DNA of 64,000 bases from Parolsenella massiliensis (GTDB lineage: Bacteria; Actinomycetota; Coriobacteriia; Coriobacteriales; Atopobiaceae). How positions within the stretch are numbered: position 1 is the first letter of the stretch; every line of letters begins with the position of its first letter. A program made the translations under genes and the position numbers. Below the pieces are notes generated by a model. The model did no database searches. It had not been told where the DNA came from and was given only the letters and a program-made list of their open reading frames with translations. Location of the stretch: the NCBI RefSeq assembly GCF_900143685.1, contig NZ_LT671675.1, positions 1,233,985 to 1,297,984 of the forward strand, given 5' to 3'. Below are positions 1-64,000 of this stretch, piece by piece.

Positions 1-1
1 C

Positions 2-1327
2 CACGACGGCAGCGAGGTCACGGCCAAGTCGTTCGCCTACGCCTGGAACCGCCTGTGCAGCCCCACCACGTCCGACCAGCCCTCGAACGTCTCCTACCAC
101 CTTGCCATGGTGAAGGGCTACGAGGACGTCACGGCCGGCACCGCCACCGAACTCGCGGGCGTCACCTGCCCCGACGACTACACGCTGCAGGTCGAGCTCT
201 CCCAGCCTTACGCCGACTTCGACTACGTGTGTGCCGCCCCCGTGCTCTCGCCCATCCCGGAGGACGCCGGCGCCGGTGATGAGTACACCGCCTTTGCCCA
301 CTCCCCCATCGGCAACGGCCCGTTCAAGATGAAGGGCGACTGGGTTGACGGCCAGTACGTCGAGACCGAGGCGTTCGAGGACTACACCAACGGCGATGCG
401 CCCAAGGTGGCCGGCGCTCGCTTCAACATCTACCGCGACTCGAACACCGCCTACAAGGAGCTCGACGCCGGCAGCCTGGACTGCTCGCTCGTGCCCATCA
501 CGGCCACGAAGAACGCCAAGGACTCCTACGGTGAGTCCGAGGACGGCTACACGGCCACGCCCGGCCACCAGTTCCTGGGCGGCACGATGCTCTACACGCA
601 GTTCCTCGCCTTCAACGTGAACGACCCGCTCATGAGCGACGTCCGCGTGCGCCAGGCGCTGTCGCTTGCCATCAACCGCCAGGCCATCTGCGACGCCATC
701 TACGAGGGCTCGGCCAAGCCCGCAGACGACATCATCCCCGAGGCCATCGACGGCTACCGCGAGGGCGCCTGGGCCTACGCCGCCTACGACCCCGACAAGG
801 CCGCCCAGCTGCTCGACGAGGCGGGCTACCCCGCAGACGCAGATGGCAAGCGCAACATCTCGTTCAAGTTCATGACGAACGCTGCCAACACGCAGGACGA
901 GTACCAGTCCATGCAGGCCGACTGGCAGAAGCTCGGCCTGGACGTGGAGATCGACAAGGTGGAGTACGCGGCCATGTACCAGTCCTACCTCGACGGCACC
1001 TACTCGGTGGGCGCCCGCGCGTGGTACGCGGACTACCCCATCGCCGACAACTACCTCTACCCGCTGTTCCACACGGGCAACGGCGACAACGTGAGCCACT
1101 TTGCCGACGACAAGTTCGAGAAGCTCATCGACGCCGCCCGTGCCACGGCCGACCACGACGGGCGCGTGGCCGCCATGCAGGCCGCCGACGACTACGTGGC
1201 AGACCTCGTGCCCTACGCGCCGCTCAACTACCGCTCGCTCGCCCGCTGCACGGACAAGCGCGTGGCCTCGCTCACGGTGACGCCGCAGATCCTGCCGCTT
1301 CTCTCCGAGGCAAGCATCTCCGAGTAA
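2..1327 (+). CDS. ABC transporter substrate-binding protein (peptide/OppA type), 5' truncated by window edge
   Basis: The frame is open from base 2 and encodes about 441 residues ending in TAA. It resembles the family 5 solute-binding proteins (SBP_bac_5) that deliver oligopeptides to Opp/Dpp importers. Family-like stretches are VTAKSFAYAWNRL near the left edge, the VRQALSLAINRQAIC segment after the middle, and a C-terminal run (ARAWYADYPIADNYLYPLF) typical of the ligand lobe. The signal peptide, lipobox and roughly the first 100 residues lie outside the window. An intrinsic terminator follows the stop, so this is the last gene of its transcript. The family is clear; the exact ligand cannot be told from this sequence. 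Confidence 0.9.
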   Translation, partial: HDGSEVTAKSFAYAWNRLCSPTTSDQPSNVSYHLAMVKGYEDVTAGTATELAGVTCPDDYTLQVELSQPYADFDYVCAAPVLSPIPEDAGAGDEYTAFAHSPIGNGPFKMKGDWVDGQYVETEAFEDYTNGDAPKVAGARFNIYRDSNTAYKELDAGSLDCSLVPITATKNAKDSYGESEDGYTATPGHQFLGGTMLYTQFLAFNVNDPLMSDVRVRQALSLAINRQAICDAIYEGSAKPADDIIPEAIDGYREGAWAYAAYDPDKAAQLLDEAGYPADADGKRNISFKFMTNAANTQDEYQSMQADWQKLGLDVEIDKVEYAAMYQSYLDGTYSVGARAWYADYPIADNYLYPLFHTGNGDNVSHFADDKFEKLIDAARATADHDGRVAAMQAADDYVADLVPYAPLNYRSLARCTDKRVASLTVTPQILPLLSEASISE

Positions 1328-1351
1328 CGCCCCAGGCATCCGCAAGCCAGC

Positions 1352-1396
1352 AAGGGTCCCGTCGTCGCCTCCGCGCGGCGTCGGGACCCCTTCTTT
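1352..1396 (+). terminator. Intrinsic terminator after the peptide-binding protein gene
   Basis: AAGGGTCCCG pairs with CGGGACCCCTT across a ~20-nt GC-rich loop and is followed by TTCTTTT. It starts 25 bp after the TAA of the upstream gene. Confidence 0.75.
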
Positions 1397-1402
1397 TCGC
1401 GC

Positions 1403-1530
1403 GTGGCCGTTCTCGGCCACGTTTTACGTGCGCAATCCATTCTCGGCCGTGTTTTACGCGTTTTTCGGCCGTTTGACGCGTAATTCGCGGCCTTCAACGC
1501 CTCGGACGCGTAATTCGTGGCCGAGAATGG
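1403..1530. repeat. Compound intergenic inverted/direct repeat (TTCTCGGCC family)
   Basis: GTGGCCG-TTCT-CGGCCAC forms a small perfect hairpin at 1403-1420. TTCTCGGCCACG at 1410-1421 is the reverse complement of CGTGGCCGAGAA at 1516-1527, and CCATTCTCGGCC at 1437-1448 is the perfect reverse complement of 1519-1530. Between them the unit TTCTCGGCC-N-GTTTTACG recurs with variation. The block fills the space between two converging genes and contains no plausible coding frame. Confidence 0.7.
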
Positions 1531-1544
1531 CCAGCGATCGAGTC

Positions 1545-2489
1545 CTACTCGTGCGTCACACGCGTGTCGCCGTGGGCCCAGCCGTAGTTCATCTGCGCGC
1601 CGTCCGTGAAGCCAACGACGCCGGCCCCACTCGCGGGCACCACGATGACGCCGCCGTTGCCGCCACGGGCGTCCACGCCCGCAAGCATCGCCGCGGCGGC
1701 GTCCGACAGTGCCTCGCCGGCCATCGAGACGCGCGCATGCACCTGGTAGGCGGCCACCTCCCGGATGAACGTCTCGCCCGTGCCCGTGCAGCTCACGGCC
1801 ACCGTCTGCCCGTTGGCGTAGGTGCCAGCACCGCAGAGGGGCGAGTCACCCACGCGGCCGGGCTGCTGGCCCGTGATGCCACCCGTCGACGTGCCGGCGG
1901 CGATGTGGCCGCGCACGTCTCGGGCAACCGCGCCCACGGTGCCATGGCGCGTCTCGGGATGGTCGTCGCCTGTCTCGTGCAGGGCCTTCCACTCCTCGAG
2001 CGCGGCGAGGCGTGCCGGCGTCACGAAGTAGTCGTTCTCCACCTGCTCGATGCCCCACTCGTCGAGAAGCTCAGGCGCGGGCTCGCCGAACAGCACGTGC
2101 GGCGTGCGCTCCATGACGGCACGGGCCACGTCGATGGGGTGCTTGGCCGTCGTGAGCCCGCAGGCCGCGCCCACGTTCCCGTCGCCAAGCATGAGGGCTG
2201 CGTCGAGCTCGGCGCGGCCCTCGAGCGTGAGCGCCGCACCGCGGCCGCAGTTGAAGCACGGCGCGTCCTCCATGACGTGTATCGCCGCGATCACGGCGTC
2301 CTCGGCAGGGCCGCCCTGCTCGAGGACCGCATAGCCCGCCTCAAGCGCACGGGCCAGCGCCTCGTCCGTCTCGGCCTTCTGGGCAGCCGTCATCTCGTGC
2401 AGGCGCCTGCCGGCACCGCCGTGGATGACGAGCAGCGGCCCCTCTCCTCCCGCCTCGACCACGTGTGTCCTCGCGCTTGTCTCGCCCAT
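1545..2489 (-). CDS. Isoaspartyl peptidase/L-asparaginase (plant-type, Ntn-hydrolase)
   Basis: About 314 residues of the glycosylasparaginase/isoaspartyl dipeptidase (Asparaginase_2) family. The precursor is expected to self-cleave before a conserved threonine, seen here at about residue 184 in HGTVGAVARD. This is followed by GTSTGG (about 198-203) and a GDSPLCGAGTYAN block that binds the substrate carboxylates; VIHGGAG near the N-terminus is also typical. The enzyme would release aspartate from asparagine or isoaspartyl peptides in the cytoplasm. I chose the ATG at 2489 because AGAGGGGAGA lies just upstream; a further in-frame ATG at 2549 lacks such a site. Monocistronic, converging with the peptide-binding gene. 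Confidence 0.88.
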   Translation of the reverse strand: MGETSARTHVVEAGGEGPLLVIHGGAGRRLHEMTAAQKAETDEALARALEAGYAVLEQGGPAEDAVIAAIHVMEDAPCFNCGRGAALTLEGRAELDAALMLGDGNVGAACGLTTAKHPIDVARAVMERTPHVLFGEPAPELLDEWGIEQVENDYFVTPARLAALEEWKALHETGDDHPETRHGTVGAVARDVRGHIAAGTSTGGITGQQPGRVGDSPLCGAGTYANGQTVAVSCTGTGETFIREVAAYQVHARVSMAGEALSDAAAAMLAGVDARGGNGGVIVVPASGAGVVGFTDGAQMNYGWAHGDTRVTHE

Positions 2490-2572
2490 GCGGCTCTCCC
2501 CTCTCACAGACGCGGCCCCGCCGGCGAAAACCGACGGAGCCGCATGCATACGTTCGTATGGTCAGCTGGCGA

Positions 2573-3622
2573 CTAGCAGATCTTGAAGACCCAGTTGTGC
2601 TTGTCCTCGATGGCGCCGGACTGGATGCCCGTGAGCGTCTCGCGCAGCTTCTTCATGACCGGGCCGCACTCGACGTGGCCGGCCGGGAAGACGACGGTCT
2701 CGTCGGCGCCGTAGACCTTGTTGTCGATCTCACCGACGGGCGAGATGACGGCGGCGGTGCCGCACATGCCGCACTCGGAGAACTTGCCGCTCTTGACCTC
2801 GGCCCACTCGACGGGGCGGTTGTCGACGGTCATGCCGAGGTCCTCAGCGACCTGGACGAGCGAGCGACGGGTGATGGAGGGCAGGATGGAGTCGGTGTGG
2901 CTCTTGGGGACCACGAGCGTGTTGCCGTCAACGAACAGCACGTTGGCGCCACCGGTCTCCTCGACGTAGGTGCGGGACTCGGAGTCGAGGTAGAGGTTGT
3001 CGGCATAGCCGGTGGCGTGGGCCTCGACGGAGGGCTTGAGGCTCATGGCGTAGTTCAGGCCGGCCTTGATGTTGCCGGTGCCGTGGGGCGCGGCGCGGTC
3101 GTACTCGGAGATGCGCAGCTTGACGGCCTTGAGGCCACCCTTGTAGTAGGGGCCCACCGGCGTCACGAGGATGCGGAAGGTGTACTCGGGGGCAGGGGCC
3201 ACGCCGATGACGTTGCCGGAGCCGATCATGAACGGGCGCACGTAGAGCGTGGCGCCGGAGCCAAAGGGCGGCACCCACGCGGCGTTGGCCTTGACGACCT
3301 GCTTGACGGCCTCAACGAAGCGCTCCTTCGGGAAGGGCGGCATCTCGAGGCGCTGGGCGGAGTCATACATGCGCTGGGCGTTCTGGTCCGGGCGGAAGCA
3401 GACGATGTCGCCGCTCTCGGTGGTGTAGGCCTTGAGGCCCTCGAAGACCTCCTGGCAGTAGTGGAAGATGCCGCCGCACTCGGAGACGTGCATGGTGTGG
3501 TCGCCGGTCAGACCGCCCTCGTCCCACTCGCCGTCCTTCCAGTGGGCCTCGTAGCTGTAGTCGGTCTGCATGTAGCTGAAGCCAAGGCTGCCCCAGTCCA
3601 GGTCCTTCTTCTCAACTGCCAT
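2573..3622 (-). CDS. ilvE: Branched-chain amino acid aminotransferase
   Basis: 349 residues, class IV PLP-dependent aminotransferase of the BCAT type that interconverts leucine, isoleucine and valine with their 2-oxo acids using glutamate/2-oxoglutarate. The PLP lysine is probably Lys186 in TGNIKAGLNYA. The YVRPFMIGSG segment, EVFEGLKAY near residue 60 and YVEETGGANV are family motifs. Length is usual for bacterial ilvE of this subfamily. The ATG at 3622 is preceded by AAGGAG at good spacing. It stands alone, transcribed away from carAB, with about 250 bp of upstream region. Confidence 0.93.
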   Translation of the reverse strand: MAVEKKDLDWGSLGFSYMQTDYSYEAHWKDGEWDEGGLTGDHTMHVSECGGIFHYCQEVFEGLKAYTTESGDIVCFRPDQNAQRMYDSAQRLEMPPFPKERFVEAVKQVVKANAAWVPPFGSGATLYVRPFMIGSGNVIGVAPAPEYTFRILVTPVGPYYKGGLKAVKLRISEYDRAAPHGTGNIKAGLNYAMSLKPSVEAHATGYADNLYLDSESRTYVEETGGANVLFVDGNTLVVPKSHTDSILPSITRRSLVQVAEDLGMTVDNRPVEWAEVKSGKFSECGMCGTAAVISPVGEIDNKVYGADETVVFPAGHVECGPVMKKLRETLTGIQSGAIEDKHNWVFKIC

Positions 3623-3723
3623 TGCACGCGCTCCTTACGAAGTTTCCGATCTTTTCGCCTTGAGTAGCGATTGGAGACCAAGTCTAGACCTTTTCGCACT
3701 CGAGACGAGCCGCCGCCCCGTTA

Positions 3724-3741
3724 TGTTACGCGCGGGTAACA
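3724..3741. promoter_or_regulatory. Palindrome upstream of ilvE (possible operator)
   Basis: TGTTAC-N6-GTAACA is a perfect 6-bp inverted repeat about 100 bp upstream of the ilvE start. It could bind a regulator, but no regulator gene is adjacent and chance is not excluded. Confidence 0.25.
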
Positions 3742-3791
3742 GGACGCCCGCCGGCCGCGAATGAGCAGCCAGCGGGCGCGACGTGACACGT

Positions 3792-3868
3792 GGGGACGGG
3801 GTCAAACTGTCACCGTGCCAAGGGAACCCGTCCCCAATGGCATGCCAAGGGAACCCGTCCCCAATGGC
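3792..3868. repeat. Tandem 26-bp repeat (TGCCAAGGGAACCCGTCCCC family) downstream of carB
   Basis: TGCCAAGGGAACCCGTCCCC followed by AATGGC occurs at 3816-3841 and again, identically, at 3843-3868. GGGGACGGG at 3792-3800 can pair with CCCGTCCCC at 3828-3836. Two further, slightly diverged copies lie at 39376-39440. The array begins 12 bp beyond the carB stop and may act in 3' end formation. Confidence 0.75.
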
Positions 3869-3880
3869 GCGATGGCGCGG

Positions 3881-7087
<3,207 letters not shown>

Positions 7088-8374
7088 CTAGAAGCGCCTC
7101 CCCTCGCGGACGTCGATGGCAAGGTAGTCGGGCGTGCCCTCCATGAGGCGACGAAACGCCTCGAACAGGTAGACCGCGTCGTGCGGTCCGGGCGAGGCCT
7201 CGGGGTGATACTGGACGGAGAACGCCGGGACGTCGAGGAACTGGATGCCCTCGGGCGTGCCGTCGTTGAGGTTCACGTGCGTGAGGCGGATGCGACCGAA
7301 CTTCTCGGTGCTGACGACCGGCGCGATGCGGCGCTCGCTCCAGAAGCGCAGGTCGTGCGTGCCCGCGGCGCGCCAGGCGGCCACGACGTCGGCGCCGCCG
7401 GAGAGCTCGGCGTCGAGCTCGCCCAGGCTGTCGAAGACGAGGCCGTAGTTGTGGTTCTGGGCCGTGACCTCGACCATGCCGGAGAGCAGGTTCATGACGG
7501 GCTGGTTGCCGCCGTGGTGGCCGTAGGGCAGCTTCTCGATGGCGGCCCCTGCGGCCTGGCAGATCATCTGGTGGCCCAGGCAGATGCCAAAGACAGGGAC
7601 GCGACCCAGCAGCTGCTCGGCGCAGGCTGCGGGCTCGGGCAGCTCGCGGGGGTCACCGGGGCCGTTGGAGAGAAACACGCCGTCGGGGTGTGCGGCCAAG
7701 ATCTTCTCGGCGGGCGTGTCCCAGGGCACCACGTGGACGTCCAGGCCGGCGCCGATGAGACCGCGCAGGATGCCGCGCTTCTCGCCGCAGTCGAGCGCCG
7801 TGACGCGCAGGCGACGGCGCGGGCGGTCGAGGTCGACCTTGGCGTCGACGTCGTAGGGCTCGGGCGTGGAGACCTTGGCGACCCAGTTGGTCTCGGAGAT
7901 GGAGGGCGCCGCCTTGACGCGGGCCACGAGGCTTGCCGGGTCGAGGTCGGTCGTGGAGATGGCGCAGCGCATCGTGCCCGCCTCGCGCACGCGCAGCGTG
8001 AGGGCGCGGGTGTCCACGCACTCGATGGCCACGATGCCGCGCTCGGCGAGGAAGTCGGGCAGCGTGCCCTCGGAGCGCCAGTTGTTGGGCGTGTGGCACA
8101 TGTCGCACACGACGACGCCGGCGAGCGCCGCGCCGTCGGACTGCATGTCGGCCGCGCAGACGCCGTAGTTGCCGATCTGCGGGTAGGTGAAGGCGACGAT
8201 CTGGCCGGCGTAGGACGGGTCGGTGATGACCTCCTGGTAGCCGGACATGGAGGTGTTGAAGACGAGCTCGCCGAAGGCCTCGCCGTCGGCTCCGGCCGAC
8301 AGCCCCTCGAACGTGGTGCCGTCCTCGAGCGCGAGCAGCGCCCTCGTGGCTCCCTTTGCCAGAAGTGGGTTCAC
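7088..8374 (-). CDS. carA: Carbamoyl-phosphate synthase small (glutaminase) subunit
   Basis: About 428 residues with an N-terminal CPSase small-chain domain and a C-terminal class I glutamine amidotransferase domain that passes ammonia to CarB. The nucleophile elbow VFGICLGHQM carries the catalytic cysteine, and VQYHPEASPGPHD supplies the His-Glu pair. I start it at the GTG at 8374 (VNPLLAKGATRALLALEDG) because AAGGGGAA precedes it at proper spacing. The open frame runs further up to 8509, but that part overlaps the leader terminator. carA-carB form one operon behind an attenuator. Confidence 0.95.
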   Translation of the reverse strand: MNPLLAKGATRALLALEDGTTFEGLSAGADGEAFGELVFNTSMSGYQEVITDPSYAGQIVAFTYPQIGNYGVCAADMQSDGAALAGVVVCDMCHTPNNWRSEGTLPDFLAERGIVAIECVDTRALTLRVREAGTMRCAISTTDLDPASLVARVKAAPSISETNWVAKVSTPEPYDVDAKVDLDRPRRRLRVTALDCGEKRGILRGLIGAGLDVHVVPWDTPAEKILAAHPDGVFLSNGPGDPRELPEPAACAEQLLGRVPVFGICLGHQMICQAAGAAIEKLPYGHHGGNQPVMNLLSGMVEVTAQNHNYGLVFDSLGELDAELSGGADVVAAWRAAGTHDLRFWSERRIAPVVSTEKFGRIRLTHVNLNDGTPEGIQFLDVPAFSVQYHPEASPGPHDAVYLFEAFRRLMEGTPDYLAIDVREGRRF

Positions 8375-8434
8375 GCGTTCCCCTTTCGGTTGGGCTCGCG
8401 GTGAGATGAGACGTCCGGGGCCGGGCCGCGCGTC

Positions 8435-8467
8435 AAAAAAAGACGCCCGGCATGGCCGAGGGCGTCC
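8435..8467 (-). terminator. Leader terminator (attenuator) of the carAB operon
   Basis: On the minus strand GACGCCC and GGGCGTC form a 7-bp stem around an 11-nt loop, followed at once by seven T residues. It sits between the likely promoter and the carA start, about 60 bp before the GTG, so it would stop transcription inside the leader unless relieved. Such placement is typical of pyrimidine-controlled attenuation. Confidence 0.8.
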
Positions 8468-8551
8468 CCACAAGACAGATGCGCTTGCGCCGCGCATCCT
8501 TTGGCCCAACGTAAACCCGGCATGTCCAGCGCCGAGTCAGGCCCTTGCCTT

Positions 8552-8571
8552 GCAGGTATCCCGTACCGTGC
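8552..8571 (-). promoter_or_regulatory. Candidate antiterminator/PyrR-type binding hairpin in carA leader
   Basis: In the leader RNA GC-A-C-GGTA, loop CGGGA, TACC-T-GC can form an imperfect hairpin flanked by CCTTTAA and AAGG. Its general form recalls PyrR-binding loops (GA-rich apical loop, bulged purine), but the match is loose and no pyrR gene is in the window. Inference only. Confidence 0.35.
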
Positions 8572-8587
8572 TTAAAGGTCGAGGGAC

Positions 8588-8615
8588 ATAATAGCGCGGT
8601 CACGGGGTTGCGCAA
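8588..8615 (-). promoter_or_regulatory. Probable promoter of carAB
   Basis: Minus strand TTGCGC (-35, 8610-8615) and TATTAT (-10, 8588-8593) are separated by 16 bp. They lie about 215 bp upstream of carA, leaving a leader long enough for the hairpins described. Confidence 0.55.
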
Positions 8616-8760
8616 GGCTAACCTTTTGTTAGGCACCCTCATATAATTACAGGTAAAGCAGGTAGTCGCGGCGTTATGCATGCGCGCGCTCGGAATATCC
8701 ATCTTGCGGGGGCGGCGCGGATTGGGATGCGACGGCGCACTTGGCGCCGCATGCCTCGAC
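8616..8760. other. Non-coding gap between carAB promoter and kdgT terminator
   Basis: No credible reading frame is seen. The only local structures are short GC-rich partial palindromes (GCGCACTTGGCGC). It separates two transcripts that point the same way. Confidence 0.4.
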
Positions 8761-8821
8761 AAAAGACGCAGGATTAGCCTTCGCGACGGCAAATCTCGCC
8801 GATTCAAGGCTAATCCTGCGT
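8761..8821 (-). terminator. Long hairpin terminator after kdgT-like gene
   Basis: ACGCAGGATTAGCCTT (8766-8781) is the perfect reverse complement of 8806-8821, a 16-bp stem with a 24-nt loop that itself can pair (CGGCGAG..GCCG). On the minus strand it is followed by CTTTT. It lies 32 bp past the permease stop. Confidence 0.7.
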
Positions 8822-8853
8822 AGTTAACCAGCTATGGGAGACGAGCAGACGCC

Positions 8854-9861
8854 CTACTCGCCGTCGATGCCCTCGGCAACGGCCTGCTCGATGGCCTCGA
8901 CGCCGGCGGCGGAGAGGTCCTCCCCACCCTGGCAGAAGCGCTTGTCGGCCCAGCCGGTGAGGATGGGGGCCGCCACCGCCGTGATGATGACGGCCGTGGC
9001 GATCTGTGCGTAGGCAACGGGCGCGAGCTCGGCATAGCGCGGGGCCACCTCGGCCAAGGCCACCGGCGTGGTCATGGCCGTGCCGGCGATGGTCGAGCAG
9101 GCCACGGCCGCCTTGCCGTTGCCGCCGCACAGTCGCTCGAACGCAAACGTGATGGGACCAACCACGAACAGCGTGATGAGACCAAGCAGGATGCCGGAGA
9201 TGCCGCCGGTGATGAAGCTCGAGAGGCTCATGGACGCGCCCAGCTGAAACCCGATGACCGCGATGGCGGGATTCGTGCCCGGAACGAGCAGGTTCTTGAC
9301 GAACGGGAACAGGTTGCCCAGCACCATGCCGATGACGAGCGGAAGGATCGAGCCCACGATGGTGCCCACGGGTATGTTGGCCAGGCCGGAGACGCCCAGG
9401 ATGATCATTGTGACGGCGGGGCCGGCCGTGAAGAACAGGATGCCCACGGCGCCGCGCTCGGACTCGTCGCCGAACTCGCCCATGATGCCGGTGTAGAGCG
9501 CCATGTTGCAAAAGGTGATGCCGCCGATGATGGAGACCGAGGAGAGCCCCAGGAAGTCGTCGTTGAAGAAGTAGGCCACGGCAAGGCCCAGCGCGGCAGC
9601 CACTACGAGCTTGGGGATGAGCACCACGATGCCGGTCTTGATGGCACCCGGCGTGGACTTGAACGAGATGCCGGCGCCCACGAACAGTAGGATGGCCGCG
9701 ACGATCGTGTTGGAGCCGCCACGCGTGGCCGCCATGAAGAACCCGCCGATCTCGAAGACCTGGGGGCAGAACGTGTTGAGCAGAAGGCCCACGATCATGG
9801 GATAGATCATGATGTCACCGGGGATGCGTGGGACCTTGAGCTTCTTCTCAGGCTGCGGCAT
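8854..9861 (-). CDS. 2-keto-3-deoxygluconate permease (KdgT family)
   Basis: 335 residues made largely of hydrophobic segments (about ten), typical of the KdgT proton-coupled symporter family that imports 2-keto-3-deoxygluconate from pectin or uronate breakdown. Family-like stretches are the N-terminal KVPRIPGDIMIYPMIVGLLLN, FVGAGISFKSTPGAIKTG, and FQLGASMSLSSFITGG. The ATG at 9861 has GGGAGG upstream. No kdgK/kdgA or other uronate genes are adjacent, so the substrate is assigned by family only. The gene stands alone between a hairpin terminator and an inverted-repeat element. Confidence 0.85.
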   Translation of the reverse strand: MPQPEKKLKVPRIPGDIMIYPMIVGLLLNTFCPQVFEIGGFFMAATRGGSNTIVAAILLFVGAGISFKSTPGAIKTGIVVLIPKLVVAAALGLAVAYFFNDDFLGLSSVSIIGGITFCNMALYTGIMGEFGDESERGAVGILFFTAGPAVTMIILGVSGLANIPVGTIVGSILPLVIGMVLGNLFPFVKNLLVPGTNPAIAVIGFQLGASMSLSSFITGGISGILLGLITLFVVGPITFAFERLCGGNGKAAVACSTIAGTAMTTPVALAEVAPRYAELAPVAYAQIATAVIITAVAAPILTGWADKRFCQGGEDLSAAGVEAIEQAVAEGIDGE

Positions 9862-9944
9862 TATGTCCTCCCAACTGCGATTTTTGGTCAGGACATAGTA
9901 ACAGACGAGCTATCTACCGGACCAAGCCGCAATCGGATGGTCAC

Positions 9945-10092
9945 AAACTCGAGAAGTGTACGAGCTTGGGAGAATTTAGCGGACAGCCAAGAAATAGCCG
10001 ATGGCAAAACGCGAGGTAGACGTCTTGCATAATACTGGCGAGCAAGCTGGTCGCCACAGAAATGGGCTTCAGCTCGTACACTTCTCGAGTTT
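9945..10092. repeat. Intergenic inverted-repeat element A
   Basis: Perfect 22-bp arms at 9945-9966 and 10071-10092 (left arm begins AAACTCGAGAAGTGTACGAG) enclose 104 bp. Read on the minus strand the core contains CCAGTATT (10031-10038) and CGTCTACC (10015-10022), shared with elements B and C. A minus-strand frame runs through it, but that frame starts within a terminator and has no ribosome-binding site, so I do not call it a gene. Confidence 0.8.
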
Positions 10093-10100
10093 CGGACGAC

Positions 10101-10142
10101 AAAAAGGGCTCCGCGCCACGTAGATTACGTGGCGCGGAGCCC
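10101..10142 (-). terminator. Strong intrinsic terminator of the DegV gene
   Basis: A 16-bp perfect stem (GGGCTCCGCGCCACGT at 10106-10121 with its complement at 10127-10142), 5-nt loop, then TTTTT on the minus strand. Confidence 0.9.
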
Positions 10143-10182
10143 GGCAGGGTCACAAAGCCGCCCAAGAGGCGAAAACCAAGCG

Positions 10183-11070
10183 CTACTCCCCGCGCTCGTC
10201 GCCCATGAAGAACAGCGCCACGGTGCCCGGGCCCGTGTGCGAGCCGATGACCGTGCCGATGTCGTTAATCTGCACCTTGCCCGCAAGCGCCGGGAACGCC
10301 TGCTCAATGAGGCTGCGCACGTGCTCGGCGTCCTCGCGGCACGCGCTCATGGAGATCATGCACTTGCCGTCATAGGCGCGGCCGCCCTGCGCGTGCTGCT
10401 CCATGCGCTCCACCATGTCCTTGGCGGCCTTGGCCTTCGTGCGGATCTTGTCACGTGGGATGAGCTTGCCCTCGCTGTTCATGTTGAGCACGGGGCAGAT
10501 CTTGAGCGCCGTTCCCACGAATCCGCTCACACGCGAGACGCGCCCGCCGCGCACGTAGCTCGTGAGGTCGGTCGAGAAGAACCAGTGGTGAACGTTGAGG
10601 CGGTGGCTCATGGCCCAGTCGTACGCCTCGTCGAGCGTGGCGCCCTCGTCGCGCTTGTCGGCGAGGTACTCTACGAGCATGCCATAGCCCGAGCTCGCGC
10701 CCAGCGAGTCCACGACGAGCACGCGCCTGTCGGGATGGGCGCCCATGACCTGGCGCGCGGCGATGGAGGCCGTCTCGAACGCGCCGGAAAGTCCGCTCGA
10801 CAGCGAGACGTGCAGCACGTCGGAGCCCGACGCCACGATGGGCTCCCACAGCTCGACGAACTCGCCGACGCCAGGCTGCGAGGTCGTAGGCATAGCTCCC
10901 GCCTTGATGGCCGCGTAGAACTCGTCGGGTGAGATGGACTGGTAGAGGTCGTCAAGGTGGTCAACGCCGTCCTCGTTCCAGTGGAAGCACACGTAGGGAA
11001 TGTGACGGCCCTCGAAGAAGGAGCGCGAGCGGTCGGCCGTGGAGCAGCAGGTCAGCGTGAAGTTAGCCAT
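10183..11070 (-). CDS. DegV family fatty-acid-binding protein
   Basis: About 295 residues. DegV proteins bind a fatty acid between two alpha/beta lobes; FakB members present it to a fatty acid kinase. Seen: N-terminal TLTCCSTADRSRSFFEGR (strand plus ligand-pocket loop), TSQPGVGEFVELWEP (conserved TSQP loop contacting the carboxylate), HVSLSSGLSGAFETA, and a C-terminal IGSHTGPGTVALFF. The ATG at 11070 has AGGTGA at good spacing; 46 extra upstream codons in frame are not supported. Monocistronic with its own terminator. Confidence 0.9.
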   Translation of the reverse strand: MANFTLTCCSTADRSRSFFEGRHIPYVCFHWNEDGVDHLDDLYQSISPDEFYAAIKAGAMPTTSQPGVGEFVELWEPIVASGSDVLHVSLSSGLSGAFETASIAARQVMGAHPDRRVLVVDSLGASSGYGMLVEYLADKRDEGATLDEAYDWAMSHRLNVHHWFFSTDLTSYVRGGRVSRVSGFVGTALKICPVLNMNSEGKLIPRDKIRTKAKAAKDMVERMEQHAQGGRAYDGKCMISMSACREDAEHVRSLIEQAFPALAGKVQINDIGTVIGSHTGPGTVALFFMGDERGE

Positions 11071-11215
11071 GGGATCACCTCGAGCGATAAAGGGGGCCGG
11101 CGCCCCAGCGGCACCGGCCCGAGCGTTCCTCTTCGATTGTAGCCGCGGGCGCGCTCGCCATTCTCGGCGGCGCGGCCGGCGGCAGCTCGCGGGGTGTGCG
11201 ATGGTCACGAGTCCG

Positions 11216-11974
11216 TTACAGCATGGCTCCGAAGTCGCTCACGAGGATCTGACCCGTGAGGGCGCGCGACTCGTCGGAGGCAAGGAACAGCGCAATGTTC
11301 GCCACGTCGTCGGGCATGCACGGCTGCGTCTTGAGGTTGGAGTGCGTGGCCATGGCGCCCATCATGTCGGGGTCCATGTCGGCGGCGGTGGTGCCGGCGA
11401 CCATGGGGGTCACGATGGTGCCCGGGCAGATGGCGTTGCAACGGATGCCCGTGGCCTGGAAGCGCAGAGCCGTGTGCTTGGTGACGCCGATGACCGCGGC
11501 CTTCGTGGAGACGTAGACGGCGCCGCCGCATCCCTTCTCGCCCGCGACGGAGGCAATGTTGACGATGGAGGCACCGGCAGCCATGCGCGTGGTAGCGGCG
11601 CGCATGCAGCGCATGGTGCCCTTCTGGTTCGTCTCGATAATGCGGTCGAGATCCTCGTCGGTGAAGCGGTCGACGGGCTTGAGGCCACTCTCGAGGACGC
11701 CGGCGTTGTTCACGAGGATGTCGATCTTGCCGAACGCCTCGACGGCGGCGGCCATGAGGTGCTCGGGGTCCTCGGGCTTGGAGATGTCACACGGGACAGC
11801 AAGCGTGCGGCCACCGGTCTGGTTGATCTCGTTGGCGACCTCGTCGAGCGCCTCCTTGCGACGCGCCGCCATGACGACGCTTGCGCCCTCAGCGGCGAAC
11901 AGGCGGGCGATGGCGGCGCCCACGCCGGAGTTTGCGCCCGTGACGACCGCGACCTTGCCCTCAAGCCTTCTCAT
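11216..11974 (-). CDS. SDR family NAD(P)-dependent oxidoreductase
   Basis: 252 residues, classical short-chain dehydrogenase/reductase. TGANSGVG (about 12-19) binds the cofactor, NNAG lies at 89-92, and the catalytic set is Ser142, Tyr154 and Lys158 (YVSTK). AARRK after the second strand suggests NADPH preference. The C-terminal LASDESRALTGQILVSDFGAM matches the FabG/sugar dehydrogenase branch. The ATG at 11974 has GGGGAG upstream. Substrate unknown: it could reduce an oxoacyl thioester, sugar or hydroxysteroid. No catabolic neighbours point to one. Confidence 0.88.
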   Translation of the reverse strand: MRRLEGKVAVVTGANSGVGAAIARLFAAEGASVVMAARRKEALDEVANEINQTGGRTLAVPCDISKPEDPEHLMAAAVEAFGKIDILVNNAGVLESGLKPVDRFTDEDLDRIIETNQKGTMRCMRAATTRMAAGASIVNIASVAGEKGCGGAVYVSTKAAVIGVTKHTALRFQATGIRCNAICPGTIVTPMVAGTTAADMDPDMMGAMATHSNLKTQPCMPDDVANIALFLASDESRALTGQILVSDFGAML

Positions 11975-12191
11975 GAGTGACTCCCCTTCCACTTTGCCGG
12001 GCATCTGCCCGGCGCCAGGGCCCCGCCGTGCGAGACCCGCCAATGCTTAGGAGCGTACGAGGTGGCAGGGCCCGGCGGCGCGTACGCTCGGCAGACGGCG
12101 ACACGCGATTCGGCGGCAAGGCGAGCGCACGGCATACCTGCCGAGAAATAAATGGGGGACTCTCCGGGGGCTCCCTGCCCGATTAGTTAGA

Positions 12192-12559
12192 ATGGGGGCG
12201 CTGTTTGCCACGGGCGTCATCGATGCGAACCCGTGCTGGACGTTTACGGCGTGGGCGCAGGCCAGCTCGCCGGGGCCAGCGCCACGGCGTTTGCCGCCAC
12301 CATCGGCGTCACGCTCGTTGTGTCGTACGCCGTGAACCTCGTCTGTGTGCTGGTCGTGCGCCGTGGCGTGAAGGACCCCGCAAAGATGAAGCTCGGCATG
12401 GTCCTGTTTGGCATCCTGCCCGTACTTGCGCTCGCGAGCCTTGTGAAGGCGCTCCTTGACGGCACCGGGCTCGAGGCCCTGACCCAGAGCGTGGCAACCG
12501 CGGTCATGAACTGCTGCGTGTTCTACGGCGCGCTCAAGCTCAACGCCTCCGCAAAGTAG
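12192..12559 (+). pseudogene. Small membrane protein, probably frameshifted
   Basis: From a GTG at 12233 a 108-residue frame encodes three hydrophobic segments (TIGVTLVVSYAVNLVCVLVV, MVLFGILPVLALASLV, SVATAVMNCCVFYGAL). The GTG lacks a clear ribosome-binding site. A different frame starts at the ATG at 12192 (MGALFATGVIDANPCWTFTA) and looks like the natural N-terminus, implying a one-base shift near 12245-12255. It may instead be a short intact gene from the GTG. A strong terminator follows. No function recognised. Confidence 0.45.
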
Positions 12560-12589
12560 CCGCAGCTCCCCGTCACGCGCGCCATCGCG

Positions 12590-12633
12590 AAGTCCGCGCA
12601 GCCCGAGAAGAACGGGCCGCGCGGACTTTTCTT
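12590..12633 (+). terminator. Intrinsic terminator after the small membrane gene
   Basis: AAGTCCGCGC (12590-12599) pairs with GCGCGGACTT (12619-12628), with an inner GCCC/GGGC pair, followed by TTTTCTT. The remaining 160 bp up to the next gene holds nothing I can name. Confidence 0.85.
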
Positions 12634-12797
12634 ATGCGACGTGCAGATAGACCCCGGAGTACCGCTCAACCGCAAACGAAGGAGCCGTCACTTGCCGGCG
12701 ATCCGGCGGCGTTAGCTGTCCCCGCATCCGGGGCGTCGCCTACCACGTTGACCACCTGCCGTCAGAAACGTCGACCGCAGGCCACCCAAATCACAAA

Positions 12798-13637
12798 CTA
12801 GCCGCGCTTCGTCCTCATACCACACGACGCGGCAACAGCCTGCACGAGAAACTCCGTCGCGCCCTCCCCGCAAGGCCCGTCGTAGTAGGCAACGAACCTC
12901 GAATCGGCGAGATATCCCTGGCAAAGGCCCAGATACGCGGCATCCTCAGGCTCGGCGCCCCAGTGCAGGCCAACCCAGTGACGATGCATCGCCACGAGCT
13001 TCTCCGCCTCGGGCCCACGAACATCGCCATCCGCCATGGCGATCGAAAGCTGCCCCAGGACCGCACACTCGAGTTCCTTCAGGTCATTCCACGCAGCCGT
13101 GTCCATGTCGAGAATCCGTTCGTTAGCAGCGTCAACTGCCTCGTCACCGTAGTGCTCGCGAGTCTCAGCGCCATAATGTTCCTCGTTCTCGCGAACCGCG
13201 CGCCAGCGCTCGAGCTGCGGCAGCACCGCGCCCATGAGCGAAACCGCCTCGTCGAGCGTCATGCCCTCGTTCTCCGCCAGCCGCGGAGCGCAGTCCTCGA
13301 TCATGGCCTCCATCGTAGTTTCGTAGGTGTAGTGGCCACCGTCATAACACCACTTGCAGTAGTGGTCGTTCTTCTCGCCGTCGGCGTCCGTGCCGAGGTC
13401 GGCCGGCGTGAGATACATGCCGCAGCTCTCGCAATAGTGCTCCGGCATCTCGAGCAGGTGTGAGAGGGGCTCGCCCGTGACAGCAGCCACGAGCTTCATC
13501 ATGTCGATGCCCGGCGTCACTTCGCCGCGCTCCCAACGGCTCACTGCCTGGCGCGTAACATAGAGCTTGGAGGCAAGTTCCTCCTGCGTGAGGCCATGCG
13601 AACGGCGAACTGCCACGAGCCTGTCTGCGAATGCCAT
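12798..13637 (-). CDS. XRE-family regulator with zinc ribbon and TipAS-like effector domain
   Basis: 279 residues in three parts. Residues about 5-60 are a Cro/CI helix-turn-helix (GLTQEELASKLYVTRQAVSRWERG). A four-cysteine ribbon follows (Cys69, Cys72, Cys94, Cys97; CESCGMYL..HYCKWCYDGG), like the Zn_ribbon_2 family. From about 150 to 275 the sequence resembles the TipAS drug-recognition domain (HYGDEAVDAANER, LVAMHRHWVGLHW, YLGLCQGYLADSRFVAYYD). TipAS normally sits behind a MerR head, so pairing with an XRE head is less usual. It likely senses a small molecule. The ATG at 13637 has AAGGAG upstream. It diverges from the methylase gene across two identical palindromes that it may bind. Confidence 0.85.
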   Translation of the reverse strand: MAFADRLVAVRRSHGLTQEELASKLYVTRQAVSRWERGEVTPGIDMMKLVAAVTGEPLSHLLEMPEHYCESCGMYLTPADLGTDADGEKNDHYCKWCYDGGHYTYETTMEAMIEDCAPRLAENEGMTLDEAVSLMGAVLPQLERWRAVRENEEHYGAETREHYGDEAVDAANERILDMDTAAWNDLKELECAVLGQLSIAMADGDVRGPEAEKLVAMHRHWVGLHWGAEPEDAAYLGLCQGYLADSRFVAYYDGPCGEGATEFLVQAVAASCGMRTKRG

Positions 13638-13819
13638 GGTGGCTCCTTCCTGCGATTTCGATTGCTGGCTCAAGTATGAGCACCGCCGGATGGGCTGCCA
13701 AGCAATCGTTGGTTGCGCAGGAAGACGTGAGGAGGGAAGGCAGAAAAGGTGGATTCCGGCCCATGAAGCCCGACACACAACCTGCCATGCCTTACGCCGA
13801 ATGCCTGAATTCAATTCTT

Positions 13820-13833
13820 GGTTATTGATAACC
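13820..13833. promoter_or_regulatory. Operator-like palindrome O1
   Basis: GGTTATTGATAACC is a perfect palindrome apart from its TG centre. It abuts a consensus -35 TTGACA and recurs exactly at 13879-13892, with the shared repeat extending to CTTGGTTATTGATAACC. Confidence 0.75.
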
Positions 13834-13862
13834 TTGACAGCATGCAACGACGTGGTTAAGGT
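13834..13862 (+). promoter_or_regulatory. Probable promoter of the methylase/partner operon
   Basis: TTGACA at 13834-13839 is followed after 17 bp by TAAGGT, a weak -10. It sits between the two palindromes, so a repressor bound to both would shut it. Confidence 0.4.
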
Positions 13863-13878
13863 GTGTTTTGAAGCGCTT

Positions 13879-13892
13879 GGTTATTGATAACC
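13879..13892. promoter_or_regulatory. Operator-like palindrome O2
   Basis: Second exact copy of GGTTATTGATAACC, 59 bp centre-to-centre from the first and just upstream of the methylase start. Confidence 0.75.
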
Positions 13893-13912
13893 ATTCTTGG
13901 AAAGGAACAGCA

Positions 13913-15634
13913 TTGCCTTACGCAGATTCAAATTTCAGAGAGCTATGTCGTTCGATTGAAAGTCACGTCCGTGGCGCCGGATCGCCTGAGGATGTTTATC
14001 CGCTTGTCTACCTTGTGCGTTCGGTGCGAGACTCCGGCTTCACGAGCAGTTCCCACAAAGCAATTGAGGCAGCCTCCCGTGGCGACGAAGACATCTCAGC
14101 ATCACTCGAGCTCGCACTCGGCCGGTTCTCCCCCTCCGCGTCCCTCAGCGATCTCGTTGATGCCATGGACGCCCTCAGCAAGGACGACCTCGACGCATAC
14201 CTCAAGAATGGGCCCGCCAACCATGGGATGAGCGAAGCCATGTTTGCGACTCCCAAGGGTATCGCCGACCTCGCCGTTGCCATCCTTGACATACACTCCG
14301 ACGACAAAGTTGTCGATTTCGGCTGTGGCAGAGGCACCTTCTTGGAGACAGCTGCTGAAAAATGCCCAAACGCCACGCTTGCCGGCGTCGACATCAATCG
14401 AGATGCCCTCTCCATTGCGAAGATGCGCTCAAACGCAAGCGGTTCCTCCGTCACTTATGTTCACGAGGACATGTTCCACTTCTATGAGGACGTCGTATCA
14501 GGCAAGCCCGTCGACAAGGCATTCTCCAACTACCCGTGGGGCATGCGCACGTTGACGCTCCCCCAGTCGACTGAATACGTCAGTAGGGTCATGAGGGGTC
14601 AGGAACGTTACAGCCGCCCCAACTCTTCCGATTGGGTCTACAACCGCCTTCTCGTCGACTCACTATCGGAGAATGGCATCGCGGTCGCAATCATGTCCAA
14701 TGGCGCCTGTTTCAACGGCATGGACAAACCCGCTCGCAGCTACTTCATCAAGAACGGCTTCGTGAAGGCCGTCGTCGCACTTCCGCAGGGCGTGTTCGCC
14801 CCATACACGTCGATTCTGACCTCTCTCGTCGTTCTCTGCCCCGGTGGGGCCAAGGGCGTTCGTATCGTCGACGCAACCGACCTCGGCACGAGTGACCGAC
14901 GCGGCTGCACGATTGGCGACGCAGACATCAAGACTATCCTCGAACGCCTCGAGTCGGATTCCGAGAAGAGCACGGTAAAGACCGTCGACGAGCTAGCAGC
15001 TCGCAGCTTCGACCTGTCTGCCAAGCGTTACCTCCAGAAAGAGGTTAGGGTCCCCAACGGTGTTCCGCTTTCGAGCGTCGCCACGATCCAGCGCGGTGCC
15101 TCCGTCCGCGCAGCCGATCTTGACGCCCTGGTATGTGACCAAGACACGGGCATCAACTATCTCAACCTCGGCAACATCTCCGATGGCAGCATCGACGACG
15201 AGCTTCCGAACCTCTCTGTGCTTGATCCGAAGCTCGAAAAGTACTGTATTCGCAACGGAGACGTTCTCATATCCAAGAACGGCGCCCCTTTTAAGGTGGC
15301 TGTGGCAGAGGTACCGGAGGGATGCAAGATTCTCGCAAATGGCAACCTCTACGCAGTCCGCGTAAATCGCGATAAGATTGACCCCTATTACCTCGCAGCC
15401 TTCTTCTCGAGCCCATCGGGCAAGGAACTGCTCGCACGAGAAGCGGTCGGAACTGCGATTCCAAATATGCCCGTCAGCGCCCTCTCTATCATTAACGTCC
15501 CTCTCGAAGAGCCCGAGCGCCAGAAAGCCGTAGCCACCTCCTATCTAGCGAAGGTTGACGAAATCAAGGTGCTAAAGCTCCGTCTGTTCCGCGCACGCCA
15601 GGAGATTGCCGACGCGTTTGACGGGGAGGCATAG
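13913..15634 (+). CDS. N6-adenine DNA methylase fused to a type I specificity half (M.S fusion)
   Basis: 573 residues. FATPKGIADL (111-120) resembles the F-TP region of HsdM proteins, VDFGCGRGTFL (134-144) is the SAM-binding motif I, and SNYPWG (205-210) stands where motif IV NPP(F/Y) is expected. From about 390 a single target-recognition unit follows (SSVATIQRGASVRAADLDAL, then GDVLISKNGAPFKV) and ends in a helical segment (ARQEIADAFDGEA). This is a one-polypeptide modification/specificity design with no nuclease. The TTG at 13913 has AAAGGA upstream; an upstream TTG at 13868 overlaps the operator. Coupled to the next gene with a 2-bp gap. The second proline-position change (NYPW) might alter catalysis. 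Confidence 0.8.
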   Translation: MPYADSNFRELCRSIESHVRGAGSPEDVYPLVYLVRSVRDSGFTSSSHKAIEAASRGDEDISASLELALGRFSPSASLSDLVDAMDALSKDDLDAYLKNGPANHGMSEAMFATPKGIADLAVAILDIHSDDKVVDFGCGRGTFLETAAEKCPNATLAGVDINRDALSIAKMRSNASGSSVTYVHEDMFHFYEDVVSGKPVDKAFSNYPWGMRTLTLPQSTEYVSRVMRGQERYSRPNSSDWVYNRLLVDSLSENGIAVAIMSNGACFNGMDKPARSYFIKNGFVKAVVALPQGVFAPYTSILTSLVVLCPGGAKGVRIVDATDLGTSDRRGCTIGDADIKTILERLESDSEKSTVKTVDELAARSFDLSAKRYLQKEVRVPNGVPLSSVATIQRGASVRAADLDALVCDQDTGINYLNLGNISDGSIDDELPNLSVLDPKLEKYCIRNGDVLISKNGAPFKVAVAEVPEGCKILANGNLYAVRVNRDKIDPYYLAAFFSSPSGKELLAREAVGTAIPNMPVSALSIINVPLEEPERQKAVATSYLAKVDEIKVLKLRLFRARQEIADAFDGEA

Positions 15635-15636
15635 CA

Positions 15637-16188
15637 TTGGCCCATCTCACCGCGCAGGAGCTCTCGGACCTCTGCGACGCAATGATGGGGCGCATGGGAC
15701 TCGAGCTTCTACCCGCAATCACAAAAGCGAATCGCGAAGACAGCTTGGAGGACCTCCTCTCGTCTCTTGGGATGTCTGACCTTCTGGGAGGGACGACAAA
15801 TCCTCACGAGGAGCACGTCCTTGGAAAGGTGATCGTGCTTGGTGCGAGCGCCGTAAACGTTGACAAACTACGCAGCACGGCAAAGAAAGCTGGCTTTGAC
15901 CCCGATCGTTTCGAGTTCCATCTCGACTACAACCGACTCAAGCACTTCGACTTTGGCAAGGTGCGCGACACAATGGGATATGTCGCAATATTTGCCGGCC
16001 CGATGCCCCATAAGACCCCGGGAGCCGAGGAAGCCTCGAGCTTTCTTGCCCGCGTCGAAAACAACCCCGATGGGTACCCCACACTCATCAAACTAAAAGC
16101 AGGCAATGACCTCAAGATCACGAACAACAGCTTCAAGCACGCACTAGGAAAGCTGTCCCAGCTTGAAGGGACGCCAGCGTGGCGCTAG
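15637..16188 (+). CDS. Unrecognised 183-residue partner of the M.S fusion
   Basis: I do not recognise a named family. TTG start with GGGGAGG at good spacing, 2 bp after the methylase stop, so translation is likely coupled. Residues 1-60 are helical and acidic. From about 62 (LGKVIVLGASAVNVDKLRST) the pattern suggests a Rossmann-like fold with alternating strands, then HLDYNRLKHFDF, YVAIFAGPMPHKTPG (115-129) and a C-terminal block LKITNNSFKHALGKL. The strongly patterned GPMPHKTPG loop looks functional. No membrane segment or signal peptide. Could be an effector, a nuclease partner or an assembly factor; undecided. Confidence 0.75.
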   Translation: MAHLTAQELSDLCDAMMGRMGLELLPAITKANREDSLEDLLSSLGMSDLLGGTTNPHEEHVLGKVIVLGASAVNVDKLRSTAKKAGFDPDRFEFHLDYNRLKHFDFGKVRDTMGYVAIFAGPMPHKTPGAEEASSFLARVENNPDGYPTLIKLKAGNDLKITNNSFKHALGKLSQLEGTPAWR

Positions 16189-16408
16189 CAGATAACACCC
16201 GAGCCAAGTGCCCCCCGCGAACGCTCCTCAACCCCACCGACCCTGCGGCTAGCGTTGGAAAGAAAGGCGGTGGCCCCTTTCCATACGCGCTCGGACTCCA
16301 AGACAAGGCACAATCTTTAGCAACGTAGTGACCATCCAACAATCCCACGCCATACCGAAAGCAAGCAAGGAAACAGGGGGACGACGTCGCACAAGGGAGG
16401 GCACCGAC

Positions 16409-17389
16409 ATGAACCCTAAGAACGCCGCTCAAGAGATTGCCCGTCTTATGCTTCCGTATCTAAACACTGAGCAAAACCGAAAGCTCGAAAAGGTTTTAGC
16501 TCATTGCCTTTTTGACGAAAGCCAGTTGGCAGACAGCGAAGGTGGCAGCGGTGACGCGTTTCTCGCGCTCTTTCTCTCCGCTAAGCGCCTCGAGGGTTGT
16601 TCGGATAGAACCCTCGCCTACTACGAAACAACTATTAAAAAAATGTTGGGAACCTTCGATACGCCCGCCTGCAATCTTGGGACTGAAGAGATTAGGTCCT
16701 ACCTATCTGACTACCAGTTGAGAGGCGGCGTCAGTCGAGTCACCGTAGACAACGTCCGCAGAATCATATCGAGCTTCTACTCATGGCTCGAAGATGAGGA
16801 TCACATTATCAAGAGTCCGGTAAGACGCATCAAAAAAGTCAAGGCGCCACAAACCATAAAGGAGACGTATAGCGATGAGGACATAGAAATCCTCTGTGAC
16901 AACTGCAAGACGGCTCGGGACCTCGCCCTGATTGATTTACTACGTTCAACGGGTATGAGAGTAGGCGAACTTGTCTCACTAGACAGAAGCTCTGTCGACA
17001 CCGTCAATCGAGAATGCGTTGTACACGGTAAGGGGAACAAAGATCGTATTGTCTATTTCGACGCAAAGACAAAGGTCCATATTGAAAACTACCTATCAAC
17101 CAGGATGGATAGCTCGGAAGCCCTATTCGTTTCGCGCAGAGCGCCGTATGAAAGGCTCGAAATCGGGGGCATTGAGGCTCTTCTTAGGAAATTGGGGCGA
17201 GATCTCAACTTGGGACGAGTCCATCCTCATAAATTTAGAAGAACTCTAGCTACAAAAGCGATCGACAAGGGAATGCCAATCGAACAGGTCCAGGTACTTC
17301 TCGGTCATAAAAAGATTGACACTACATTAAGGTATGCAATGGTCGACCAACGCAATGTCAAGGCTTCCCATCGTAGATATCTAACTTAA
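16409..17389 (+). CDS. Tyrosine recombinase (XerC/D-like), likely hsdS inversion enzyme
   Basis: 326 residues: an N-terminal SAM-like core-binding domain (about 45-135) and a C-terminal catalytic domain. The catalytic set is visible as Arg184 (STGMRVGEL), Lys208 (HGKGNKDR), His274-x-x-Arg277 (HPHKFRR), His300 (LLGHKKIDTT) and Tyr309. The ATG at 16409 has GGGAGG upstream. Base use is more AT-rich than the housekeeping genes. Its stop codon lies in the outer inverted repeat, tail-to-tail with the silent hsdS cassette. This is the placement seen in phase-variable type I loci, so it probably inverts hsdS segments rather than moving a phage. Confidence 0.88.
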   Translation: MNPKNAAQEIARLMLPYLNTEQNRKLEKVLAHCLFDESQLADSEGGSGDAFLALFLSAKRLEGCSDRTLAYYETTIKKMLGTFDTPACNLGTEEIRSYLSDYQLRGGVSRVTVDNVRRIISSFYSWLEDEDHIIKSPVRRIKKVKAPQTIKETYSDEDIEILCDNCKTARDLALIDLLRSTGMRVGELVSLDRSSVDTVNRECVVHGKGNKDRIVYFDAKTKVHIENYLSTRMDSSEALFVSRRAPYERLEIGGIEALLRKLGRDLNLGRVHPHKFRRTLATKAIDKGMPIEQVQVLLGHKKIDTTLRYAMVDQRNVKASHRRYLT

Positions 17390-17936
17390 ATTTCGATTTG
17401 TCGACCGAGGCCGCGAAGTCGGCGAACTCCTGTTGGAGTTCAAGTGGGGGCACGGGCATCGGAAGAGCAGCCACTTGGCTCATCGTGATGCGCGATCTCG
17501 TATTACCGTGCATATTTTTCTTTGCCAGAAGAAGCGTGCTCCTAAGGTTGAAGAAGGTGCAGACGTATTGGGGCATCAATTTATCTCGATCGAGGGTGAT
17601 ATGCACGCAGTCCGACTTGTTAATGGAAAGCGGTATGTATCCAGGAACTATGCATGCCCGCAGATTTGGCTCACCAAGCGTTCCGACTAAAATATCCCCA
17701 GGACGGCATGTGTAGCGTTGGAGAGTCTTATAGTGTTCTTCGGTGATATATGCCTCGTCAGAGTTATCGAAGTAGCCGGGCTTGATATTGCCTAGCCTCA
17801 AAACCCTAATCCCTCGACGAACATAATGTGACGATTTTAAGCTTGACCCAAACGGGCCATCACTAATGTCGGCAACCGCCTCTTTAACCTGTTCAATCTT
17901 GAAATTCTTGAAGTTATCTTCAGGATTCCCGAACAT
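17358..17936 (-). pseudogene. Silent hsdS half-cassette (alternative TRD2)
   Basis: 192 codons equal to one half of a type I specificity subunit. It starts within a shared motif (coding VEMF) and ends after LQQEFADFAASVDKSKFK, matching LQQEFATLAASVDKSKFA of the active hsdS. The recognition part (DISDGPFGSSLKSSHYVRRG) is entirely different from the active one. A TGA lies four codons upstream of the shared KSQFVEMF segment, there is no first half and no promoter, and it runs opposite to the operon. It is a stored alternative to be swapped by recombination at the flanking inverted repeats. An ATG exists, so expression as a half-subunit cannot be fully excluded. Confidence 0.85.
17388..17408. repeat. 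Outer inverted repeat, copy at silent cassette
   Basis: 21 bp, exact reverse complement of 22070-22090 in hsdS (TCGGTCGACAAATCGAAATT plus T). Weaker similarity extends about 30 bp further through the LQQEFA coding segment. It overlaps the recombinase stop codon. Confidence 0.85.
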
Positions 17937-17955
17937 CTCGACAAATTGTGATTTG
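17931..17955. repeat. Inner inverted repeat, copy at silent cassette
   Basis: 25 bp, exact reverse complement of 21550-21574 in hsdS (contains CAAATCACAATTTGTCGAGA). It marks the 5' limit of the silent TRD. Confidence 0.88.
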
Positions 17956-18017
17956 CAGTCTCAATCCGACTGAATGGGCATTGACTCTCAGGCAATCTAT
18001 CTCGGCAAATGCGGCGG

Positions 18018-18023
18018 TATAAT
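18018..18023 (+). promoter_or_regulatory. Candidate -10 of the hsdM-hsdM-hsdS-hsdR operon
   Basis: A consensus TATAAT lies 43 bp before the first hsdM ATG. No good -35 is seen at 16-18 bp; a TTGACT is 31 bp away. It lies between the inner repeats, so it would flip together with the operon head. Confidence 0.35.
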
Positions 18024-18065
18024 CGCATCAGTCGTAATTTCATTTTTGAGCTCATAGGTGTTCGA

Positions 18066-19565
18066 ATGCCAGAAGAACCAATAAGCAAATCCGAGCTGGG
18101 AAACCACCTGCTCGGGGCCTGCGATATTTTGCGCGGCCCCATCAACCAAGACGAGTACAAGAGCTATATCACCCCGCTGCTCTTCTTCAAGCGTATTTCC
18201 GACGTCTACGACGAAGAGACCGCCGATGCGTTGGAGTTCTCAAATGGCGATAGGGACTACGCCGCGCTGCCCGAGAACCACAGCTTCGAGGTACCCGAGG
18301 GTTGCCACTGGCAGGACGTCCGTAACACCGGCACGAACGTCGGCAAGGCGATCGTCGACGCCATGGTGGGCATCGAGTGCGCCAACCCCGACACCCTCAG
18401 CGGCCTCTTCAGTAGCTTCGACGATGCGAGCTGGACAGACAAGGGCAAGCTCTCCGACGAGCGCCTGAAGGACCTCGTCGAGCACTTCTCGGCAAAGAAG
18501 TTCGGCAACAGGAACTACAGCGCCGACATGATGGGCGACGCCTACGAATACCTGATCAAGAAGTTCGCCGACATGCAGAAGAAAAATGCTGGCGAGTTCT
18601 ACACCCCGCGCGAGATCGTCAAGATGATGGTCTCCCTGCTTGAGCCGAAGCCCGGCGAAACCGTCTACGACCCCGCTTGCGGCACGGGCGGCATGCTCAT
18701 TGAGGCCGTGCGACAGATGGACAACTCCAAGCTCGCCTACGGCAAGCTCTACGGCCAGGAGAAGAACCTCAGCACGTCCGCCATAGCGCGAATGAACCTG
18801 TATCTTCACGGCGCGAAGGACTTCCGCATCGCTCAGGGCGACACCTTGCGCGAGCCTGCCTTTCGAGACGGCAACGCCCTCAAGACCTTCGACTGCGTCC
18901 TCGCAAACCCGCCGTTCTCGCTTAAGAACTGGGGATCTGACGAGTTCTCTTCGGACCCGTGGGGCCGCAATATCTGGGGCGTCCCCACGGACAAGTCGGC
19001 GGACTTCGCCTGGGTCCAACACATGGTCTGCTCCATGGACGAGGAGAACGGTCGCTGCGCCGTGGTATTGCCCCAGGGCGCACTGTTCCACGGCGGCAAA
19101 GAGGGCGCTATCCGCAAGGAACTGATCAAGTCAGACAGGGTCGAGGCCGTTATCTCACTCGCAAGCGGAGTCTTCTACAGCACGGGCGTTTCGGCCTGCG
19201 TGCTGTTCCTTAGGAACGACAAGCCCGCCGAGCATCGGGGGCGCGTCTGCATCATCGACGGCAGCAGGATCTTCACTGCCCAGCGCGCGCAGAATATGAT
19301 CTCGGAAGAGAACGCGCAAGAGATGCTTTCCCTCTATCGCTCCTACGAGCCCGTCGTCGAGAAATGCGCCATCGCAACGCTCGCCGACATCGAGAACGAG
19401 GGGTACGTGCTCTCGGCAAACAACTACATCGAGAGGAAGCGTGAGAAAGTCGAGCCGCCGGCAGAGACCAGAAAACGCTTCTACGACCTCCTGCAGCAAA
19501 CCAAGGAATCCGAGGAGAGGCTCCTCGACCTGCTCACGAAGGGAGGCTATACCGATGGAGAATAG
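18066..19565 (+). CDS. hsdM: Type I restriction-modification methylase subunit, copy 1
   Basis: 499 residues. An N-terminal HsdM helical domain (about 1-150; SYITPLLFFKRISDVYDEE) is followed by the N6-methyltransferase domain: AGEFYTPREIVKMM, motif I DPACGTGGML (about 203-212) and motif IV NPPF (about 281-284). A C-terminal helical tail would contact HsdS. It methylates adenine in the asymmetric target set by HsdS and is also needed for restriction with HsdR. I start at the ATG at 18066 (MPEEPISKSELGNHL) rather than 18009 because the family begins here. It overlaps the second hsdM by 11 bp. Confidence 0.95.
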   Translation: MPEEPISKSELGNHLLGACDILRGPINQDEYKSYITPLLFFKRISDVYDEETADALEFSNGDRDYAALPENHSFEVPEGCHWQDVRNTGTNVGKAIVDAMVGIECANPDTLSGLFSSFDDASWTDKGKLSDERLKDLVEHFSAKKFGNRNYSADMMGDAYEYLIKKFADMQKKNAGEFYTPREIVKMMVSLLEPKPGETVYDPACGTGGMLIEAVRQMDNSKLAYGKLYGQEKNLSTSAIARMNLYLHGAKDFRIAQGDTLREPAFRDGNALKTFDCVLANPPFSLKNWGSDEFSSDPWGRNIWGVPTDKSADFAWVQHMVCSMDEENGRCAVVLPQGALFHGGKEGAIRKELIKSDRVEAVISLASGVFYSTGVSACVLFLRNDKPAEHRGRVCIIDGSRIFTAQRAQNMISEENAQEMLSLYRSYEPVVEKCAIATLADIENEGYVLSANNYIERKREKVEPPAETRKRFYDLLQQTKESEERLLDLLTKGGYTDGE

Positions 19566-21045
19566 AATCCCCCAGGAAGAGCTGAACAACCACCTATGGA
19601 ACGCGGCCGTCCTGCTGCGCACCTACATCGATGCCGGGTCGTACAAGCAATACATCTTCCCACTGCTGTTCTTCAAGCGCCTCTCCGACGTCTACGACGA
19701 GGAGACCGTCGAAGCGTTGGAAGCCTCCGACGGAGATGTAGAGTTCGCAGCCCTGCCAGAGAACCATAGCTTCGCCATCCCCGACGGCGCCCACTGGAGC
19801 GATGTCAGGGAGGTCACAGAGAATGTCGGCAAGGCCATCGTCGACGCCTTCCGTGCCATCGAGGCAGCCAACGATTCCAAGCTTCGCGGCATCTTCGGCG
19901 ACGCCGCCTGGACCAACAAGAAGCGCCTGCCCGACCGTCTGCTCAAGGACCTCATCGAGCACTTCAGCGCCGAGACGCTTTCTATAGCCAACTGTCCCGA
20001 GGACGAGCTCGGCCAGGGATACGAGTACCTCATCAAGAAGTTTGCGGACGATTCGGGGCATACCGCCCAGGAGTTCTACACCAACCGCACGGTCGTCCAC
20101 CTGATGACCGAGATCCTCCAGCCCAGGCCCGGAGAGTCCATCTACGATCCCACCTGTGGCAGCGCCGGCATGCTCATCTCCGCCATCGCCCACCTCAAAC
20201 AACATGGGGAGGAGTGGCGCAACGTCCATGCGTACGGACAGGAAATCAACCAGCTCTCGTCTGCCATCGGCCGCATGAACCTGTTCCTTCACGGGGTCGA
20301 GGACTTCGAGATCGCCAACGACGACACGCTACGGCACCCTGCCTTCCTCGAAGGGGGAAAGCTACGCACTTTCGACATGGTGCTCGCCAATCCCCCTTAC
20401 TCCATCAAGCAGTGGGATCGCGAGTCGTTCGCATCCGACCCCTATGGCCGCAACTTCCTCGGCACGCCTCCGCAGGGCCGCGCCGACTACGCCTTCATCC
20501 AGCACATCCTCAAGAGCATGAACCCAAAGAGCGGCAGGTGCGCCATCCTCCTTCCCCACGGCGTGCTCTTCCGCAACGAGGAGTCGGAGATGCGCAAGAG
20601 GCTCGTGAGAAGCGATCTAGTCGAGGCGATCATCGGGCTCGGCGCAAACCTCTTCTTCAACTCGCCCATGGAAGCGTGCGTCCTCATCTGCCGCAGCGAG
20701 AAAGCGCCAAAACGGCGCAAGGAGATACTGTTCATCGACGCCTCCGCCGAGGTGACCCGTAAGAACGCGCAGAGTTACCTTGAGCCCCACCACATCGAGA
20801 AGATCGTTGAGGCCTACCGATCGGATAAGGACGTCGAGGGCTTCTCATCCCACGCAACGATTGGCGAAATCGAAAGCAACGCCTTCTCACTCTCCATCCC
20901 CCTGTACGTGAAGTCCTCCAACGACGATGGCGCTGACGACAGAAGCATCGAAGAGACGGTGGAGAGTTGGAAGGCCACCTCCATAAAGGCCATGTCCATG
21001 CTCGATGGCATTGCTACGAAATTGCACGAAAACGATGGTGAGTGA
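19555..21045 (+). CDS. hsdM: Type I restriction-modification methylase subunit, copy 2 (paralogue)
   Basis: 496 residues, homologous to the preceding gene along its whole length (both have YKQYIFPLLFFKR/YKSYITPLLFFKR-type N-termini and VYDEET), yet clearly divergent. Motif I is DPTCGSAGML (about 198), motif IV NPPY (about 278), and the F-TP element reads EFYTNRTVVHLM. All catalytic motifs remain, so it should be active. ATG at 19555 within the end of copy 1, with GGGAGG upstream. Two intact, non-identical hsdM genes in one operon are unusual and suggest a mixed M1M2S methylase or a duplication with division of labour. Confidence 0.93.
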   Translation: MENRIPQEELNNHLWNAAVLLRTYIDAGSYKQYIFPLLFFKRLSDVYDEETVEALEASDGDVEFAALPENHSFAIPDGAHWSDVREVTENVGKAIVDAFRAIEAANDSKLRGIFGDAAWTNKKRLPDRLLKDLIEHFSAETLSIANCPEDELGQGYEYLIKKFADDSGHTAQEFYTNRTVVHLMTEILQPRPGESIYDPTCGSAGMLISAIAHLKQHGEEWRNVHAYGQEINQLSSAIGRMNLFLHGVEDFEIANDDTLRHPAFLEGGKLRTFDMVLANPPYSIKQWDRESFASDPYGRNFLGTPPQGRADYAFIQHILKSMNPKSGRCAILLPHGVLFRNEESEMRKRLVRSDLVEAIIGLGANLFFNSPMEACVLICRSEKAPKRRKEILFIDASAEVTRKNAQSYLEPHHIEKIVEAYRSDKDVEGFSSHATIGEIESNAFSLSIPLYVKSSNDDGADDRSIEETVESWKATSIKAMSMLDGIATKLHENDGE

Positions 21046-21046
21046 C

Positions 21047-22171
21047 ATGACCCGTGTTTATTTGGGCGACGTAGCCCGCGAAATCAAAAAGAAGGCTTCC
21101 GTAGGGCATGAGCTGCCCACGGTCGGCCTTGAGCATCTGGATTCCGGCGAGGTTGAGCTCGCCCGTTGGGACGAAGGCGCCGAGACCACTTTCACCAAGG
21201 CCTTCTCAAAAGGACAGGTGCTATTCGGACGCCGCAGGGCCTATCTGCGCAAAGCGGCCATCGCCCCATTCGATGGAATCTGCTCCGGAGACATCACCGT
21301 CATCGCCGCCAAGGACGGCCTCTCCCCACGGTTGCTCCCATTTATCATCCAGAACGATGCCCTATTTGAGCACGCCGTCACCAACTCGGCAGGCTCCCTC
21401 TCGCCAAGGGTCAAGTGGCAGAGCCTCTCGCAATTTGAGTTCGAGCTCCCCAGCGGCGACAGACAGGAAGAGCTTGCCGACATTCTCTGGGCCGCACAAG
21501 AGACGAGGTCTCACTACAGACAGCTGCTTACAGCCTGCGACGACGTCGTCAAATCACAATTTGTCGAGATGTTCAGCTCCGTGAATAGCAATGATTTGAG
21601 ACCCCTTAAAGATGTCTGTTCAATTATTACTGATGGCACACACCAGCCTCCGAAGTTTATCGACAAAGGCATTCCATTTCTTTTTGTCAGCAATATTGTT
21701 TCAGATGTCATCAGCTATGAAACGAATAAGTTCATTTCTGCGGAAGACTATGAACAACTTATTCACCGAACTCCAGTCGAAGAGGGGGACGTCCTTGTCT
21801 CAGCAGTAGGCTCATTTGGTCACCCTGCAATTGTCACAGACGACAGGCCGTTTTGTTTTCAGCGCCATATCGCATACCTGAAACCTCGGCACGATTTGAT
21901 TGACAGCAATTATCTACATGCTGCCTTGCTTTCAGAGAACGCCCAAAGATATATGGATCGATGCGCGAAAGGTGCCGCCCAGCGAACCGTAACTTTGAAG
22001 AACTTCAAGGATTTGAAAGTTCCGGTTCCCCCGCTTGCTCTCCAGCAGGAGTTCGCCACCTTAGCCGCTTCGGTCGACAAATCGAAATTTGCCATACAAA
22101 AGGCCCTCGATGAGCTGAGCGCCACGACGAAAAAAATCTTGAACCAGGAGTTAGGACTCGGAGATGTTTAA
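21047..22171 (+). CDS. hsdS: Type I restriction specificity subunit (expressed copy)
   Basis: 374 residues with the usual TRD1-CR1-TRD2-CR2 order. TRD1 covers about 1-150 (LFGRRRAYLRKAAIAPFDG), the central conserved helix ends in DDVVKSQFVEMF, TRD2 covers about 178-335 (DGTHQPPKFIDKGIPF), and CR2 is LQQEFATLAASVDKSKFAI. TRD2 is visibly more AT-rich than the 5' half, as expected for an exchanged cassette. The inner repeat (21550-21574) lies at the CR1/TRD2 joint and the outer repeat (22070-22090) in CR2. I prefer the ATG at 21047 (GGTGAG upstream) over 21035. It overlaps hsdR by 8 bp. Confidence 0.93.
   Translation: MTRVYLGDVAREIKKKASVGHELPTVGLEHLDSGEVELARWDEGAETTFTKAFSKGQVLFGRRRAYLRKAAIAPFDGICSGDITVIAAKDGLSPRLLPFIIQNDALFEHAVTNSAGSLSPRVKWQSLSQFEFELPSGDRQEELADILWAAQETRSHYRQLLTACDDVVKSQFVEMFSSVNSNDLRPLKDVCSIITDGTHQPPKFIDKGIPFLFVSNIVSDVISYETNKFISAEDYEQLIHRTPVEEGDVLVSAVGSFGHPAIVTDDRPFCFQRHIAYLKPRHDLIDSNYLHAALLSENAQRYMDRCAKGAAQRTVTLKNFKDLKVPVPPLALQQEFATLAASVDKSKFAIQKALDELSATTKKILNQELGLGDV
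21550..21574. repeat. Inner inverted repeat, copy in hsdS
   Basis: 25-bp exact partner of 17931-17955, encoding KSQFVEMF at the border between the central conserved region and TRD2. Confidence 0.88.
22070..22090. repeat. Outer inverted repeat, copy in hsdS
   Basis: 21-bp exact partner of 17388-17408, encoding SVDKSKF in the distal conserved region. Confidence 0.85.
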
Positions 22172-25076
22172 CGAGGACAACACCATCGAGCAAATGAGTG
22201 TCAAAGCGCTCTCCGACCTCGGCTGGACCTATGTGGCTGCCGACAATCTTCCTCGCCGTCATACCGACGTCATGGTCGAGCCTATGGTCAAGGATGCCCT
22301 CATTAGGCTCAATCCGGAGGTCGCAGAAGACCCCGATCGCGCCGACGAGATTATCTACCGGCTCAGGGCCCTCATCCAATCCGCAAGCCCCCAGAACCTG
22401 GTCTCCACCAACGAGCGCTTCAAAAAGCTCATTTTCGAGGAGAACTCATTCCCTTACGGCAAAGACGGCCGCATGGTCCCCATCCGCTTCTTTGGCACGG
22501 CGGCGGACGGCGATCTCGACAAGAACGAGTACATCGTCACCAACCAGTGGGTCTACCCTCAGGAGCAGGGCGGCAAGCGCCTCGACCTCGTCCTTCTTGT
22601 CAATGGATTTCCGCTCGTCATCGGCGAGTTCAAGACGCCGGTGCGCGATTCGATAACCTGGCTCGACGGCGCTGGCGACATCGCCAAATATGAGAAGAGC
22701 ATCCCGCAGATGTTCGTCTGTAGCGCTATCAGCTTCGCCAGCGAAGGGAAATGCTATCGCTACGGGTCAGTGAACATGCCTCCCGAGATGTGGGGACCCT
22801 GGCATGAGGGCGACAAGAAGAGCGAGGGCACACTTGCCGACGTCAAGAGAAGCATGACGTCCATGCTAACCCCCACGAACGTCATGGACATCTTCCAGTT
22901 CTTCACGCTCTTCGCCACCGATAAGAAGCATCGACGCATCAAGTTGATCTGTCGCTACCAACAGTTCGAGGGCGCAAACCTCATCGTGGACCGCGTCCGC
23001 GCCGGCTATCCGAAGCGCGGCCTCATCTGGCACTTTCAGGGATCCGGCAAGTCGCTACTCATGGTGTTCGCCGCCCAAAAACTTCGAATGGTTCCCGAGC
23101 TCAAGAACCCAACCGTCGTCATCGTGGATGACCGCATCGACTTGGAGACCCAGATCACGGGGACCTTCAACGCATCCGATATCCCCAACCTCGCAAGCGC
23201 CGGCAGCAAGGAGGAGCTTGAGTCCTTCTTCAAGCAGGACATGAGAAAGATCCTTATCACCACCATCTTCAAATTCGGCGAGATCACAGGGACGCTCAAC
23301 GAGCGCGAGAACATCATCCTTATGGTCGACGAGGCGCACCGCACCCAAGAGGGCGACCTCGGCGAGAAGATGCGCCTCGCTCTGCCGAACGCCTTCTTCT
23401 TCGGCTTGACCGGCACGCCCATCAACCGAACCGACAAGAACACGTTCCATACCTTCGGTGCCAAAGAGGACAAGTCCGGCTACATGAGCCGCTATTCCTT
23501 CGCCGACTCCATCCGCGACCACGCCACGTTGCCGCTCCATTTTGAAACCGTTCCCGTTGAGCTCCACGTCAACCAAGAGGTTGTGAACGCCGCCTTTGAC
23601 GAAATGACCCAAGACCTCAGCAAAGAGGACAAGGCGGAACTCACCAGGCGCGTCAAGATCGAGGCCGTCATGAAGGCCCCCGACCGCATCCACAAGGTAT
23701 GCGAGCACATCGCCAAACACTTCAAATCGAAGGTTGAGCCCGACGGTTTCAAGGCACAAGTGGTCTGCTACGACCGAGAGTGCTGTCTGCTGTATAAGGA
23801 GGAACTCGACAAACTCTTGGGTGCCGATGCGGTCACCATCGTCATGGACACGAACAACGACAAGGAGGACCGCTACAAGGCATACCGCCGCGATCGCGAT
23901 GCCGAGGAAAAGCTTCTTGACCGTTTCCGTGACCCGGACGACCCGCTCAAGGTCCTCATCGTAACCGCGAAGCTGCTCACGGGGTTCGATGCACCCATCC
24001 TGCAAACTCAGTACCTCGACAAACCCCTGCGCGACCACACGTTGCTGCAGGCGATCTGCCGAACCAACCGCGTCTACAACGACAAGAAGTCGTTCGGCCT
24101 CATCGTCGACTATATCGGCCTCTTCGACAACATCGCCAAGTCCCTCCACTTTGACGAGGTCGAGGTTCAGAAGGTCATAACCAACATCGATGAGGTCAAA
24201 GCCGAGTTGCCCAGACTCATGCATTGCTGCCTTGAGTACTTCTCGACGGTCAAAAACCGCCGTAGCGCGGATTGGGAATCCCTTCTCGAAGCCCAACAAT
24301 GCCTGCCGACAACAAAGGTGAAGGATCAATTCGGAGCCGACTTCTCGGTCCTGAACAGGGCATGGGAAGCCCTTTCTCCCGATCCGTGCCTGAACCCTTA
24401 CAAGCCCGATTTCATCTGGCTCTCACAGGTCTATGACTCCGTTAGGCCCGTAGACAATCGCGGAAAGCTCATCTGGGCAGCGCTCGGTCCCAAAACAATC
24501 GAACTCGTACACGAGAACATCACCGTTGAGAACGTACGGGACGATGACGACATCCTTGAACTCGACGAGGACATGATCGAGCATTTCATCAACGACAAGA
24601 GCAATACCGAGAAGATCACGCGTAAGCTGGAGATAGATCTCGTCGCCCGAATCCGCAAGCACGATAAGAATGGTAAGTTCCAAAAGCTCGGCGAGCGTCT
24701 GGAGGACCTGAGGGAACGCCACGAGCAGGGTCTCATCAACAGCGTCGAGTTCCTCAAGATGCTCATTGACCTCGCCAAGGAGGCGCGAGCCGCCGAGAAG
24801 GAAGTCGTGCCCGAGGAAGAGGAAGACAAAGGTAAAGCCGCCCTCACCGAACTCTTCAACGGCATCAAGAACGGCGACACGCCCATCATCGTCGAGAACA
24901 TCGTCAATGACATCGACGAGATCGTTAAGATTACCCGTTTCGACGGTTGGCAAGCCACTACGGCCGGCGTCAAAGAGGTCAAAAAACAGCTCCGCGCCAT
25001 TCTATGGATGCGCTATAAGCTCAAGGATCAAGCCTTATTCGACAAGGCCTATTCGTACATCGAGCTTTACTACTAA
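22164..25076 (+). CDS. hsdR: Type I restriction endonuclease subunit R
   Basis: 970 residues. An N-terminal PD-(D/E)xK nuclease is seen as LDLVLLVNGFPLVIGEFK (Asp about 139, Glu-x-Lys about 155). The SF2 helicase/translocase motor follows: Walker A as QGSGKS (about 293), DEAH (about 388) with TGTP, and the second RecA domain with LIVTAKLLTGFDAP and QAICRTNR. A C-terminal helical part binds the M2S core. It cuts DNA far from unmethylated target sites after ATP-driven translocation. It overlaps hsdS, so it is in the same operon, but it lies outside the segment bounded by the repeats. Inversion could therefore separate it from hsdM/hsdS. Confidence 0.95.
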   Translation: MFNEDNTIEQMSVKALSDLGWTYVAADNLPRRHTDVMVEPMVKDALIRLNPEVAEDPDRADEIIYRLRALIQSASPQNLVSTNERFKKLIFEENSFPYGKDGRMVPIRFFGTAADGDLDKNEYIVTNQWVYPQEQGGKRLDLVLLVNGFPLVIGEFKTPVRDSITWLDGAGDIAKYEKSIPQMFVCSAISFASEGKCYRYGSVNMPPEMWGPWHEGDKKSEGTLADVKRSMTSMLTPTNVMDIFQFFTLFATDKKHRRIKLICRYQQFEGANLIVDRVRAGYPKRGLIWHFQGSGKSLLMVFAAQKLRMVPELKNPTVVIVDDRIDLETQITGTFNASDIPNLASAGSKEELESFFKQDMRKILITTIFKFGEITGTLNERENIILMVDEAHRTQEGDLGEKMRLALPNAFFFGLTGTPINRTDKNTFHTFGAKEDKSGYMSRYSFADSIRDHATLPLHFETVPVELHVNQEVVNAAFDEMTQDLSKEDKAELTRRVKIEAVMKAPDRIHKVCEHIAKHFKSKVEPDGFKAQVVCYDRECCLLYKEELDKLLGADAVTIVMDTNNDKEDRYKAYRRDRDAEEKLLDRFRDPDDPLKVLIVTAKLLTGFDAPILQTQYLDKPLRDHTLLQAICRTNRVYNDKKSFGLIVDYIGLFDNIAKSLHFDEVEVQKVITNIDEVKAELPRLMHCCLEYFSTVKNRRSADWESLLEAQQCLPTTKVKDQFGADFSVLNRAWEALSPDPCLNPYKPDFIWLSQVYDSVRPVDNRGKLIWAALGPKTIELVHENITVENVRDDDDILELDEDMIEHFINDKSNTEKITRKLEIDLVARIRKHDKNGKFQKLGERLEDLRERHEQGLINSVEFLKMLIDLAKEARAAEKEVVPEEEEDKGKAALTELFNGIKNGDTPIIVENIVNDIDEIVKITRFDGWQATTAGVKEVKKQLRAILWMRYKLKDQALFDKAYSYIELYY

Positions 25077-25100
25077 ACAGCCGAAACCTTGTTTTTATAA

Positions 25101-25133
25101 GCCCGGGTCGCACCTCGTGGGTGTGGTCCGGGC
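25101..25133 (+). terminator. Possible terminator after hsdR
   Basis: GCCCGG and CCGGGC bracket a partly paired 21-nt loop, followed by ATTCTTC, 24 bp beyond the hsdR stop. The T-run is poor. Confidence 0.4.
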
Positions 25134-25308
25134 ATTCTTCTCGGCGAACGCCACGTAGCGCAAACGCAAATCCAAAGTCGAATAGATTCGATATGAAGCA
25201 CGGTCGCCTTTATGAACAAGCTGTTCGCAATCTTTCATGAGCCCGCAGCGCAACATATCACTTCCAGCGAGAAAATACGGGCCTAAGAAGACAGAAAAGC
25301 AGGCACCC

Positions 25309-25750
25309 ATGGGAGCTTGGATGATCCGCGCGGGGCGCGGCGGAGCGTATGCGGCAGACTGGCTCGATCGCAACGTCATTGTCATCGGCTGAGATTTCGA
25401 CGGCGCGGATATCGCCAACATGAGCCGCGAGCAAATCAAGGCCGCGTACACTTCGGCTCACCCCGCAGAGAACAAGCAGAAGGTTGCCGCCAGCGTTGGC
25501 CAGGTCTATCGCTTCGCGCATTCGATGGCCCAGGGCTCCACAATCGTCATGTACAACCCTACGGAGCGGCTCTAACGTCTCAACGGGCGGCTTCACCAAG
25601 GAGGCGCGCTACGAGGGCGACCGCGCCAACGTCCCCGTTCGTCTGCTCGACCTTGACGCCTTCGTGCGTCACTACGTCGAGGTCTATGATAGGGCCGATG
25701 ACGACACCCGCTCCATCCTCCCGCTCACCCGTATTTGGTGGCCGGCGTAG
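25309..25750 (+). pseudogene. Remnant of an Mrr-type restriction protein
   Basis: Frame one from the ATG at 25309 reads MGAWMIRAGRGGAYAADWL, then a TGA where tryptophan would be expected (VIVIG-stop-DFDGAD). It goes on to SREQIKAAYTSAHPAENKQK and ASVGQVYRFAHSMAQGSTIV, ending YNPTERL. In another frame the final part continues STGGFTKEARYEGDRANVPV, RLLDLDAFVRHYVEVYD and ILPLTRIWWP. These are the first and last parts of Mrr/restriction-system proteins. The middle, including most of the catalytic Mrr domain, is deleted. So there is one nonsense codon plus an internal frame-shifting deletion. Not functional. Confidence 0.8.
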
Positions 25751-25812
25751 ATAGCCTTATGAATAATTGCAACTGGAAACTATTGTGATTTTCCAATGAC
25801 TTGGAGACCAGA

Positions 25813-26820
25813 TTGAGTACTATTGATGGCAACAGTACCCCGCACGCTTCTCCCGGCAACGGTGTAGCGAACCAGGCGGGGTCGTTTTCTTCCTTTAAGC
25901 CGTCTCTCACATGCAACGATCAACTTAGCCTCATGGTTTCTCGCGGTCTCCGCGTGAATGACCGCAATGAGGCATTGAAACGGCTCTCTGAGCTTAATTA
26001 CTACAGGTTGCGTGGCTATTGGCTTGCCTTCGAAAAGGATGATGCGTTCATTGAAGGAACGACGTTCGAAGACATCACGGACGTGTACGATCTCGACTCC
26101 AAGTTTCGTCGCTGGATATGGGCTGCACTGGAGCCAATCGAGATTAAAGCGCGGACCACATTGGCGCAGCACCTCTCCATGACATATGGACCCCTTGCGC
26201 ACCTCAACAGTGGCCTCTTCAACAATGCCAGCATGCATGCGGAGTCAATCAATAACGTCAGACGCGAGATTGACCAGGCGAGGAAGAACCAGGTCCCTTG
26301 CGTGCTTCACAATCTTAAGAAGTATGGTGAACTACCGATTTGGGCAGCCGTTGAAATCATGTCCCTTGGCACCGTATCGAAGCTGTACGGCAATCTCAGC
26401 AACACCGCTGTCAATAAAAACGGAACTACCGTTGCGAAGGCCATCGCCGAAGAATTCGGGCTTAAGCCGTACGCGCTCAAGAGCTGGCTCAGGCACCTCA
26501 CCTACGTTCGCAACATATGCGGGCACCACTCCAGGCTCTACAACAGAGTAATGACCAACAGGCCAACGTTGCTCAAAGCAGACAAGCCATACGCCAGCAA
26601 CAAGCAGTTTCCAACACTTCTTGTCCTCATGAGAATCTACCAGAATTCGTGGCCAGCGAAATGGAACGAACTGGTTAATGAATTAGACCGCATCATGTCA
26701 GGTCACGATGCTGCATTGCGCTCAATGGGATTCCCGGATAACTGGAAACAGGTTTTGACATCGTCGCGTTCCAATAGAAGCGGCAAGTCAAACGTTCGAT
26801 ACTCCCACGCACCCGCATGA
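25813..26820 (+). CDS. Abi_2-family (AbiD/AbiF-like) abortive infection protein
   Basis: 335 residues. The Abi_2 pattern is clear: an opening KPSLTCNDQLSLMVSRGL, then LNYYRLRGYW and LDSKFRRWIWAALEPIEI. The conserved C-terminal motif is RHLTYVRNICGHHSRLYNR, whose R-(x4-6)-H pattern places these proteins near HEPN-type RNases. Such proteins abort phage infection or are toxins. The start is uncertain: the TTG at 25813 has GGAG 7 bp upstream, and another TTG lies at 25801. Located between a broken mrr and duplicated debris, so acquisition as a defence-island passenger is likely. No antitoxin gene is seen beside it. Confidence 0.85.
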   Translation: MSTIDGNSTPHASPGNGVANQAGSFSSFKPSLTCNDQLSLMVSRGLRVNDRNEALKRLSELNYYRLRGYWLAFEKDDAFIEGTTFEDITDVYDLDSKFRRWIWAALEPIEIKARTTLAQHLSMTYGPLAHLNSGLFNNASMHAESINNVRREIDQARKNQVPCVLHNLKKYGELPIWAAVEIMSLGTVSKLYGNLSNTAVNKNGTTVAKAIAEEFGLKPYALKSWLRHLTYVRNICGHHSRLYNRVMTNRPTLLKADKPYASNKQFPTLLVLMRIYQNSWPAKWNELVNELDRIMSGHDAALRSMGFPDNWKQVLTSSRSNRSGKSNVRYSHAPA

Positions 26821-26963
26821 GTCGCTGAAGGTAAACTTGTCCATCTTCAGCCCCGTTCCGATTCTCAAGAAGCCGTTCTCGGCATGGGCGTTGAGAAAGC
26901 CGTCGCCGAAGACCGGCCCCGCCCACTGAACTCGAAGCTCGTCGGGTCACATCCGGCCAACGC
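26821..26963. other. Degraded spacer after the Abi gene
   Basis: No credible frame or terminator; it leads into the duplicated C-terminal fragment. Confidence 0.3.
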
Positions 26964-27199
26964 TCACAGGCATCGGTGGAAAGCCACCCGCAAACCCACC
27001 TCGCTGCACAGCTTCGCCAGGCCGCCCGCCACGAGCAGCGCGACGCACGCGCCGCCAACGGCGGCCTGCTCGGGGTAGAAGTCGGCGAAGTCGCGCAGGC
27101 GCATGCCGGTCGTCGCGAGCAGCCACGCGATAAGGACGGGTACGCCCACGTGAAACGCCAGGGCCCAGGCGATGCGCACGGCACGCTCTAAGCCGCGCG
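26964..27199 (-). pseudogene. Fragment duplicating the C-terminus of the serine hydrolase gene
   Basis: The minus-strand frame reads MRIAWALAFHVGVPVLIAWL and DFADFYPEQAAVGGACVALL, matching the two last membrane segments of the serine hydrolase at 29468-30937. The match stops abruptly after GGLAKL. No catalytic domain is present. It is a leftover of a partial duplication. Confidence 0.8.
27008..27199. repeat. ~192-bp direct repeat, copy 1
   Basis: Aligns without gaps to 29500-29691 at a constant offset of 2492 bases; I count about a dozen mismatches by eye. The two copies flank the ATPase gene and a pseudogene. Confidence 0.85.
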
Positions 27200-27301
27200 G
27201 TCGTCACGGCGATAGCCGCCGGCGAGGACGGGTCACGTAACGAACCCCATCGTCGACCGCCACGGCATCTTCGTACGCCTGTCGTCCAGCTGCCGTCTCA
27301 A

Positions 27302-28729
27302 TCACGCACGCAACTCAGCGTATAAATCCCCAAGGGTCACAAGCCGCAAGCCGCCGCCCTCGCTCGCCCGCTTCCTCATCCCGTCACTGAACTCTCTCTT
27401 TGAGAAGAGCACGTAGTGTTCTCGGTCGTAGCCACGAAGAAGCTCGGCCCGACTCATGAGCGTTCGTAGCGCCCCGGTCTCGTCGAACGAGTTCCGCCAC
27501 TTGCACTCCCCAACGAGCAGCTCGCGCTCGATCGAATTGACCGCGACCACGTCAATGTCAGTCTCCTCGTGCGCATGAGGATCGGCCCCCCACCAGCGAC
27601 CAAACTCCAGCGCGGCAAAGGGAAGCCGCCCAGCGATGCTCTCACGGCGCACCCACTGCAGGCATACGTCCTCGAACTGCTTGCCAACATACGTGAGAAA
27701 CGCCTCGCCAGACGTACCGTAGCTCGCCACGGCGCGGCCCGCGCCTTCCTCAATCGAGCCAACGTACCTGCTCACGAAGCGATACCAGTAGGAGAAGAAC
27801 GGGTCCCCAAACGTCCAGGCCGCCCGCTTGGCCGCGGTTCCGCCTCCCAGCGGTTCGAGCTTCTCGATAATGCCGAGGCTCGCCAGCGACCTGAGATACT
27901 TCCCCACGGAGTTGGGGTTCATCCCCACCTTGTCGGCAATGCGCGAGGGCGACGTTGCCCCGGAGCCAATCGCATCCAGCACGGAATTGTAGCCCGCCGG
28001 CTCATGGAGCTCCTGCCGCAGCAGCATGAGGGGCTCCTCGTAGAGCAGGCCGGCCCGGTCAAAGAACAGCTCGGAGACGTTCTCGGCGTATGTCTGCCCC
28101 GTATCTATCTGTGACAGATAATACGGCGTCCCGCCGAACGTCGCATAGTAGGCGACGAGTTCCTCGTCGGAGACCCCGGGGAGCATTCGGGCCGCATCGA
28201 GATAGTCAAAGGGAAGAAGCCTTAGCTGCATGGTCCTGCGGCCATAGAGCGGGCTCTTGCTCCCAAGGACCTCGCCCTCCATGAACCCCTCGTTGCTCCC
28301 GCACAGGATGAGCATGGCATTCGCCTGCGCAAAGCCATGGTCAATCGCGGACTGGAGGACGGAGGGCAGCGACGGGTCAGACTCCGCGGCATAGGGGAAC
28401 TCGTCGAACACGAACACGAGGGGTCGCGGGCCTTCCCAAGAGCGCACTTTCTCAACGATGAAGGACAGGGCATCGTTCCATGTGGCGAAGGCAGGCAGCG
28501 ATGCAGGCAACGAGAACGCCTCATAGGCGGCCGCGCTGAACAGCTCAAGGTTCTGCCTCGTGGTCTTCTGCTGTGCAGTGAAGTAGAGCGTCGGCTTGTC
28601 TCTGACGAACTCGTCGATGAGGGTTGTCTTGCCCACCCGACGCCGACCGTAGATAACCGCCATCTGGAATCCACCCTTGGCGTACGCACGCTCGAGCGAG
28701 TGGAGCTCGCTCTCTCTTCCGACGAACAT
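27302..28729 (-). CDS. AAA ATPase of the archaeal-type/DUF234 family
   Basis: 475 residues. MFVGRESELHSLERAY opens the domain, Walker A is YGRRRVGKTTLI (about 26-37), Walker B is LVFVFDEFPY (about 103-112), and a sensor-like ILCGSNEG follows. A winged-helix segment lies around SPSRIADKVGMNPNSVGKYL. The C-terminal DUF234 part contains an ELLVGECKWR element resembling a PD-(D/E)xK nuclease core (ETDIDVVAV then EGECK-like). Cellular role unknown; relatives are often on mobile or defence islands. The ATG at 28729 begins the canonical sequence although its ribosome-binding site is weak. Three phased palindromes lie 25 bp upstream. Confidence 0.85.
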   Translation of the reverse strand: MFVGRESELHSLERAYAKGGFQMAVIYGRRRVGKTTLIDEFVRDKPTLYFTAQQKTTRQNLELFSAAAYEAFSLPASLPAFATWNDALSFIVEKVRSWEGPRPLVFVFDEFPYAAESDPSLPSVLQSAIDHGFAQANAMLILCGSNEGFMEGEVLGSKSPLYGRRTMQLRLLPFDYLDAARMLPGVSDEELVAYYATFGGTPYYLSQIDTGQTYAENVSELFFDRAGLLYEEPLMLLRQELHEPAGYNSVLDAIGSGATSPSRIADKVGMNPNSVGKYLRSLASLGIIEKLEPLGGGTAAKRAAWTFGDPFFSYWYRFVSRYVGSIEEGAGRAVASYGTSGEAFLTYVGKQFEDVCLQWVRRESIAGRLPFAALEFGRWWGADPHAHEETDIDVVAVNSIERELLVGECKWRNSFDETGALRTLMSRAELLRGYDREHYVLFSKREFSDGMRKRASEGGGLRLVTLGDLYAELRA

Positions 28730-28753
28730 AAGTGACACCGTCCATTCAAACAC

Positions 28754-28797
28754 GTACTCTTGAGTACCGTACTCAACAGTACCGTACTCAAGAGTAC
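28754..28797. promoter_or_regulatory. Three phased 14-bp palindromes (putative operator array)
   Basis: GTACTCTTGAGTAC (28754), GTACTCAACAGTAC (28769) and GTACTCAAGAGTAC (28784) follow each other with an exact 15-bp period. The outer two also form a 17-bp inverted repeat with their flanks. Position 25-68 bp before the ATPase start suggests operator function. Confidence 0.75.
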
Positions 28798-28919
28798 GTG
28801 TAAAGAAAACGCTCGAACGCGATGCCAGCCAAGAATCGCCGCCTGGTTTCTGCGCATTCTCGCGCCCCCCCTGGGGCCGAGAACTGCGTCAGGACCAGAC
28901 GGCGATTGTATGCGGGACG

Positions 28920-29407
28920 CCCCTACCCCTGGTTCTTGAACAGGTTGCGGTTCAGAATCCCAACAGTAAGCATCACCGCATAATAGACGTCCAGGGCGTG
29001 GCGGGTCTCAGCTTTCTCATGCGCACGCCCGTGGCGCGGCACGTGATGAACGATGGGGCACGGCTTGGCGGCTGGGAGCAGTCGTCGCTGCGGGCGTGGA
29101 TGGCAGACGAGCTGCCGGAGCTTTTGCCCAGCGAGCTCGTGAGCAATGTGGTCGCCGTTGACAAGCTGACGAACAACGCGGGCGCCGCAAGGGACGCAAG
29201 CGCGATCACGACAACGAGCGACTTGTCCGCAGGGTTGACGGCCAACCCGTCTATTGGTGGGAGCGCACGCCCTCGGCCGACGGCTCCGAGGGCGAGGCAT
29301 CAACGGCATTCAACCGCGTCATGGCCGACGGCGACGCCTTCAACGGCGTCACCCCCGGCGACGCGCACGCCGAGGACACGTACGTCTTCCCGGGATTTTG
29401 CTTCTAG
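28920..29407 (+). pseudogene. Broken C-terminal part of a DUF6273-like surface protein
   Basis: One frame reads HRIIDVQGVAGLSFLMRTPV, WEQSSLRAWMADELPELLP and VVAVDKLTNNAGAA. After about 29230 a different frame continues VYWWERTPSADGSEGEA, ending VTPGDAHAEDTYVFPGFCF and TAG. These resemble the C-terminal domain found in cell-surface/repeat proteins of this group (DUF6273 type, ending in PGFCF). No start, no signal peptide, and a deletion or frameshift in the middle. Family name is from memory and tentative. Confidence 0.55.
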
Positions 29408-29467
29408 GGACCAAAGGGGAGGACGCGTGCCAAACGTTAGCGTCGGCACCTCGGAAAAGGGGCGTGT

Positions 29468-30937
29468 TCACCGCCCAGAATCTTCGGTTACCCCGCCGCG
29501 CAGCTTCGCCAGGCCACCTGCCGCGAGCAGCGCGACGCACGCAGCGCCAACGGCGGCCTGCTCGGGATAGAAGTCTGCGAAGTCGCGCAGGCGCATGCCG
29601 GTCGTCGCGGGCAGCCACGCGATAAGGGCGGGCACGCCCACGTGAAGCGCCAGGGCCCAGGCGATGCGCACGGCACGCTCGAAGCCGCGCGCTCGCGTCA
29701 TCTTCCGCCGCCAGCGACGGCGCAGCGCGAGCGGCATAGCGCACGCGCCCACGGCAAGCGCATACGCCGCGTCGAACTCGACGTGGACTTCGCGCGACGC
29801 GTCAGCATCCTCCGAGGTTATAGCTGCGTCAGCTTCAAATCCGCGCGCCAGCGACAACACGCCGTCGCCCATGTCCCAAAATGCCCCGTTGCCGCCGACC
29901 ACGTCGTTCTCGTCCGCCATGATCACCACGGCGACGTCCTCCTCGGGAATCACCACCATGCGCGCCACGTAGTTCTCAACGTCGCCGTCATGGGACATCA
30001 CGAGCAAGCCGTCGTCGTCCGCGTACGTGGTCCAGCCCATGCCGTAGAACGTGTCGCCGGCAGGGTCCGGCACGCGATTCCACACCATGCGGTTCACGGC
30101 ATCCGAGCTTACGACACCTCCCCCGTTGTTCAGGTATAGCAGCAGGTAGCTCGCCATGTCGCGAATGCTTGCGCGCACGTAGCCAGAGGCTTGGCCGCCC
30201 CACTCGTCATCATCCTCGCCGTGCGAGAAGCCATCCTCCACGGGAATGCCAAACCAGTCGCGGTGCGCGGGCGTCGCGGAAGCCCTGGGCTCCTCGACCC
30301 CGTCGACCGAGGCGTCATCCATACCGGCGGCATCGAAGATGTTCGCGCGCAGGTAGCTGGCATAGCTCTCACCGCTCACGGACTCAACGATGCGGCCAAG
30401 CAGGTCATAGTTGGCGTTCGCATAGCTAAACTGCCCGTAGCTCTCCCCCACGCTCGCGCGGGCGAGGCTCTCGTAGTAGCCAAAGCCGCTCGTCTGGTTG
30501 AGCAGCATGCGAACCGTCACGTCCGCGGGCACGGCGTAGCCGGGCGCGTAGCGAACCGCCGGAGCGTCAAGGTCTATGAGGCCCTCGTCCACGAGCTGCT
30601 GCACGGCAAGCGCCGTCATGGACTTGGAGAGCGAGCCGATGATGAATGTGTCGTCCGTGCTCTTGACGTCGCCGAATGCCCGCAGGTAGTTGGTGCCACT
30701 TGCACTCACCACCGCCACGGCCATGCCCGGTACCCCAGACGCGGGAAAGGCCTCGTCGAGGTACTCGTCGAGCTGCTCGGCCGTATCCGCGTCCCACGCG
30801 AGGGCCGGGCGCGCCGGGGCGATCGCCGCGAGGAACGCGAACGCCACGAGAATCACGCGGCACGCGTGGCGCACGCGGGGCAGGCGGCGCACGCGGGGCA
30901 CACGGTGCACGCGAGGCGCACAGCACGACGCCGGCAT
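29468..30937 (-). CDS. Serine hydrolase (class C beta-lactamase/PBP4* family) with C-terminal membrane segments
   Basis: 489 residues. The N-terminal hydrophobic stretch CRVILVAFAFLAAIAPARPALA is a signal/anchor. The catalytic domain has SLSK (Ser102, Lys105), YAN (172-174) and a late HDG motif, as in class C beta-lactamases, D,D-peptidases and FmtA-like teichoic acid esterases. Three hydrophobic segments end the protein. It starts 43 bp after the dltX-like stop in the same direction, so it may be read with the dlt operon and act on D-alanyl polymers; that role is inference. The ATG at 30937 has GGGGG upstream; a longer frame up to 31015 overlaps dltX. Confidence 0.82.
   Translation of the reverse strand: MPASCCAPRVHRVPRVRRLPRVRHACRVILVAFAFLAAIAPARPALAWDADTAEQLDEYLDEAFPASGVPGMAVAVVSASGTNYLRAFGDVKSTDDTFIIGSLSKSMTALAVQQLVDEGLIDLDAPAVRYAPGYAVPADVTVRMLLNQTSGFGYYESLARASVGESYGQFSYANANYDLLGRIVESVSGESYASYLRANIFDAAGMDDASVDGVEEPRASATPAHRDWFGIPVEDGFSHGEDDDEWGGQASGYVRASIRDMASYLLLYLNNGGGVVSSDAVNRMVWNRVPDPAGDTFYGMGWTTYADDDGLLVMSHDGDVENYVARMVVIPEEDVAVVIMADENDVVGGNGAFWDMGDGVLSLARGFEADAAITSEDADASREVHVEFDAAYALAVGACAMPLALRRRWRRKMTRARGFERAVRIAWALALHVGVPALIAWLPATTGMRLRDFADFYPEQAAVGAACVALLAAGGLAKLRGGVTEDSGR
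29500..29691. repeat. ~192-bp direct repeat, copy 2 (within the serine hydrolase gene)
   Basis: Intact version of 27008-27199, encoding the last two membrane segments of the hydrolase. Confidence 0.85.
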
Positions 30938-30980
30938 CCGACGTACCCCCAGTACGCCTGCCTCAACGCAGCAGATATCC

Positions 30981-31118
30981 CTAGAACCCGCCATAGATGA
31001 ACTGCACCGGCTCATTCAATCCCGAGAACACCACGAACCACACGAGCGCCGCGCCCGCCACCGCCACGAAGCACGCGGCACCCGCGAGCACAAGGGCACA
31101 CCGCAACCTCTCGCTCAC
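30981..31118 (-). CDS. dltX: DltX-like small membrane protein of the D-alanylation system
   Basis: 45 residues from a GTG that overlaps the dltD TGA by the GTGA arrangement. One transmembrane segment (LVLAGAACFVAVAGAALVWF) is followed by a short tail ending VQFIYGGF. Known DltX peptides are about 50 residues, have one membrane helix and end in a conserved FIYN(E/x)F-type motif; this tail fits well. DltX is needed for D-alanine transfer, working with DltB/DltD. In most Firmicutes it precedes dltA, whereas here it is last. Too short for routine gene calling. Confidence 0.75.
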   Translation of the reverse strand: MSERLRCALVLAGAACFVAVAGAALVWFVVFSGLNEPVQFIYGGF

Positions 31119-32398
31119 TCGGCATCGCTTCCCCACGTCACGCAGTCGTCCTGGCCGCGCCTCTCGTTCACGAAGTCATAGAACGCGTGCTCGATGCGCA
31201 CCCAGCCCTTCCAGCCAGGATGCACCGTGTCGCACAGGAAGTACTTCTCGTACTCATAGCCAGAGAAGTCCGCGTAGCTCGCGCCCGCCTCGTCGCAGAT
31301 GGCGCGGATGCGGTCGTAGTACTCCTGGCGATTGCCGGAGGCCACGTCGCTCACGTCGTACCACGGACCATGTACCGGCAGGATGCAAACGAGCGGCTCG
31401 AAGCCCACCTCGCGGCAGACCTCCAGGAAGCACGACAGGTCCGCGTACTCGTCTTCCGCGTCGTCGAAGTTCTCGAACAGCTCGGGGTCAAACGTGTGGT
31501 TCTTCTCCCAGAACTCGTCGTAGACGCCGTAGTCGTTGTTCGTGCAGGCGGCCTCGCCCTCGGTCTGCGCCTGGGCGAGCAGCGCGTCCCAGTCTGGCTC
31601 CGCGCCGGGCGCTCCCTGGGTGCCGCTCGCCTCGGCAGCTCGACGGGCATCGCTCTTGAGCGGAGCGAGGCCCTCTATGTTCGTGAGGTCGCCACGCAGC
31701 TTCCAAGAGTCCGCGACGGCGAAGGCGGCGTCATCAATCGCATCGAGCGGGGTGTCGTGCGAGGTGGCGGCAAGCTTGTCCTGCCCAACGCCCAACGCCT
31801 CGCAGCGCTGGCGGACGTAGGCCTTCACGTCGCTCGATATCGCGTCACTCTGCATGAACGCGCGGTAAAGCGAGTAGCTGAACTTCGTGTAGAACTTGTT
31901 CTCGTCGCCCGCGCCCTTGAAGAACCACTGCGGCGAGACCACGATCATCACCTTCTTGTTCGCGACCTTGCCGCTCGACCCATACGCGCCCGCGGCGATG
32001 GCCTGCCACAGGCTCTGGTCATACCCCTCGCCCACGTAGGTCATGTCCACGCCAGCCCCGGACTCGCCAAACACGGACTGCGGACACATGCTCACGCGCC
32101 CCTTCGAGATGTACCACTCCGAGGAGCCAAAGCACAGATAGCCATCGGCGGACATGTTCGCCGTGACGAAGTCCACGTTCTCAGACTTGCCCGTGGCATA
32201 TACGTAGTCATAGAGGCGGCCGTCGTCGCGAGCGCCGTTGCCCGGCAGCACGAGCTTGTCGAACACAACGAGCCCCAGGCCAAAGGCCACGATACCCACG
32301 CACACCGCAAGCAGCAGCGCCATGCCGCTCACGCGGGGCGGTGCAAGCCGCTCGCGAAGAGCCGCGATCGGACCCTTCCGTCTGCTAGTCCCAGCCAA
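31115..32398 (-). CDS. dltD: D-alanyl transfer protein DltD
   Basis: About 427 residues. An N-terminal membrane anchor (MALLLAVCVGIVAFGLGLVV) is followed by an extracellular SGNH-like hydrolase domain: GSSEWY carries the nucleophile serine, PQWFF is typical, and DTVHPGWKGW supplies the Asp-x-x-His pair. DltD passes D-alanine to teichoic acid-type polymers outside the cell. I choose the TTG at 32398 because GGGGA precedes it; it overlaps the dltB stop by 14 bp, as in tight operons. Confidence 0.92.
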   Translation of the reverse strand: MAGTSRRKGPIAALRERLAPPRVSGMALLLAVCVGIVAFGLGLVVFDKLVLPGNGARDDGRLYDYVYATGKSENVDFVTANMSADGYLCFGSSEWYISKGRVSMCPQSVFGESGAGVDMTYVGEGYDQSLWQAIAAGAYGSSGKVANKKVMIVVSPQWFFKGAGDENKFYTKFSYSLYRAFMQSDAISSDVKAYVRQRCEALGVGQDKLAATSHDTPLDAIDDAAFAVADSWKLRGDLTNIEGLAPLKSDARRAAEASGTQGAPGAEPDWDALLAQAQTEGEAACTNNDYGVYDEFWEKNHTFDPELFENFDDAEDEYADLSCFLEVCREVGFEPLVCILPVHGPWYDVSDVASGNRQEYYDRIRAICDEAGASYADFSGYEYEKYFLCDTVHPGWKGWVRIEHAFYDFVNERRGQDDCVTWGSDAE

Positions 32399-33539
32399 GG
32401 AGCATCCCCACCTGTCCCGAGAAGATCGCAAATCCGAGGAATACGAGCGTCTGCGTGAGCGCCCACGAGAGCACGCGCAGCCACGCCTCCTGGCGATGCG
32501 CGCGCCAGAACTTCGAGCGCTTCTGGACCGTCTGCGTCACCGCGAGAAGAAGCCCGTGGTAGAGGCCATAGATGATGTAGTCCCACGCAAGCCCGTGCCA
32601 GAAACCCATCACGAGCATGTCCACGATGAAGGCGCACTGCGCCACGCGCAGCCGCCCGCCGCGGATGAACTTGCGACGCATGGCAAAGCGCGTGAAGCGC
32701 ATGAACACGAAGTCGCGAAACCACGTGGACAGCGTGATGTGCCAGCGGTTCCAGAAGTCGATGATGTCCGTGGCCAGAAATGGCGCACGGAAGTTACGCG
32801 GGCAGCGAATGCCTAGGCAGTAGCTCGCGCCCATGGCCATGAGAGAGTAGCCCTGGAAGTCAAAGAAGAGATAGATGCCGTAGACGAGCGCCGTCTGCAG
32901 CTGCTGGAGGGCGTCGCCCGTGGCGCTGGGCGCGTAGACGCGATGCACCCATGTGGCGATGACGACCTTGTAGAGCGCGCCGGCGAGGAGCAGCAGGATG
33001 CCACGCGCGAGAAGCCCGGCGTAGGCGTCGCGGTCTGGCGTGGCGTGGGCGTCCGCGATGAAGCGGCGGCTGCGGTCGATGGGACCCGAGCTCATCTGCG
33101 GGAAGAACAGCAGGAAGTAGAGCCAGTCCTCCAGGCCCAGGTCTGCGCGGGCGATGAGCCCGTCTCGCACCTCAATCACGATCTGGGTTGCCTTGAACGT
33201 GATGTAGCTGATGCCCACGAAGCCCCAAAGCCCCAGGTCAACGATGGAGGTGACCTTGTAGGTGACGAGCGGCGCCAGCGTGGCCAGCACGGCCACGGCG
33301 TAGCGGGTACGGCTCTTGGGCGCGCGGGCGAGCTGCATCACGGCGATGCGCGAGAGTGCGAGGAACGCCAGAAGGGCCACGAGCTGGCCTGGCGTCTTGA
33401 AGAAGACGCAGGCGAGGAAGGCCACCGAGGCGGCGAGCCCATAGTGGCGAAGTGTGTGGCCGGACAGGCCGATGGCCGCGGCCACGCCCACGGTGGGCAC
33501 GAGCAGCACGAAGAAGCTTGGGTCTGCGAACAGGGTCAT
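32385..33539 (-). CDS. dltB: D-alanine export protein DltB (MBOAT)
   Basis: 384 residues, polytopic membrane O-acyltransferase. FWNRWHITLSTWFRDFVF and the GFWHGLAWDYIIYGLYHG segment with the catalytic histidine are diagnostic. DltB accepts D-alanine from DltC at the cytoplasmic face and moves it across the membrane. Second-last of the dlt genes transcribed, 22 bp after dltC. Confidence 0.95.
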   Translation of the reverse strand: MTLFADPSFFVLLVPTVGVAAAIGLSGHTLRHYGLAASVAFLACVFFKTPGQLVALLAFLALSRIAVMQLARAPKSRTRYAVAVLATLAPLVTYKVTSIVDLGLWGFVGISYITFKATQIVIEVRDGLIARADLGLEDWLYFLLFFPQMSSGPIDRSRRFIADAHATPDRDAYAGLLARGILLLLAGALYKVVIATWVHRVYAPSATGDALQQLQTALVYGIYLFFDFQGYSLMAMGASYCLGIRCPRNFRAPFLATDIIDFWNRWHITLSTWFRDFVFMRFTRFAMRRKFIRGGRLRVAQCAFIVDMLVMGFWHGLAWDYIIYGLYHGLLLAVTQTVQKRSKFWRAHRQEAWLRVLSWALTQTLVFLGFAIFSGQVGMLLGWD

Positions 33540-33561
33540 GGGTGAGCGTCTCTTCCGCCGG

Positions 33562-33810
33562 CTAGAGGCGCTTGGCCACCTGGGCCACGATCTTGTTGGC
33601 CGTGTTCATCTCGGAGCGCTCCACCTCGGTGGGTGCGATGGAGACGCCAAGCTCCTCCTCGAGGCTCACGAGCAGCTCGATGGCGGCCATGGAGTCAAGA
33701 AAGCCGAGCTCAAAGAGGTCCTCGTCCAGGTGGTCGCGAACGGCCGGGTCTCCGGAGACGTCCTCGAGGAGGTCGAGGACGCGGGTGCGTACGTCGTCGG
33801 TCTGTGCCAT
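33562..33810 (-). CDS. dltC: D-alanyl carrier protein DltC
   Basis: 82 residues, an acyl-carrier-type protein. LGFLDSMAAIELLVSLEEEL holds the Asp-Ser pair whose serine takes phosphopantetheine. It carries D-alanine from DltA to DltB. AAAGGAAAG precedes the ATG at 33810. It follows dltA by 78 bp. Confidence 0.95.
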   Translation of the reverse strand: MAQTDDVRTRVLDLLEDVSGDPAVRDHLDEDLFELGFLDSMAAIELLVSLEEELGVSIAPTEVERSEMNTANKIVAQVAKRL

Positions 33811-33888
33811 GGGTATCGCTTTCCTTTCTTTGGGGGGTGTGGGGCGGAGGGGGCCGCGGGGCGGGGTCCGTGGATGGGCGCGGCGGCG

Positions 33889-35451
33889 CTAGCGCGAGAC
33901 GCTCTCCGCGAGGGCCTTTCGGTCTGCCTTGCCATTTGCGTTCAGGGGCATGTCGGCCAGGATGCGCACCTGCCGCGGGACCATGTAGGCGGGCAGGGTC
34001 TTGGCGAGCTCGGCCTTGAGCGCGCGAGCCACGGAAAAGTCGCCGCCCTCGGGCGCACCGGGCCCCACAACGACGAACGCGCACAGGCTCGAGATGCGTC
34101 CCGCGCGCGTGGCCGGCACCACGACGGCGTGCCGCACGTACGAGACGTTCTCGATCGCACCCTCCACCTCGCCGAGTTCGATGCGAAAGCCGTTGAGCTT
34201 CACGAGGGAGTCGAGGCGCCCCACGCAGTGCAGCAGGCCCTCCTCGTCAATAAAGCCCAGGTCACCGGTGCGGTAGCCACGGATTGGCGTTCCGTCTGCC
34301 AGCGTGGTGGCAAAGAAGGCCGCAGAGGTCTTCTCGGGGTTCTCGTAGTAGCCGCGAGCGACCGTGTCGCCACGGATGATGATCTCGCCGGTCTCGCCCA
34401 CGGGGACGGGCTCGCCCGTCTCGTGGCTCACGATCGAAAGCTCCGTGCCCGTGCGGGGCCATCCTACGGGCAGCGCGGCGGCGTCTGCGAGCATGGTGTC
34501 CGTCACCTCGCAGCACGTGACGGCCACCGTGGACTCCGTGGGGCCGTAGGTGTTTGCGATCGTGGCCGCCGGGAAGCGGAGGCGCAGCTTCCCGGCCGTG
34601 GTGTGATGGAGCGTCTCGCCGCAGAAGAGCAGCAGGCACAGGCGCGGAAGGAGCGCGGCGGCAAAGGACGGGTCTGCCAGGCAGGCATCGGCGAACGACG
34701 GCGTGGAGACCCACACGTCGACGCCCGAGCCGGCCAGGTCCGCGAAGAGCCTGCGGTAGTCTGAGAGCTCGAAGGCGTCGATCGCGTACAGGCAGCCGCC
34801 CGTGGTAAGCGCGCCCACGAGCTCGAACTCCGAGAGGTCAAACGAGTAGTTCGCCTGGTCAAGGAAGGTTCGGCCACCTTCGCGAATGACGGGAAAGCCC
34901 ACAAGCCAGCTGCGGAAGTTCGCGACGTTGGTTTGCGTCACCTCGATGCCCTTGGGGCGCCCCGTGGAGCCCGACGTGAAGATGATGTACTGCGTCTGCT
35001 CGCCGGAAACCCATGTCTCTCGAGGTAGCGGGCGTGGTGCGTCTGGCGTGCGAGTGCTCACGAGGTCGCTGGCATCGATGAGGCAAACTCCCGACAGAAC
35101 GCCGGCGAGCGCCTCGGGAATGTCGCAGGCGGCCACGAGGACCGCGCCTTCGATCTGTCCGGCGATGTTGGCGACGCGCTGAGCGGGCAGCTCGGCATCC
35201 ACGGGCACGTAGGCATGGCCGCTCATGAGGCACGCAAGCAGGCACTCGACCGTGAGCGCCGACTTTGGTCCAAGCACGAGCACGGGGCCGCGGCCGGGAA
35301 TATCTGCAAGCCCGCTGGCAATGGCGCAGACGTTTGCCCACAGTTGGCCATAGCTTGTCTCAGCCTCACTCGCCGAGCGAAACGCCAGCGCGTCTGGATG
35401 GGTGGCAGCCGTCTTCTCGACGGCATCTAGCAGCACGTTCGTCTCCGTCAT
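33889..35451 (-). CDS. dltA: D-alanine--D-alanyl carrier protein ligase DltA
   Basis: 520 residues, ANL-superfamily adenylating enzyme. IIFTSGSTGRPKGIE is the P-loop (A3), with NTYGPTESTVAVT (A5), YRTGDLGFID (A7) and the hinge followed by LNANGKADRKAL with the A10 lysine. It adenylates D-alanine and loads DltC. The ATG at 35451 has AAGG upstream; about 100 more in-frame codons upstream run through an inverted-repeat element and are rejected. First gene of dltA-C-B-D-X. Confidence 0.95.
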   Translation of the reverse strand: MTETNVLLDAVEKTAATHPDALAFRSASEAETSYGQLWANVCAIASGLADIPGRGPVLVLGPKSALTVECLLACLMSGHAYVPVDAELPAQRVANIAGQIEGAVLVAACDIPEALAGVLSGVCLIDASDLVSTRTPDAPRPLPRETWVSGEQTQYIIFTSGSTGRPKGIEVTQTNVANFRSWLVGFPVIREGGRTFLDQANYSFDLSEFELVGALTTGGCLYAIDAFELSDYRRLFADLAGSGVDVWVSTPSFADACLADPSFAAALLPRLCLLLFCGETLHHTTAGKLRLRFPAATIANTYGPTESTVAVTCCEVTDTMLADAAALPVGWPRTGTELSIVSHETGEPVPVGETGEIIIRGDTVARGYYENPEKTSAAFFATTLADGTPIRGYRTGDLGFIDEEGLLHCVGRLDSLVKLNGFRIELGEVEGAIENVSYVRHAVVVPATRAGRISSLCAFVVVGPGAPEGGDFSVARALKAELAKTLPAYMVPRQVRILADMPLNANGKADRKALAESVSR

Positions 35452-35538
35452 TCTTGCCTTGGCCTGCGATTCCTGTCCGCTATTGGCAATTCGGACACAT
35501 TTTCGGTCCATCACAGGCGGCGAGCACGGACCCCGAGC

Positions 35539-35565
35539 ATCCCTTGCAAAGTCCTTGCAAGGGAT
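35539..35565. promoter_or_regulatory. Palindrome upstream of dltA (possible operator)
   Basis: ATCCCTTGCAA and TTGCAAGGGAT are perfect 11-bp arms around a 5-bp spacer, 88 bp before the dltA ATG. No T-run follows on either strand, so a protein-binding site is more likely than a terminator. Confidence 0.5.
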
Positions 35566-35634
35566 AAAGCTAGCTGAAAGAAATTGGCGGATATGCCGAA
35601 AGGGCTCCGCCGGGGCAGGGCCGGTTCTTAGCGC

Positions 35635-35759
35635 GCTAAGTGAGCGGGCAAAACGGGATATCGCGAGTAGCCCAATCTGCGACACGCCGTCTACCTGCGG
35701 CTTTGTACCAGCAAGACGCTCGTCCACTCGGCAAGTTGCGATTTGCCCGCTCACTTAGC
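35635..35759. repeat. Intergenic inverted-repeat element B
   Basis: Perfect 18-bp arms GCTAAGTGAGCGGGCAAA (35635-35652) and its complement at 35742-35759 enclose 89 bp. The core has CCAATCT followed by CGTCTACC at 35688-35695, in the same relative place as in elements A and C. Confidence 0.8.
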
Positions 35760-36038
35760 CCATTTGTCATCAAACGGGGTCACGGGCTCGCGATCCTCGT
35801 CCTGCCTGCGAACGCCAAAGGGAACAATATCGCGGTAGATCAGGCGATGGTGGTCGTCGCGCCACTCGTCATCGTGGTAGTGGCCAAAGAACCAGGTACG
35901 GTAGGCGAGCTTGGCATCAATCTCGCCACGATAGTTCTGAATGGCATCGTCATCGAACTGCCGGTCGCACTCAGTACTCCATTTCCGACTCGCGTCACGC
36001 CCGCTCCGTGGTAGCAGGCGTATCTGAGGCTGAAACAA
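35751..36038 (-). pseudogene. C-terminal fragment of a calcineurin-like metallophosphoesterase
   Basis: The frame includes KWSTECDRQFDDDAIQNY, then LAYRTWFFGHYHDDEW and HHRLIYRDIVPFG. The GHYH motif is the last metal-binding block of the family and is normally preceded by about 150-200 residues with the other metal ligands, which are absent. It lies between elements B and C, and its stop codon is inside element B. A broken gene. Confidence 0.65.
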
Positions 36039-36047
36039 CTAAGGGAC

Positions 36048-36180
36048 CCCAAAAGGCGAGCAGTTAATTCTCGTGGTCCTGAGCAGCCAGTATTGACGCA
36101 CCTCGTCTACCAACAGTTTTACTCGGACGATTTGTCCGCCTACTCCGAAGATCGCGATATAACTGCTCACCTTTGGGGGG
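36048..36180. repeat. Intergenic inverted-repeat element C
   Basis: Imperfect arms, about 36048-36068 and 36159-36180 (shared GAGCAGTTA and CCCCAAA-GG), with one gap and one mismatch. The core has CCAGTATT (36088-36095) and CGTCTACC (36105-36112). Confidence 0.72.
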
Positions 36181-36220
36181 GTGCGTCCGTCTTGAAGACA
36201 AAACGCGGCGTCTCGAATAC

Positions 36221-36257
36221 AAAATAAGCCCCGACAGATGCCAGTCTGCCGGGGCTT
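36221..36257 (-). terminator. Intrinsic terminator of argF
   Basis: AAGCCCCG-x-CAGA (36226) pairs with TCTG-x-CGGGGCTT (36257) around a 6-nt loop, followed on the minus strand by ATTTTG. It lies 26 bp past the argF stop. Confidence 0.85.
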
Positions 36258-36282
36258 GCAAGCAGGGACGAGCGGACCTGCG

Positions 36283-37311
36283 TTACTTCAGCGTGGCGTA
36301 CATGACGGCCTTGATGGAGTGCATGCGGTTCTCGGCCTCATCAAAGACGACGGACTTCTCGGACTCGAAGACCTCGTCGGTGACCTCCATCTCGGCGATG
36401 CCAAACTTCTCGTTGACCTCGACGGCCGTCGTGGTGTTGAGGTCGTGGAAGCTCGGCAGGCAGTGCATGAAGATGGCGCCCGGCGCGGCCTTGGCCATGG
36501 CGGCGGCGTTCACCTGATACGGGCTCAGCAGCTTGATGCGCTCGCCCCAGAGGTCGGCGGACTCGCCCATGGAGACCCAGATGTCGGTGTAGACCACCGT
36601 GGTGCCGGCAAGGCCCTCGTCCAGGTCCTCGGTGAGCGTGATGGTGCAGTCGTTCTGCGCGGCGATTTCGCGGCACTGCTCGACAAGCGCGGCATCGGGC
36701 ATCTGGGCGGCCGGGCCGCAGGCGCAGAAGTCGATGCCCAGCTTGGCGCAGACGACCATGAGCGAGTTGCCCACGTTGTTGCCGGCGTCACCCATGAACG
36801 TGAGTTTGTTGCCGGCGAGCTTGCCGGTGTGCTCGCGCACGGTGAGCATGTCGGCAATCATCTGCGTGGGGTGGAACTCGGTGGTGAGGCCGTTCCAGAC
36901 GGGCACGCCGGCGTTGGCGGCGAGGTCCTCGACGATCGACTGGGCAAAGCCACGGTACTCGATGCCGTCATACATGCGGCCGAGCACGCGCGCCGTGTCC
37001 TCGATGGACTCCTTCTTGCCCATCTGCGAGCTCTTGGGATCCAGGTAGGTGACGCCCATGCCCAGGTCCATGGCGCCCACCTCGAAGCTGCAGCGCGTGC
37101 GCGTGGAGGTCTTCTCGAACAGCAGCACGACGTTCTTGCCGTGCAGCCAGTCATGCGCCTCGCCGGCCTTCTTCATGGCCTTGAGCTCGGCGGCAAGGTC
37201 GATGAGGTAGAGGATCTCGTCGGTGGAGTAGTCGAGCAGCTTAAGGAAGTTACGGCCGGAGAGGTCGACGCCCTTGGCTGCGTACGTCTCGTCTGCCTTC
37301 GTGTGGTTCAT
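36283..37311 (-). CDS. argF: Ornithine carbamoyltransferase
   Basis: 342 residues, full length. [18 protein letters not shown] binds carbamoyl phosphate, [11 protein letters not shown] follows, and HCLPSFHD carries the catalytic cysteine for ornithine binding. The enzyme interconverts ornithine plus carbamoyl phosphate with citrulline. Next to arginine deiminase it probably works in the catabolic direction (arcB role), yielding carbamoyl phosphate for ATP. ATG at 37311 with GAGGGG upstream, own promoter, own terminator. Confidence 0.95.
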
Positions 37312-37395
37312 GGTATCCCCTCTCGCGGCGCTTAGCGTCGGTTGCGTTGTTATTCAGATTCTTGCATAAATCATCGCGGAATCTAATGTTTTGTG

Positions 37396-37424
37396 ATTAT
37401 AGACACTCTATCTACGCGATACAA
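37396..37424 (-). promoter_or_regulatory. Promoter of argF
   Basis: TTGTAT and TATAAT on the minus strand, exactly 17 bp apart, 85 bp before the ATG. Downstream AGATTC and GAATCT form an inverted repeat that could serve a regulator. Confidence 0.7.
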
Positions 37425-37455
37425 GCGATACGGGCAATCAAGGCGTGGACAGCTC

Positions 37456-38835
37456 CTACAGCCTCTCCCTCACGAAGGGCATGCTCATGCAGCGGGGGCC
37501 GCCGCGGCCGCGGGACAGCTCGCTGCTGGGAAGCACCACGAGCTCGAGGCCCGCGCGCGCCAGGGCCTCGTTCGTGACGTTGTTGCGCTGGTAGACGCAG
37601 ATGCGGCCCGGAGCGATCGCCAGGGTGTTCGAGCCGTCGTTCCACTGCTCGCGGGCCGCGGCGATTGGGTCTCCCCCGCCGCAGCGGATGAGCTGCACGG
37701 CGTCAAGCCCGAGGATGCGGGCAAGCACGTGGTCGAGCGTGTCGAGAATCTCCTCGACGGACAGCTCGCCGGGGCGCGGTCCACGACTGATGCGAAACAC
37801 CTGCAGCGTGCCGAGAACCGCGGGGTGCACGGTGAACTTGTCGACGTCGATCTGGGTGAGCACGGTGTCGAGGTGCATGAACGCGCGGCTCTCGGGGATG
37901 CGCAGGGCGTAGAGCTCCTCGATCGGGCACGCCTCGTCCCAGATCATGCGGCTGGCCATGGTGTCTATGGCGGCCGCCTCGGTGCGCTGGGAGATGCCCA
38001 CGCAGATCGTGTGCTCGCCCAGCACCAGGACGTCGCCGCCCTCCACGTGGTAGGCGAGGTCGCGGTCATACCACAGCGGCACGTTGCGATAGGTGGGGTG
38101 GCACGCAAACAGGTAGCGGCCGTAGATGGTCTCGCGGCGGCGCGTGGCCTCGTACATGCGGTTGAGGTTGACGCCCGTCCCTACGACGCAGAACGGGTCC
38201 CTCGTGAAGTAGAGGTTGGGCATGGGGTCCACGATGAGCTCGGTGTCGGGCTCGGCCGAGTCTCCGAGGGCCGCCACGAGCGTGGAGGCAGACCCCAGGC
38301 GCGCCGAGGTGGACGCCACCACGCCCGTGCCCGCCACGTAGCGGCTGCCCAGTGGCAGCTCGAGCTCGCGGCGCGTGACGCCGGCCATGGTCTTGAGCAC
38401 GAGCTCGTAGGGGTCGCGAATGGAGTCGAGCAGCTCGCGGATGGCGGCGAGCGCCACGTTGTCGTGCACGCCGCACTCGGCGAGGTACTGGCTCGTGAAC
38501 TCCTGGCGCACGCCCGGGACGGCCTCGAGGGCCTCGGCCACGAGCCTCTCGAGGTAGACGACCTCGACCCCCTCTTGGCGCAGCAGCTCGGCGAAGCGGT
38601 CGTGCTCGGCCTGGGCCACCTCGAGGAAGGGGATGTCATCGAACAGCAGGCGCCCCAGGTCCGTGGGCATGAGGTTTAGCAGCTCGTCGCCAGGCCTGTG
38701 CAGGCACACGCGGCGCAGGCGCCCTATCTCGCTCATGACGCACAGCGGGCTTTGGCCCTCCACCTGCGGGGCAACCTGCGCACCCTGGCTATTCGGGCAC
38801 GCCTGCGGGCTGCCTGCCGCCAGCTCGGCGGCCAT
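37456..38835 (-). CDS. arcA: Arginine deiminase
   Basis: 459 residues. FTRDP followed by a substrate loop, EGGDVLVLG, HLDTVLTQIDVDKF with the catalytic histidine, and GRGGPRCMSMP with the nucleophile cysteine near the C-terminus are all present. It converts arginine to citrulline and ammonia, the first step of the ADI pathway. About 33 residues precede the usual MSEIGRLRRV opening; I keep the ATG at 38835 because it has GGGAG upstream and is spaced 1 bp from the previous stop. No arcC or antiporter gene lies in the window. Confidence 0.94.
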   Translation of the reverse strand: MAAELAAGSPQACPNSQGAQVAPQVEGQSPLCVMSEIGRLRRVCLHRPGDELLNLMPTDLGRLLFDDIPFLEVAQAEHDRFAELLRQEGVEVVYLERLVAEALEAVPGVRQEFTSQYLAECGVHDNVALAAIRELLDSIRDPYELVLKTMAGVTRRELELPLGSRYVAGTGVVASTSARLGSASTLVAALGDSAEPDTELIVDPMPNLYFTRDPFCVVGTGVNLNRMYEATRRRETIYGRYLFACHPTYRNVPLWYDRDLAYHVEGGDVLVLGEHTICVGISQRTEAAAIDTMASRMIWDEACPIEELYALRIPESRAFMHLDTVLTQIDVDKFTVHPAVLGTLQVFRISRGPRPGELSVEEILDTLDHVLARILGLDAVQLIRCGGGDPIAAAREQWNDGSNTLAIAPGRICVYQRNNVTNEALARAGLELVVLPSSELSRGRGGPRCMSMPFVRERL

Positions 38836-38836
38836 G

Positions 38837-39247
38837 CTAGCGCTCTCCCAGCTGGGCGGCGATGTCTGCGTCGAGCTCGCGAAGCTCTGCGGGGACCTCG
38901 CCCAGCTCGCACAGGAAGGCAGACGAGACGGCAGCCGCCTGGTCTCGGCGCACGGCGGCAAGCGAGGCATCGCCGCGGGCCTCGTAGGCGTCTGCCACGC
39001 GAAGCAGGGCGTAGGAGACGTAGGAGGCAAGCGAGTCAGCGATGCCGGAGAGCTCCATCATCGTCACGAGCGAGCTCGCGTCGAGCGAGAGCGCCGTGGC
39101 GCCGTCCAGGTCAAGCAGCTCGCCGATGGCTTGCTCGAGGTCCGCGATGGCCTCGGGGTCCTGGTCGAGCAGCGCCGAGCGAAGGCGCCTCGTGAGCGCC
39201 TCCACGAAGCGCCTCGTCATCTCTGTGATGTAGTCACGCTGAAGCAT
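38837..39247 (-). CDS. Small conserved-looking protein upstream of arcA, function unknown
   Basis: 136 residues from the ATG at 39247 (GGAG upstream; another ATG 12 bp earlier has no site). Almost entirely helical and acidic: MLQRDYITEMTRRFVEALTR, then IADLEQAIGELLDLDGATAL and ASYVSYALLRVADAYEARGD. It somewhat resembles small DUF6483-type proteins, but I cannot confirm that. The stop is 1 bp from the arcA start, so the two are translated together and it may assist or regulate arginine catabolism. Confidence 0.7.
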   Translation of the reverse strand: MLQRDYITEMTRRFVEALTRRLRSALLDQDPEAIADLEQAIGELLDLDGATALSLDASSLVTMMELSGIADSLASYVSYALLRVADAYEARGDASLAAVRRDQAAAVSSAFLCELGEVPAELRELDADIAAQLGER

Positions 39248-39375
39248 GGGAGACTCCATACGTTTGCGACGGGCGCGTCACCAAACGACCTGCAGGTGAA
39301 GCGCCCGAACATGGGTAGGCTTGCGAGTAATTCTATACGTTACTAGCGATGTTTTATACATCAGGTGCCAAACGA

Positions 39376-39440
39376 TGCCAAAGGAACCCGTCCCCTTTGG
39401 CAAGCGGCGGACCTGCCAAAAGAACCCGTCCCCAATGACA
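39376..39440. repeat. Two copies of the GGAACCCGTCCCC repeat downstream of ruvB
   Basis: TGCCAAAGGAACCCGTCCCC-TTTGGCA (39376-39402) and TGCCAAAAGAACCCGTCCCC-AATGACA (39414-39440). The first can form a hairpin TGCCAAAG/CTTTGGCA. As with 3816-3868, the pair lies directly after a minus-strand gene end (2 bp past ruvB). Confidence 0.72.
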
Positions 39441-39442
39441 GG

Positions 39443-40513
39443 TTATGCTCCCACCGGCGGCGTGACGCCCAGGTGCTCGAACGCCGCGAGCGTGGCCTGA
39501 CGGCCCTGCGGCGTGCGCACGATGAGGCCACGCTGCAGCAGATAGGGCTCGTAGACGTCCTCGATGGTAGAGGGGTCCTCGCCCACCGAGCTCGCGATGG
39601 TGGAGAGGCCCACGGCGCGCCCGCGAAACGTGCAGGTGAGCGCCTGCAAGATCTTGGTGTCCATCCAGTCCAGGCCCAGCTCGTCTATCTCGAAGAAGCT
39701 CATGGCCTCGGCCGCGACCTCGCAGGTGATGGCCCCGCCGGCGCGCACCTGCGCGTAGTCCCTCACGCGCTTGAGCAGGCGGTTTGCCAGGCGTGGTGTG
39801 CCGCGGCTGCGGCTTGCGATCTCCAGGGCCGAGTCATGGTCTATCGAGACGCCCAGGATGCCCGCCGAGCGCTCCACAATCTGCGCGAGCTCCTCAACCG
39901 AGTAGTAGTCCAGGCGAAACGAGATGCCAAAGCGGTCGCGAAGCGGACCCGTGAGCAGACCCGTGCGCGTGGTGGCGCCCACGAGCGTGAAGCGCGGGAC
40001 GTCCAGGCGGATGGAGCGAGCGGCCGGCCCCTTGCCAATGACGATGTCGAGGAAGAAGTCCTCCATCGCCGGATACAGGACCTCTTCGATGTTGTGGTTG
40101 AGGCGGTGGATCTCGTCGATGAACAGGACGTCTCCGGCCTCGAGGTTGGTGAGGATGGCCGCAAGGTCTCCCGTGCGCTCGATGGCAGGTCCGCTCGTGG
40201 TGTGGATCTTGGAGCCCATCTCGTTGGCCACGACCGTGGCGAGCGTCGTCTTGCCCAGGCCCGGGGGGCCCGAGAAGATCACGTGGTCGAGCGGCTCGTG
40301 GCGGCTCTTCGCAGCCTCAATGAGCACGCGCAGGTTTTGGCGCACGCGCTGCTGGCCGCAGTACTCGTCAAGCGTCTGCGGGCGCAGGTTGTGGTCTATC
40401 TCGAGGTCGTCTGCCGTGAGTTGTGCCGTGACGCTGCGCGGCGCGCCGGTCTCGCGGGCGTGCGTGGCGCCCGCGTCTGCGAACAGGTCACGCGAGGGGT
40501 CTGCCTCCCACAT
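39443..40513 (-). CDS. ruvB: Holliday junction branch migration helicase RuvB
   Basis: 356 residues. Walker [12 protein letters not shown], Walker [10 protein letters not shown], arginine-finger region GPLRDRFGI, and the C-terminal winged helix ([17 protein letters not shown]). RuvB hexamers drive branch migration with RuvA. The gene abuts ruvA with no gap in the order ruvC-ruvA-ruvB. Confidence 0.97.
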
Positions 40514-41155
40514 CTACGACCTCCTCCCCAGGCGCTTGAGCGCGTACTCGAGCGCCGCCTTCGTCGTTGTGGCGCCGGCGTCCGCGTGGCCCTCGAGCGC
40601 AAGCGTTGCCTCCTCGCCCGTGAATCCCATGGCAAGGAGCGCGGCCGTGACGTCGTCCTCCACGCCAGAGCCGGCGATGGGCGCCGCGGCCACGATTCCG
40701 CCACGCGCGGGCAGAGAGGCCGCCGTGGCAAGGCCCACCAGCGTGGGGTCCTTCGCGAACACGTTCTCAAGCTCGAGCAGAAGGCGGCTCGCGAGCTTCT
40801 TGCCCACACCGGGCACCGTGGCCATCATGCCCGCGTCCTCGGCCGTCACCACGCCGGCGAGCTGGGCGGGCGTGAACGTCGACAGCACGGACAGCGCAAG
40901 CTTGGGGCCCACGCCGGAGATGGCGCACAGCCGGTCGAACAGCGCACGCTCCTCTCGCGTTGAGAAGCCGAACAGCGTCATGGAGTCCTCGCGCACGACG
41001 AGGCGCGCGAGCAGCGTGACGCCCGGCGTTCCCACCTCGGGAAGCGAGCCGGCCGTGACGGCGGAGACGCCCAGCTCATAGCCCACGCCGCCCACGTCGA
41101 GCACGACATGGCTTGCCGTGAGCTCCACGAGCGTTCCTGTCAGTTGGACGATCAT
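40514..41155 (-). CDS. ruvA: Holliday junction DNA-binding protein RuvA
   Basis: 213 residues. Opens MIVQLTGTLVEL with an OB fold; helix-hairpin-helix repeats are seen as LCAISGVGPKLAL and VPGVGKKLASRLLLEL, followed by the C-terminal RuvB-contacting domain. ATG overlaps the ruvC stop (ATGA). Confidence 0.96.
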   Translation of the reverse strand: MIVQLTGTLVELTASHVVLDVGGVGYELGVSAVTAGSLPEVGTPGVTLLARLVVREDSMTLFGFSTREERALFDRLCAISGVGPKLALSVLSTFTPAQLAGVVTAEDAGMMATVPGVGKKLASRLLLELENVFAKDPTLVGLATAASLPARGGIVAAAPIAGSGVEDDVTAALLAMGFTGEEATLALEGHADAGATTTKAALEYALKRLGRRS

Positions 41156-41727
41156 GCGCCCACTCTCCTGTCATGTTCCGTCGAGGCGGTGAGCCCCGAG
41201 CGCGTCTTGGCGAGCGTGCGGGCCGCCGCCCCTCCCTGGGCCGCCGACATGGCGAACGTGCGGCTGAGGTTTGCGTGGCACACGGCCGCGGCAAGGGCGT
41301 CCGCGCAGTGGTCAGGCTTTGGGTCGTGGTCGAGAGCTAGGACGTTGCGCACCATGTAGGTTACCTGGCGCTTGTCCGCCGCACCCGTTCCCACGACGGC
41401 CTGCTTGATCTGCATGGGCGTATAGCTGGCGACCTCCACCCCGCACTGGGAGCACGCCACGAGCGCCGCCCCCCTCGCGTGGGCCGTGAGAATTGCCGAG
41501 CGCGTGTTCTGCCCAAAGAAGATGTCCTCGATGGCCACGCTTCCCGGCTCGTAGCGGCCAATCGCCTGCGAGATCTGGGCGTATATCTCGCCCAGGCGCT
41601 CGTGAAGCGGCTCGTCCGCCTCCGTGTGGATGCAGCCGTAGGCACGCGCACGCGCAACCGAGCCGCGCGTCTCTATGACGCCCCAACCCGTGTTTGCCAG
41701 GCCCGGGTCTATGCCCAAGACGATCAT
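41152..41727 (-). CDS. ruvC: Holliday junction resolvase RuvC
   Basis: 191 residues. VLGIDPGLANTGWGVIE carries the first catalytic Asp, AIEDIFFGQN the Glu, and DHDPKPDHCADALAAAVCH the last acidic residues. Start at the ATG at 41727 with GGGAGGT upstream; 12 earlier in-frame codons are rejected. First gene of the ruv operon. Confidence 0.96.
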   Translation of the reverse strand: MIVLGIDPGLANTGWGVIETRGSVARARAYGCIHTEADEPLHERLGEIYAQISQAIGRYEPGSVAIEDIFFGQNTRSAILTAHARGAALVACSQCGVEVASYTPMQIKQAVVGTGAADKRQVTYMVRNVLALDHDPKPDHCADALAAAVCHANLSRTFAMSAAQGGAAARTLAKTRSGLTASTEHDRRVGA

Positions 41728-41840
41728 GCGCGCACCTCCCAGCCCTTCTCGACCACCGAACATAGGTTCTAGTTTAGCACGAGCGGAGCCTCCCCGCAGG
41801 ATGAACAGGGGACGGAGCGCCGTTCACGTACCCCACCCGC

Positions 41841-41866
41841 GTGAACAGGGATACGCCCCCGTTCAC
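41841..41866. terminator. Hairpin after the NadE-like gene
   Basis: GTGAAC-x-GGG and CCC-x-GTTCAC form a bulged hairpin 5 bp past the NadE-like stop. A related GAACAGGGGACGG..CCGTTCACG sequence precedes it at 41803-41828. No T-run, so function is uncertain. Confidence 0.4.
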
Positions 41867-41870
41867 GCCG

Positions 41871-43817
41871 CTAGTTGTCCGAGAACATCCCGCCGGTGCC
41901 GCCGGGCCACATGCGGCCGCTCTCACCGCGCAGGCGCCGGCCGTCGGAGAGCTCCTTGAGGTATCCCATGAGCTCGGAGGCACGCGGGCCCAGCTGCTTG
42001 GCCATCTCGGGCGGCATCGTGAACGCCAGGGGCGTGCCGCCCATGGGGGCCTGCGGCCCCGAAGGCGAACTCGTGCTCGGAGCGGTGGGCCGAGACGGGC
42101 GCTGGCGGGGATGCGCGATGACGTCGGCGACCGAGGAGACGAGGCGCGCCGCGGCGGCCTCGTCGGGCACGTGGTCTTCCCAGGCGTCCATGACCGGGCG
42201 CTGGGCCTCGCCAAGCGAGCGGGCCGAGACCACGGGGTAGCTCGGGCCCTGGCGACGCCATGCCTCGAGCGCCCGCAGACGCCCGAGCACAAGACTCACG
42301 CCCTTCTCGCCCAGCTTCGAGCCGGCAAGCTCGCCCACGCCGGCACCCCGCTCGATGCGCAGCAGCAGGAGGGCGTCGAGCTCGGAGAGGCGGAGCTCGT
42401 CGCTCTGGGCCACCTGCTCGAGTCCCAGGCCACTCGGCACGCGCAGACGCGCGAGGCATCCCGTGGGAATGACGGGCGACACCGTGTTGCGCATACGCGC
42501 CACGGCCGCGACGTCCGTGCGGTACACGTCGCCGAACGGGGCAAAGGCGCACGAGCGCACGGCGCCCGCGGGCACGTCTGCGCCCTCGCCCACCGCAAGC
42601 ATCGTCTTGTCGGCGCAAGACAGTGCGAGGAGCTCCCCCGCGCTCGCGAGCGCGCCCAGGCGGGCCTCGAGAAGCGAGGCCACGAGGCCCTCCTCACCGT
42701 CACCCCCCAGAGCCTCGGCAGCCGCCTCGAGGTCCCTTGCCGAGACCTCGTCGACGTCGCGGATGCGCAGGTTTCGCACGAGCTCGCGGGCGTCTGCCAG
42801 GGCGTCACCCTCGGCGTGCACGAGCGCGTGGACGCGAAGCGGGCCCACGGCGTCAACGGCCACGGCCGCCACGGCCGCGCTCGCGAGCGAGCCGTCCGCG
42901 ACGAGCGCCACGCCGGACAGACCGCGCTTGTTCACCTGGTCTCGCACGGAGGTCGCCACGCAGCGCCACAGCGTCGTCGCACGGTCATACGTCGGCGGCT
43001 CGACGGCCTCGGGCAGCGGCCCCTCGGACAGCACGTCGATGTCGCAGAAGAGCAGCTCCTCGCCAAACGACGACGCAGCGGCCGCGAGCTCGCCCCACGG
43101 CGCCATGACGAAGCTGCCGCCGCAGTAGGTCATGTCATCGTAGGCGCCAGACGCTCCCGCCACGGCAAGCCAGGCGTCGGCGTTGGCGGCCTCGCGCGTG
43201 AAGCAACCATCCGAGACGGACGGAGCCAGGCACGTCATCTCGTCGTCCGTGTCGTAGCCGTCGACGGGCATGAGGCACACCACGTCCGCCTCGAGCTCGC
43301 CGGTGGCGAACGCGTCGAGGTCTCCCAGCGACAGGGCGATGCCCACGTCGACGCCGCCCACCTCGATGACAGCGGGGTCGATGAGGCGCGCGGCCTGCTG
43401 GCCCTGGCCCTCGGCGCCCGCATCGGCGTCGAGGCGCTCGCGAATGCCGCGGGCCACGGTCTCCACGTCTCCGGGGCCGATGGCGTCCAGCATGCTCGTG
43501 AGCGAGATGGGCACGGCCGCCCCGTCACGCAGGTAGGAGACGTCATAGACGGGGGTCCCGGTGATGTTGGACGTGTAGGGCACAAGCGCCGGCACCCGGA
43601 GCTTCTCGGCCAGGGCGGCGAGCGCGCGCGAGGCGTCGAGGAGGTACGCCTCGTTCGCGGCGAGGCCCATGGGGTCGGGACCCATGAGCACAGGCGCGCC
43701 GAACACGAGCAGGTCCGCGCCAAGCTCCTCGGCACGGCGCCCGTAGGCGGCCATGGCGCTCACGGTGGCATCGAACGCACCCGGCGTCGAGTTCATCTGG
43801 GCGATAGCGATCTTCAT
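41871..43817 (-). CDS. NadE-like protein lacking catalytic motifs (probable pseudoenzyme)
   Basis: 648 residues arranged like glutamine-dependent NAD synthetase: an N-terminal nitrilase-like domain (MKIAIAQMNSTPGAFDATV) and a C-terminal synthetase-like domain. Expected active-site motifs are altered. Where FPELALTGYP should be, the sequence is VFGAPVLMGPDP; where ICEDLW with the nucleophile Cys should be, it reads IALSLGDLD. The SGGxDS pyrophosphatase loop is LSGVALVADGSLAS. Yet STGNKSE-like SCADKTMLAVG and FAPFGDVYRTDVAAVARMRN keep the fold. The reading frame is intact, with an extra Pro/Ser-rich C-terminal tail. Its role is unknown; regulatory or structural function is possible. Confidence 0.75.
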   Translation of the reverse strand: MKIAIAQMNSTPGAFDATVSAMAAYGRRAEELGADLLVFGAPVLMGPDPMGLAANEAYLLDASRALAALAEKLRVPALVPYTSNITGTPVYDVSYLRDGAAVPISLTSMLDAIGPGDVETVARGIRERLDADAGAEGQGQQAARLIDPAVIEVGGVDVGIALSLGDLDAFATGELEADVVCLMPVDGYDTDDEMTCLAPSVSDGCFTREAANADAWLAVAGASGAYDDMTYCGGSFVMAPWGELAAAASSFGEELLFCDIDVLSEGPLPEAVEPPTYDRATTLWRCVATSVRDQVNKRGLSGVALVADGSLASAAVAAVAVDAVGPLRVHALVHAEGDALADARELVRNLRIRDVDEVSARDLEAAAEALGGDGEEGLVASLLEARLGALASAGELLALSCADKTMLAVGEGADVPAGAVRSCAFAPFGDVYRTDVAAVARMRNTVSPVIPTGCLARLRVPSGLGLEQVAQSDELRLSELDALLLLRIERGAGVGELAGSKLGEKGVSLVLGRLRALEAWRRQGPSYPVVSARSLGEAQRPVMDAWEDHVPDEAAAARLVSSVADVIAHPRQRPSRPTAPSTSSPSGPQAPMGGTPLAFTMPPEMAKQLGPRASELMGYLKELSDGRRLRGESGRMWPGGTGGMFSDN

Positions 43818-43850
43818 GTGAGTTACCTTTCGGTGGGTTCGCAGGCTATC

Positions 43851-44420
43851 CTACCCCCGCTCGGCCGCGAGCAGGCACACGCCCGCCTCGGTGTCCTGCA
43901 CGTGCGTGCACGAGGGCTCACGCAGCGCCAGCGCTGCAGCCAGCACGTCTCCCGCGCATGACGAGAGGTGAAAGACGCAGGCGATGGCCCCCATCAGCGG
44001 GTATCCCAGCACGCACGGCAGCACAAGCAGAAGCGCGCTCAGAAGGGCGGCGGGGCCGAGAAGCACCACGCAGAACCTGGCGCGGCTCAGGACGAGGCCC
44101 GGGCAGCCGGCGTACAGCATGCCGGCGGCGTGCCCGTAGCGGACGCGCGTCCCCGGCCCGCCAAGGAGCCGGAACAGCGCGCCGTGGACGAGCTCGTGGA
44201 CGGGCATGGAAGCCAGCGTCAGGGCAACGAGGACCGCCGCCCATGGCAGCACGCCGCGGCCGAGAAGCAAGGCCGCCTCGCATGCGCTGGGAAGCACGCC
44301 CGCGGCAACGAGCAGAGCGACGAGCGCGGCGCCAGCGGCAAGCAGCGCGAGGCTCAGCGCCGCAAGGCGACGACGCAGGGCCTCGTCTGCGAGAAAGTCG
44401 ATGTCGAACAGGGTTCTCAT
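43851..44420 (-). CDS. DUF3267-like putative zinc metalloprotease, membrane bound
   Basis: 189 residues with about four membrane segments. MPVHELVHGALFRLLGG holds HExxH, the zinc-binding and catalytic motif, at the end of a membrane helix, as in DUF3267 and site-2-type peptidases. A later FHLSSCAGDVLAAALAL could give the third ligand (Asp). Substrate unknown. Its ATG overlaps the stop of the GNAT gene (ATGA), so both are cotranscribed. Confidence 0.75.
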   Translation of the reverse strand: MRTLFDIDFLADEALRRRLAALSLALLAAGAALVALLVAAGVLPSACEAALLLGRGVLPWAAVLVALTLASMPVHELVHGALFRLLGGPGTRVRYGHAAGMLYAGCPGLVLSRARFCVVLLGPAALLSALLLVLPCVLGYPLMGAIACVFHLSSCAGDVLAAALALREPSCTHVQDTEAGVCLLAAERG

Positions 44421-45481
44421 CGGGCGGGGCGGAGCGCGGGCGCGGCCTTGCCAGGTGCGTCGAGGCGAATTTCGTAGAGGTTCGTCCAGCCCGTGAGGTC
44501 AAGGCCGTCATAGGGGAACCACACCGGCTTGTGCAGCGTGAAGCCCAGCTCGCGATAGAGGCGGTTTGCGAGGCTCTGCGGCGAGGTGTTGATGCGCAGC
44601 GCCTTGCATCCGCGGGCGATCCCCTCGCTCGCATAGGCCGTGAGCAGCGCCGTCGCCACGCCGCGGCCGTGGAAGGCGGGGGCTGTCGCCAGCACGTGGC
44701 ACGTGAGCATCTCGTCCTCGGCGAGCGGCTCCCAGTCCGGTTCGACGCCGGGGAGGCCAAAGTCGCCATCGAGCGACATCGCCCCGAGGACGGGATCGCC
44801 CGGCTGCTCGTGGCCGCGCTTGAGGGCGACCCACGTCGTGCCCTCGTGAAGGCGACGGCTCACGTCGTCTGGCAGGGGCCAGAAGCCGCGACGCCAGCCG
44901 CACGTCTCGCGACCGGGGATGTCGCAGGCGTCGAGCAGATGGTCATACATCGCCTGGATGGCGGGCTCGTCTTCCGGCACGGCGTGGCGCACGATCACGC
45001 CGGCAGGACCGGGCGCCACGTGGGCGCCAGCGGCGTCGACGGTCACGAGCGGGCGGTGGCGACGGGTGGGCTCGGCGGCGTGGACGGCGGCGAGCAGCTC
45101 CGCGGTGTCCGTCTCGGCTGCGGGGGCGGCCGGCACCGTTGCGCTGAGCGCGCGAGCGGGGGCCTGGGCGGCGACGGCGCCCGCGAGCGGGCCGACCACA
45201 TGCGCCTGCGTGACGCCCAGGCGGCTCATGGCCTGCAGCACGCCCGCGGCAGAGAGCTCCGGGGCACTCGCAAGGACGACGCTCCTGCCGTCCTCGAGCA
45301 GGACGGGCACGAGACGGGCAGCCTGCTCGGCAGCGACCCTTGCCAGGACGACGGGCGCCGGCTCGTAGGCAACGCCGAACGGCGTGCCGGGCTCGTCGGC
45401 CACTCCCGCAGGCGCCCAGACGCTCACGCGCACCGGCGCGCCTTCCGGCGCGTCAACGACCGTCCCGCATGTTGGATCCAT
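44417..45481 (-). CDS. GNAT-family N-acetyltransferase with extra N-terminal domain
   Basis: 354 residues. The C-terminal half (about 170-354) is a GNAT fold: IVRHAVPEDEPAIQAMYDHL, the acetyl-CoA loop as PAFHGRGVATALL, and NTSPQSLANRLYRELGFTLH. The N-terminal 160 residues (ADEPGTPFGVAYEPAPV, then alternating Val/Ala-rich strands) are not recognised. Substrate unknown. The ATG at 45481 overlaps the TGA of a preceding small frame. Confidence 0.8.
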   Translation of the reverse strand: MDPTCGTVVDAPEGAPVRVSVWAPAGVADEPGTPFGVAYEPAPVVLARVAAEQAARLVPVLLEDGRSVVLASAPELSAAGVLQAMSRLGVTQAHVVGPLAGAVAAQAPARALSATVPAAPAAETDTAELLAAVHAAEPTRRHRPLVTVDAAGAHVAPGPAGVIVRHAVPEDEPAIQAMYDHLLDACDIPGRETCGWRRGFWPLPDDVSRRLHEGTTWVALKRGHEQPGDPVLGAMSLDGDFGLPGVEPDWEPLAEDEMLTCHVLATAPAFHGRGVATALLTAYASEGIARGCKALRINTSPQSLANRLYRELGFTLHKPVWFPYDGLDLTGWTNLYEIRLDAPGKAAPALRPAR

Positions 45482-45669
45482 CACGGCTGTCGCCCCCCGG
45501 TCTTAAGCTCGGATTCCTTCTCGACAGCATAGCCGAACGGGCCGGTGCCACTCACGGGCGAAAACGTTGCGTTCACCGAGGGCGCGAGCGCGTCGCCCAT
45601 AACAACCAGGCGGCTGAGCTCGCCTGCCCAGAAAGTGGGACTCACACTGCCGGTTGATGTGGTCTGCAA
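45481..45669 (-). CDS. Possible small coding frame before the GNAT gene
   Basis: 62 codons from a TTG, ending in a TGA that overlaps the GNAT ATG. ELSRLVVMGDALAPSVNATF and GTGPFGYAVEKESELKTGG look like protein rather than noise. No ribosome-binding site at the TTG and no family recognised; it may be a fragment. Confidence 0.25.
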   Translation of the reverse strand: MQTTSTGSVSPTFWAGELSRLVVMGDALAPSVNATFSPVSGTGPFGYAVEKESELKTGGRQP

Positions 45670-45699
45670 CCAGTCAAGATCGCTTACTTATAGCCCCTC

Positions 45700-46962
45700 C
45701 TAGAAGAAGCTCCTTCCATCAAGAGCCGCCTCGTCGAAGGGAATCCCCGCGGCCTTCATCATGGTCGGGGCCTCATCGATCAGGCGCAGGCCCTGGTAGC
45801 GACCCGGTTTGACGCCGGGGCCAGCCATGATGAAGCACGGCTTCTCTCCCCTGAAGGGCATGTGCCCGTGCGTGGCGAGGCTGTACTTGTAGTCGTCGCC
45901 GCCGGCGGGCGTCACGAGCGGGCCCTCCGCGTCGTCGCCAAAGGCGTAGTTCGGGGCGGCCTCGAAGATGTAGGAGAAGTCCCCGGCAGTGTGGAAGCGT
46001 TGCCTCGCCTCGTCGTTCGTGAGGGCATCGGTCACGTAACCCTCGTCAAACAGCGGCGCGAGGGCCTTCATCGCGGGCTCCAGGTACGTCTCATCCTTCA
46101 CGAAGAGCTCGGCGGAGATGCCGCCAGACTGCACGTAGGCGTTCCACGAGCTGACCTCCCCCGCCTCGTCGACCTCGAGAAGGCCGGCCTTGGCGAGAAG
46201 CACGTTGGCGGAGAGCTTGTAGTCGACCTCCAGGTGGCCGTGGTCGCCAAGGACGCAGATCACCGTGTCATCGAGCACGTTCGCGTCCTCAAGGGCGCGG
46301 AAGGTGCGGCAGAGCCACTCGTCGTGAAGGCGCAGGGCGTCCTGGACCTCAGGGGCGTGGTTGCCCGCAACGTGCCTCACGTGGTCGAGGTGAGCCTGGT
46401 GGTCGAGGATGACCTGGGGCGCCCGTTCGCGAATCAGGTCCTCGAGGCAACGTACCTCGAACTCGTCATACGAGGGGTGGGTCGCTTGGGCGACGTCATG
46501 CTCGTTGAGATAGCGGGACGCATACTCCCAGCCGGCGTCGTTGCAACCGTCGCGGTAGACCGCCTCCACGGTGGGATACGCGCTCCACTTCCAAATCTCC
46601 GGGATGTCATAAGTGACGGGGGCGTTGGCACTCACCGGCCAGCCGACGGACGCCGTCGTCATCCCAGCCTCGGACGCCCAGTCGAAGACCGTCGGGACCT
46701 TGATCGCAGAGTAGTCCCAGTACCACTCCTCGTTCCTGCTGGCAGGGTCGAGCTTCTGGTTGTGGGGAACGCCCGTGCGCTCGGGCCAGCAACCAGATCC
46801 GATGCTCGCATGGCAGACGTAGGTGAGCGTCGGATAGACGCTCTCGACGTGCTCGAAGACCGCCGCGTTTTCGAGGAGCCTCGAGAATCCGGGGAGATGG
46901 CGCGTGTCGGGCAGGTCGGTCGTGAAGAGGGCGTCCACGCAGACGACAAGAAGCCTATGCAT
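45700..46962 (-). CDS. Alkaline phosphatase-superfamily phosphodiesterase
   Basis: 420 residues of the type I phosphodiesterase/nucleotide pyrophosphatase family. LLVVCVDALF gives the first metal-binding Asp, YPTLTYVCHASIGSG the nucleophile Thr, and VICVLGDHGHLEVDY the Asp-His pair. HLDHVRHVAGNHAPEV and THGHMPF supply further ligands. No signal peptide, so cytoplasmic. It begins 14 bp after the substrate-binding protein of the UgpCAEB-like importer, with GGAGGTG upstream. It likely hydrolyses the imported phosphodiester or sugar-phosphate. Confidence 0.85.
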   Translation of the reverse strand: MHRLLVVCVDALFTTDLPDTRHLPGFSRLLENAAVFEHVESVYPTLTYVCHASIGSGCWPERTGVPHNQKLDPASRNEEWYWDYSAIKVPTVFDWASEAGMTTASVGWPVSANAPVTYDIPEIWKWSAYPTVEAVYRDGCNDAGWEYASRYLNEHDVAQATHPSYDEFEVRCLEDLIRERAPQVILDHQAHLDHVRHVAGNHAPEVQDALRLHDEWLCRTFRALEDANVLDDTVICVLGDHGHLEVDYKLSANVLLAKAGLLEVDEAGEVSSWNAYVQSGGISAELFVKDETYLEPAMKALAPLFDEGYVTDALTNDEARQRFHTAGDFSYIFEAAPNYAFGDDAEGPLVTPAGGDDYKYSLATHGHMPFRGEKPCFIMAGPGVKPGRYQGLRLIDEAPTMMKAAGIPFDEAALDGRSFF

Positions 46963-46975
46963 CGACGGCACCTCC

Positions 46976-48304
46976 CTAGGCATTCTGGGCGAGGACGGAG
47001 GTCGCCTGCTCCGCCGCGGCCTTCAGCTTGTCCTCGGGGTCCTCGCCGGTGCTCATGACGCCCTCGAACGCGTCGACGTAGACCTTGGCGGCCTCGTCGA
47101 AGCCGGAGTTCATGCAGTCACCAACCGCGTACTCGAGCTGGTCGAAGGCGACCTGGTACTCGGGCGTCTCGGCGTAGGCGTCCTTGATGCGGTCGTCGTC
47201 GGAGGCGGACTTACGGGTCAAGAGGTAGCCGGTCTTGAGGTGGTTCTTCACGCTCGCGTCCTTGCTCGTCATGAAGTTGATGAGCTCGGCCGCGGCCTCG
47301 CGGCGCTCGCCCTCGATGCTGCCGCACATCACGAGGTTGCAGCCGCCGCTCGGGACCTTGTTCTGCGCGTTTTTGGGGATGAAGCCAACGCTCACCTCGT
47401 AGCCGCCCTGCTCGGCCAGGCTCATCGCGTTGGTGAGGCCGGCGGTCGAGGAGGTCCACATGGCGATCTGCTGGTTGGCGGCGTTGGAGTCGAGTGTGTC
47501 GGAGGCGTTGGTACCCGCGACGAACGAGTAGTTGTGGTTGGCGACGTTGTCCTGGAACCAGCGGACCATATCGACCGCGGGGTCATCAGCAAAGGTCGCC
47601 TTCGTGCCGAGAATGCCGTCTCCCCAGAGAGAACCACCGTTGCAGAAGGAGAAGGCCTCAAGCAGCCAGGTGTCGGCACAGAAGCCAAAGCCCTTAACAC
47701 CGGCCTTGGCGAGGGCGTCGGAAGCCTTGACCATATCGTCCCAAGTTGCGGGAGCGGTGGAGGCGTCGAGACCGGCCTTCTCGAAGAGCGTCTTGTTGTA
47801 GTAGAGAATCGGCGTCGACCTCAGGTATGGCACGCCGTAGAGCTTACCGTCGACCTGGCAGTTCTCCATGAGGCCAGGCCAGAAGTCGTTGAGGTCGTCA
47901 TCGGCGATGAACTCGTCGATCGGCTGAATCATGCCGCCGTCGGCGAAGACCTTGGTCGAGTTGATAACCATGACGCAGACGTCAGGCGCCTCGCCAGCGA
48001 CGAAAGCGCTCTTGAGCTTGGAGTTGAGGTCATCGTAGGAGCCCTGGGACTCTGCGGTGACGTGGATGCCCTTCTCCTTGCCGATTGTATCGTTGAACTC
48101 TTGGATACGCTCCTCGTTGTTCTCCTTGATCTTGTCGGTCCAGCAGTACCAATAGGTGAGCTCGATGGTGCCGTCAGAGGAGGTGCTGGCAGCAGGGCTG
48201 GCCGCGCCGCCGTCGCCCGAGCAGGCGGAAAGGCCAGCGAGCGCGGCGGCACCCGTGGCAGCGGCTCCGAGCTTGACGAACTGACGGCGAGAGAGGTCCT
48301 TCAT
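46976..48304 (-). CDS. Carbohydrate/glycerol-phosphate ABC transporter substrate-binding lipoprotein
   Basis: 442 residues, SBP_bac_1 family. The N-terminus MKDLSRRQFVKLGAAATGAA has a twin-arginine-like signal, followed by lipobox LSAC. The mature part shows TYWYCWTD, FNDTIGKEKGIHV, GVPYLRSTPILYYNKTLFEKAG and IAMWTSSTAG, as in UgpB/MalE relatives. It captures substrate outside the membrane for the permeases upstream. Separated by 230 bp from the ugpE-like gene; that gap shows no gene. Confidence 0.9.
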   Translation of the reverse strand: MKDLSRRQFVKLGAAATGAAALAGLSACSGDGGAASPAASTSSDGTIELTYWYCWTDKIKENNEERIQEFNDTIGKEKGIHVTAESQGSYDDLNSKLKSAFVAGEAPDVCVMVINSTKVFADGGMIQPIDEFIADDDLNDFWPGLMENCQVDGKLYGVPYLRSTPILYYNKTLFEKAGLDASTAPATWDDMVKASDALAKAGVKGFGFCADTWLLEAFSFCNGGSLWGDGILGTKATFADDPAVDMVRWFQDNVANHNYSFVAGTNASDTLDSNAANQQIAMWTSSTAGLTNAMSLAEQGGYEVSVGFIPKNAQNKVPSGGCNLVMCGSIEGERREAAAELINFMTSKDASVKNHLKTGYLLTRKSASDDDRIKDAYAETPEYQVAFDQLEYAVGDCMNSGFDEAAKVYVDAFEGVMSTGEDPEDKLKAAAEQATSVLAQNA

Positions 48305-48534
48305 GAGGTATGTCCTTTCGATTTTACGTGCGTAATGGCTTGTTTTTCGTTATCGGCACAGGACTCCCCAACCCCGAGGGGAAACGGGAAAGAAGCCTGT
48401 TGTTTTGGAACGAGCGCGATGGAGCTGGCGGGGGCCCGTCGGAAGCGATGCGGCCGACGGAGGCGCGTGGCGGAAGCGATACGGTCTGCTGGGGCGCGCG
48501 ACGCCCGCCACAGAGATATGCGCCGCCCTCTCCG

Positions 48535-49386
48535 CTACTTGTCGCCCAGATACGAGAACGCCTTCACGATGTGCTTGTTCGCGAAGAGGTAGACCACCAT
48601 GATCGGGGCCGTCAGAACGACGTTCGCCGCCATCAGCAGATGGAAGTTCACGCCAGACTCGGACGCCTTGAGCGCGGCGACGCCAACCGGAAGCGTGCGA
48701 GCAAGGTCCTTCGTGGTGAGGACGAGGGGCCAGAAGTAGTCGTTCCAGGTCCCGATGAAGGTCAGCAACGCCAGGGTCACGAGCGTCGGCATCGCCATCG
48801 GCAGGAACAGCTTGAAGATGATCGTCAACTCGCTTGCGTGGTCGAGCTTGGCGGCCTCGATGAGCTCCGGCGGCATCTTGTTGAAGGTCTGGCGCAGCAT
48901 GAAGATGTTGAAGGCGCTCGTGGCGAAAGGCAGCACCAGGGAGGCGTAGGAGTTGATCATGTGCCAGCGGGAGAACATGACGAAGATGGGCAGGAACACG
49001 AGCTGGACCGGCACCATCATCGTGACGAGCGTGATGCCAAACAGGACCTTCTTGCCGCGGAAGCGATACTGCGAGAAGGCGTAGGCGGCCGGGATCACGG
49101 TGAGCGTCTGGCACACGAGCGTCGCCAGGGTGACGATGATCGAGTTCCTCAGGTAGACCCCAAAGGGGCCGGACTTCAGCGCGTCGGCGTAGTTCTGCCA
49201 CTGCGGAGACGCCGGCAGGATCGAAGGCGGGAACTGCATGGTCTCGCCAAGCGTCTTGAGCGAGCTCGAGATCATCCAGAAGAACGGAAAGAAGAAGACG
49301 AGCACGAGAAGGATGTCGATCGCGAGCCTCCCCGCCGAGCGGACGGCGCGGCGCGCCGGCATCCCGTGCTTGGTCGTGGATTGCAT
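48535..49386 (-). CDS. ABC transporter permease (UgpE/MalG type)
   Basis: 283 residues with six membrane segments. The EAA loop reads ELIEAAKLDHASELTIIFKLFLPM, the site that docks the ATPase. The ATG at 49386 has GGAG upstream; the longer frame to 49491 overlaps the previous gene. Partner of the next permease in a heterodimer. Confidence 0.93.
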   Translation of the reverse strand: MQSTTKHGMPARRAVRSAGRLAIDILLVLVFFFPFFWMISSSLKTLGETMQFPPSILPASPQWQNYADALKSGPFGVYLRNSIIVTLATLVCQTLTVIPAAYAFSQYRFRGKKVLFGITLVTMMVPVQLVFLPIFVMFSRWHMINSYASLVLPFATSAFNIFMLRQTFNKMPPELIEAAKLDHASELTIIFKLFLPMAMPTLVTLALLTFIGTWNDYFWPLVLTTKDLARTLPVGVAALKASESGVNFHLLMAANVVLTAPIMVVYLFANKHIVKAFSYLGDK

Positions 49387-49396
49387 AAGGGAGCTC

Positions 49397-50377
49397 CTAA
49401 CGGTAGTGGACTCGCTTTTCGAGCACCTTGAAGTAGATGACTGCGAAGATGGCAACGAGGACCAGGAGCACCATGCCGATGGCTGCGGCATAGCCCACCT
49501 TGTAGAACTTGAACGCGTACTGGTAGAGGGAGAACACGATGGTGTTCGTGGCGTTCTGGGGCCCTCCCTGCGTCATGATCTGGATCGTCTCGAAGACCTT
49601 GAGCGAAGAGATGACCTCGACGATCACCAGGAAGAAGAGGGTCGGTGACACGATGGGCAGGGTGATCTTCCAGAAGGTGGCCCAGGGCTTCGCGTGGTCG
49701 AGCTCCGCCGCCTCGTAGAGGTTCTCCGGAACGGACTGCAGCGCCGAGGTAAGGATCAGCGCGTCATAGCCAACGGACTTCCAGACGGAGATCGCGATGA
49801 GCGAGGCGAGTGCCACGCGCGCGTCTCCAAGCCAGTCGACGGGAGACACCCCGAAAACGGACAGAATCTGGTTCAGCAGGCCATAGTCCCTGTTCATGAT
49901 CCAGAGCCACAGGAGGGAGATCGAGGCGAGGGAGATCACGTAGGGCGAGAAGATGACCGCCTGGAGGAATCGGTTCCGGCGGCTCGCGCGCTTGAGGTGA
50001 AGGGCGCAGAGCATACCGAGGACGACCGAGAGGCCAACCGTAAAGACCATGTAGATCAGCGTGCTGACGAGCGTCTGGCGGAACTGCGCGTCCTGGAACA
50101 GCGTGACGTAGTTCTGAAGGCCGACGAAGACCTTCTCCGGATTGACGAGGTTCCACTCGCAGAGGGAGAGACCGCCCATCTCGAATATCGGGTAGATCCA
50201 GAAGGCGGCAAGGATCACGATCGAAGGGGCGATGGCGGCGTAGGGGCGAAGCGCGCGGAGCACCTTCTTCGCGTTCAGGCGCTCGCCTGCCCTGCTCTCG
50301 CTCGAGTTACCGCTCGCCTTCCCCGCGCCCGCGTGTCCCGTCGTCTTCCCCGGGGTGGCCGCAATGCTTGTCTCCAT
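49397..50377 (-). CDS. ABC transporter permease (UgpA/MalF type)
   Basis: 326 residues. A Ser/Gly-rich cytoplasmic N-terminus of about 35 residues is followed by six membrane segments and an EAA loop (NLYEAAELDHAKPWATFWKITLP). It starts exactly where the ATPase gene stops (shared base 50377) and ends 10 bp before the next permease. Confidence 0.93.
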   Translation of the reverse strand: METSIAATPGKTTGHAGAGKASGNSSESRAGERLNAKKVLRALRPYAAIAPSIVILAAFWIYPIFEMGGLSLCEWNLVNPEKVFVGLQNYVTLFQDAQFRQTLVSTLIYMVFTVGLSVVLGMLCALHLKRASRRNRFLQAVIFSPYVISLASISLLWLWIMNRDYGLLNQILSVFGVSPVDWLGDARVALASLIAISVWKSVGYDALILTSALQSVPENLYEAAELDHAKPWATFWKITLPIVSPTLFFLVIVEVISSLKVFETIQIMTQGGPQNATNTIVFSLYQYAFKFYKVGYAAAIGMVLLVLVAIFAVIYFKVLEKRVHYR

Positions 50378-51435
50378 CAGGCCTCGACCCGCCTCTCCTG
50401 GTCATCGAAGTAGTGGATCGAATCCCCCTCGACGAACAGCTGGACGGTCTGCCCCACCTCAACGAGCGGCTGGTTGAACGTCTTGAAGGAGAGGGTTCCG
50501 AAGGGAGCCTCGGCTTGGTAGATGATCTCCGAGCCCATAACCTCGTGGATGTTTACCTTCGCCTCGAAGGCGAAGCTGTCGGAGGGAGCACCGCCATCGC
50601 CGGCGAGGATCGCACGCGACGGGCGGAAGCCGAAGAGCACTGCGGTGGCAGGGGGCTCGGGAAGGGCCAGGCCCGCGCAGGGGAACACGTTCATGGAGGG
50701 GGTGCCGATAAACTGCGCGGTAAAGCGGTTCTTGGGGTGGCCATAGACCTCTTCGGGGACGTCCGCCTGTTGGATGACGCCGTCGCGCATGAGGACAATC
50801 TTGGTGGCCATGCTCATTGCCTCGGTCTGGTCATGCGTGACATAGACGAAGGTCGTCCCGAGGCGCTGGTGAAGGGCGATGAGCTCGGTGCGCATCTGCG
50901 TGCGCAGCTTCGCGTCGAGGTTGGAGAGGGGCTCGTCCATGAGGAAGACCTTGGGCTTCTTCACCATGGCCCTCGCCAGGGCAACACGTTGGCGCTGGCC
51001 GCCGGAGAGCTGCGAGGGCTTACGGTCGAGGTAGCCCTCCAGGCCGACGATGCGAGAGATCTCGTCGATTCGACGCCGGCGCTCGTCCTCGGGCACCTTC
51101 ATGTTGATGAGGCCGAACTCGATGTTGCCCCTCACCGTCATCGTGGGATAGAGGGCATAGTTCTGGAACACCATCGCGATGTCGCGATCCGAGGGCCCCA
51201 CCTCATTTACCCTCTCCCCGTCGATGAGCAAATCGCCCGAGGTCACGTCCTCGAGTCCCGCAATCATGCGCAAGGTCGTCGACTTTCCGCAGCCAGAGGG
51301 GCCAACCAGCACGGTGAAGCTTCCATCGGGAATCGTGAGCGAAAGATCGGGGATCACCGGAGGCTTTCCGTCGTACGACTTCGATACGTGACGCAATTCA
51401 ATACTCGACACGCGGGCCTTTCCTTTCTCTCTCAT
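50377..51435 (-). CDS. ABC transporter ATP-binding protein (UgpC/MsmX type)
   Basis: 352 residues. Walker A GPSGCGKSTT, Q-loop, signature LSGGQRQRVALARA, Walker B VFLMDEPLSNLD, H-loop TFVYVTHDQTEAMS, and a C-terminal TOBE-type domain (FGFRPSRAIL). It powers the carbohydrate/glycerol-phosphate importer. The Met at 51435 or the slightly later one (MREKGKARVSSIELRH) could both serve; GAGAGAAAGGAAAGG lies nearby. First gene of the five-gene unit. Confidence 0.92.
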   Translation of the reverse strand: MREKGKARVSSIELRHVSKSYDGKPPVIPDLSLTIPDGSFTVLVGPSGCGKSTTLRMIAGLEDVTSGDLLIDGERVNEVGPSDRDIAMVFQNYALYPTMTVRGNIEFGLINMKVPEDERRRRIDEISRIVGLEGYLDRKPSQLSGGQRQRVALARAMVKKPKVFLMDEPLSNLDAKLRTQMRTELIALHQRLGTTFVYVTHDQTEAMSMATKIVLMRDGVIQQADVPEEVYGHPKNRFTAQFIGTPSMNVFPCAGLALPEPPATAVLFGFRPSRAILAGDGGAPSDSFAFEAKVNIHEVMGSEIIYQAEAPFGTLSFKTFNQPLVEVGQTVQLFVEGDSIHYFDDQERRVEA

Positions 51436-51669
51436 TCATCTGGGCACAAGAGAGATTGTCCCGGCATCCCGTCATGGCGAGACTTCGGTTCTGTCAGAGC
51501 TCGGACAGCAAGTCGGCGCGTTCGTACAGCTCTTGTCAGGAATGAAAGGCTCCGGTAAAGGCGACGCGCGGCGGCGCAAGACGCCAATGCGCAGCGACGC
51601 AAGGCTCGGAAACGCGGCAAAGACGGGCATGCAGTCACGCGGGAGCGCAAGAGTGAATGTGCGGCGACA
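51436..51669. other. Non-coding region upstream of the UgpC-type operon
   Basis: Holds the promoter region of the importer operon, which I cannot pin down: no convincing -35/-10 pair. GC-rich plus-strand frames here have no ribosome-binding site. Confidence 0.35.
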
Positions 51670-51706
51670 CAAAAGACCTCCCCGGCGCAAGCGGCCAGGG
51701 AGGTCT
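51670..51706 (-). terminator. Intrinsic terminator of the methionyl-tRNA synthetase-like gene
   Basis: AGACCTCCC/GGGAGGTCT stem around a GGC..GCC inner pair, then TTTTGTGT on the minus strand, 54 bp past the stop. Confidence 0.88.
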
Positions 51707-51759
51707 GAATTCACGAAGCTAACGCGGAGGCGACGCCCGCGAACAGGCGCGGGGAGCCG

Positions 51760-53793
51760 CTACTTCTTGTACTGGCTCTCGTGCTTGCGGAAGAAGTCGA
51801 AGCGCGGGGGCAGCTCCACGATCGCGTGCTCGTCAGGGTTCTCGCCCAGCGCAGAGGCGAGCTCGCGGGGCGTGGCCAGGGCGTGCTCCCAGCTGAAGAA
51901 GTCGTGGGTCGCAAATCCCATATGCTCGGCCACGAGCTCGCAGCCCGTGGGCACGGCGGGGTGCATGAGCAGCGCCGTCGTGCGCAGCGCGGCGAACGCG
52001 TCGGCGAGCGCGGCCACGTAGGCGTCCGCGTCGTCTCCGGCGGCCTTGCTCGCCGCGTCCCAGCGCTTGTTCGCGGCGCGGCAGAACTCCTCCACCGCAG
52101 CGAGCGCGCCGTGGAAGTCCAGCCCGTGGACCGTGCGCTCGAACGCGAGCGTGGCCTGGCGGCACTCCTCGGCCACCTCAGCGGACGCCTCGACGCCCGG
52201 CAGCCGGGCGTCGCAGGCCTTCGCGGCGCCGTAGAAGCAGCTGCGCGCCAGACGGTTGAAGATGTTCGTGAGAAACGCGCTCTCCTTGAGCACCGGGTCC
52301 ACGACGCGCGGGTCGTCCTTGACGAGGACCTCCTCGCCCGTCTTCTTGTCCTTGTGGCTCACGCTCGTGTCATAGGGCTTGGGCGAGAAGCTCACGGCCT
52401 TGGCATCGAGCGCCAGACTCAGCCAGTGGGCGCGCAGCTGCTCGGGCGTGTAGTGCTCGAGAAGCTCGGCGGCCATGGGCGGCTTGATGGCACCGGAGCT
52501 CGAGGCCTTCTTGTTCATGAACAGCACGTGGTAGTTGGCCACGGGCGTGGTCTGCTTGAGGCCCCAGCCCATCGCCTCCCACATCGCGGGCTGCGCCACG
52601 CAGTAGAAGTAGATGTTGTCCTGGCCGATGAACTGGAAGACCTGCGAGTCATCGGCACACCACCAGTCGCGCCAGTCCGTGCTGGAGTAGCGGCCCTCCC
52701 CGCCCACGGCAAGCGCCGTCTGCGAGAAGGAGATGGGCGCCCACAGGCTCTCGGGCCAGCACCAGACCGTGAGGCCACGGACGCCCTCGAGCTCGGGCGC
52801 GGCCACGCCCCAGTCGATGTTGCCCGTGATGCGGAACGGCAGCAGGCACTTGCCCGTGCGGAAGCGCACGTGCGCGGCCTCGAGGACCTCGCGCGCCTGG
52901 TCGCGGGCCTCCCAGTCGGCGAACTCCACCGAGAAGCTCGCCTGGTTGCCGGTGGCCTCGTGGACGGTGTGGGCGGGCAGCTCGGACGCGGCCGCGTCGA
53001 ACGCCTCGCGTAGCTCGTTCTTGATGTAGATGACGGGCGCCACGAGGCTCTCGCGCACGGTCTTGGTCACCACGCCACGCACCTGCGGGTCGGCGTCCCA
53101 CTCGTCCATGAGCTCGTCGAGGGCGTCGCGGAAGGCCGGCAGGTCGAAGTACCAGTTGTCACACGGGCGCAGCTCGGGCTTGGTGCCCGTGAGCTGCGAG
53201 ACGGGGTTGATGAGCTCCTCGGGGTCGAACTGGTGGCCCAGGTCGCACTCGTCGGCGTAGGCCTTCTCGGACTTGCAGCCGCGCACGGGGCAGTGGCCGA
53301 TGACCTGGCGGCCGTTGAGGAACGTCTGGGCCTCGGTGTCATAGAACTGCAGCGTGGAGCGCTTCTTGAGCACGCCGCGCTCGTACAGGCGGCGGATCCA
53401 CTCGTCGGTGAGCTTGGCATGGAACGTTGCCGCGGGCTCGAGCCCCGAGCCCGAGTAGATGTCGAGCGAGATGCCATAGGCGTCGAGCGCCGCCTTCTGG
53501 TTGTCGTGGTGGCCGCGCACGTAGTCGGTGATGGTGCCGGAGAACTCGCCGGCCTCGGTGAGCTTGCGGTAGCCCTCCATGATGGGCGAGCCAAAGCAGT
53601 CCGTGCCCGAGACGAACAGGACGTTCTGCTCGCCGATGCGGTCGCGCAGGAAGCGGGCGAAGAAGTCCGCCGGGACGAACACGCCGGCGATGTGGCCAAA
53701 GTGCAGGTTCTTGTTGCCGTACGGCATGCCAGCCGTCACGACGGCGCGCGCAGGGAAGTGCGGGCGTGAGGATGCGATTGCGTCAGTTGCCAT
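51760..53793 (-). CDS. metG: Methionyl-tRNA synthetase-like class I ligase with atypical KMSKS loop
   Basis: 677 residues. HIGH is present as HFGH (31-34, in GMPYGNKNLHFGHIAG), a connective-peptide zinc knuckle begins CPVRGC, and the anticodon-binding helical domain follows. The KMSKS position reads MNKKASSSGAIKP (about 426-430), lacking the usual second lysine. There is no C-terminal EMAP/Trbp111 domain. It should charge tRNA-Met or a related substrate, but it may be a second, specialised MetRS. Start ATG 53793 with GAGAGAGG upstream; 64 earlier in-frame codons are rejected. Confidence 0.82.
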   Translation of the reverse strand: MATDAIASSRPHFPARAVVTAGMPYGNKNLHFGHIAGVFVPADFFARFLRDRIGEQNVLFVSGTDCFGSPIMEGYRKLTEAGEFSGTITDYVRGHHDNQKAALDAYGISLDIYSGSGLEPAATFHAKLTDEWIRRLYERGVLKKRSTLQFYDTEAQTFLNGRQVIGHCPVRGCKSEKAYADECDLGHQFDPEELINPVSQLTGTKPELRPCDNWYFDLPAFRDALDELMDEWDADPQVRGVVTKTVRESLVAPVIYIKNELREAFDAAASELPAHTVHEATGNQASFSVEFADWEARDQAREVLEAAHVRFRTGKCLLPFRITGNIDWGVAAPELEGVRGLTVWCWPESLWAPISFSQTALAVGGEGRYSSTDWRDWWCADDSQVFQFIGQDNIYFYCVAQPAMWEAMGWGLKQTTPVANYHVLFMNKKASSSGAIKPPMAAELLEHYTPEQLRAHWLSLALDAKAVSFSPKPYDTSVSHKDKKTGEEVLVKDDPRVVDPVLKESAFLTNIFNRLARSCFYGAAKACDARLPGVEASAEVAEECRQATLAFERTVHGLDFHGALAAVEEFCRAANKRWDAASKAAGDDADAYVAALADAFAALRTTALLMHPAVPTGCELVAEHMGFATHDFFSWEHALATPRELASALGENPDEHAIVELPPRFDFFRKHESQYKK

Positions 53794-53896
53794 GCGGGCC
53801 TCTCTCGTTAGTGCGTCAACCCGCCCATTCTCGCACTTCTCGGGCATGGGCGCACGTGCCGCCCCTCTGGCACCTCTGGGTCGGCATTGGCCGAGA

Positions 53897-53929
53897 CGCG
53901 CCCAAAGGGGTCTGACCCCTTGGGACGCG
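53897..53929 (-). terminator. Terminator-like hairpin after phoR
   Basis: GCGC-xx-CCCAA-GGGGTC pairs with GACCCC-TTTGGG-CGC, starting at the phoR stop codon. No T-run follows, so it could instead block 3' decay or act as a factor-dependent stop. Confidence 0.5.
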
Positions 53930-55357
53930 CTAGGGCCTGGGGAAGCGGACGCAGATCGTGGTGCCACGGCCGGGCTCGCTGTCAAGCGAGAGGTCTGCGC
54001 CGTGGAGCATCGCGGCGTGCTTCACGATGGCAAGCCCCAGGCCGGTGCCGCCCGTCTCGCGCGAGCGGCTCGCCTCGCCGCGGTAGAAGCGCTCGAACAC
54101 CTTGGACTGCTGGGCCGGCTCGATGCCACGGCCCGAGTCTGCCACCACGAGAAGCGGCCGGTCGTCCTCGAGCGAGACGGACACGTCCACCCAGCCGCCC
54201 TCGTGGTTGTAGCGGATCGCGTTGTCGCACAGGTTGTAGACGAGCTCGTCGAGCAGGCGCGGGTAGCCGGTGACGGCCTGGTCCTGGCCCGAGACGCCCA
54301 GCTTGACGCCGGCGGTCTCGGCCGTGGGCGCAAGGCGAGACACCACGTCCTTGGCCGCGCGCAGAAGGTCGACGGACTCGGCCGCGCCAAGCAGGCTCGC
54401 GTCACCGGAGCGCTCCGACTCGTCGAGCTTGGAGAGCGTGAGGATGTCGTTCACGAGCTCGGTCATGTGACGGGCCTCGTCGTAGATGCGCCCGGCGAAC
54501 TCGGGGACGTCCTCGGGCCTGGCGATGCCGTCGCGGATGAGCTCGGCGGCGCCGGAGATGGACGACAGCGGCGTCTTGAGCTCGTGCGTCACGTTCGAGG
54601 TGAACTCGCGGCGCATGAGGTCGGCGCCCTTGAGCTCCTCGACCTGCTCACCAATGCGCTCGACGAGCGGCTCCACCTCGACGTAGGTGGAGGTTGGGTC
54701 GGGCGAGGCCGGGTCGATGGCGAGGATGGGAGACACGAGGCGGTCTGCAACGAGGCGCGAGACCGCCCAGCACACGGCGATGATGACGAGGACGACGGCG
54801 CACACGAGCAGAAGGTCATGGCGCACCGCCGCGGCGGCGGAGTCGCGGTCCACCGCCAGGCGCAGTACGTTGCCGTTGTTGAGGCGAACCGCCCGGTAGA
54901 TGGACACGTAGCCGCTCGTCTCGGAGTCCCTCTCGGCCGAGCCCGCGCCGTCCGCGAGCGCCTCGGCGATCTCTGGGCGGTCGGCGTGGTTGGGCATGCT
55001 CGCCACGGAGTTCTGGTTGTCGTAGATGACGGTGCCGTCGCTGGCCACGAGCGTCACGCGCACGTCGCCGGAGTCGAAGGCCGTGAGGCGCATGACGTCC
55101 GTGTCGTCACCGCGGAGCGCGGCCTTCACCACACGGCACTCGCTCTCGAGCATGCGCCCGGAGTCGTCGACCGTCACGGACTGGTAGATGAGGCTGGAGC
55201 ACACGAGAACGGCCACGGCCGCCACGGCCGCCACAGCCGCGAGCGAGATGAAGAAGCGTCGGGCAAGCGATTGCCTACCCGGCGCCTTCTCGCGCTTCTC
55301 TTTTCTGCGGGTAGAGTCCTGGTCGACGCCCGTCTCGGCCCCGGTCTGCTCGCTCAT
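53930..55357 (-). CDS. phoR: Phosphate-sensing histidine kinase (PhoR-like)
   Basis: 475 residues. Two membrane segments (about 32-55 and 180-200) bracket an extracellular sensor. A HAMP-like linker precedes the H-box FTSNVTHELKTPLSSISG with the phosphorylated His, then N (DNAIRYN), G1 (VADSGRGIEP) and G2 (GTGLGLAIVKH) boxes. It phosphorylates the response regulator encoded just before it. ATG 1 bp after the regulator stop. Assigned to phosphate control because it closes the pst-phoU operon. Confidence 0.92.
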   Translation of the reverse strand: MSEQTGAETGVDQDSTRRKEKREKAPGRQSLARRFFISLAAVAAVAAVAVLVCSSLIYQSVTVDDSGRMLESECRVVKAALRGDDTDVMRLTAFDSGDVRVTLVASDGTVIYDNQNSVASMPNHADRPEIAEALADGAGSAERDSETSGYVSIYRAVRLNNGNVLRLAVDRDSAAAAVRHDLLLVCAVVLVIIAVCWAVSRLVADRLVSPILAIDPASPDPTSTYVEVEPLVERIGEQVEELKGADLMRREFTSNVTHELKTPLSSISGAAELIRDGIARPEDVPEFAGRIYDEARHMTELVNDILTLSKLDESERSGDASLLGAAESVDLLRAAKDVVSRLAPTAETAGVKLGVSGQDQAVTGYPRLLDELVYNLCDNAIRYNHEGGWVDVSVSLEDDRPLLVVADSGRGIEPAQQSKVFERFYRGEASRSRETGGTGLGLAIVKHAAMLHGADLSLDSEPGRGTTICVRFPRP

Positions 55358-55358
55358 G

Positions 55359-56042
55359 CTAACCCCTCAGTCTGTAGCCAACCCCTCGGACGGTCTCGAT
55401 GAGGTCCGCGGCCTGCCCCAGCTTCTGGCGAAGCGTCTGGACGTGGACGTCGACCGTGCGGCTCCCGCCATCGAAGTCCCAGCCCCACACGCGCTGCAGA
55501 AGCGTCTCTCGGTTGAAGACGACCCCCGGGCTCCTCATGAGAAACGATAGCAAATCGAACTCGCGGACCGTGAGATTAAGGGACGCCCCATCGACGGACG
55601 CCTCGTGCCGAGACGGCGAGAGGCGGATTGGCCCCACCTCGAGCACGTCGGAGACGGGCTCGCGGCGCGCGGGCGCGGCCTTGGAGCGGCGCAGCAGCGC
55701 GCGCACGCGGCTCACCATCTCCATCATGCCGAACGGCTTGGCAAGGTAGTCGTCGGCGCCGGCGTCGAGGGCCGTCACGGTGTCGAGCTCGGTGTCGCGG
55801 GCCGTGAGCATCATGACGGGCACGTCGCGCAGGCCCGGGGTCTGGCGGATGCGCGCCAGAATCGTGAGGCCGTCCGTGTCGGGGAGCATGATGTCGAGCA
55901 GCACCGCATCGGGCACGCGCTCGGCGCACGCGCGGCGAAACGCCGCGTCGTCGGGCAGGCCCTTGGCCTCGATGCCGGCCTGAGAGAGGGCATAGACCGC
56001 CAGCTCGCGGATGTTCTTCTCGTCCTCGACGTAATAGATCAC
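55359..56042 (-). CDS. phoP: Phosphate response regulator (PhoP/PhoB, OmpR class)
   Basis: 227 residues. The receiver domain has the acidic pair VEDEK, phosphoacceptor Asp50 (VLLDIMLPD) and Lys in AKPFG. The C-terminal winged helix contains FNRETLLQRVWGWDF and RTVDVHVQTLRQKLG. I start at the GTG at 56042 (VIYYVEDEKN) because GGGGG lies 7 bp upstream and family members begin MIYxVED; a longer frame runs back into phoU. It should bind the TTAC-type repeats upstream of pstS. Confidence 0.92.
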   Translation of the reverse strand: MIYYVEDEKNIRELAVYALSQAGIEAKGLPDDAAFRRACAERVPDAVLLDIMLPDTDGLTILARIRQTPGLRDVPVMMLTARDTELDTVTALDAGADDYLAKPFGMMEMVSRVRALLRRSKAAPARREPVSDVLEVGPIRLSPSRHEASVDGASLNLTVREFDLLSFLMRSPGVVFNRETLLQRVWGWDFDGGSRTVDVHVQTLRQKLGQAADLIETVRGVGYRLRG

Positions 56043-56079
56043 GGGATTGCCCCCAGACGCTGCTGCCTCCACTTGGGCG

Positions 56080-56766
56080 CTACGCCTCCTCACTGGGGAT
56101 GACGTGGCCGCCGGGAGTAAGCATACGCTCGCCACGGGTGCGGAAGAACGTCCAGTCGGCGACGTGCTGCGCCTTGTCACCGATTCGCTCGAAGTACTTG
56201 GCCACCATGAGCAGCTCGGGCAGGCTCGCCGGCGACGGCTCGCCGGCGCGAATGAGCTCCACGACGCGGGCCTCGGCCTCGGCGTAGTCGGCGTCGAGCT
56301 TGTCGTCGGCGTTGATGACCGCCTGGGCCTCCTGCTCGTCGGAGGCGCAGAAGGCCTCGACGGCACGCTCGACCATCGTGGCGGCGTACTCGCTCATGGC
56401 GCAGAAGCGCTCCCCCAGCTCCTCGCGCTGGCCGGCCGGCATCTCGGAGAAGATGAACGCCACGTCGCGGGTCATGGAGTCGACCTGCGCGAGGTCGGAG
56501 ACGATGCGGAACGACGCCGAGACAAAGCGCAGGTCGGCACCAACGAGCGGCTGCTGCATGAGCATGATGTCCAGGCACAGGCTCTCGATCTGGCTGCGCA
56601 GGCGCTCGGCGGCCTTGCGGCCCTCGAGGATGCCCGTCTCGGCACCCTTGTCGCCGGCGGCGGCCAGCCCCGCGGCGCGCGTGTCGGACGCCGCCTTGTC
56701 GCCAAGCCGTCCGAGCAGCGCCTGCATGTCGTCGAGCTGCTTGAGGAACTTCGTTCTGGTAGCCAT
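56080..56766 (-). CDS. phoU: Phosphate transport system regulator PhoU
   Basis: 228 residues, two repeated three-helix bundles. Family-like segments: RFVSASFRIVSDLAQVDSMT (first metal-binding helix) and LPELLMVAKYFERIGDKAQHV (second, E-x-x-x-D). It links Pst activity to PhoR. Overlaps the pstB stop by one base. Confidence 0.93.
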   Translation of the reverse strand: MATRTKFLKQLDDMQALLGRLGDKAASDTRAAGLAAAGDKGAETGILEGRKAAERLRSQIESLCLDIMLMQQPLVGADLRFVSASFRIVSDLAQVDSMTRDVAFIFSEMPAGQREELGERFCAMSEYAATMVERAVEAFCASDEQEAQAVINADDKLDADYAEAEARVVELIRAGEPSPASLPELLMVAKYFERIGDKAQHVADWTFFRTRGERMLTPGGHVIPSEEA

Positions 56767-57560
56767 CAGCTGAACCTCCCTGACAGGTATTCTTGCGTGC
56801 GCGTCTCCCTCGGGTTGGAGAACAGCTCGGAGGTGGGTCCCGCCTCGATGAGCTCGCCGAGGTAGAAGAAGCAGGTCTTGTCGGCCACGCGCGTGGCCTG
56901 CTGCATGTTGTGGGTCACGACCACGAGCGTGTGCTCGGCCGCGAGCTTGTTCATGAGCTCCTCGACCACGAGCGTCGAGATGGGGTCAAGGGCGCTCGTG
57001 GGCTCGTCCATGAGCAGGACGTCCGGGTTCGTCGCCAGGGCGCGCGCGATGCACAGGCGCTGCTGCTGGCCGCCGGAAAGCCCCAGGCCGCTGGCGTCGA
57101 GCTTGTCCTTGACCTCGTCGAACAGTGCCGCCTCGGTAAGGCAGCGCTCCAGCAGCTCGTCGGCGTCTGAGCGGGTCATCCTGCCCATGCGGTTGGGCCC
57201 GTACAGGACGTTGTCGCGGATGCTCATGGGAAACGGGTTGGGGTGCTGGAAGACCATGCCCACGTGGACGCGCAGGGCGTTCGCGTCCATGGCGAACACG
57301 TCACGGCCGGCAAACTCCACCGTGCCGGCGGTGCGCACGCCCTCCACGAAGTCGCACATGCGGTTGAACGTGCGCAAAAGCGTCGACTTGCCGCAGCCCG
57401 ACGGGCCGATGAAGGCCGTGGCGCGCTTCTCGGGGATGTCAAGCGTCACGTGCTTTAAGGCCTGGAAGTCGCCGTACCACAGGTTGAAGTCGCGCACGGA
57501 CAGCGCCGCGGGGACGTCGGCGAGGTCGCGGTGGTCCCTCGTATCGAACTCCTTAGCCAT
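56766..57560 (-). CDS. pstB: Phosphate ABC transporter ATP-binding protein, second copy
   Basis: 264 residues from the ATG at 57560, which couples to the preceding pstB stop (TGATCAGATG). A TTG at 57572 has its Shine-Dalgarno too close. Walker A GPSGCGKSTLL, signature LSGGQQQRLCIARAL, Walker B VLLMDEPTSALDP. The N-terminal LWYGDFQALKHV is PstB-like. One of two tandem pstB paralogues. Confidence 0.92.
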   Translation of the reverse strand: MAKEFDTRDHRDLADVPAALSVRDFNLWYGDFQALKHVTLDIPEKRATAFIGPSGCGKSTLLRTFNRMCDFVEGVRTAGTVEFAGRDVFAMDANALRVHVGMVFQHPNPFPMSIRDNVLYGPNRMGRMTRSDADELLERCLTEAALFDEVKDKLDASGLGLSGGQQQRLCIARALATNPDVLLMDEPTSALDPISTLVVEELMNKLAAEHTLVVVTHNMQQATRVADKTCFFYLGELIEAGPTSELFSNPRETRTQEYLSGRFS

Positions 57561-57564
57561 CTGA

Positions 57565-58398
57565 TCAGCCAAACCTTCCGCTCAGGTAGTCGGCGAGACG
57601 CTGGTCCTTCGGCGCCATGAAGATCTGCTTCGTGGCGCCCACCTCGACCATGTCTCCCATGTAGAAGAACGCCGTGCGGTCCGAGACGCGCGTGGCCTGC
57701 TCCATGTTGTGCGTCACGATGGCCACGCAGATGCCGGCGTCGGCGATGGCGCGGATCGTCTGCTCCACGGTGAACGTGGAGATGGGGTCGAGCGCGGAGC
57801 ACGGCTCGTCGAACAGCACGACGTCGGGGTCCATCGCGAGCGTGCGGGCGATGCACAGGCGCTGCTGCTGGCCACCGGAAAGCCCCAAGCCGCTGCGGTC
57901 GAGCTTGTCTCTGACCTCGTCCCACAGCGCCGCCTGGCGAAGCGTGCGCTCCACGAGCTCGTCACCCTGCTCGCGGCTGGTCACGCGGCCGTGGCGCTTG
58001 GGCGCGAACAGGATGTTCTCGCGGATGGACTTCCTGAACGGCGTGGGCTGCTGGAACACCATGCCGATGGAGCGGCGCAGCTCGAAGAGGTTCTCCTCGC
58101 GCGTGTTGATGTCGCGGCCGTGGTAGAGAATCTGGCCGCCGATGTCGCAGCGGGCGATCTCGCGGTTCATGAGGTTGAGGCAGCGCAGGAAGGTAGACTT
58201 GCCACAGCCCGACGGGCCGATGAGCGCCGTGACGGTGCCGGCGTCAAAGGAAAGGCTCGTGGGGTGCAGGGCCTCCTTGGTGTGGTCGTAGCGCACGGTG
58301 ACGTCGCGGGTCTCGATCAGGTGACCTAAGGCGGCACCAGCGGCGGGCTCGGCGCCCTGGGCGGCACGCATGGCCTCGGGGTTCATGGCTTCGCTCAT
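57565..58398 (-). CDS. pstB: Phosphate ABC transporter ATP-binding protein, first copy
   Basis: 277 residues. Walker A GPSGCGKSTFL, signature LSGGQQQRLCIARTL, Walker B VVLFDEPCSALDP, and VTHNMEQATRVSDRTAFFYMG. Its ATG at 58398 overlaps the pstA stop (ATGA). It powers PstCA together with or instead of the second copy. Confidence 0.93.
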   Translation of the reverse strand: MSEAMNPEAMRAAQGAEPAAGAALGHLIETRDVTVRYDHTKEALHPTSLSFDAGTVTALIGPSGCGKSTFLRCLNLMNREIARCDIGGQILYHGRDINTREENLFELRRSIGMVFQQPTPFRKSIRENILFAPKRHGRVTSREQGDELVERTLRQAALWDEVRDKLDRSGLGLSGGQQQRLCIARTLAMDPDVVLFDEPCSALDPISTFTVEQTIRAIADAGICVAIVTHNMEQATRVSDRTAFFYMGDMVEVGATKQIFMAPKDQRLADYLSGRFG

Positions 58399-59375
58399 TC
58401 GCTCGTCAGCCTCCTCGCGAGGGCGCGCCCGGCCACGCGGGCGAGCACGTTGAACAGCAGCACGCAGATGATGAGCACCGCGGCCGTGCCCCACACGATC
58501 TCGTCGTTGCCGGGCGTGGGCTCCATCTTGAGCTTCCAGATGTGCACGGCCAGCGTCTCGGCCGGGCGGAAGATGTTCCAGGGGCTCCTGGGGCTCGTGA
58601 TGGCGGCGGCGAAGTTGATGCGCGCCGCGGCCGAGCCCGACGTGAAGATGAGGGCGGCCGCCTCGCCGAACACGCGGCCCGCCGAGATGACCACGCCGGT
58701 AACGATGGCGGGCATGGCGGCCGGCAGCAAGACGTTGATCGTGGTCTCCCAGCGCGTGAGGCCCATGGCGAGCGCGGCGTCGCGCTGCGACTGCGGGACG
58801 TCTGCCAACGCCTGCTGGATGACGCGCACCAGGATGGGGATGTTGAACATCGTGAGCGCCAGGGCGCCGGCGATGATGGAGATGCCCCAGCCCAGGACCA
58901 CGACGAAGAACAGGCTGCCGAACATGCCCACGACGATCGACGGCAGGCTCGAGAGCGTCTCGATGGCCGTGGAGGCCGCCGTGGTGATCCAGTTGTCGGG
59001 CGCGTACTCCACGAGGAAGATCGCGGCGCCCAGGCTCACGGGCAGGCTGATGAGCAGCGTGATGATAAGCATGTAGAACGAGTCGAACAGCTGCGTGGCG
59101 ATGCCGGGCAGCACCTTGTCGGCCGAGTCGTTCACGAGAAATCCGGGCTGGAAGACCTTCCAGAGGCCCTTCACGAGGATGAAGGCCACGATGGCGGCCA
59201 GGATGAGCAGCACGAGCGCGGCGATGGCCGTAAGCACGCCGGTGGCGATGCGGTCCTGGCGACCGATGCGGCGGGCGTGGGCGTCGAGGTCGACATCGGG
59301 CGCGGGTGCGGCGGCGCGACCAGGCTCGGCAGCGCTTCCGGTCACGCGCTCCTCGGGGGTGGCGACGCTATCCAT
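58395..59375 (-). CDS. pstA: Phosphate ABC transporter permease PstA
   Basis: 326 residues: about 35 cytoplasmic residues, then six membrane segments and a permease EAA-like loop (RDAALAMGLTRWETTINVLLPAAM). FSFGEAAALIFTSGSA-type region is typical. Overlaps pstC by 8 bp. Confidence 0.94.
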   Translation of the reverse strand: MDSVATPEERVTGSAAEPGRAAAPAPDVDLDAHARRIGRQDRIATGVLTAIAALVLLILAAIVAFILVKGLWKVFQPGFLVNDSADKVLPGIATQLFDSFYMLIITLLISLPVSLGAAIFLVEYAPDNWITTAASTAIETLSSLPSIVVGMFGSLFFVVVLGWGISIIAGALALTMFNIPILVRVIQQALADVPQSQRDAALAMGLTRWETTINVLLPAAMPAIVTGVVISAGRVFGEAAALIFTSGSAAARINFAAAITSPRSPWNIFRPAETLAVHIWKLKMEPTPGNDEIVWGTAAVLIICVLLFNVLARVAGRALARRLTSE

Positions 59376-60270
59376 TCTTCTTCGCTCCCCTCTTGCTGAT
59401 AACGTGGATGATGACGATGAACAGCAGGCTCATGCCCATGAGCAGAAGGCCCAGGCTCCACAGCGCGTGGTACTCCACCGAGCCGGTCGTGGCGTTGGCA
59501 AGGCCGCTCGTGAGCGCCGTCGTGAGCGTGGCCGCCGGGTCGAGAAGCCCGGTGGGCATGGCCTTCTCGACGCCGCCGATGACCATCTGGACGGCGAGCG
59601 TCTCGCCAAAGGCGCGGGTCATGCCCAGGATGACGGCCGTGAGCAGGCTGGGAAGCGCGCTCTTGAGCACGACGTGGCACACGGTCTGCCAGCGCGTGCA
59701 GCCCAGCGCGTAGCTGCCCTCGCGGTACTCGTTGGGCACGGCGGCCAGTGCGTCGATGGACAGCGTGGTCACCGTGGGCAGGATCATAACCGCGAGCACG
59801 ATGGCGCCCGACAGGATGCCGGCGCCGGTGCCGGCGGCGTCGCCGAAGATCGCGCGCATCGCCGAGTTGACGACCGTGAGGCCGATGAGGCCGTAGACGA
59901 CCGAGGGGATGCCCACAAGCAGCTCGACGAGCGGTTGGAAGACGCGGCGGCCGAACACGGGCTGCACCTCGACGACGAAGATGGCCGAGCCCAGCGCGAT
60001 GGGCAGGGCGAACACGGTGGACAGCAGCGTGACGGAGAACGACCCCACGATGAGGGGAAGCGCGCCGTAGCGGCCGTCGGACGGAATCCAGTTCTGCCCG
60101 GTGATGAAGCTGCCAAAGTCGACGCCGTCCGCGAAGAACGTGGTGAGGCCCTGCTCGGCGACCATGACGATGAGCGTCACGACGACGAGGGCCACGAGGG
60201 CGACGCACGCCCCCGTGAGGCCGAGGCCCACGTTCTCCAGGCTGCGCTTTGGCATCAATCGCTTTGCCAT
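59368..60270 (-). CDS. pstC: Phosphate ABC transporter permease PstC
   Basis: 300 residues, six membrane segments. YREGSYALGCTRWQTVCHVV is the EAA-like loop and GMTRAFGETLAVQMVIGG is a PstC hallmark. Lies 88 bp after pstS, across an internal terminator. Confidence 0.94.
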   Translation of the reverse strand: MAKRLMPKRSLENVGLGLTGACVALVALVVVTLIVMVAEQGLTTFFADGVDFGSFITGQNWIPSDGRYGALPLIVGSFSVTLLSTVFALPIALGSAIFVVEVQPVFGRRVFQPLVELLVGIPSVVYGLIGLTVVNSAMRAIFGDAAGTGAGILSGAIVLAVMILPTVTTLSIDALAAVPNEYREGSYALGCTRWQTVCHVVLKSALPSLLTAVILGMTRAFGETLAVQMVIGGVEKAMPTGLLDPAATLTTALTSGLANATTGSVEYHALWSLGLLLMGMSLLFIVIIHVISKRGAKKNG

Positions 60271-60293
60271 ACGAGTCCTTTGGTGAGGTGGTC

Positions 60294-60338
60294 AAGAAAG
60301 CGCGGCGCACGCCCGGGCGGGTGGGCGTGACGCCGCGC
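60294..60338 (-). terminator. Internal terminator between pstS and pstC
   Basis: GCGCGGCG-x-ACGCCC pairs with GGGCGT-x-CGCCGCGC around a short loop, followed by TTTCTT on the minus strand. It would let pstS be made in excess over the membrane subunits. Confidence 0.8.
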
Positions 60339-60358
60339 AAAGGGAGGGGTCGCGGATG

Positions 60359-61297
60359 CTAGGCGGCGCTGATCGTGCCGGAGGCGTCCTTCTTGACCTT
60401 CATGCCGGTCAGAGGGATGAAGCCCTTCTCCTCGACGAGCTTGCCCTGGACGTCGTCGGAGAGCATGTAGTCGATGAAGGCCTTCGTGACGTCGTCGGCG
60501 CCCGCAGCGACGTACATGTGCTCGTAGGACCAGATCTTGAAGTCACCGGTCTCGACGTTGGCGCTCTTGGGCTCCACGCCGTCGACCTTGAGGGCCTTGA
60601 ACTTGGAGTCATCGAAGTAGGAGAAGGCCAGGTAGGAGATGGCGCCGGCGGTCTGCTGGAGCTTCTCGACCACGGTGCCCGAGGAGTCCTCCTCGGCAAC
60701 CGGCTTGAAGGAGTCGGGCACGGTGGCGCCGGCGAGCACGGCGTTCTCGAACGTGGCGCGGGTGCCGGAGCCGGCCTTGCGGTTGATGACCTGGATGGGG
60801 CCGGCCGTGCCGCCCACCTGGCTCCAGTCCGTGATCTCGCCGGTGAAGATGCCCTTGAGCTGCTCGGTGGTGAGGTCGTCGACGTCGACGTCGCTGTTCA
60901 CGACCGGGCCCATACCCACGACGGCCACCTGGTTGTCGACGAGCTTGGCGGCGTCGGCGGCGTCGAGCTTCTCCTCGGCGAAGATGTCGGAGCGGCCGAT
61001 CTGGGCCTTGCCGTCCTTGACGTCGGACAGACCCTGGCCGGAGCCGCCGCCGGAGATGGTGATGGTGACGTTGGCGTTCGCGTCCATGAAGGCGTTCGCG
61101 GCGTCCTCGACGAGCGGCTGGAAGCTCGTGGCGCCCGAGCAGGTGATGGAGCCGGAGAGGTCGGCGGCAGCGCTCGAGGCGGCCTCCGTGGCGGCGGAGG
61201 AGCCCGAACCACCGCAGCCAACGAGGCCGAGGCCGGCGAAGGCAGCGAGGCCACCGGCCATGCCGAGGAACTGACGACGAGACATACCCTTGCTCAT
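60359..61297 (-). CDS. pstS: Phosphate-binding lipoprotein PstS
   Basis: 312 residues. MSKGMSRRQFLGMAGG has a Tat-like RRQF motif, then lipobox LVGC. SGATSFQPLVEDAANAF, ISGGGSGQGLSDV and VINRKAGSGTRATFE are phosphate-contacting loops of the family. ATG 61297 with AGGGAGA upstream. First gene of pstS-C-A-B-B-phoU-phoP-phoR. Confidence 0.95.
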   Translation of the reverse strand: MSKGMSRRQFLGMAGGLAAFAGLGLVGCGGSGSSAATEAASSAAADLSGSITCSGATSFQPLVEDAANAFMDANANVTITISGGGSGQGLSDVKDGKAQIGRSDIFAEEKLDAADAAKLVDNQVAVVGMGPVVNSDVDVDDLTTEQLKGIFTGEITDWSQVGGTAGPIQVINRKAGSGTRATFENAVLAGATVPDSFKPVAEEDSSGTVVEKLQQTAGAISYLAFSYFDDSKFKALKVDGVEPKSANVETGDFKIWSYEHMYVAAGADDVTKAFIDYMLSDDVQGKLVEEKGFIPLTGMKVKKDASGTISAA

Positions 61298-61428
61298 GGT
61301 TCTCCCTTTGTTGAGTGTTGCGACCTGACCGCCGGGCACCGAGTCTTGTGGCCCGTGGCGGCGCGGCCGCTTTCCAAGACGAGACTCTACGGGCCGCCTG
61401 CCGCCGCATTGGGCTCATCGGCCAGCCC

Positions 61429-61486
61429 TTACCCGGCCGTGACGCGCCCTTACCGGCGCGTGACGCTGGTTTACGTTGCGCTTACA
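61429..61486. promoter_or_regulatory. Phased PHO-box-like repeat array upstream of pstS
   Basis: T(T/G)AC units start at 61429 (TTACCC), 61440 (TGACGC), 61450 (TTACCG), 61461 (TGACGC), 61471 (TTACGT) and 61482 (TTACAT), spacings 11, 10, 11, 10, 11. They lie 130-190 bp before the pstS start. Such helical phasing is the hallmark of PhoP/PhoB binding boxes. Confidence 0.65.
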
Positions 61487-61566
61487 TTTCGCGTGGGCGG
61501 GCGACTGTGCGCGGCTCGGCGGGTCCCGCAGGCCATCTACGTAAGAGAGCGGCTAAAACCTGGTCA

Positions 61567-61716
61567 CGAATTGCGTTTGGGAACGAGCCACGAGTTCGCT
61601 CTCCGCCCCGCCAACGTCATGCCCGTTGCTGGCAACTCGAATAGCTGCGGCTTTGCAAACGGGTTCATTACTGGCGCTTGCGCAGGAACGGCCAGCTCGT
61701 TCCCAAACGCAATTCG
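61567..61716. repeat. Intergenic inverted-repeat element D
   Basis: Perfect 22-bp arms at 61567-61588 and 61695-61716 (left arm begins CGAATTGCGTTTGGGAACGA) enclose 106 bp. Read on the minus strand, CCAGTAAT (61667-61674) matches the core motif of elements A and C; the CGTCTACC part is not conserved. Confidence 0.78.
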
Positions 61717-61829
61717 CAGCCATCTAAAGGTGTCCCACCCACGTAAATCGCTTGCGCCCCCACGCCCGAGCCCGGACGTGCCCTCCCCCGCCGGGCTCAA
61801 GTGAAATTACGCAAATGCTGAGGTGCCAC

Positions 61830-61901
61830 ATTGTTAGGTTCCAATTAATTTGGTCCCATATGATTAGGTACCTTGACTATCTTCGCAATCGGTCCTAGCA
61901 T
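61830..61901 (+). promoter_or_regulatory. Promoter and operator region of the marR/ABC operon
   Basis: TTGACT (61873-61878) and TAGCAT (61896-61901) are 17 bp apart. Just upstream, TTAGGTTCCAATTAATTTGG and TTAGGTACCT carry two copies of TTAGGT and near-palindromic symmetry, as expected of autoregulatory MarR sites. Confidence 0.5.
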
Positions 61902-61931
61902 GCTCTCGTCACACACAAGGAAGGGAGCCAA

Positions 61932-62522
61932 ATGGCTCAGAAACAGGCAAGGGAGGCGAGCATGGAAACACCAGAGGAAGGCAGTGGCTTTGCGCCGTGC
62001 GGGCGCATCGAGGCATGTCCGCGGCCAGACGTGGACGACCCGTTCCGCCCCCGCTGGATGGACATCAGCGACCCCGACGAGCGCCGGGGCGCCCACATCG
62101 TGGACATGCTCGGCTTCTGCGGGCACTACATCCACGTGAACGGCGGAGGCCGCTCGGGCCGCGCGCCCATCATCTGCGCGCTACTCAAGCACGGCGACGC
62201 CATCCCCCAGCGCGAGCTCATGAACATGTTCGACCTCAAGGCGGGCTCGCTGTCGGAGGTGCTCACCAAGATCGAGCGCGACGGCCTCATCGAGCGCACG
62301 CGCGACCCCCAGGACCGCCGCCAGCTCATCGTTCGCCTCACGCCGGAGGGCCACGAGCAGGCCACGGCCGAGCAGCTCGACCGCGAGCGGTTCCGCGCCG
62401 AGGCGCTCTGCTGCCTCACGGACGCCGAGCGCGAGCAGCTTGAGGACATGCTCGCACGCATCAAGCAGCACTGGAAGGAAATCGAGCCGGACATGAAGGG
62501 AGACTGTGCATGCAAGAACTAG
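61932..62522 (+). CDS. MarR-family transcriptional regulator
   Basis: 196 residues. The winged helix-turn-helix reads IPQRELMNMFDLKAGSLSEV followed by KIERDGLIERTRDPQDRRQL, with C-terminal dimer helices. The first 65 residues (MAQKQAREASMETPEEGSGF, cysteine-containing) are an extension with no clear fold. ATG 61932 with GGAAGGGAG upstream. It overlaps the exporter gene by 13 bp and probably represses it until a toxic ligand binds. Confidence 0.9.
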   Translation: MAQKQAREASMETPEEGSGFAPCGRIEACPRPDVDDPFRPRWMDISDPDERRGAHIVDMLGFCGHYIHVNGGGRSGRAPIICALLKHGDAIPQRELMNMFDLKAGSLSEVLTKIERDGLIERTRDPQDRRQLIVRLTPEGHEQATAEQLDRERFRAEALCCLTDAEREQLEDMLARIKQHWKEIEPDMKGDCACKN

Positions 62523-64000
62523 ACGCAGCCGCAAGCGGCAAGGCGGCCGAGAAGGTCAGCTACGCCGCCATCATGCGCAAGCTCATGGAGAGCATCCGCG
62601 AGTATAGGGGCGTCACCATCGCCACGCCGCTGCTCGTCCTGGGCGAGGTCATCTGCGAGATGGCCATCCCCTTCCTCACGGCCAACCTCATCGACCAGAT
62701 CAAGGTGGGCGCCACCGTTAGCCAGCTGCTGCAGCCTTCGGGCATCCTGGTGCTGCTCGCGCTGTGCTCGCTGGCGTGCGGAACGGCCGCGGGCGTTACG
62801 TGCAGCCACGCTAGCTGCGGGTTTGCCAAGAACCTGCGCCGCGACATGTTCTACAACATCCAGCGCTTCAGCTTCGCCAACATCGACGAGTTCTCCTCGA
62901 GCTCGCTCGTGACGCGCCTCACCACCGACATCAACAACGTCCAGCAGGCGTTCATGATGATCATCCGCATCGCCGTGCGCTCGCCTCTGTGCCTCGTGTT
63001 CGCCTTCACGATGGCGGCCATCATGGGAGGCTCGCTGGCCCTGGTGTACGCGCTTTTGCTGCCGCTTCTCGGCTTTGGCCTGTTTTACATCATCTACAAG
63101 GTGCGCCCCATCTTCACGCGCGTCTTCCACAAGTACGACGCCCTCAACGAGTCGGTCGAGGAGAACGTCACGGGCATGCGCGTGGTCAAGAGCTACGTGC
63201 GCGAGGACTACGAGAAGGGCAAGTTCGCCCGCGCCGCGCAGGACGTCTGCGCAGACTTCACGCGTGCCGAGAAGCTCCTGGCCTTCAACAACCCCATGAT
63301 GATGTTCGCCGTTGACCTCACCTGGGTCGTCATCATCTACTTTGGCTCGCAGGTCATCATCACGAGCAACGGCACTCAGTTCGACGTGGGCCAGCTATCG
63401 GCCACCTTCACGTACGGCTTCCAGATTCTCATGAGCCTCATGCAGCTGTCCATGATCTTCGTCATGGTCACGATGGCCGACGAGAGCGCCCACCGCATCA
63501 ACGAGGTCCTCGAGGCCGAGCCTACGATCGCCGCGCCCGCCGACCCCGTTCGCGAGGTGGCGGACGGCTCGATCGACTTCGACCACGTGAGCTTCAAGTA
63601 CTCCGCGCACGCCGAGCGCCAGGCCCTCTCCGACGTGGACCTGCACATCAAGAGTGGCGAGACCATCGGCGTCATCGGCGGCACGGGCTCGTCGAAGTCC
63701 ACGCTCGTGAACCTCGTGGCGCGCCTGTACGACGCCACCGAGGGCAGTGTCTCGGTGGGTGGCGTCGACGTGCGCCGCTACGACCTCGAGACGCTGCGTA
63801 CGAACGTCGCCATGGTGCTGCAGAAGAACGTGCTGTTCAGCGGCACCATCGCCGAGAACCTGCGCTGGGGCAACGAGAACGCCACCGACGAGGAGGTCCG
63901 CGAGGCCGCCCACCTCGCCTGCGCCGACGAGTTCGTCGATGGCTTCCCCAAGGGCTACGACACCTACATCGAGCAGGGCGGCTCCAACGTCTCCGGCGGC
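62510..64000 (+). CDS. ABC exporter, fused membrane and ATPase domains (cut by window end)
   Basis: 497 codons seen. An ABC_membrane domain with six helices (TPLLVLGEVICEMAIPFLTA to about 320) is followed by an ATPase domain: Walker A GGTGSSKSTL, Q-loop VLQKNVLFSGTI, and the signature beginning NVSGG at the very edge. Walker A has Ser in place of the usual final Gly, which also occurs in heterodimeric multidrug exporters. A partner half-exporter is probably just outside. ATG 62510 with AGGGAGA upstream. Confidence 0.9.
   Translation, partial: MQELDAAASGKAAEKVSYAAIMRKLMESIREYRGVTIATPLLVLGEVICEMAIPFLTANLIDQIKVGATVSQLLQPSGILVLLALCSLACGTAAGVTCSHASCGFAKNLRRDMFYNIQRFSFANIDEFSSSSLVTRLTTDINNVQQAFMMIIRIAVRSPLCLVFAFTMAAIMGGSLALVYALLLPLLGFGLFYIIYKVRPIFTRVFHKYDALNESVEENVTGMRVVKSYVREDYEKGKFARAAQDVCADFTRAEKLLAFNNPMMMFAVDLTWVVIIYFGSQVIITSNGTQFDVGQLSATFTYGFQILMSLMQLSMIFVMVTMADESAHRINEVLEAEPTIAAPADPVREVADGSIDFDHVSFKYSAHAERQALSDVDLHIKSGETIGVIGGTGSSKSTLVNLVARLYDATEGSVSVGGVDVRRYDLETLRTNVAMVLQKNVLFSGTIAENLRWGNENATDEEVREAAHLACADEFVDGFPKGYDTYIEQGGSNVSGG

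Follow-up and report, generated by a model that had tools for sequence, protein, structure and literature searches.

A PacII-like type I restriction-modification locus of Parolsenella massiliensis with two hsdM genes and a putatively exchangeable TRD2

Described systems closest to the locus

Non-canonical type I enzymes with two different methylases, M1 (NPPF), which makes m6A, and M2 (NPPY), which makes m4C, are a known class (PMC9613975), the first description of which is credited in PMC9613975 to Morgan et al. (2016, NAR 44:9413). In PacII, the M1M2S structures of which (7VRU and 7VS4) were reported by Zhu et al. in 2022, S is bound first by M1, which recruits M2, and M2 alone does not bind S; the half-site read by TRD1 is brought to M2, and the one read by TRD2 to M1 (PMC9613975). 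The same work found that M1 plus S alone retain partial m6A activity, and that M2 is able to methylate adenine once the targets are swapped. Two further kinds of described systems change their specificity. SpnD39III, an inverting phase-variable type I system of pneumococcus, has variable silent hsdS, inverted repeats at the TRD boundaries and a recombinase at the locus (PMC7394358). In SpnIV tvr and SsuCC20p, a tyrosine recombinase gene lies beside hsdM, hsdS and hsdR and the TRDs are shuffled (PMC6265443, PMC10790761), the tvr mechanism being excision and reintegration through direct repeats (PMC6265443).

The locus presented here lies in a stretch of 64,000 nucleotides of Parolsenella massiliensis (the window). 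Like PacII, it has two HsdM paralogues, M1 (NPPF/AGEF) and M2 (NPPY), one S and one R, with chains that are orthologous one to one; relative to PacII, a recombinase and a silent TRD2 are extra. It shares with SpnD39III the variable silent sequence, the inverted repeats and the recombinase, and with SpnIV tvr and SsuCC20p the tyrosine recombinase beside the operon, but it carries two hsdM genes whereas SpnD39III-type inverting systems, SpnIV tvr and SsuCC20p carry one. We believe that a non-canonical PacII-like type I system ordered hsdM1-hsdM2-hsdS-hsdR, to which a putative recombinase-driven exchange of TRD2 is added, is very probably the best explanation of the locus as a whole.

The operon and its PacII counterparts

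The four genes are all on the forward strand and the operon ends at 25076. Gene hsdM1 (18066-19565) encodes an M1-type methylase of 499 aa with the motifs DPACGTGG, AGEF and NPPF, the predicted m6A subunit, and hsdM2 (19555-21045) an M2-type methylase of 496 aa with DPTCGSAG (an SAG variant of motif I), AQEF and NPPY, the predicted m4C subunit. They are followed by hsdS (21035-22171, starting at ATG 21035 or GTG 21038), with a conserved TRD1 (predicted m4C side) and an active TRD2 (predicted m6A side), and by a complete hsdR (22164-25076), the product of which, the restriction and translocation subunit, scored above the cut-off of the HsdR-family model. Successive genes overlap by 11 nt (hsdM1/hsdM2), 11 nt (hsdM2/hsdS, 21035-21045) and 8 nt (hsdS/hsdR); the similarity of the two 11-nt overlaps was considered as a sign of duplication and dropped as too weak. 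A promoter scan yielded candidates no more numerous than those in shuffled sequences. Both HsdM frames are open and full-length, each with the Pfam domains HsdM_N and N6_Mtase, and the two proteins are 48% identical. Thus, the locus combines S and R with two different, intact HsdM genes, one NPPF and one NPPY, in contrast to the classical type I operon, which has a single hsdM (that is, two identical M subunits). When the window was compared with Collinsella aerofaciens (locus L129), M1 had a dN/dS of 0.064 and M2 one of 0.074. Neither copy is therefore decaying, and these ratios indicate that both are under purifying selection.

In a sequence search of solved structures, the two best matches of each HsdM were the two M chains of the PacII M1M2S-DNA complexes (7VRU, 7VS4), and each protein was closest to its own counterpart: M1 to chain A, the PacII M1 (E 1e-137), and M2 to chain B, the PacII M2 (E 2.8e-176). 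HsdS was colinear with the PacII S chain over most of its length (E 1.7e-42). The PacII pocket residues E170, F171 and N276-F279 of M1, and F180, N285-Y288 and F373 of M2, are all present in the respective window subunit. H175 of PacII M2 also has its equivalent, and this position is H in 113/113 M2 proteins; M1 proteins mostly have K or R there. PacII R29 corresponds to R22 of the window M2; we rejected it as an M2-specific marker, since R is also found in 95 of 106 M1 proteins. The one pocket motif that departs from PacII is AQEF, as against the AAEF quoted for PacII M2, and it is the majority state among the M2 proteins (73/113). At the DNA-contact and interface residues, the differences from PacII are mostly states common in the family: M2 has N404 at the position of R410 (N in 56/113) and S29 where PacII has D36, and M1 has Q257 at R252 (Q in 52/106) and H342 at R336 (H in 28/106). 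These sequence comparisons identify the two hsdM genes as M1 and M2 of a PacII-like type I system, predicted to make m6A and m4C, a kind that was already known.

The two TRDs of HsdS behaved differently across 79 S subunits. TRD1 was conserved (mean pairwise identity 0.448), with the PacII base-contact residues R75 and R76 kept in 78/79 and 67/79 proteins, although the base-contact H94 of PacII is D in the window; TRD2 was at background (0.169), and that of the window showed no clear similarity to that of PacII. By analogy with PacII, TRD1 would be the m4C side and TRD2 the m6A side. This raises the question of why the cytosine-side reader is conserved across phyla and the adenine-side domain is freely variable. 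It is common for members of the family to carry TRD1-only hsdS half genes; at the C. aerofaciens locus (L129:9457-11174) hsdS is split into such a half gene (89% identical) followed by a complete second hsdS.

If the enzyme is assembled as its solved and assayed orthologue, HsdS would use its own conserved helices and the C-terminal helices of the M subunits to bind a single copy each of M1 and M2. TRD1 would then offer its half-site to M2 for methylation of a cytosine (m4C), and M1 would methylate an adenine (m6A) in the second half-site, which TRD2 presents on the opposite strand; addition of two HsdR would give the restriction enzyme. The preliminary description of this DNA was correct in reporting two intact, diverged hsdM genes in tandem in one operon and in the motif differences between them. 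Its proposal of a heterodimeric M1M2S core with one methylase per half-site is supported in substance by the PacII orthologue (PMC9613975), but enzymes of this class had been known before and the description had overlooked m4C on one half, the NPPY subunit being predicted to make m4C rather than a second m6A.

NPPY alone was not accepted as proof of m4C, since other, single HsdM proteins in our survey, outside the M1M2 family, are also NPPY. This observation, the activity of PacII M2 on adenine when the target base is swapped (PMC9613975) and the departure from the PacII pocket at AQEF would all suit an enzyme that places m6A on both strands, with an M2 that has retained or recovered its specificity for adenine. 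We consider such a heterodimer very unlikely, because M2 falls inside the PacII M2 clade with its pocket residues kept, and TRD1, which in PacII reads the m4C side, is conserved down to R75 and R76. By analogy with PacII, M2 is therefore predicted to be the m4C-making subunit.

Co-inheritance of M1 and M2

No M1 or M2 orthologues were found in the 60 nearest relatives, which only had HsdM proteins at 41% identity or less, so the survey was moved to phylum, plasmid, genome and viral collections, and M2 relatives were gathered there from the phylum and plasmid sets, 80 genome contigs of bacteria and archaea, and 30 viral contigs. This gave 114 NPPY-M2 loci, five of which begin right where the available sequence starts. 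The co-occurrence of the pair was universal in the remainder: in all 109 loci with upstream DNA, M2 was preceded by an NPPF M in the same orientation, in 87 cases within 50 nt, the invariance of the NPPF/NPPY residue being partly by construction, as the M1 and M2 proteins were picked by that motif. Only two surveyed loci had no NPPY match; one was cut by the contig end and the other was a single-M system (43% identity).

All 106 M1 proteins were closer to PacII M1 and all 113 M2 proteins to PacII M2. In the FastTree phylogeny, M2 formed one clade (support 0.76) and M1 another (0.95), except that one single-M system, from a Rhizobium plasmid, was nested in the latter, and the window M1 and M2 each paired with that of C. 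aerofaciens (1.0). The M1 and M2 tree distances over 60 loci had a correlation of 0.89; permutations reached 0.17 at most. These results indicate that the M1/M2 duplication is old and that both copies have been kept together and co-inherited. What had looked like a puzzling duplication of hsdM is thus a defined and widespread enzyme architecture.

Could one of the two genes nevertheless be a redundant recent duplicate, the working enzyme being a classical homodimer? The nested single-M system shows that an M1-type subunit can stand alone, and PacII M1 with S alone has partial m6A activity (PMC9613975). Recent duplication or redundancy was rejected, however, on the tree, the co-occurrence and dN/dS: the copies share 48% identity and fall into separate old clades that are co-inherited, and both ratios are below 0.08. 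We regard this explanation as extremely improbable, and retain an M1-M2 pair of PacII type.

The nested system, on plasmid pRPC2 of Rhizobium sp. BG4 (L075:5980-7470), is a type I system with a single hsdM, the product of which carries NPPF and GGEF; it is possibly an M1 lineage that lacks M2. In addition, 33 of the 109 surveyed M1 proteins are at least 700 aa long, with a long N-terminal extension. In the only one checked with Pfam (L079:5588-8008), the extension is an ADP-ribosylglycohydrolase (PF03747, E 1.9e-35), and those of L090 and L101 were similar to it by eye.

The silent TRD2, the recombinase and the neighbouring genes

Upstream of hsdM1 lies a silent, inverted, partial hsdS (17358-17936, reverse strand) that carries an alternative TRD2 and no TRD1. 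Beside it there is a gene for a XerA-like tyrosine recombinase (16409-17389, forward strand), with an intact frame that at its longest begins at 16328. The active and the silent TRD2 are bounded by related repeats. At the 5' boundaries, a 25-nt repeat at 17931-17955 (reverse strand) is a perfect inverted match to 21550-21574 (forward strand), and at the 3' boundaries a 69-nt repeat at 17388-17456 (forward strand) is an 84% inverted match to 22022-22090 (reverse strand). The core AAAT[CT]N3-4ATTTGTCGA occurs exactly four times in the 64 kb, at these four TRD2 boundaries. Inverted repeats thus join the active hsdS with a silent variable TRD. Since TRD2 is bounded by recombination-site-like repeats common to an inverted silent TRD2 beside a recombinase gene, we infer that the m6A half of the target should be phase-variable and the m4C half fixed. 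The recombinase would act at the four related sites to swap the active TRD2 with the silent one, so that the m6A half would change and the m4C half would not. A fixed m4C half combined with an apparently switchable m6A half would make a clean system for study.

The locus of C. aerofaciens is syntenic, with a recombinase, M1, M2 and R that are 85%, 92%, 91% and 97% identical to those of the window. It has a 23-nt inverted repeat pair (96%) and other TRD2 sequences between the same boundaries. That layout, the perfect 25-nt repeat, the restriction of the core to the four boundaries and the intact recombinase frame argue against the repeats being relics beside a fixed S gene, with the upstream piece a defunct remnant of some recombination between systems. 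In favour of relics, one arrangement has been seen, in a single genome, the upstream fragment lacks TRD1, and, among the 22 recombinase-bearing M1M2 loci, exact inverted repeats of at least 20 nt are found in the window only. On balance we find relics unlikely, and prefer an exchangeable TRD2.

The recombinase family was present in those 22 of the 99 assessed M1M2 loci, 15 of which have direct repeats in hsdS, and shuffling by direct repeats in these relatives would resemble the published tvr mechanism (PMC6265443); the repeats of the window are inverted. In the other 77 loci both M genes are present and a recombinase is absent, which speaks against a further proposal of the preliminary description, namely that two M subunits exist to pair with different TRD2 states. 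Moreover, with M2 at TRD1 and M1 at TRD2 as in PacII (PMC9613975), a switchable TRD2 would alter only the M1 (m6A) half.

Four sites make several rearrangements possible, including inversion of a TRD2 in place or its excision. The inverting systems illustrated in PMC7394358 have duplicated hsdS copies near each other, whereas here the silent TRD2 precedes hsdM1. A single inversion at the 5' sites would therefore turn the whole hsdM1-hsdM2-TRD1 segment round in one piece, without hsdR. This would place hsdM1-hsdM2-hsdS, with a new TRD2, on the other strand and away from hsdR; in such an hsdR-free state the new specificity could be methylated before restriction is possible, and a second inversion would re-attach hsdR. 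The two-step course with its hsdR-free intermediate is read from the map only. If this geometry works as drawn, it would be a physical answer to a known switching problem, the chromosome being protected before the new specificity cuts. A mixed-mark phasevarion of this kind, in which only the M1-side TRD2 is exchangeable, inversion takes two steps and a module further upstream is possibly regulatory, is put forward tentatively, and as a whole we think it rather doubtful.

The module in question consists of an MTase-TRD fusion gene (13868-15634) and a gene for a 183-aa protein of no known family (15637-16188), both on the forward strand. The fusion has an intact motif I and NYPW as motif IV, and the folds nearest to its AlphaFold model (pLDDT 77) were type I M subunits and N6-adenine methylases; the model of the 183-aa protein was weak (pLDDT 62). 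Among 297 genomes from the order, 13 carried homologues of the fusion, its own genome included. Of nine fusion loci inspected, most continued with type I hsdM or hsdR genes and seven had the 183-aa protein beside the fusion; their M proteins were closest to the PADLOC models PDLC03019 and PDLC03029, and not to M1/M2. Plasmids, phages and viral contigs had no homologues of the 183-aa protein. Distant versions of the fusion without SAM or NPP motifs were found upstream of hsdM1 in 24 of the 55 AQEF-clade M1M2 loci for which the DNA on that side was long enough. In L080, L081, L092, L110, L112, L184 and others, such degenerate relatives keep the TRD, have lost the SAM-binding and NPP motifs and lie directly upstream of hsdM1, often at about 10 nt. 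The recurrence of the pair suggests a so far undescribed module that is accessory to type I systems; its link to the present system is drawn from that recurrence, and it could be a further, regulatory component. A limited literature search returned no description of this module, of the degenerate fusion relatives or of N-terminally extended M1 proteins. The accessory module and the combination of an inverting TRD2 with an M1M2 system may be the new parts of the locus. Downstream of hsdR, a gene of the AbiD/Abi_2 abortive-infection family is found at 25801-26820, and this part of the window has the look of a small defence island.
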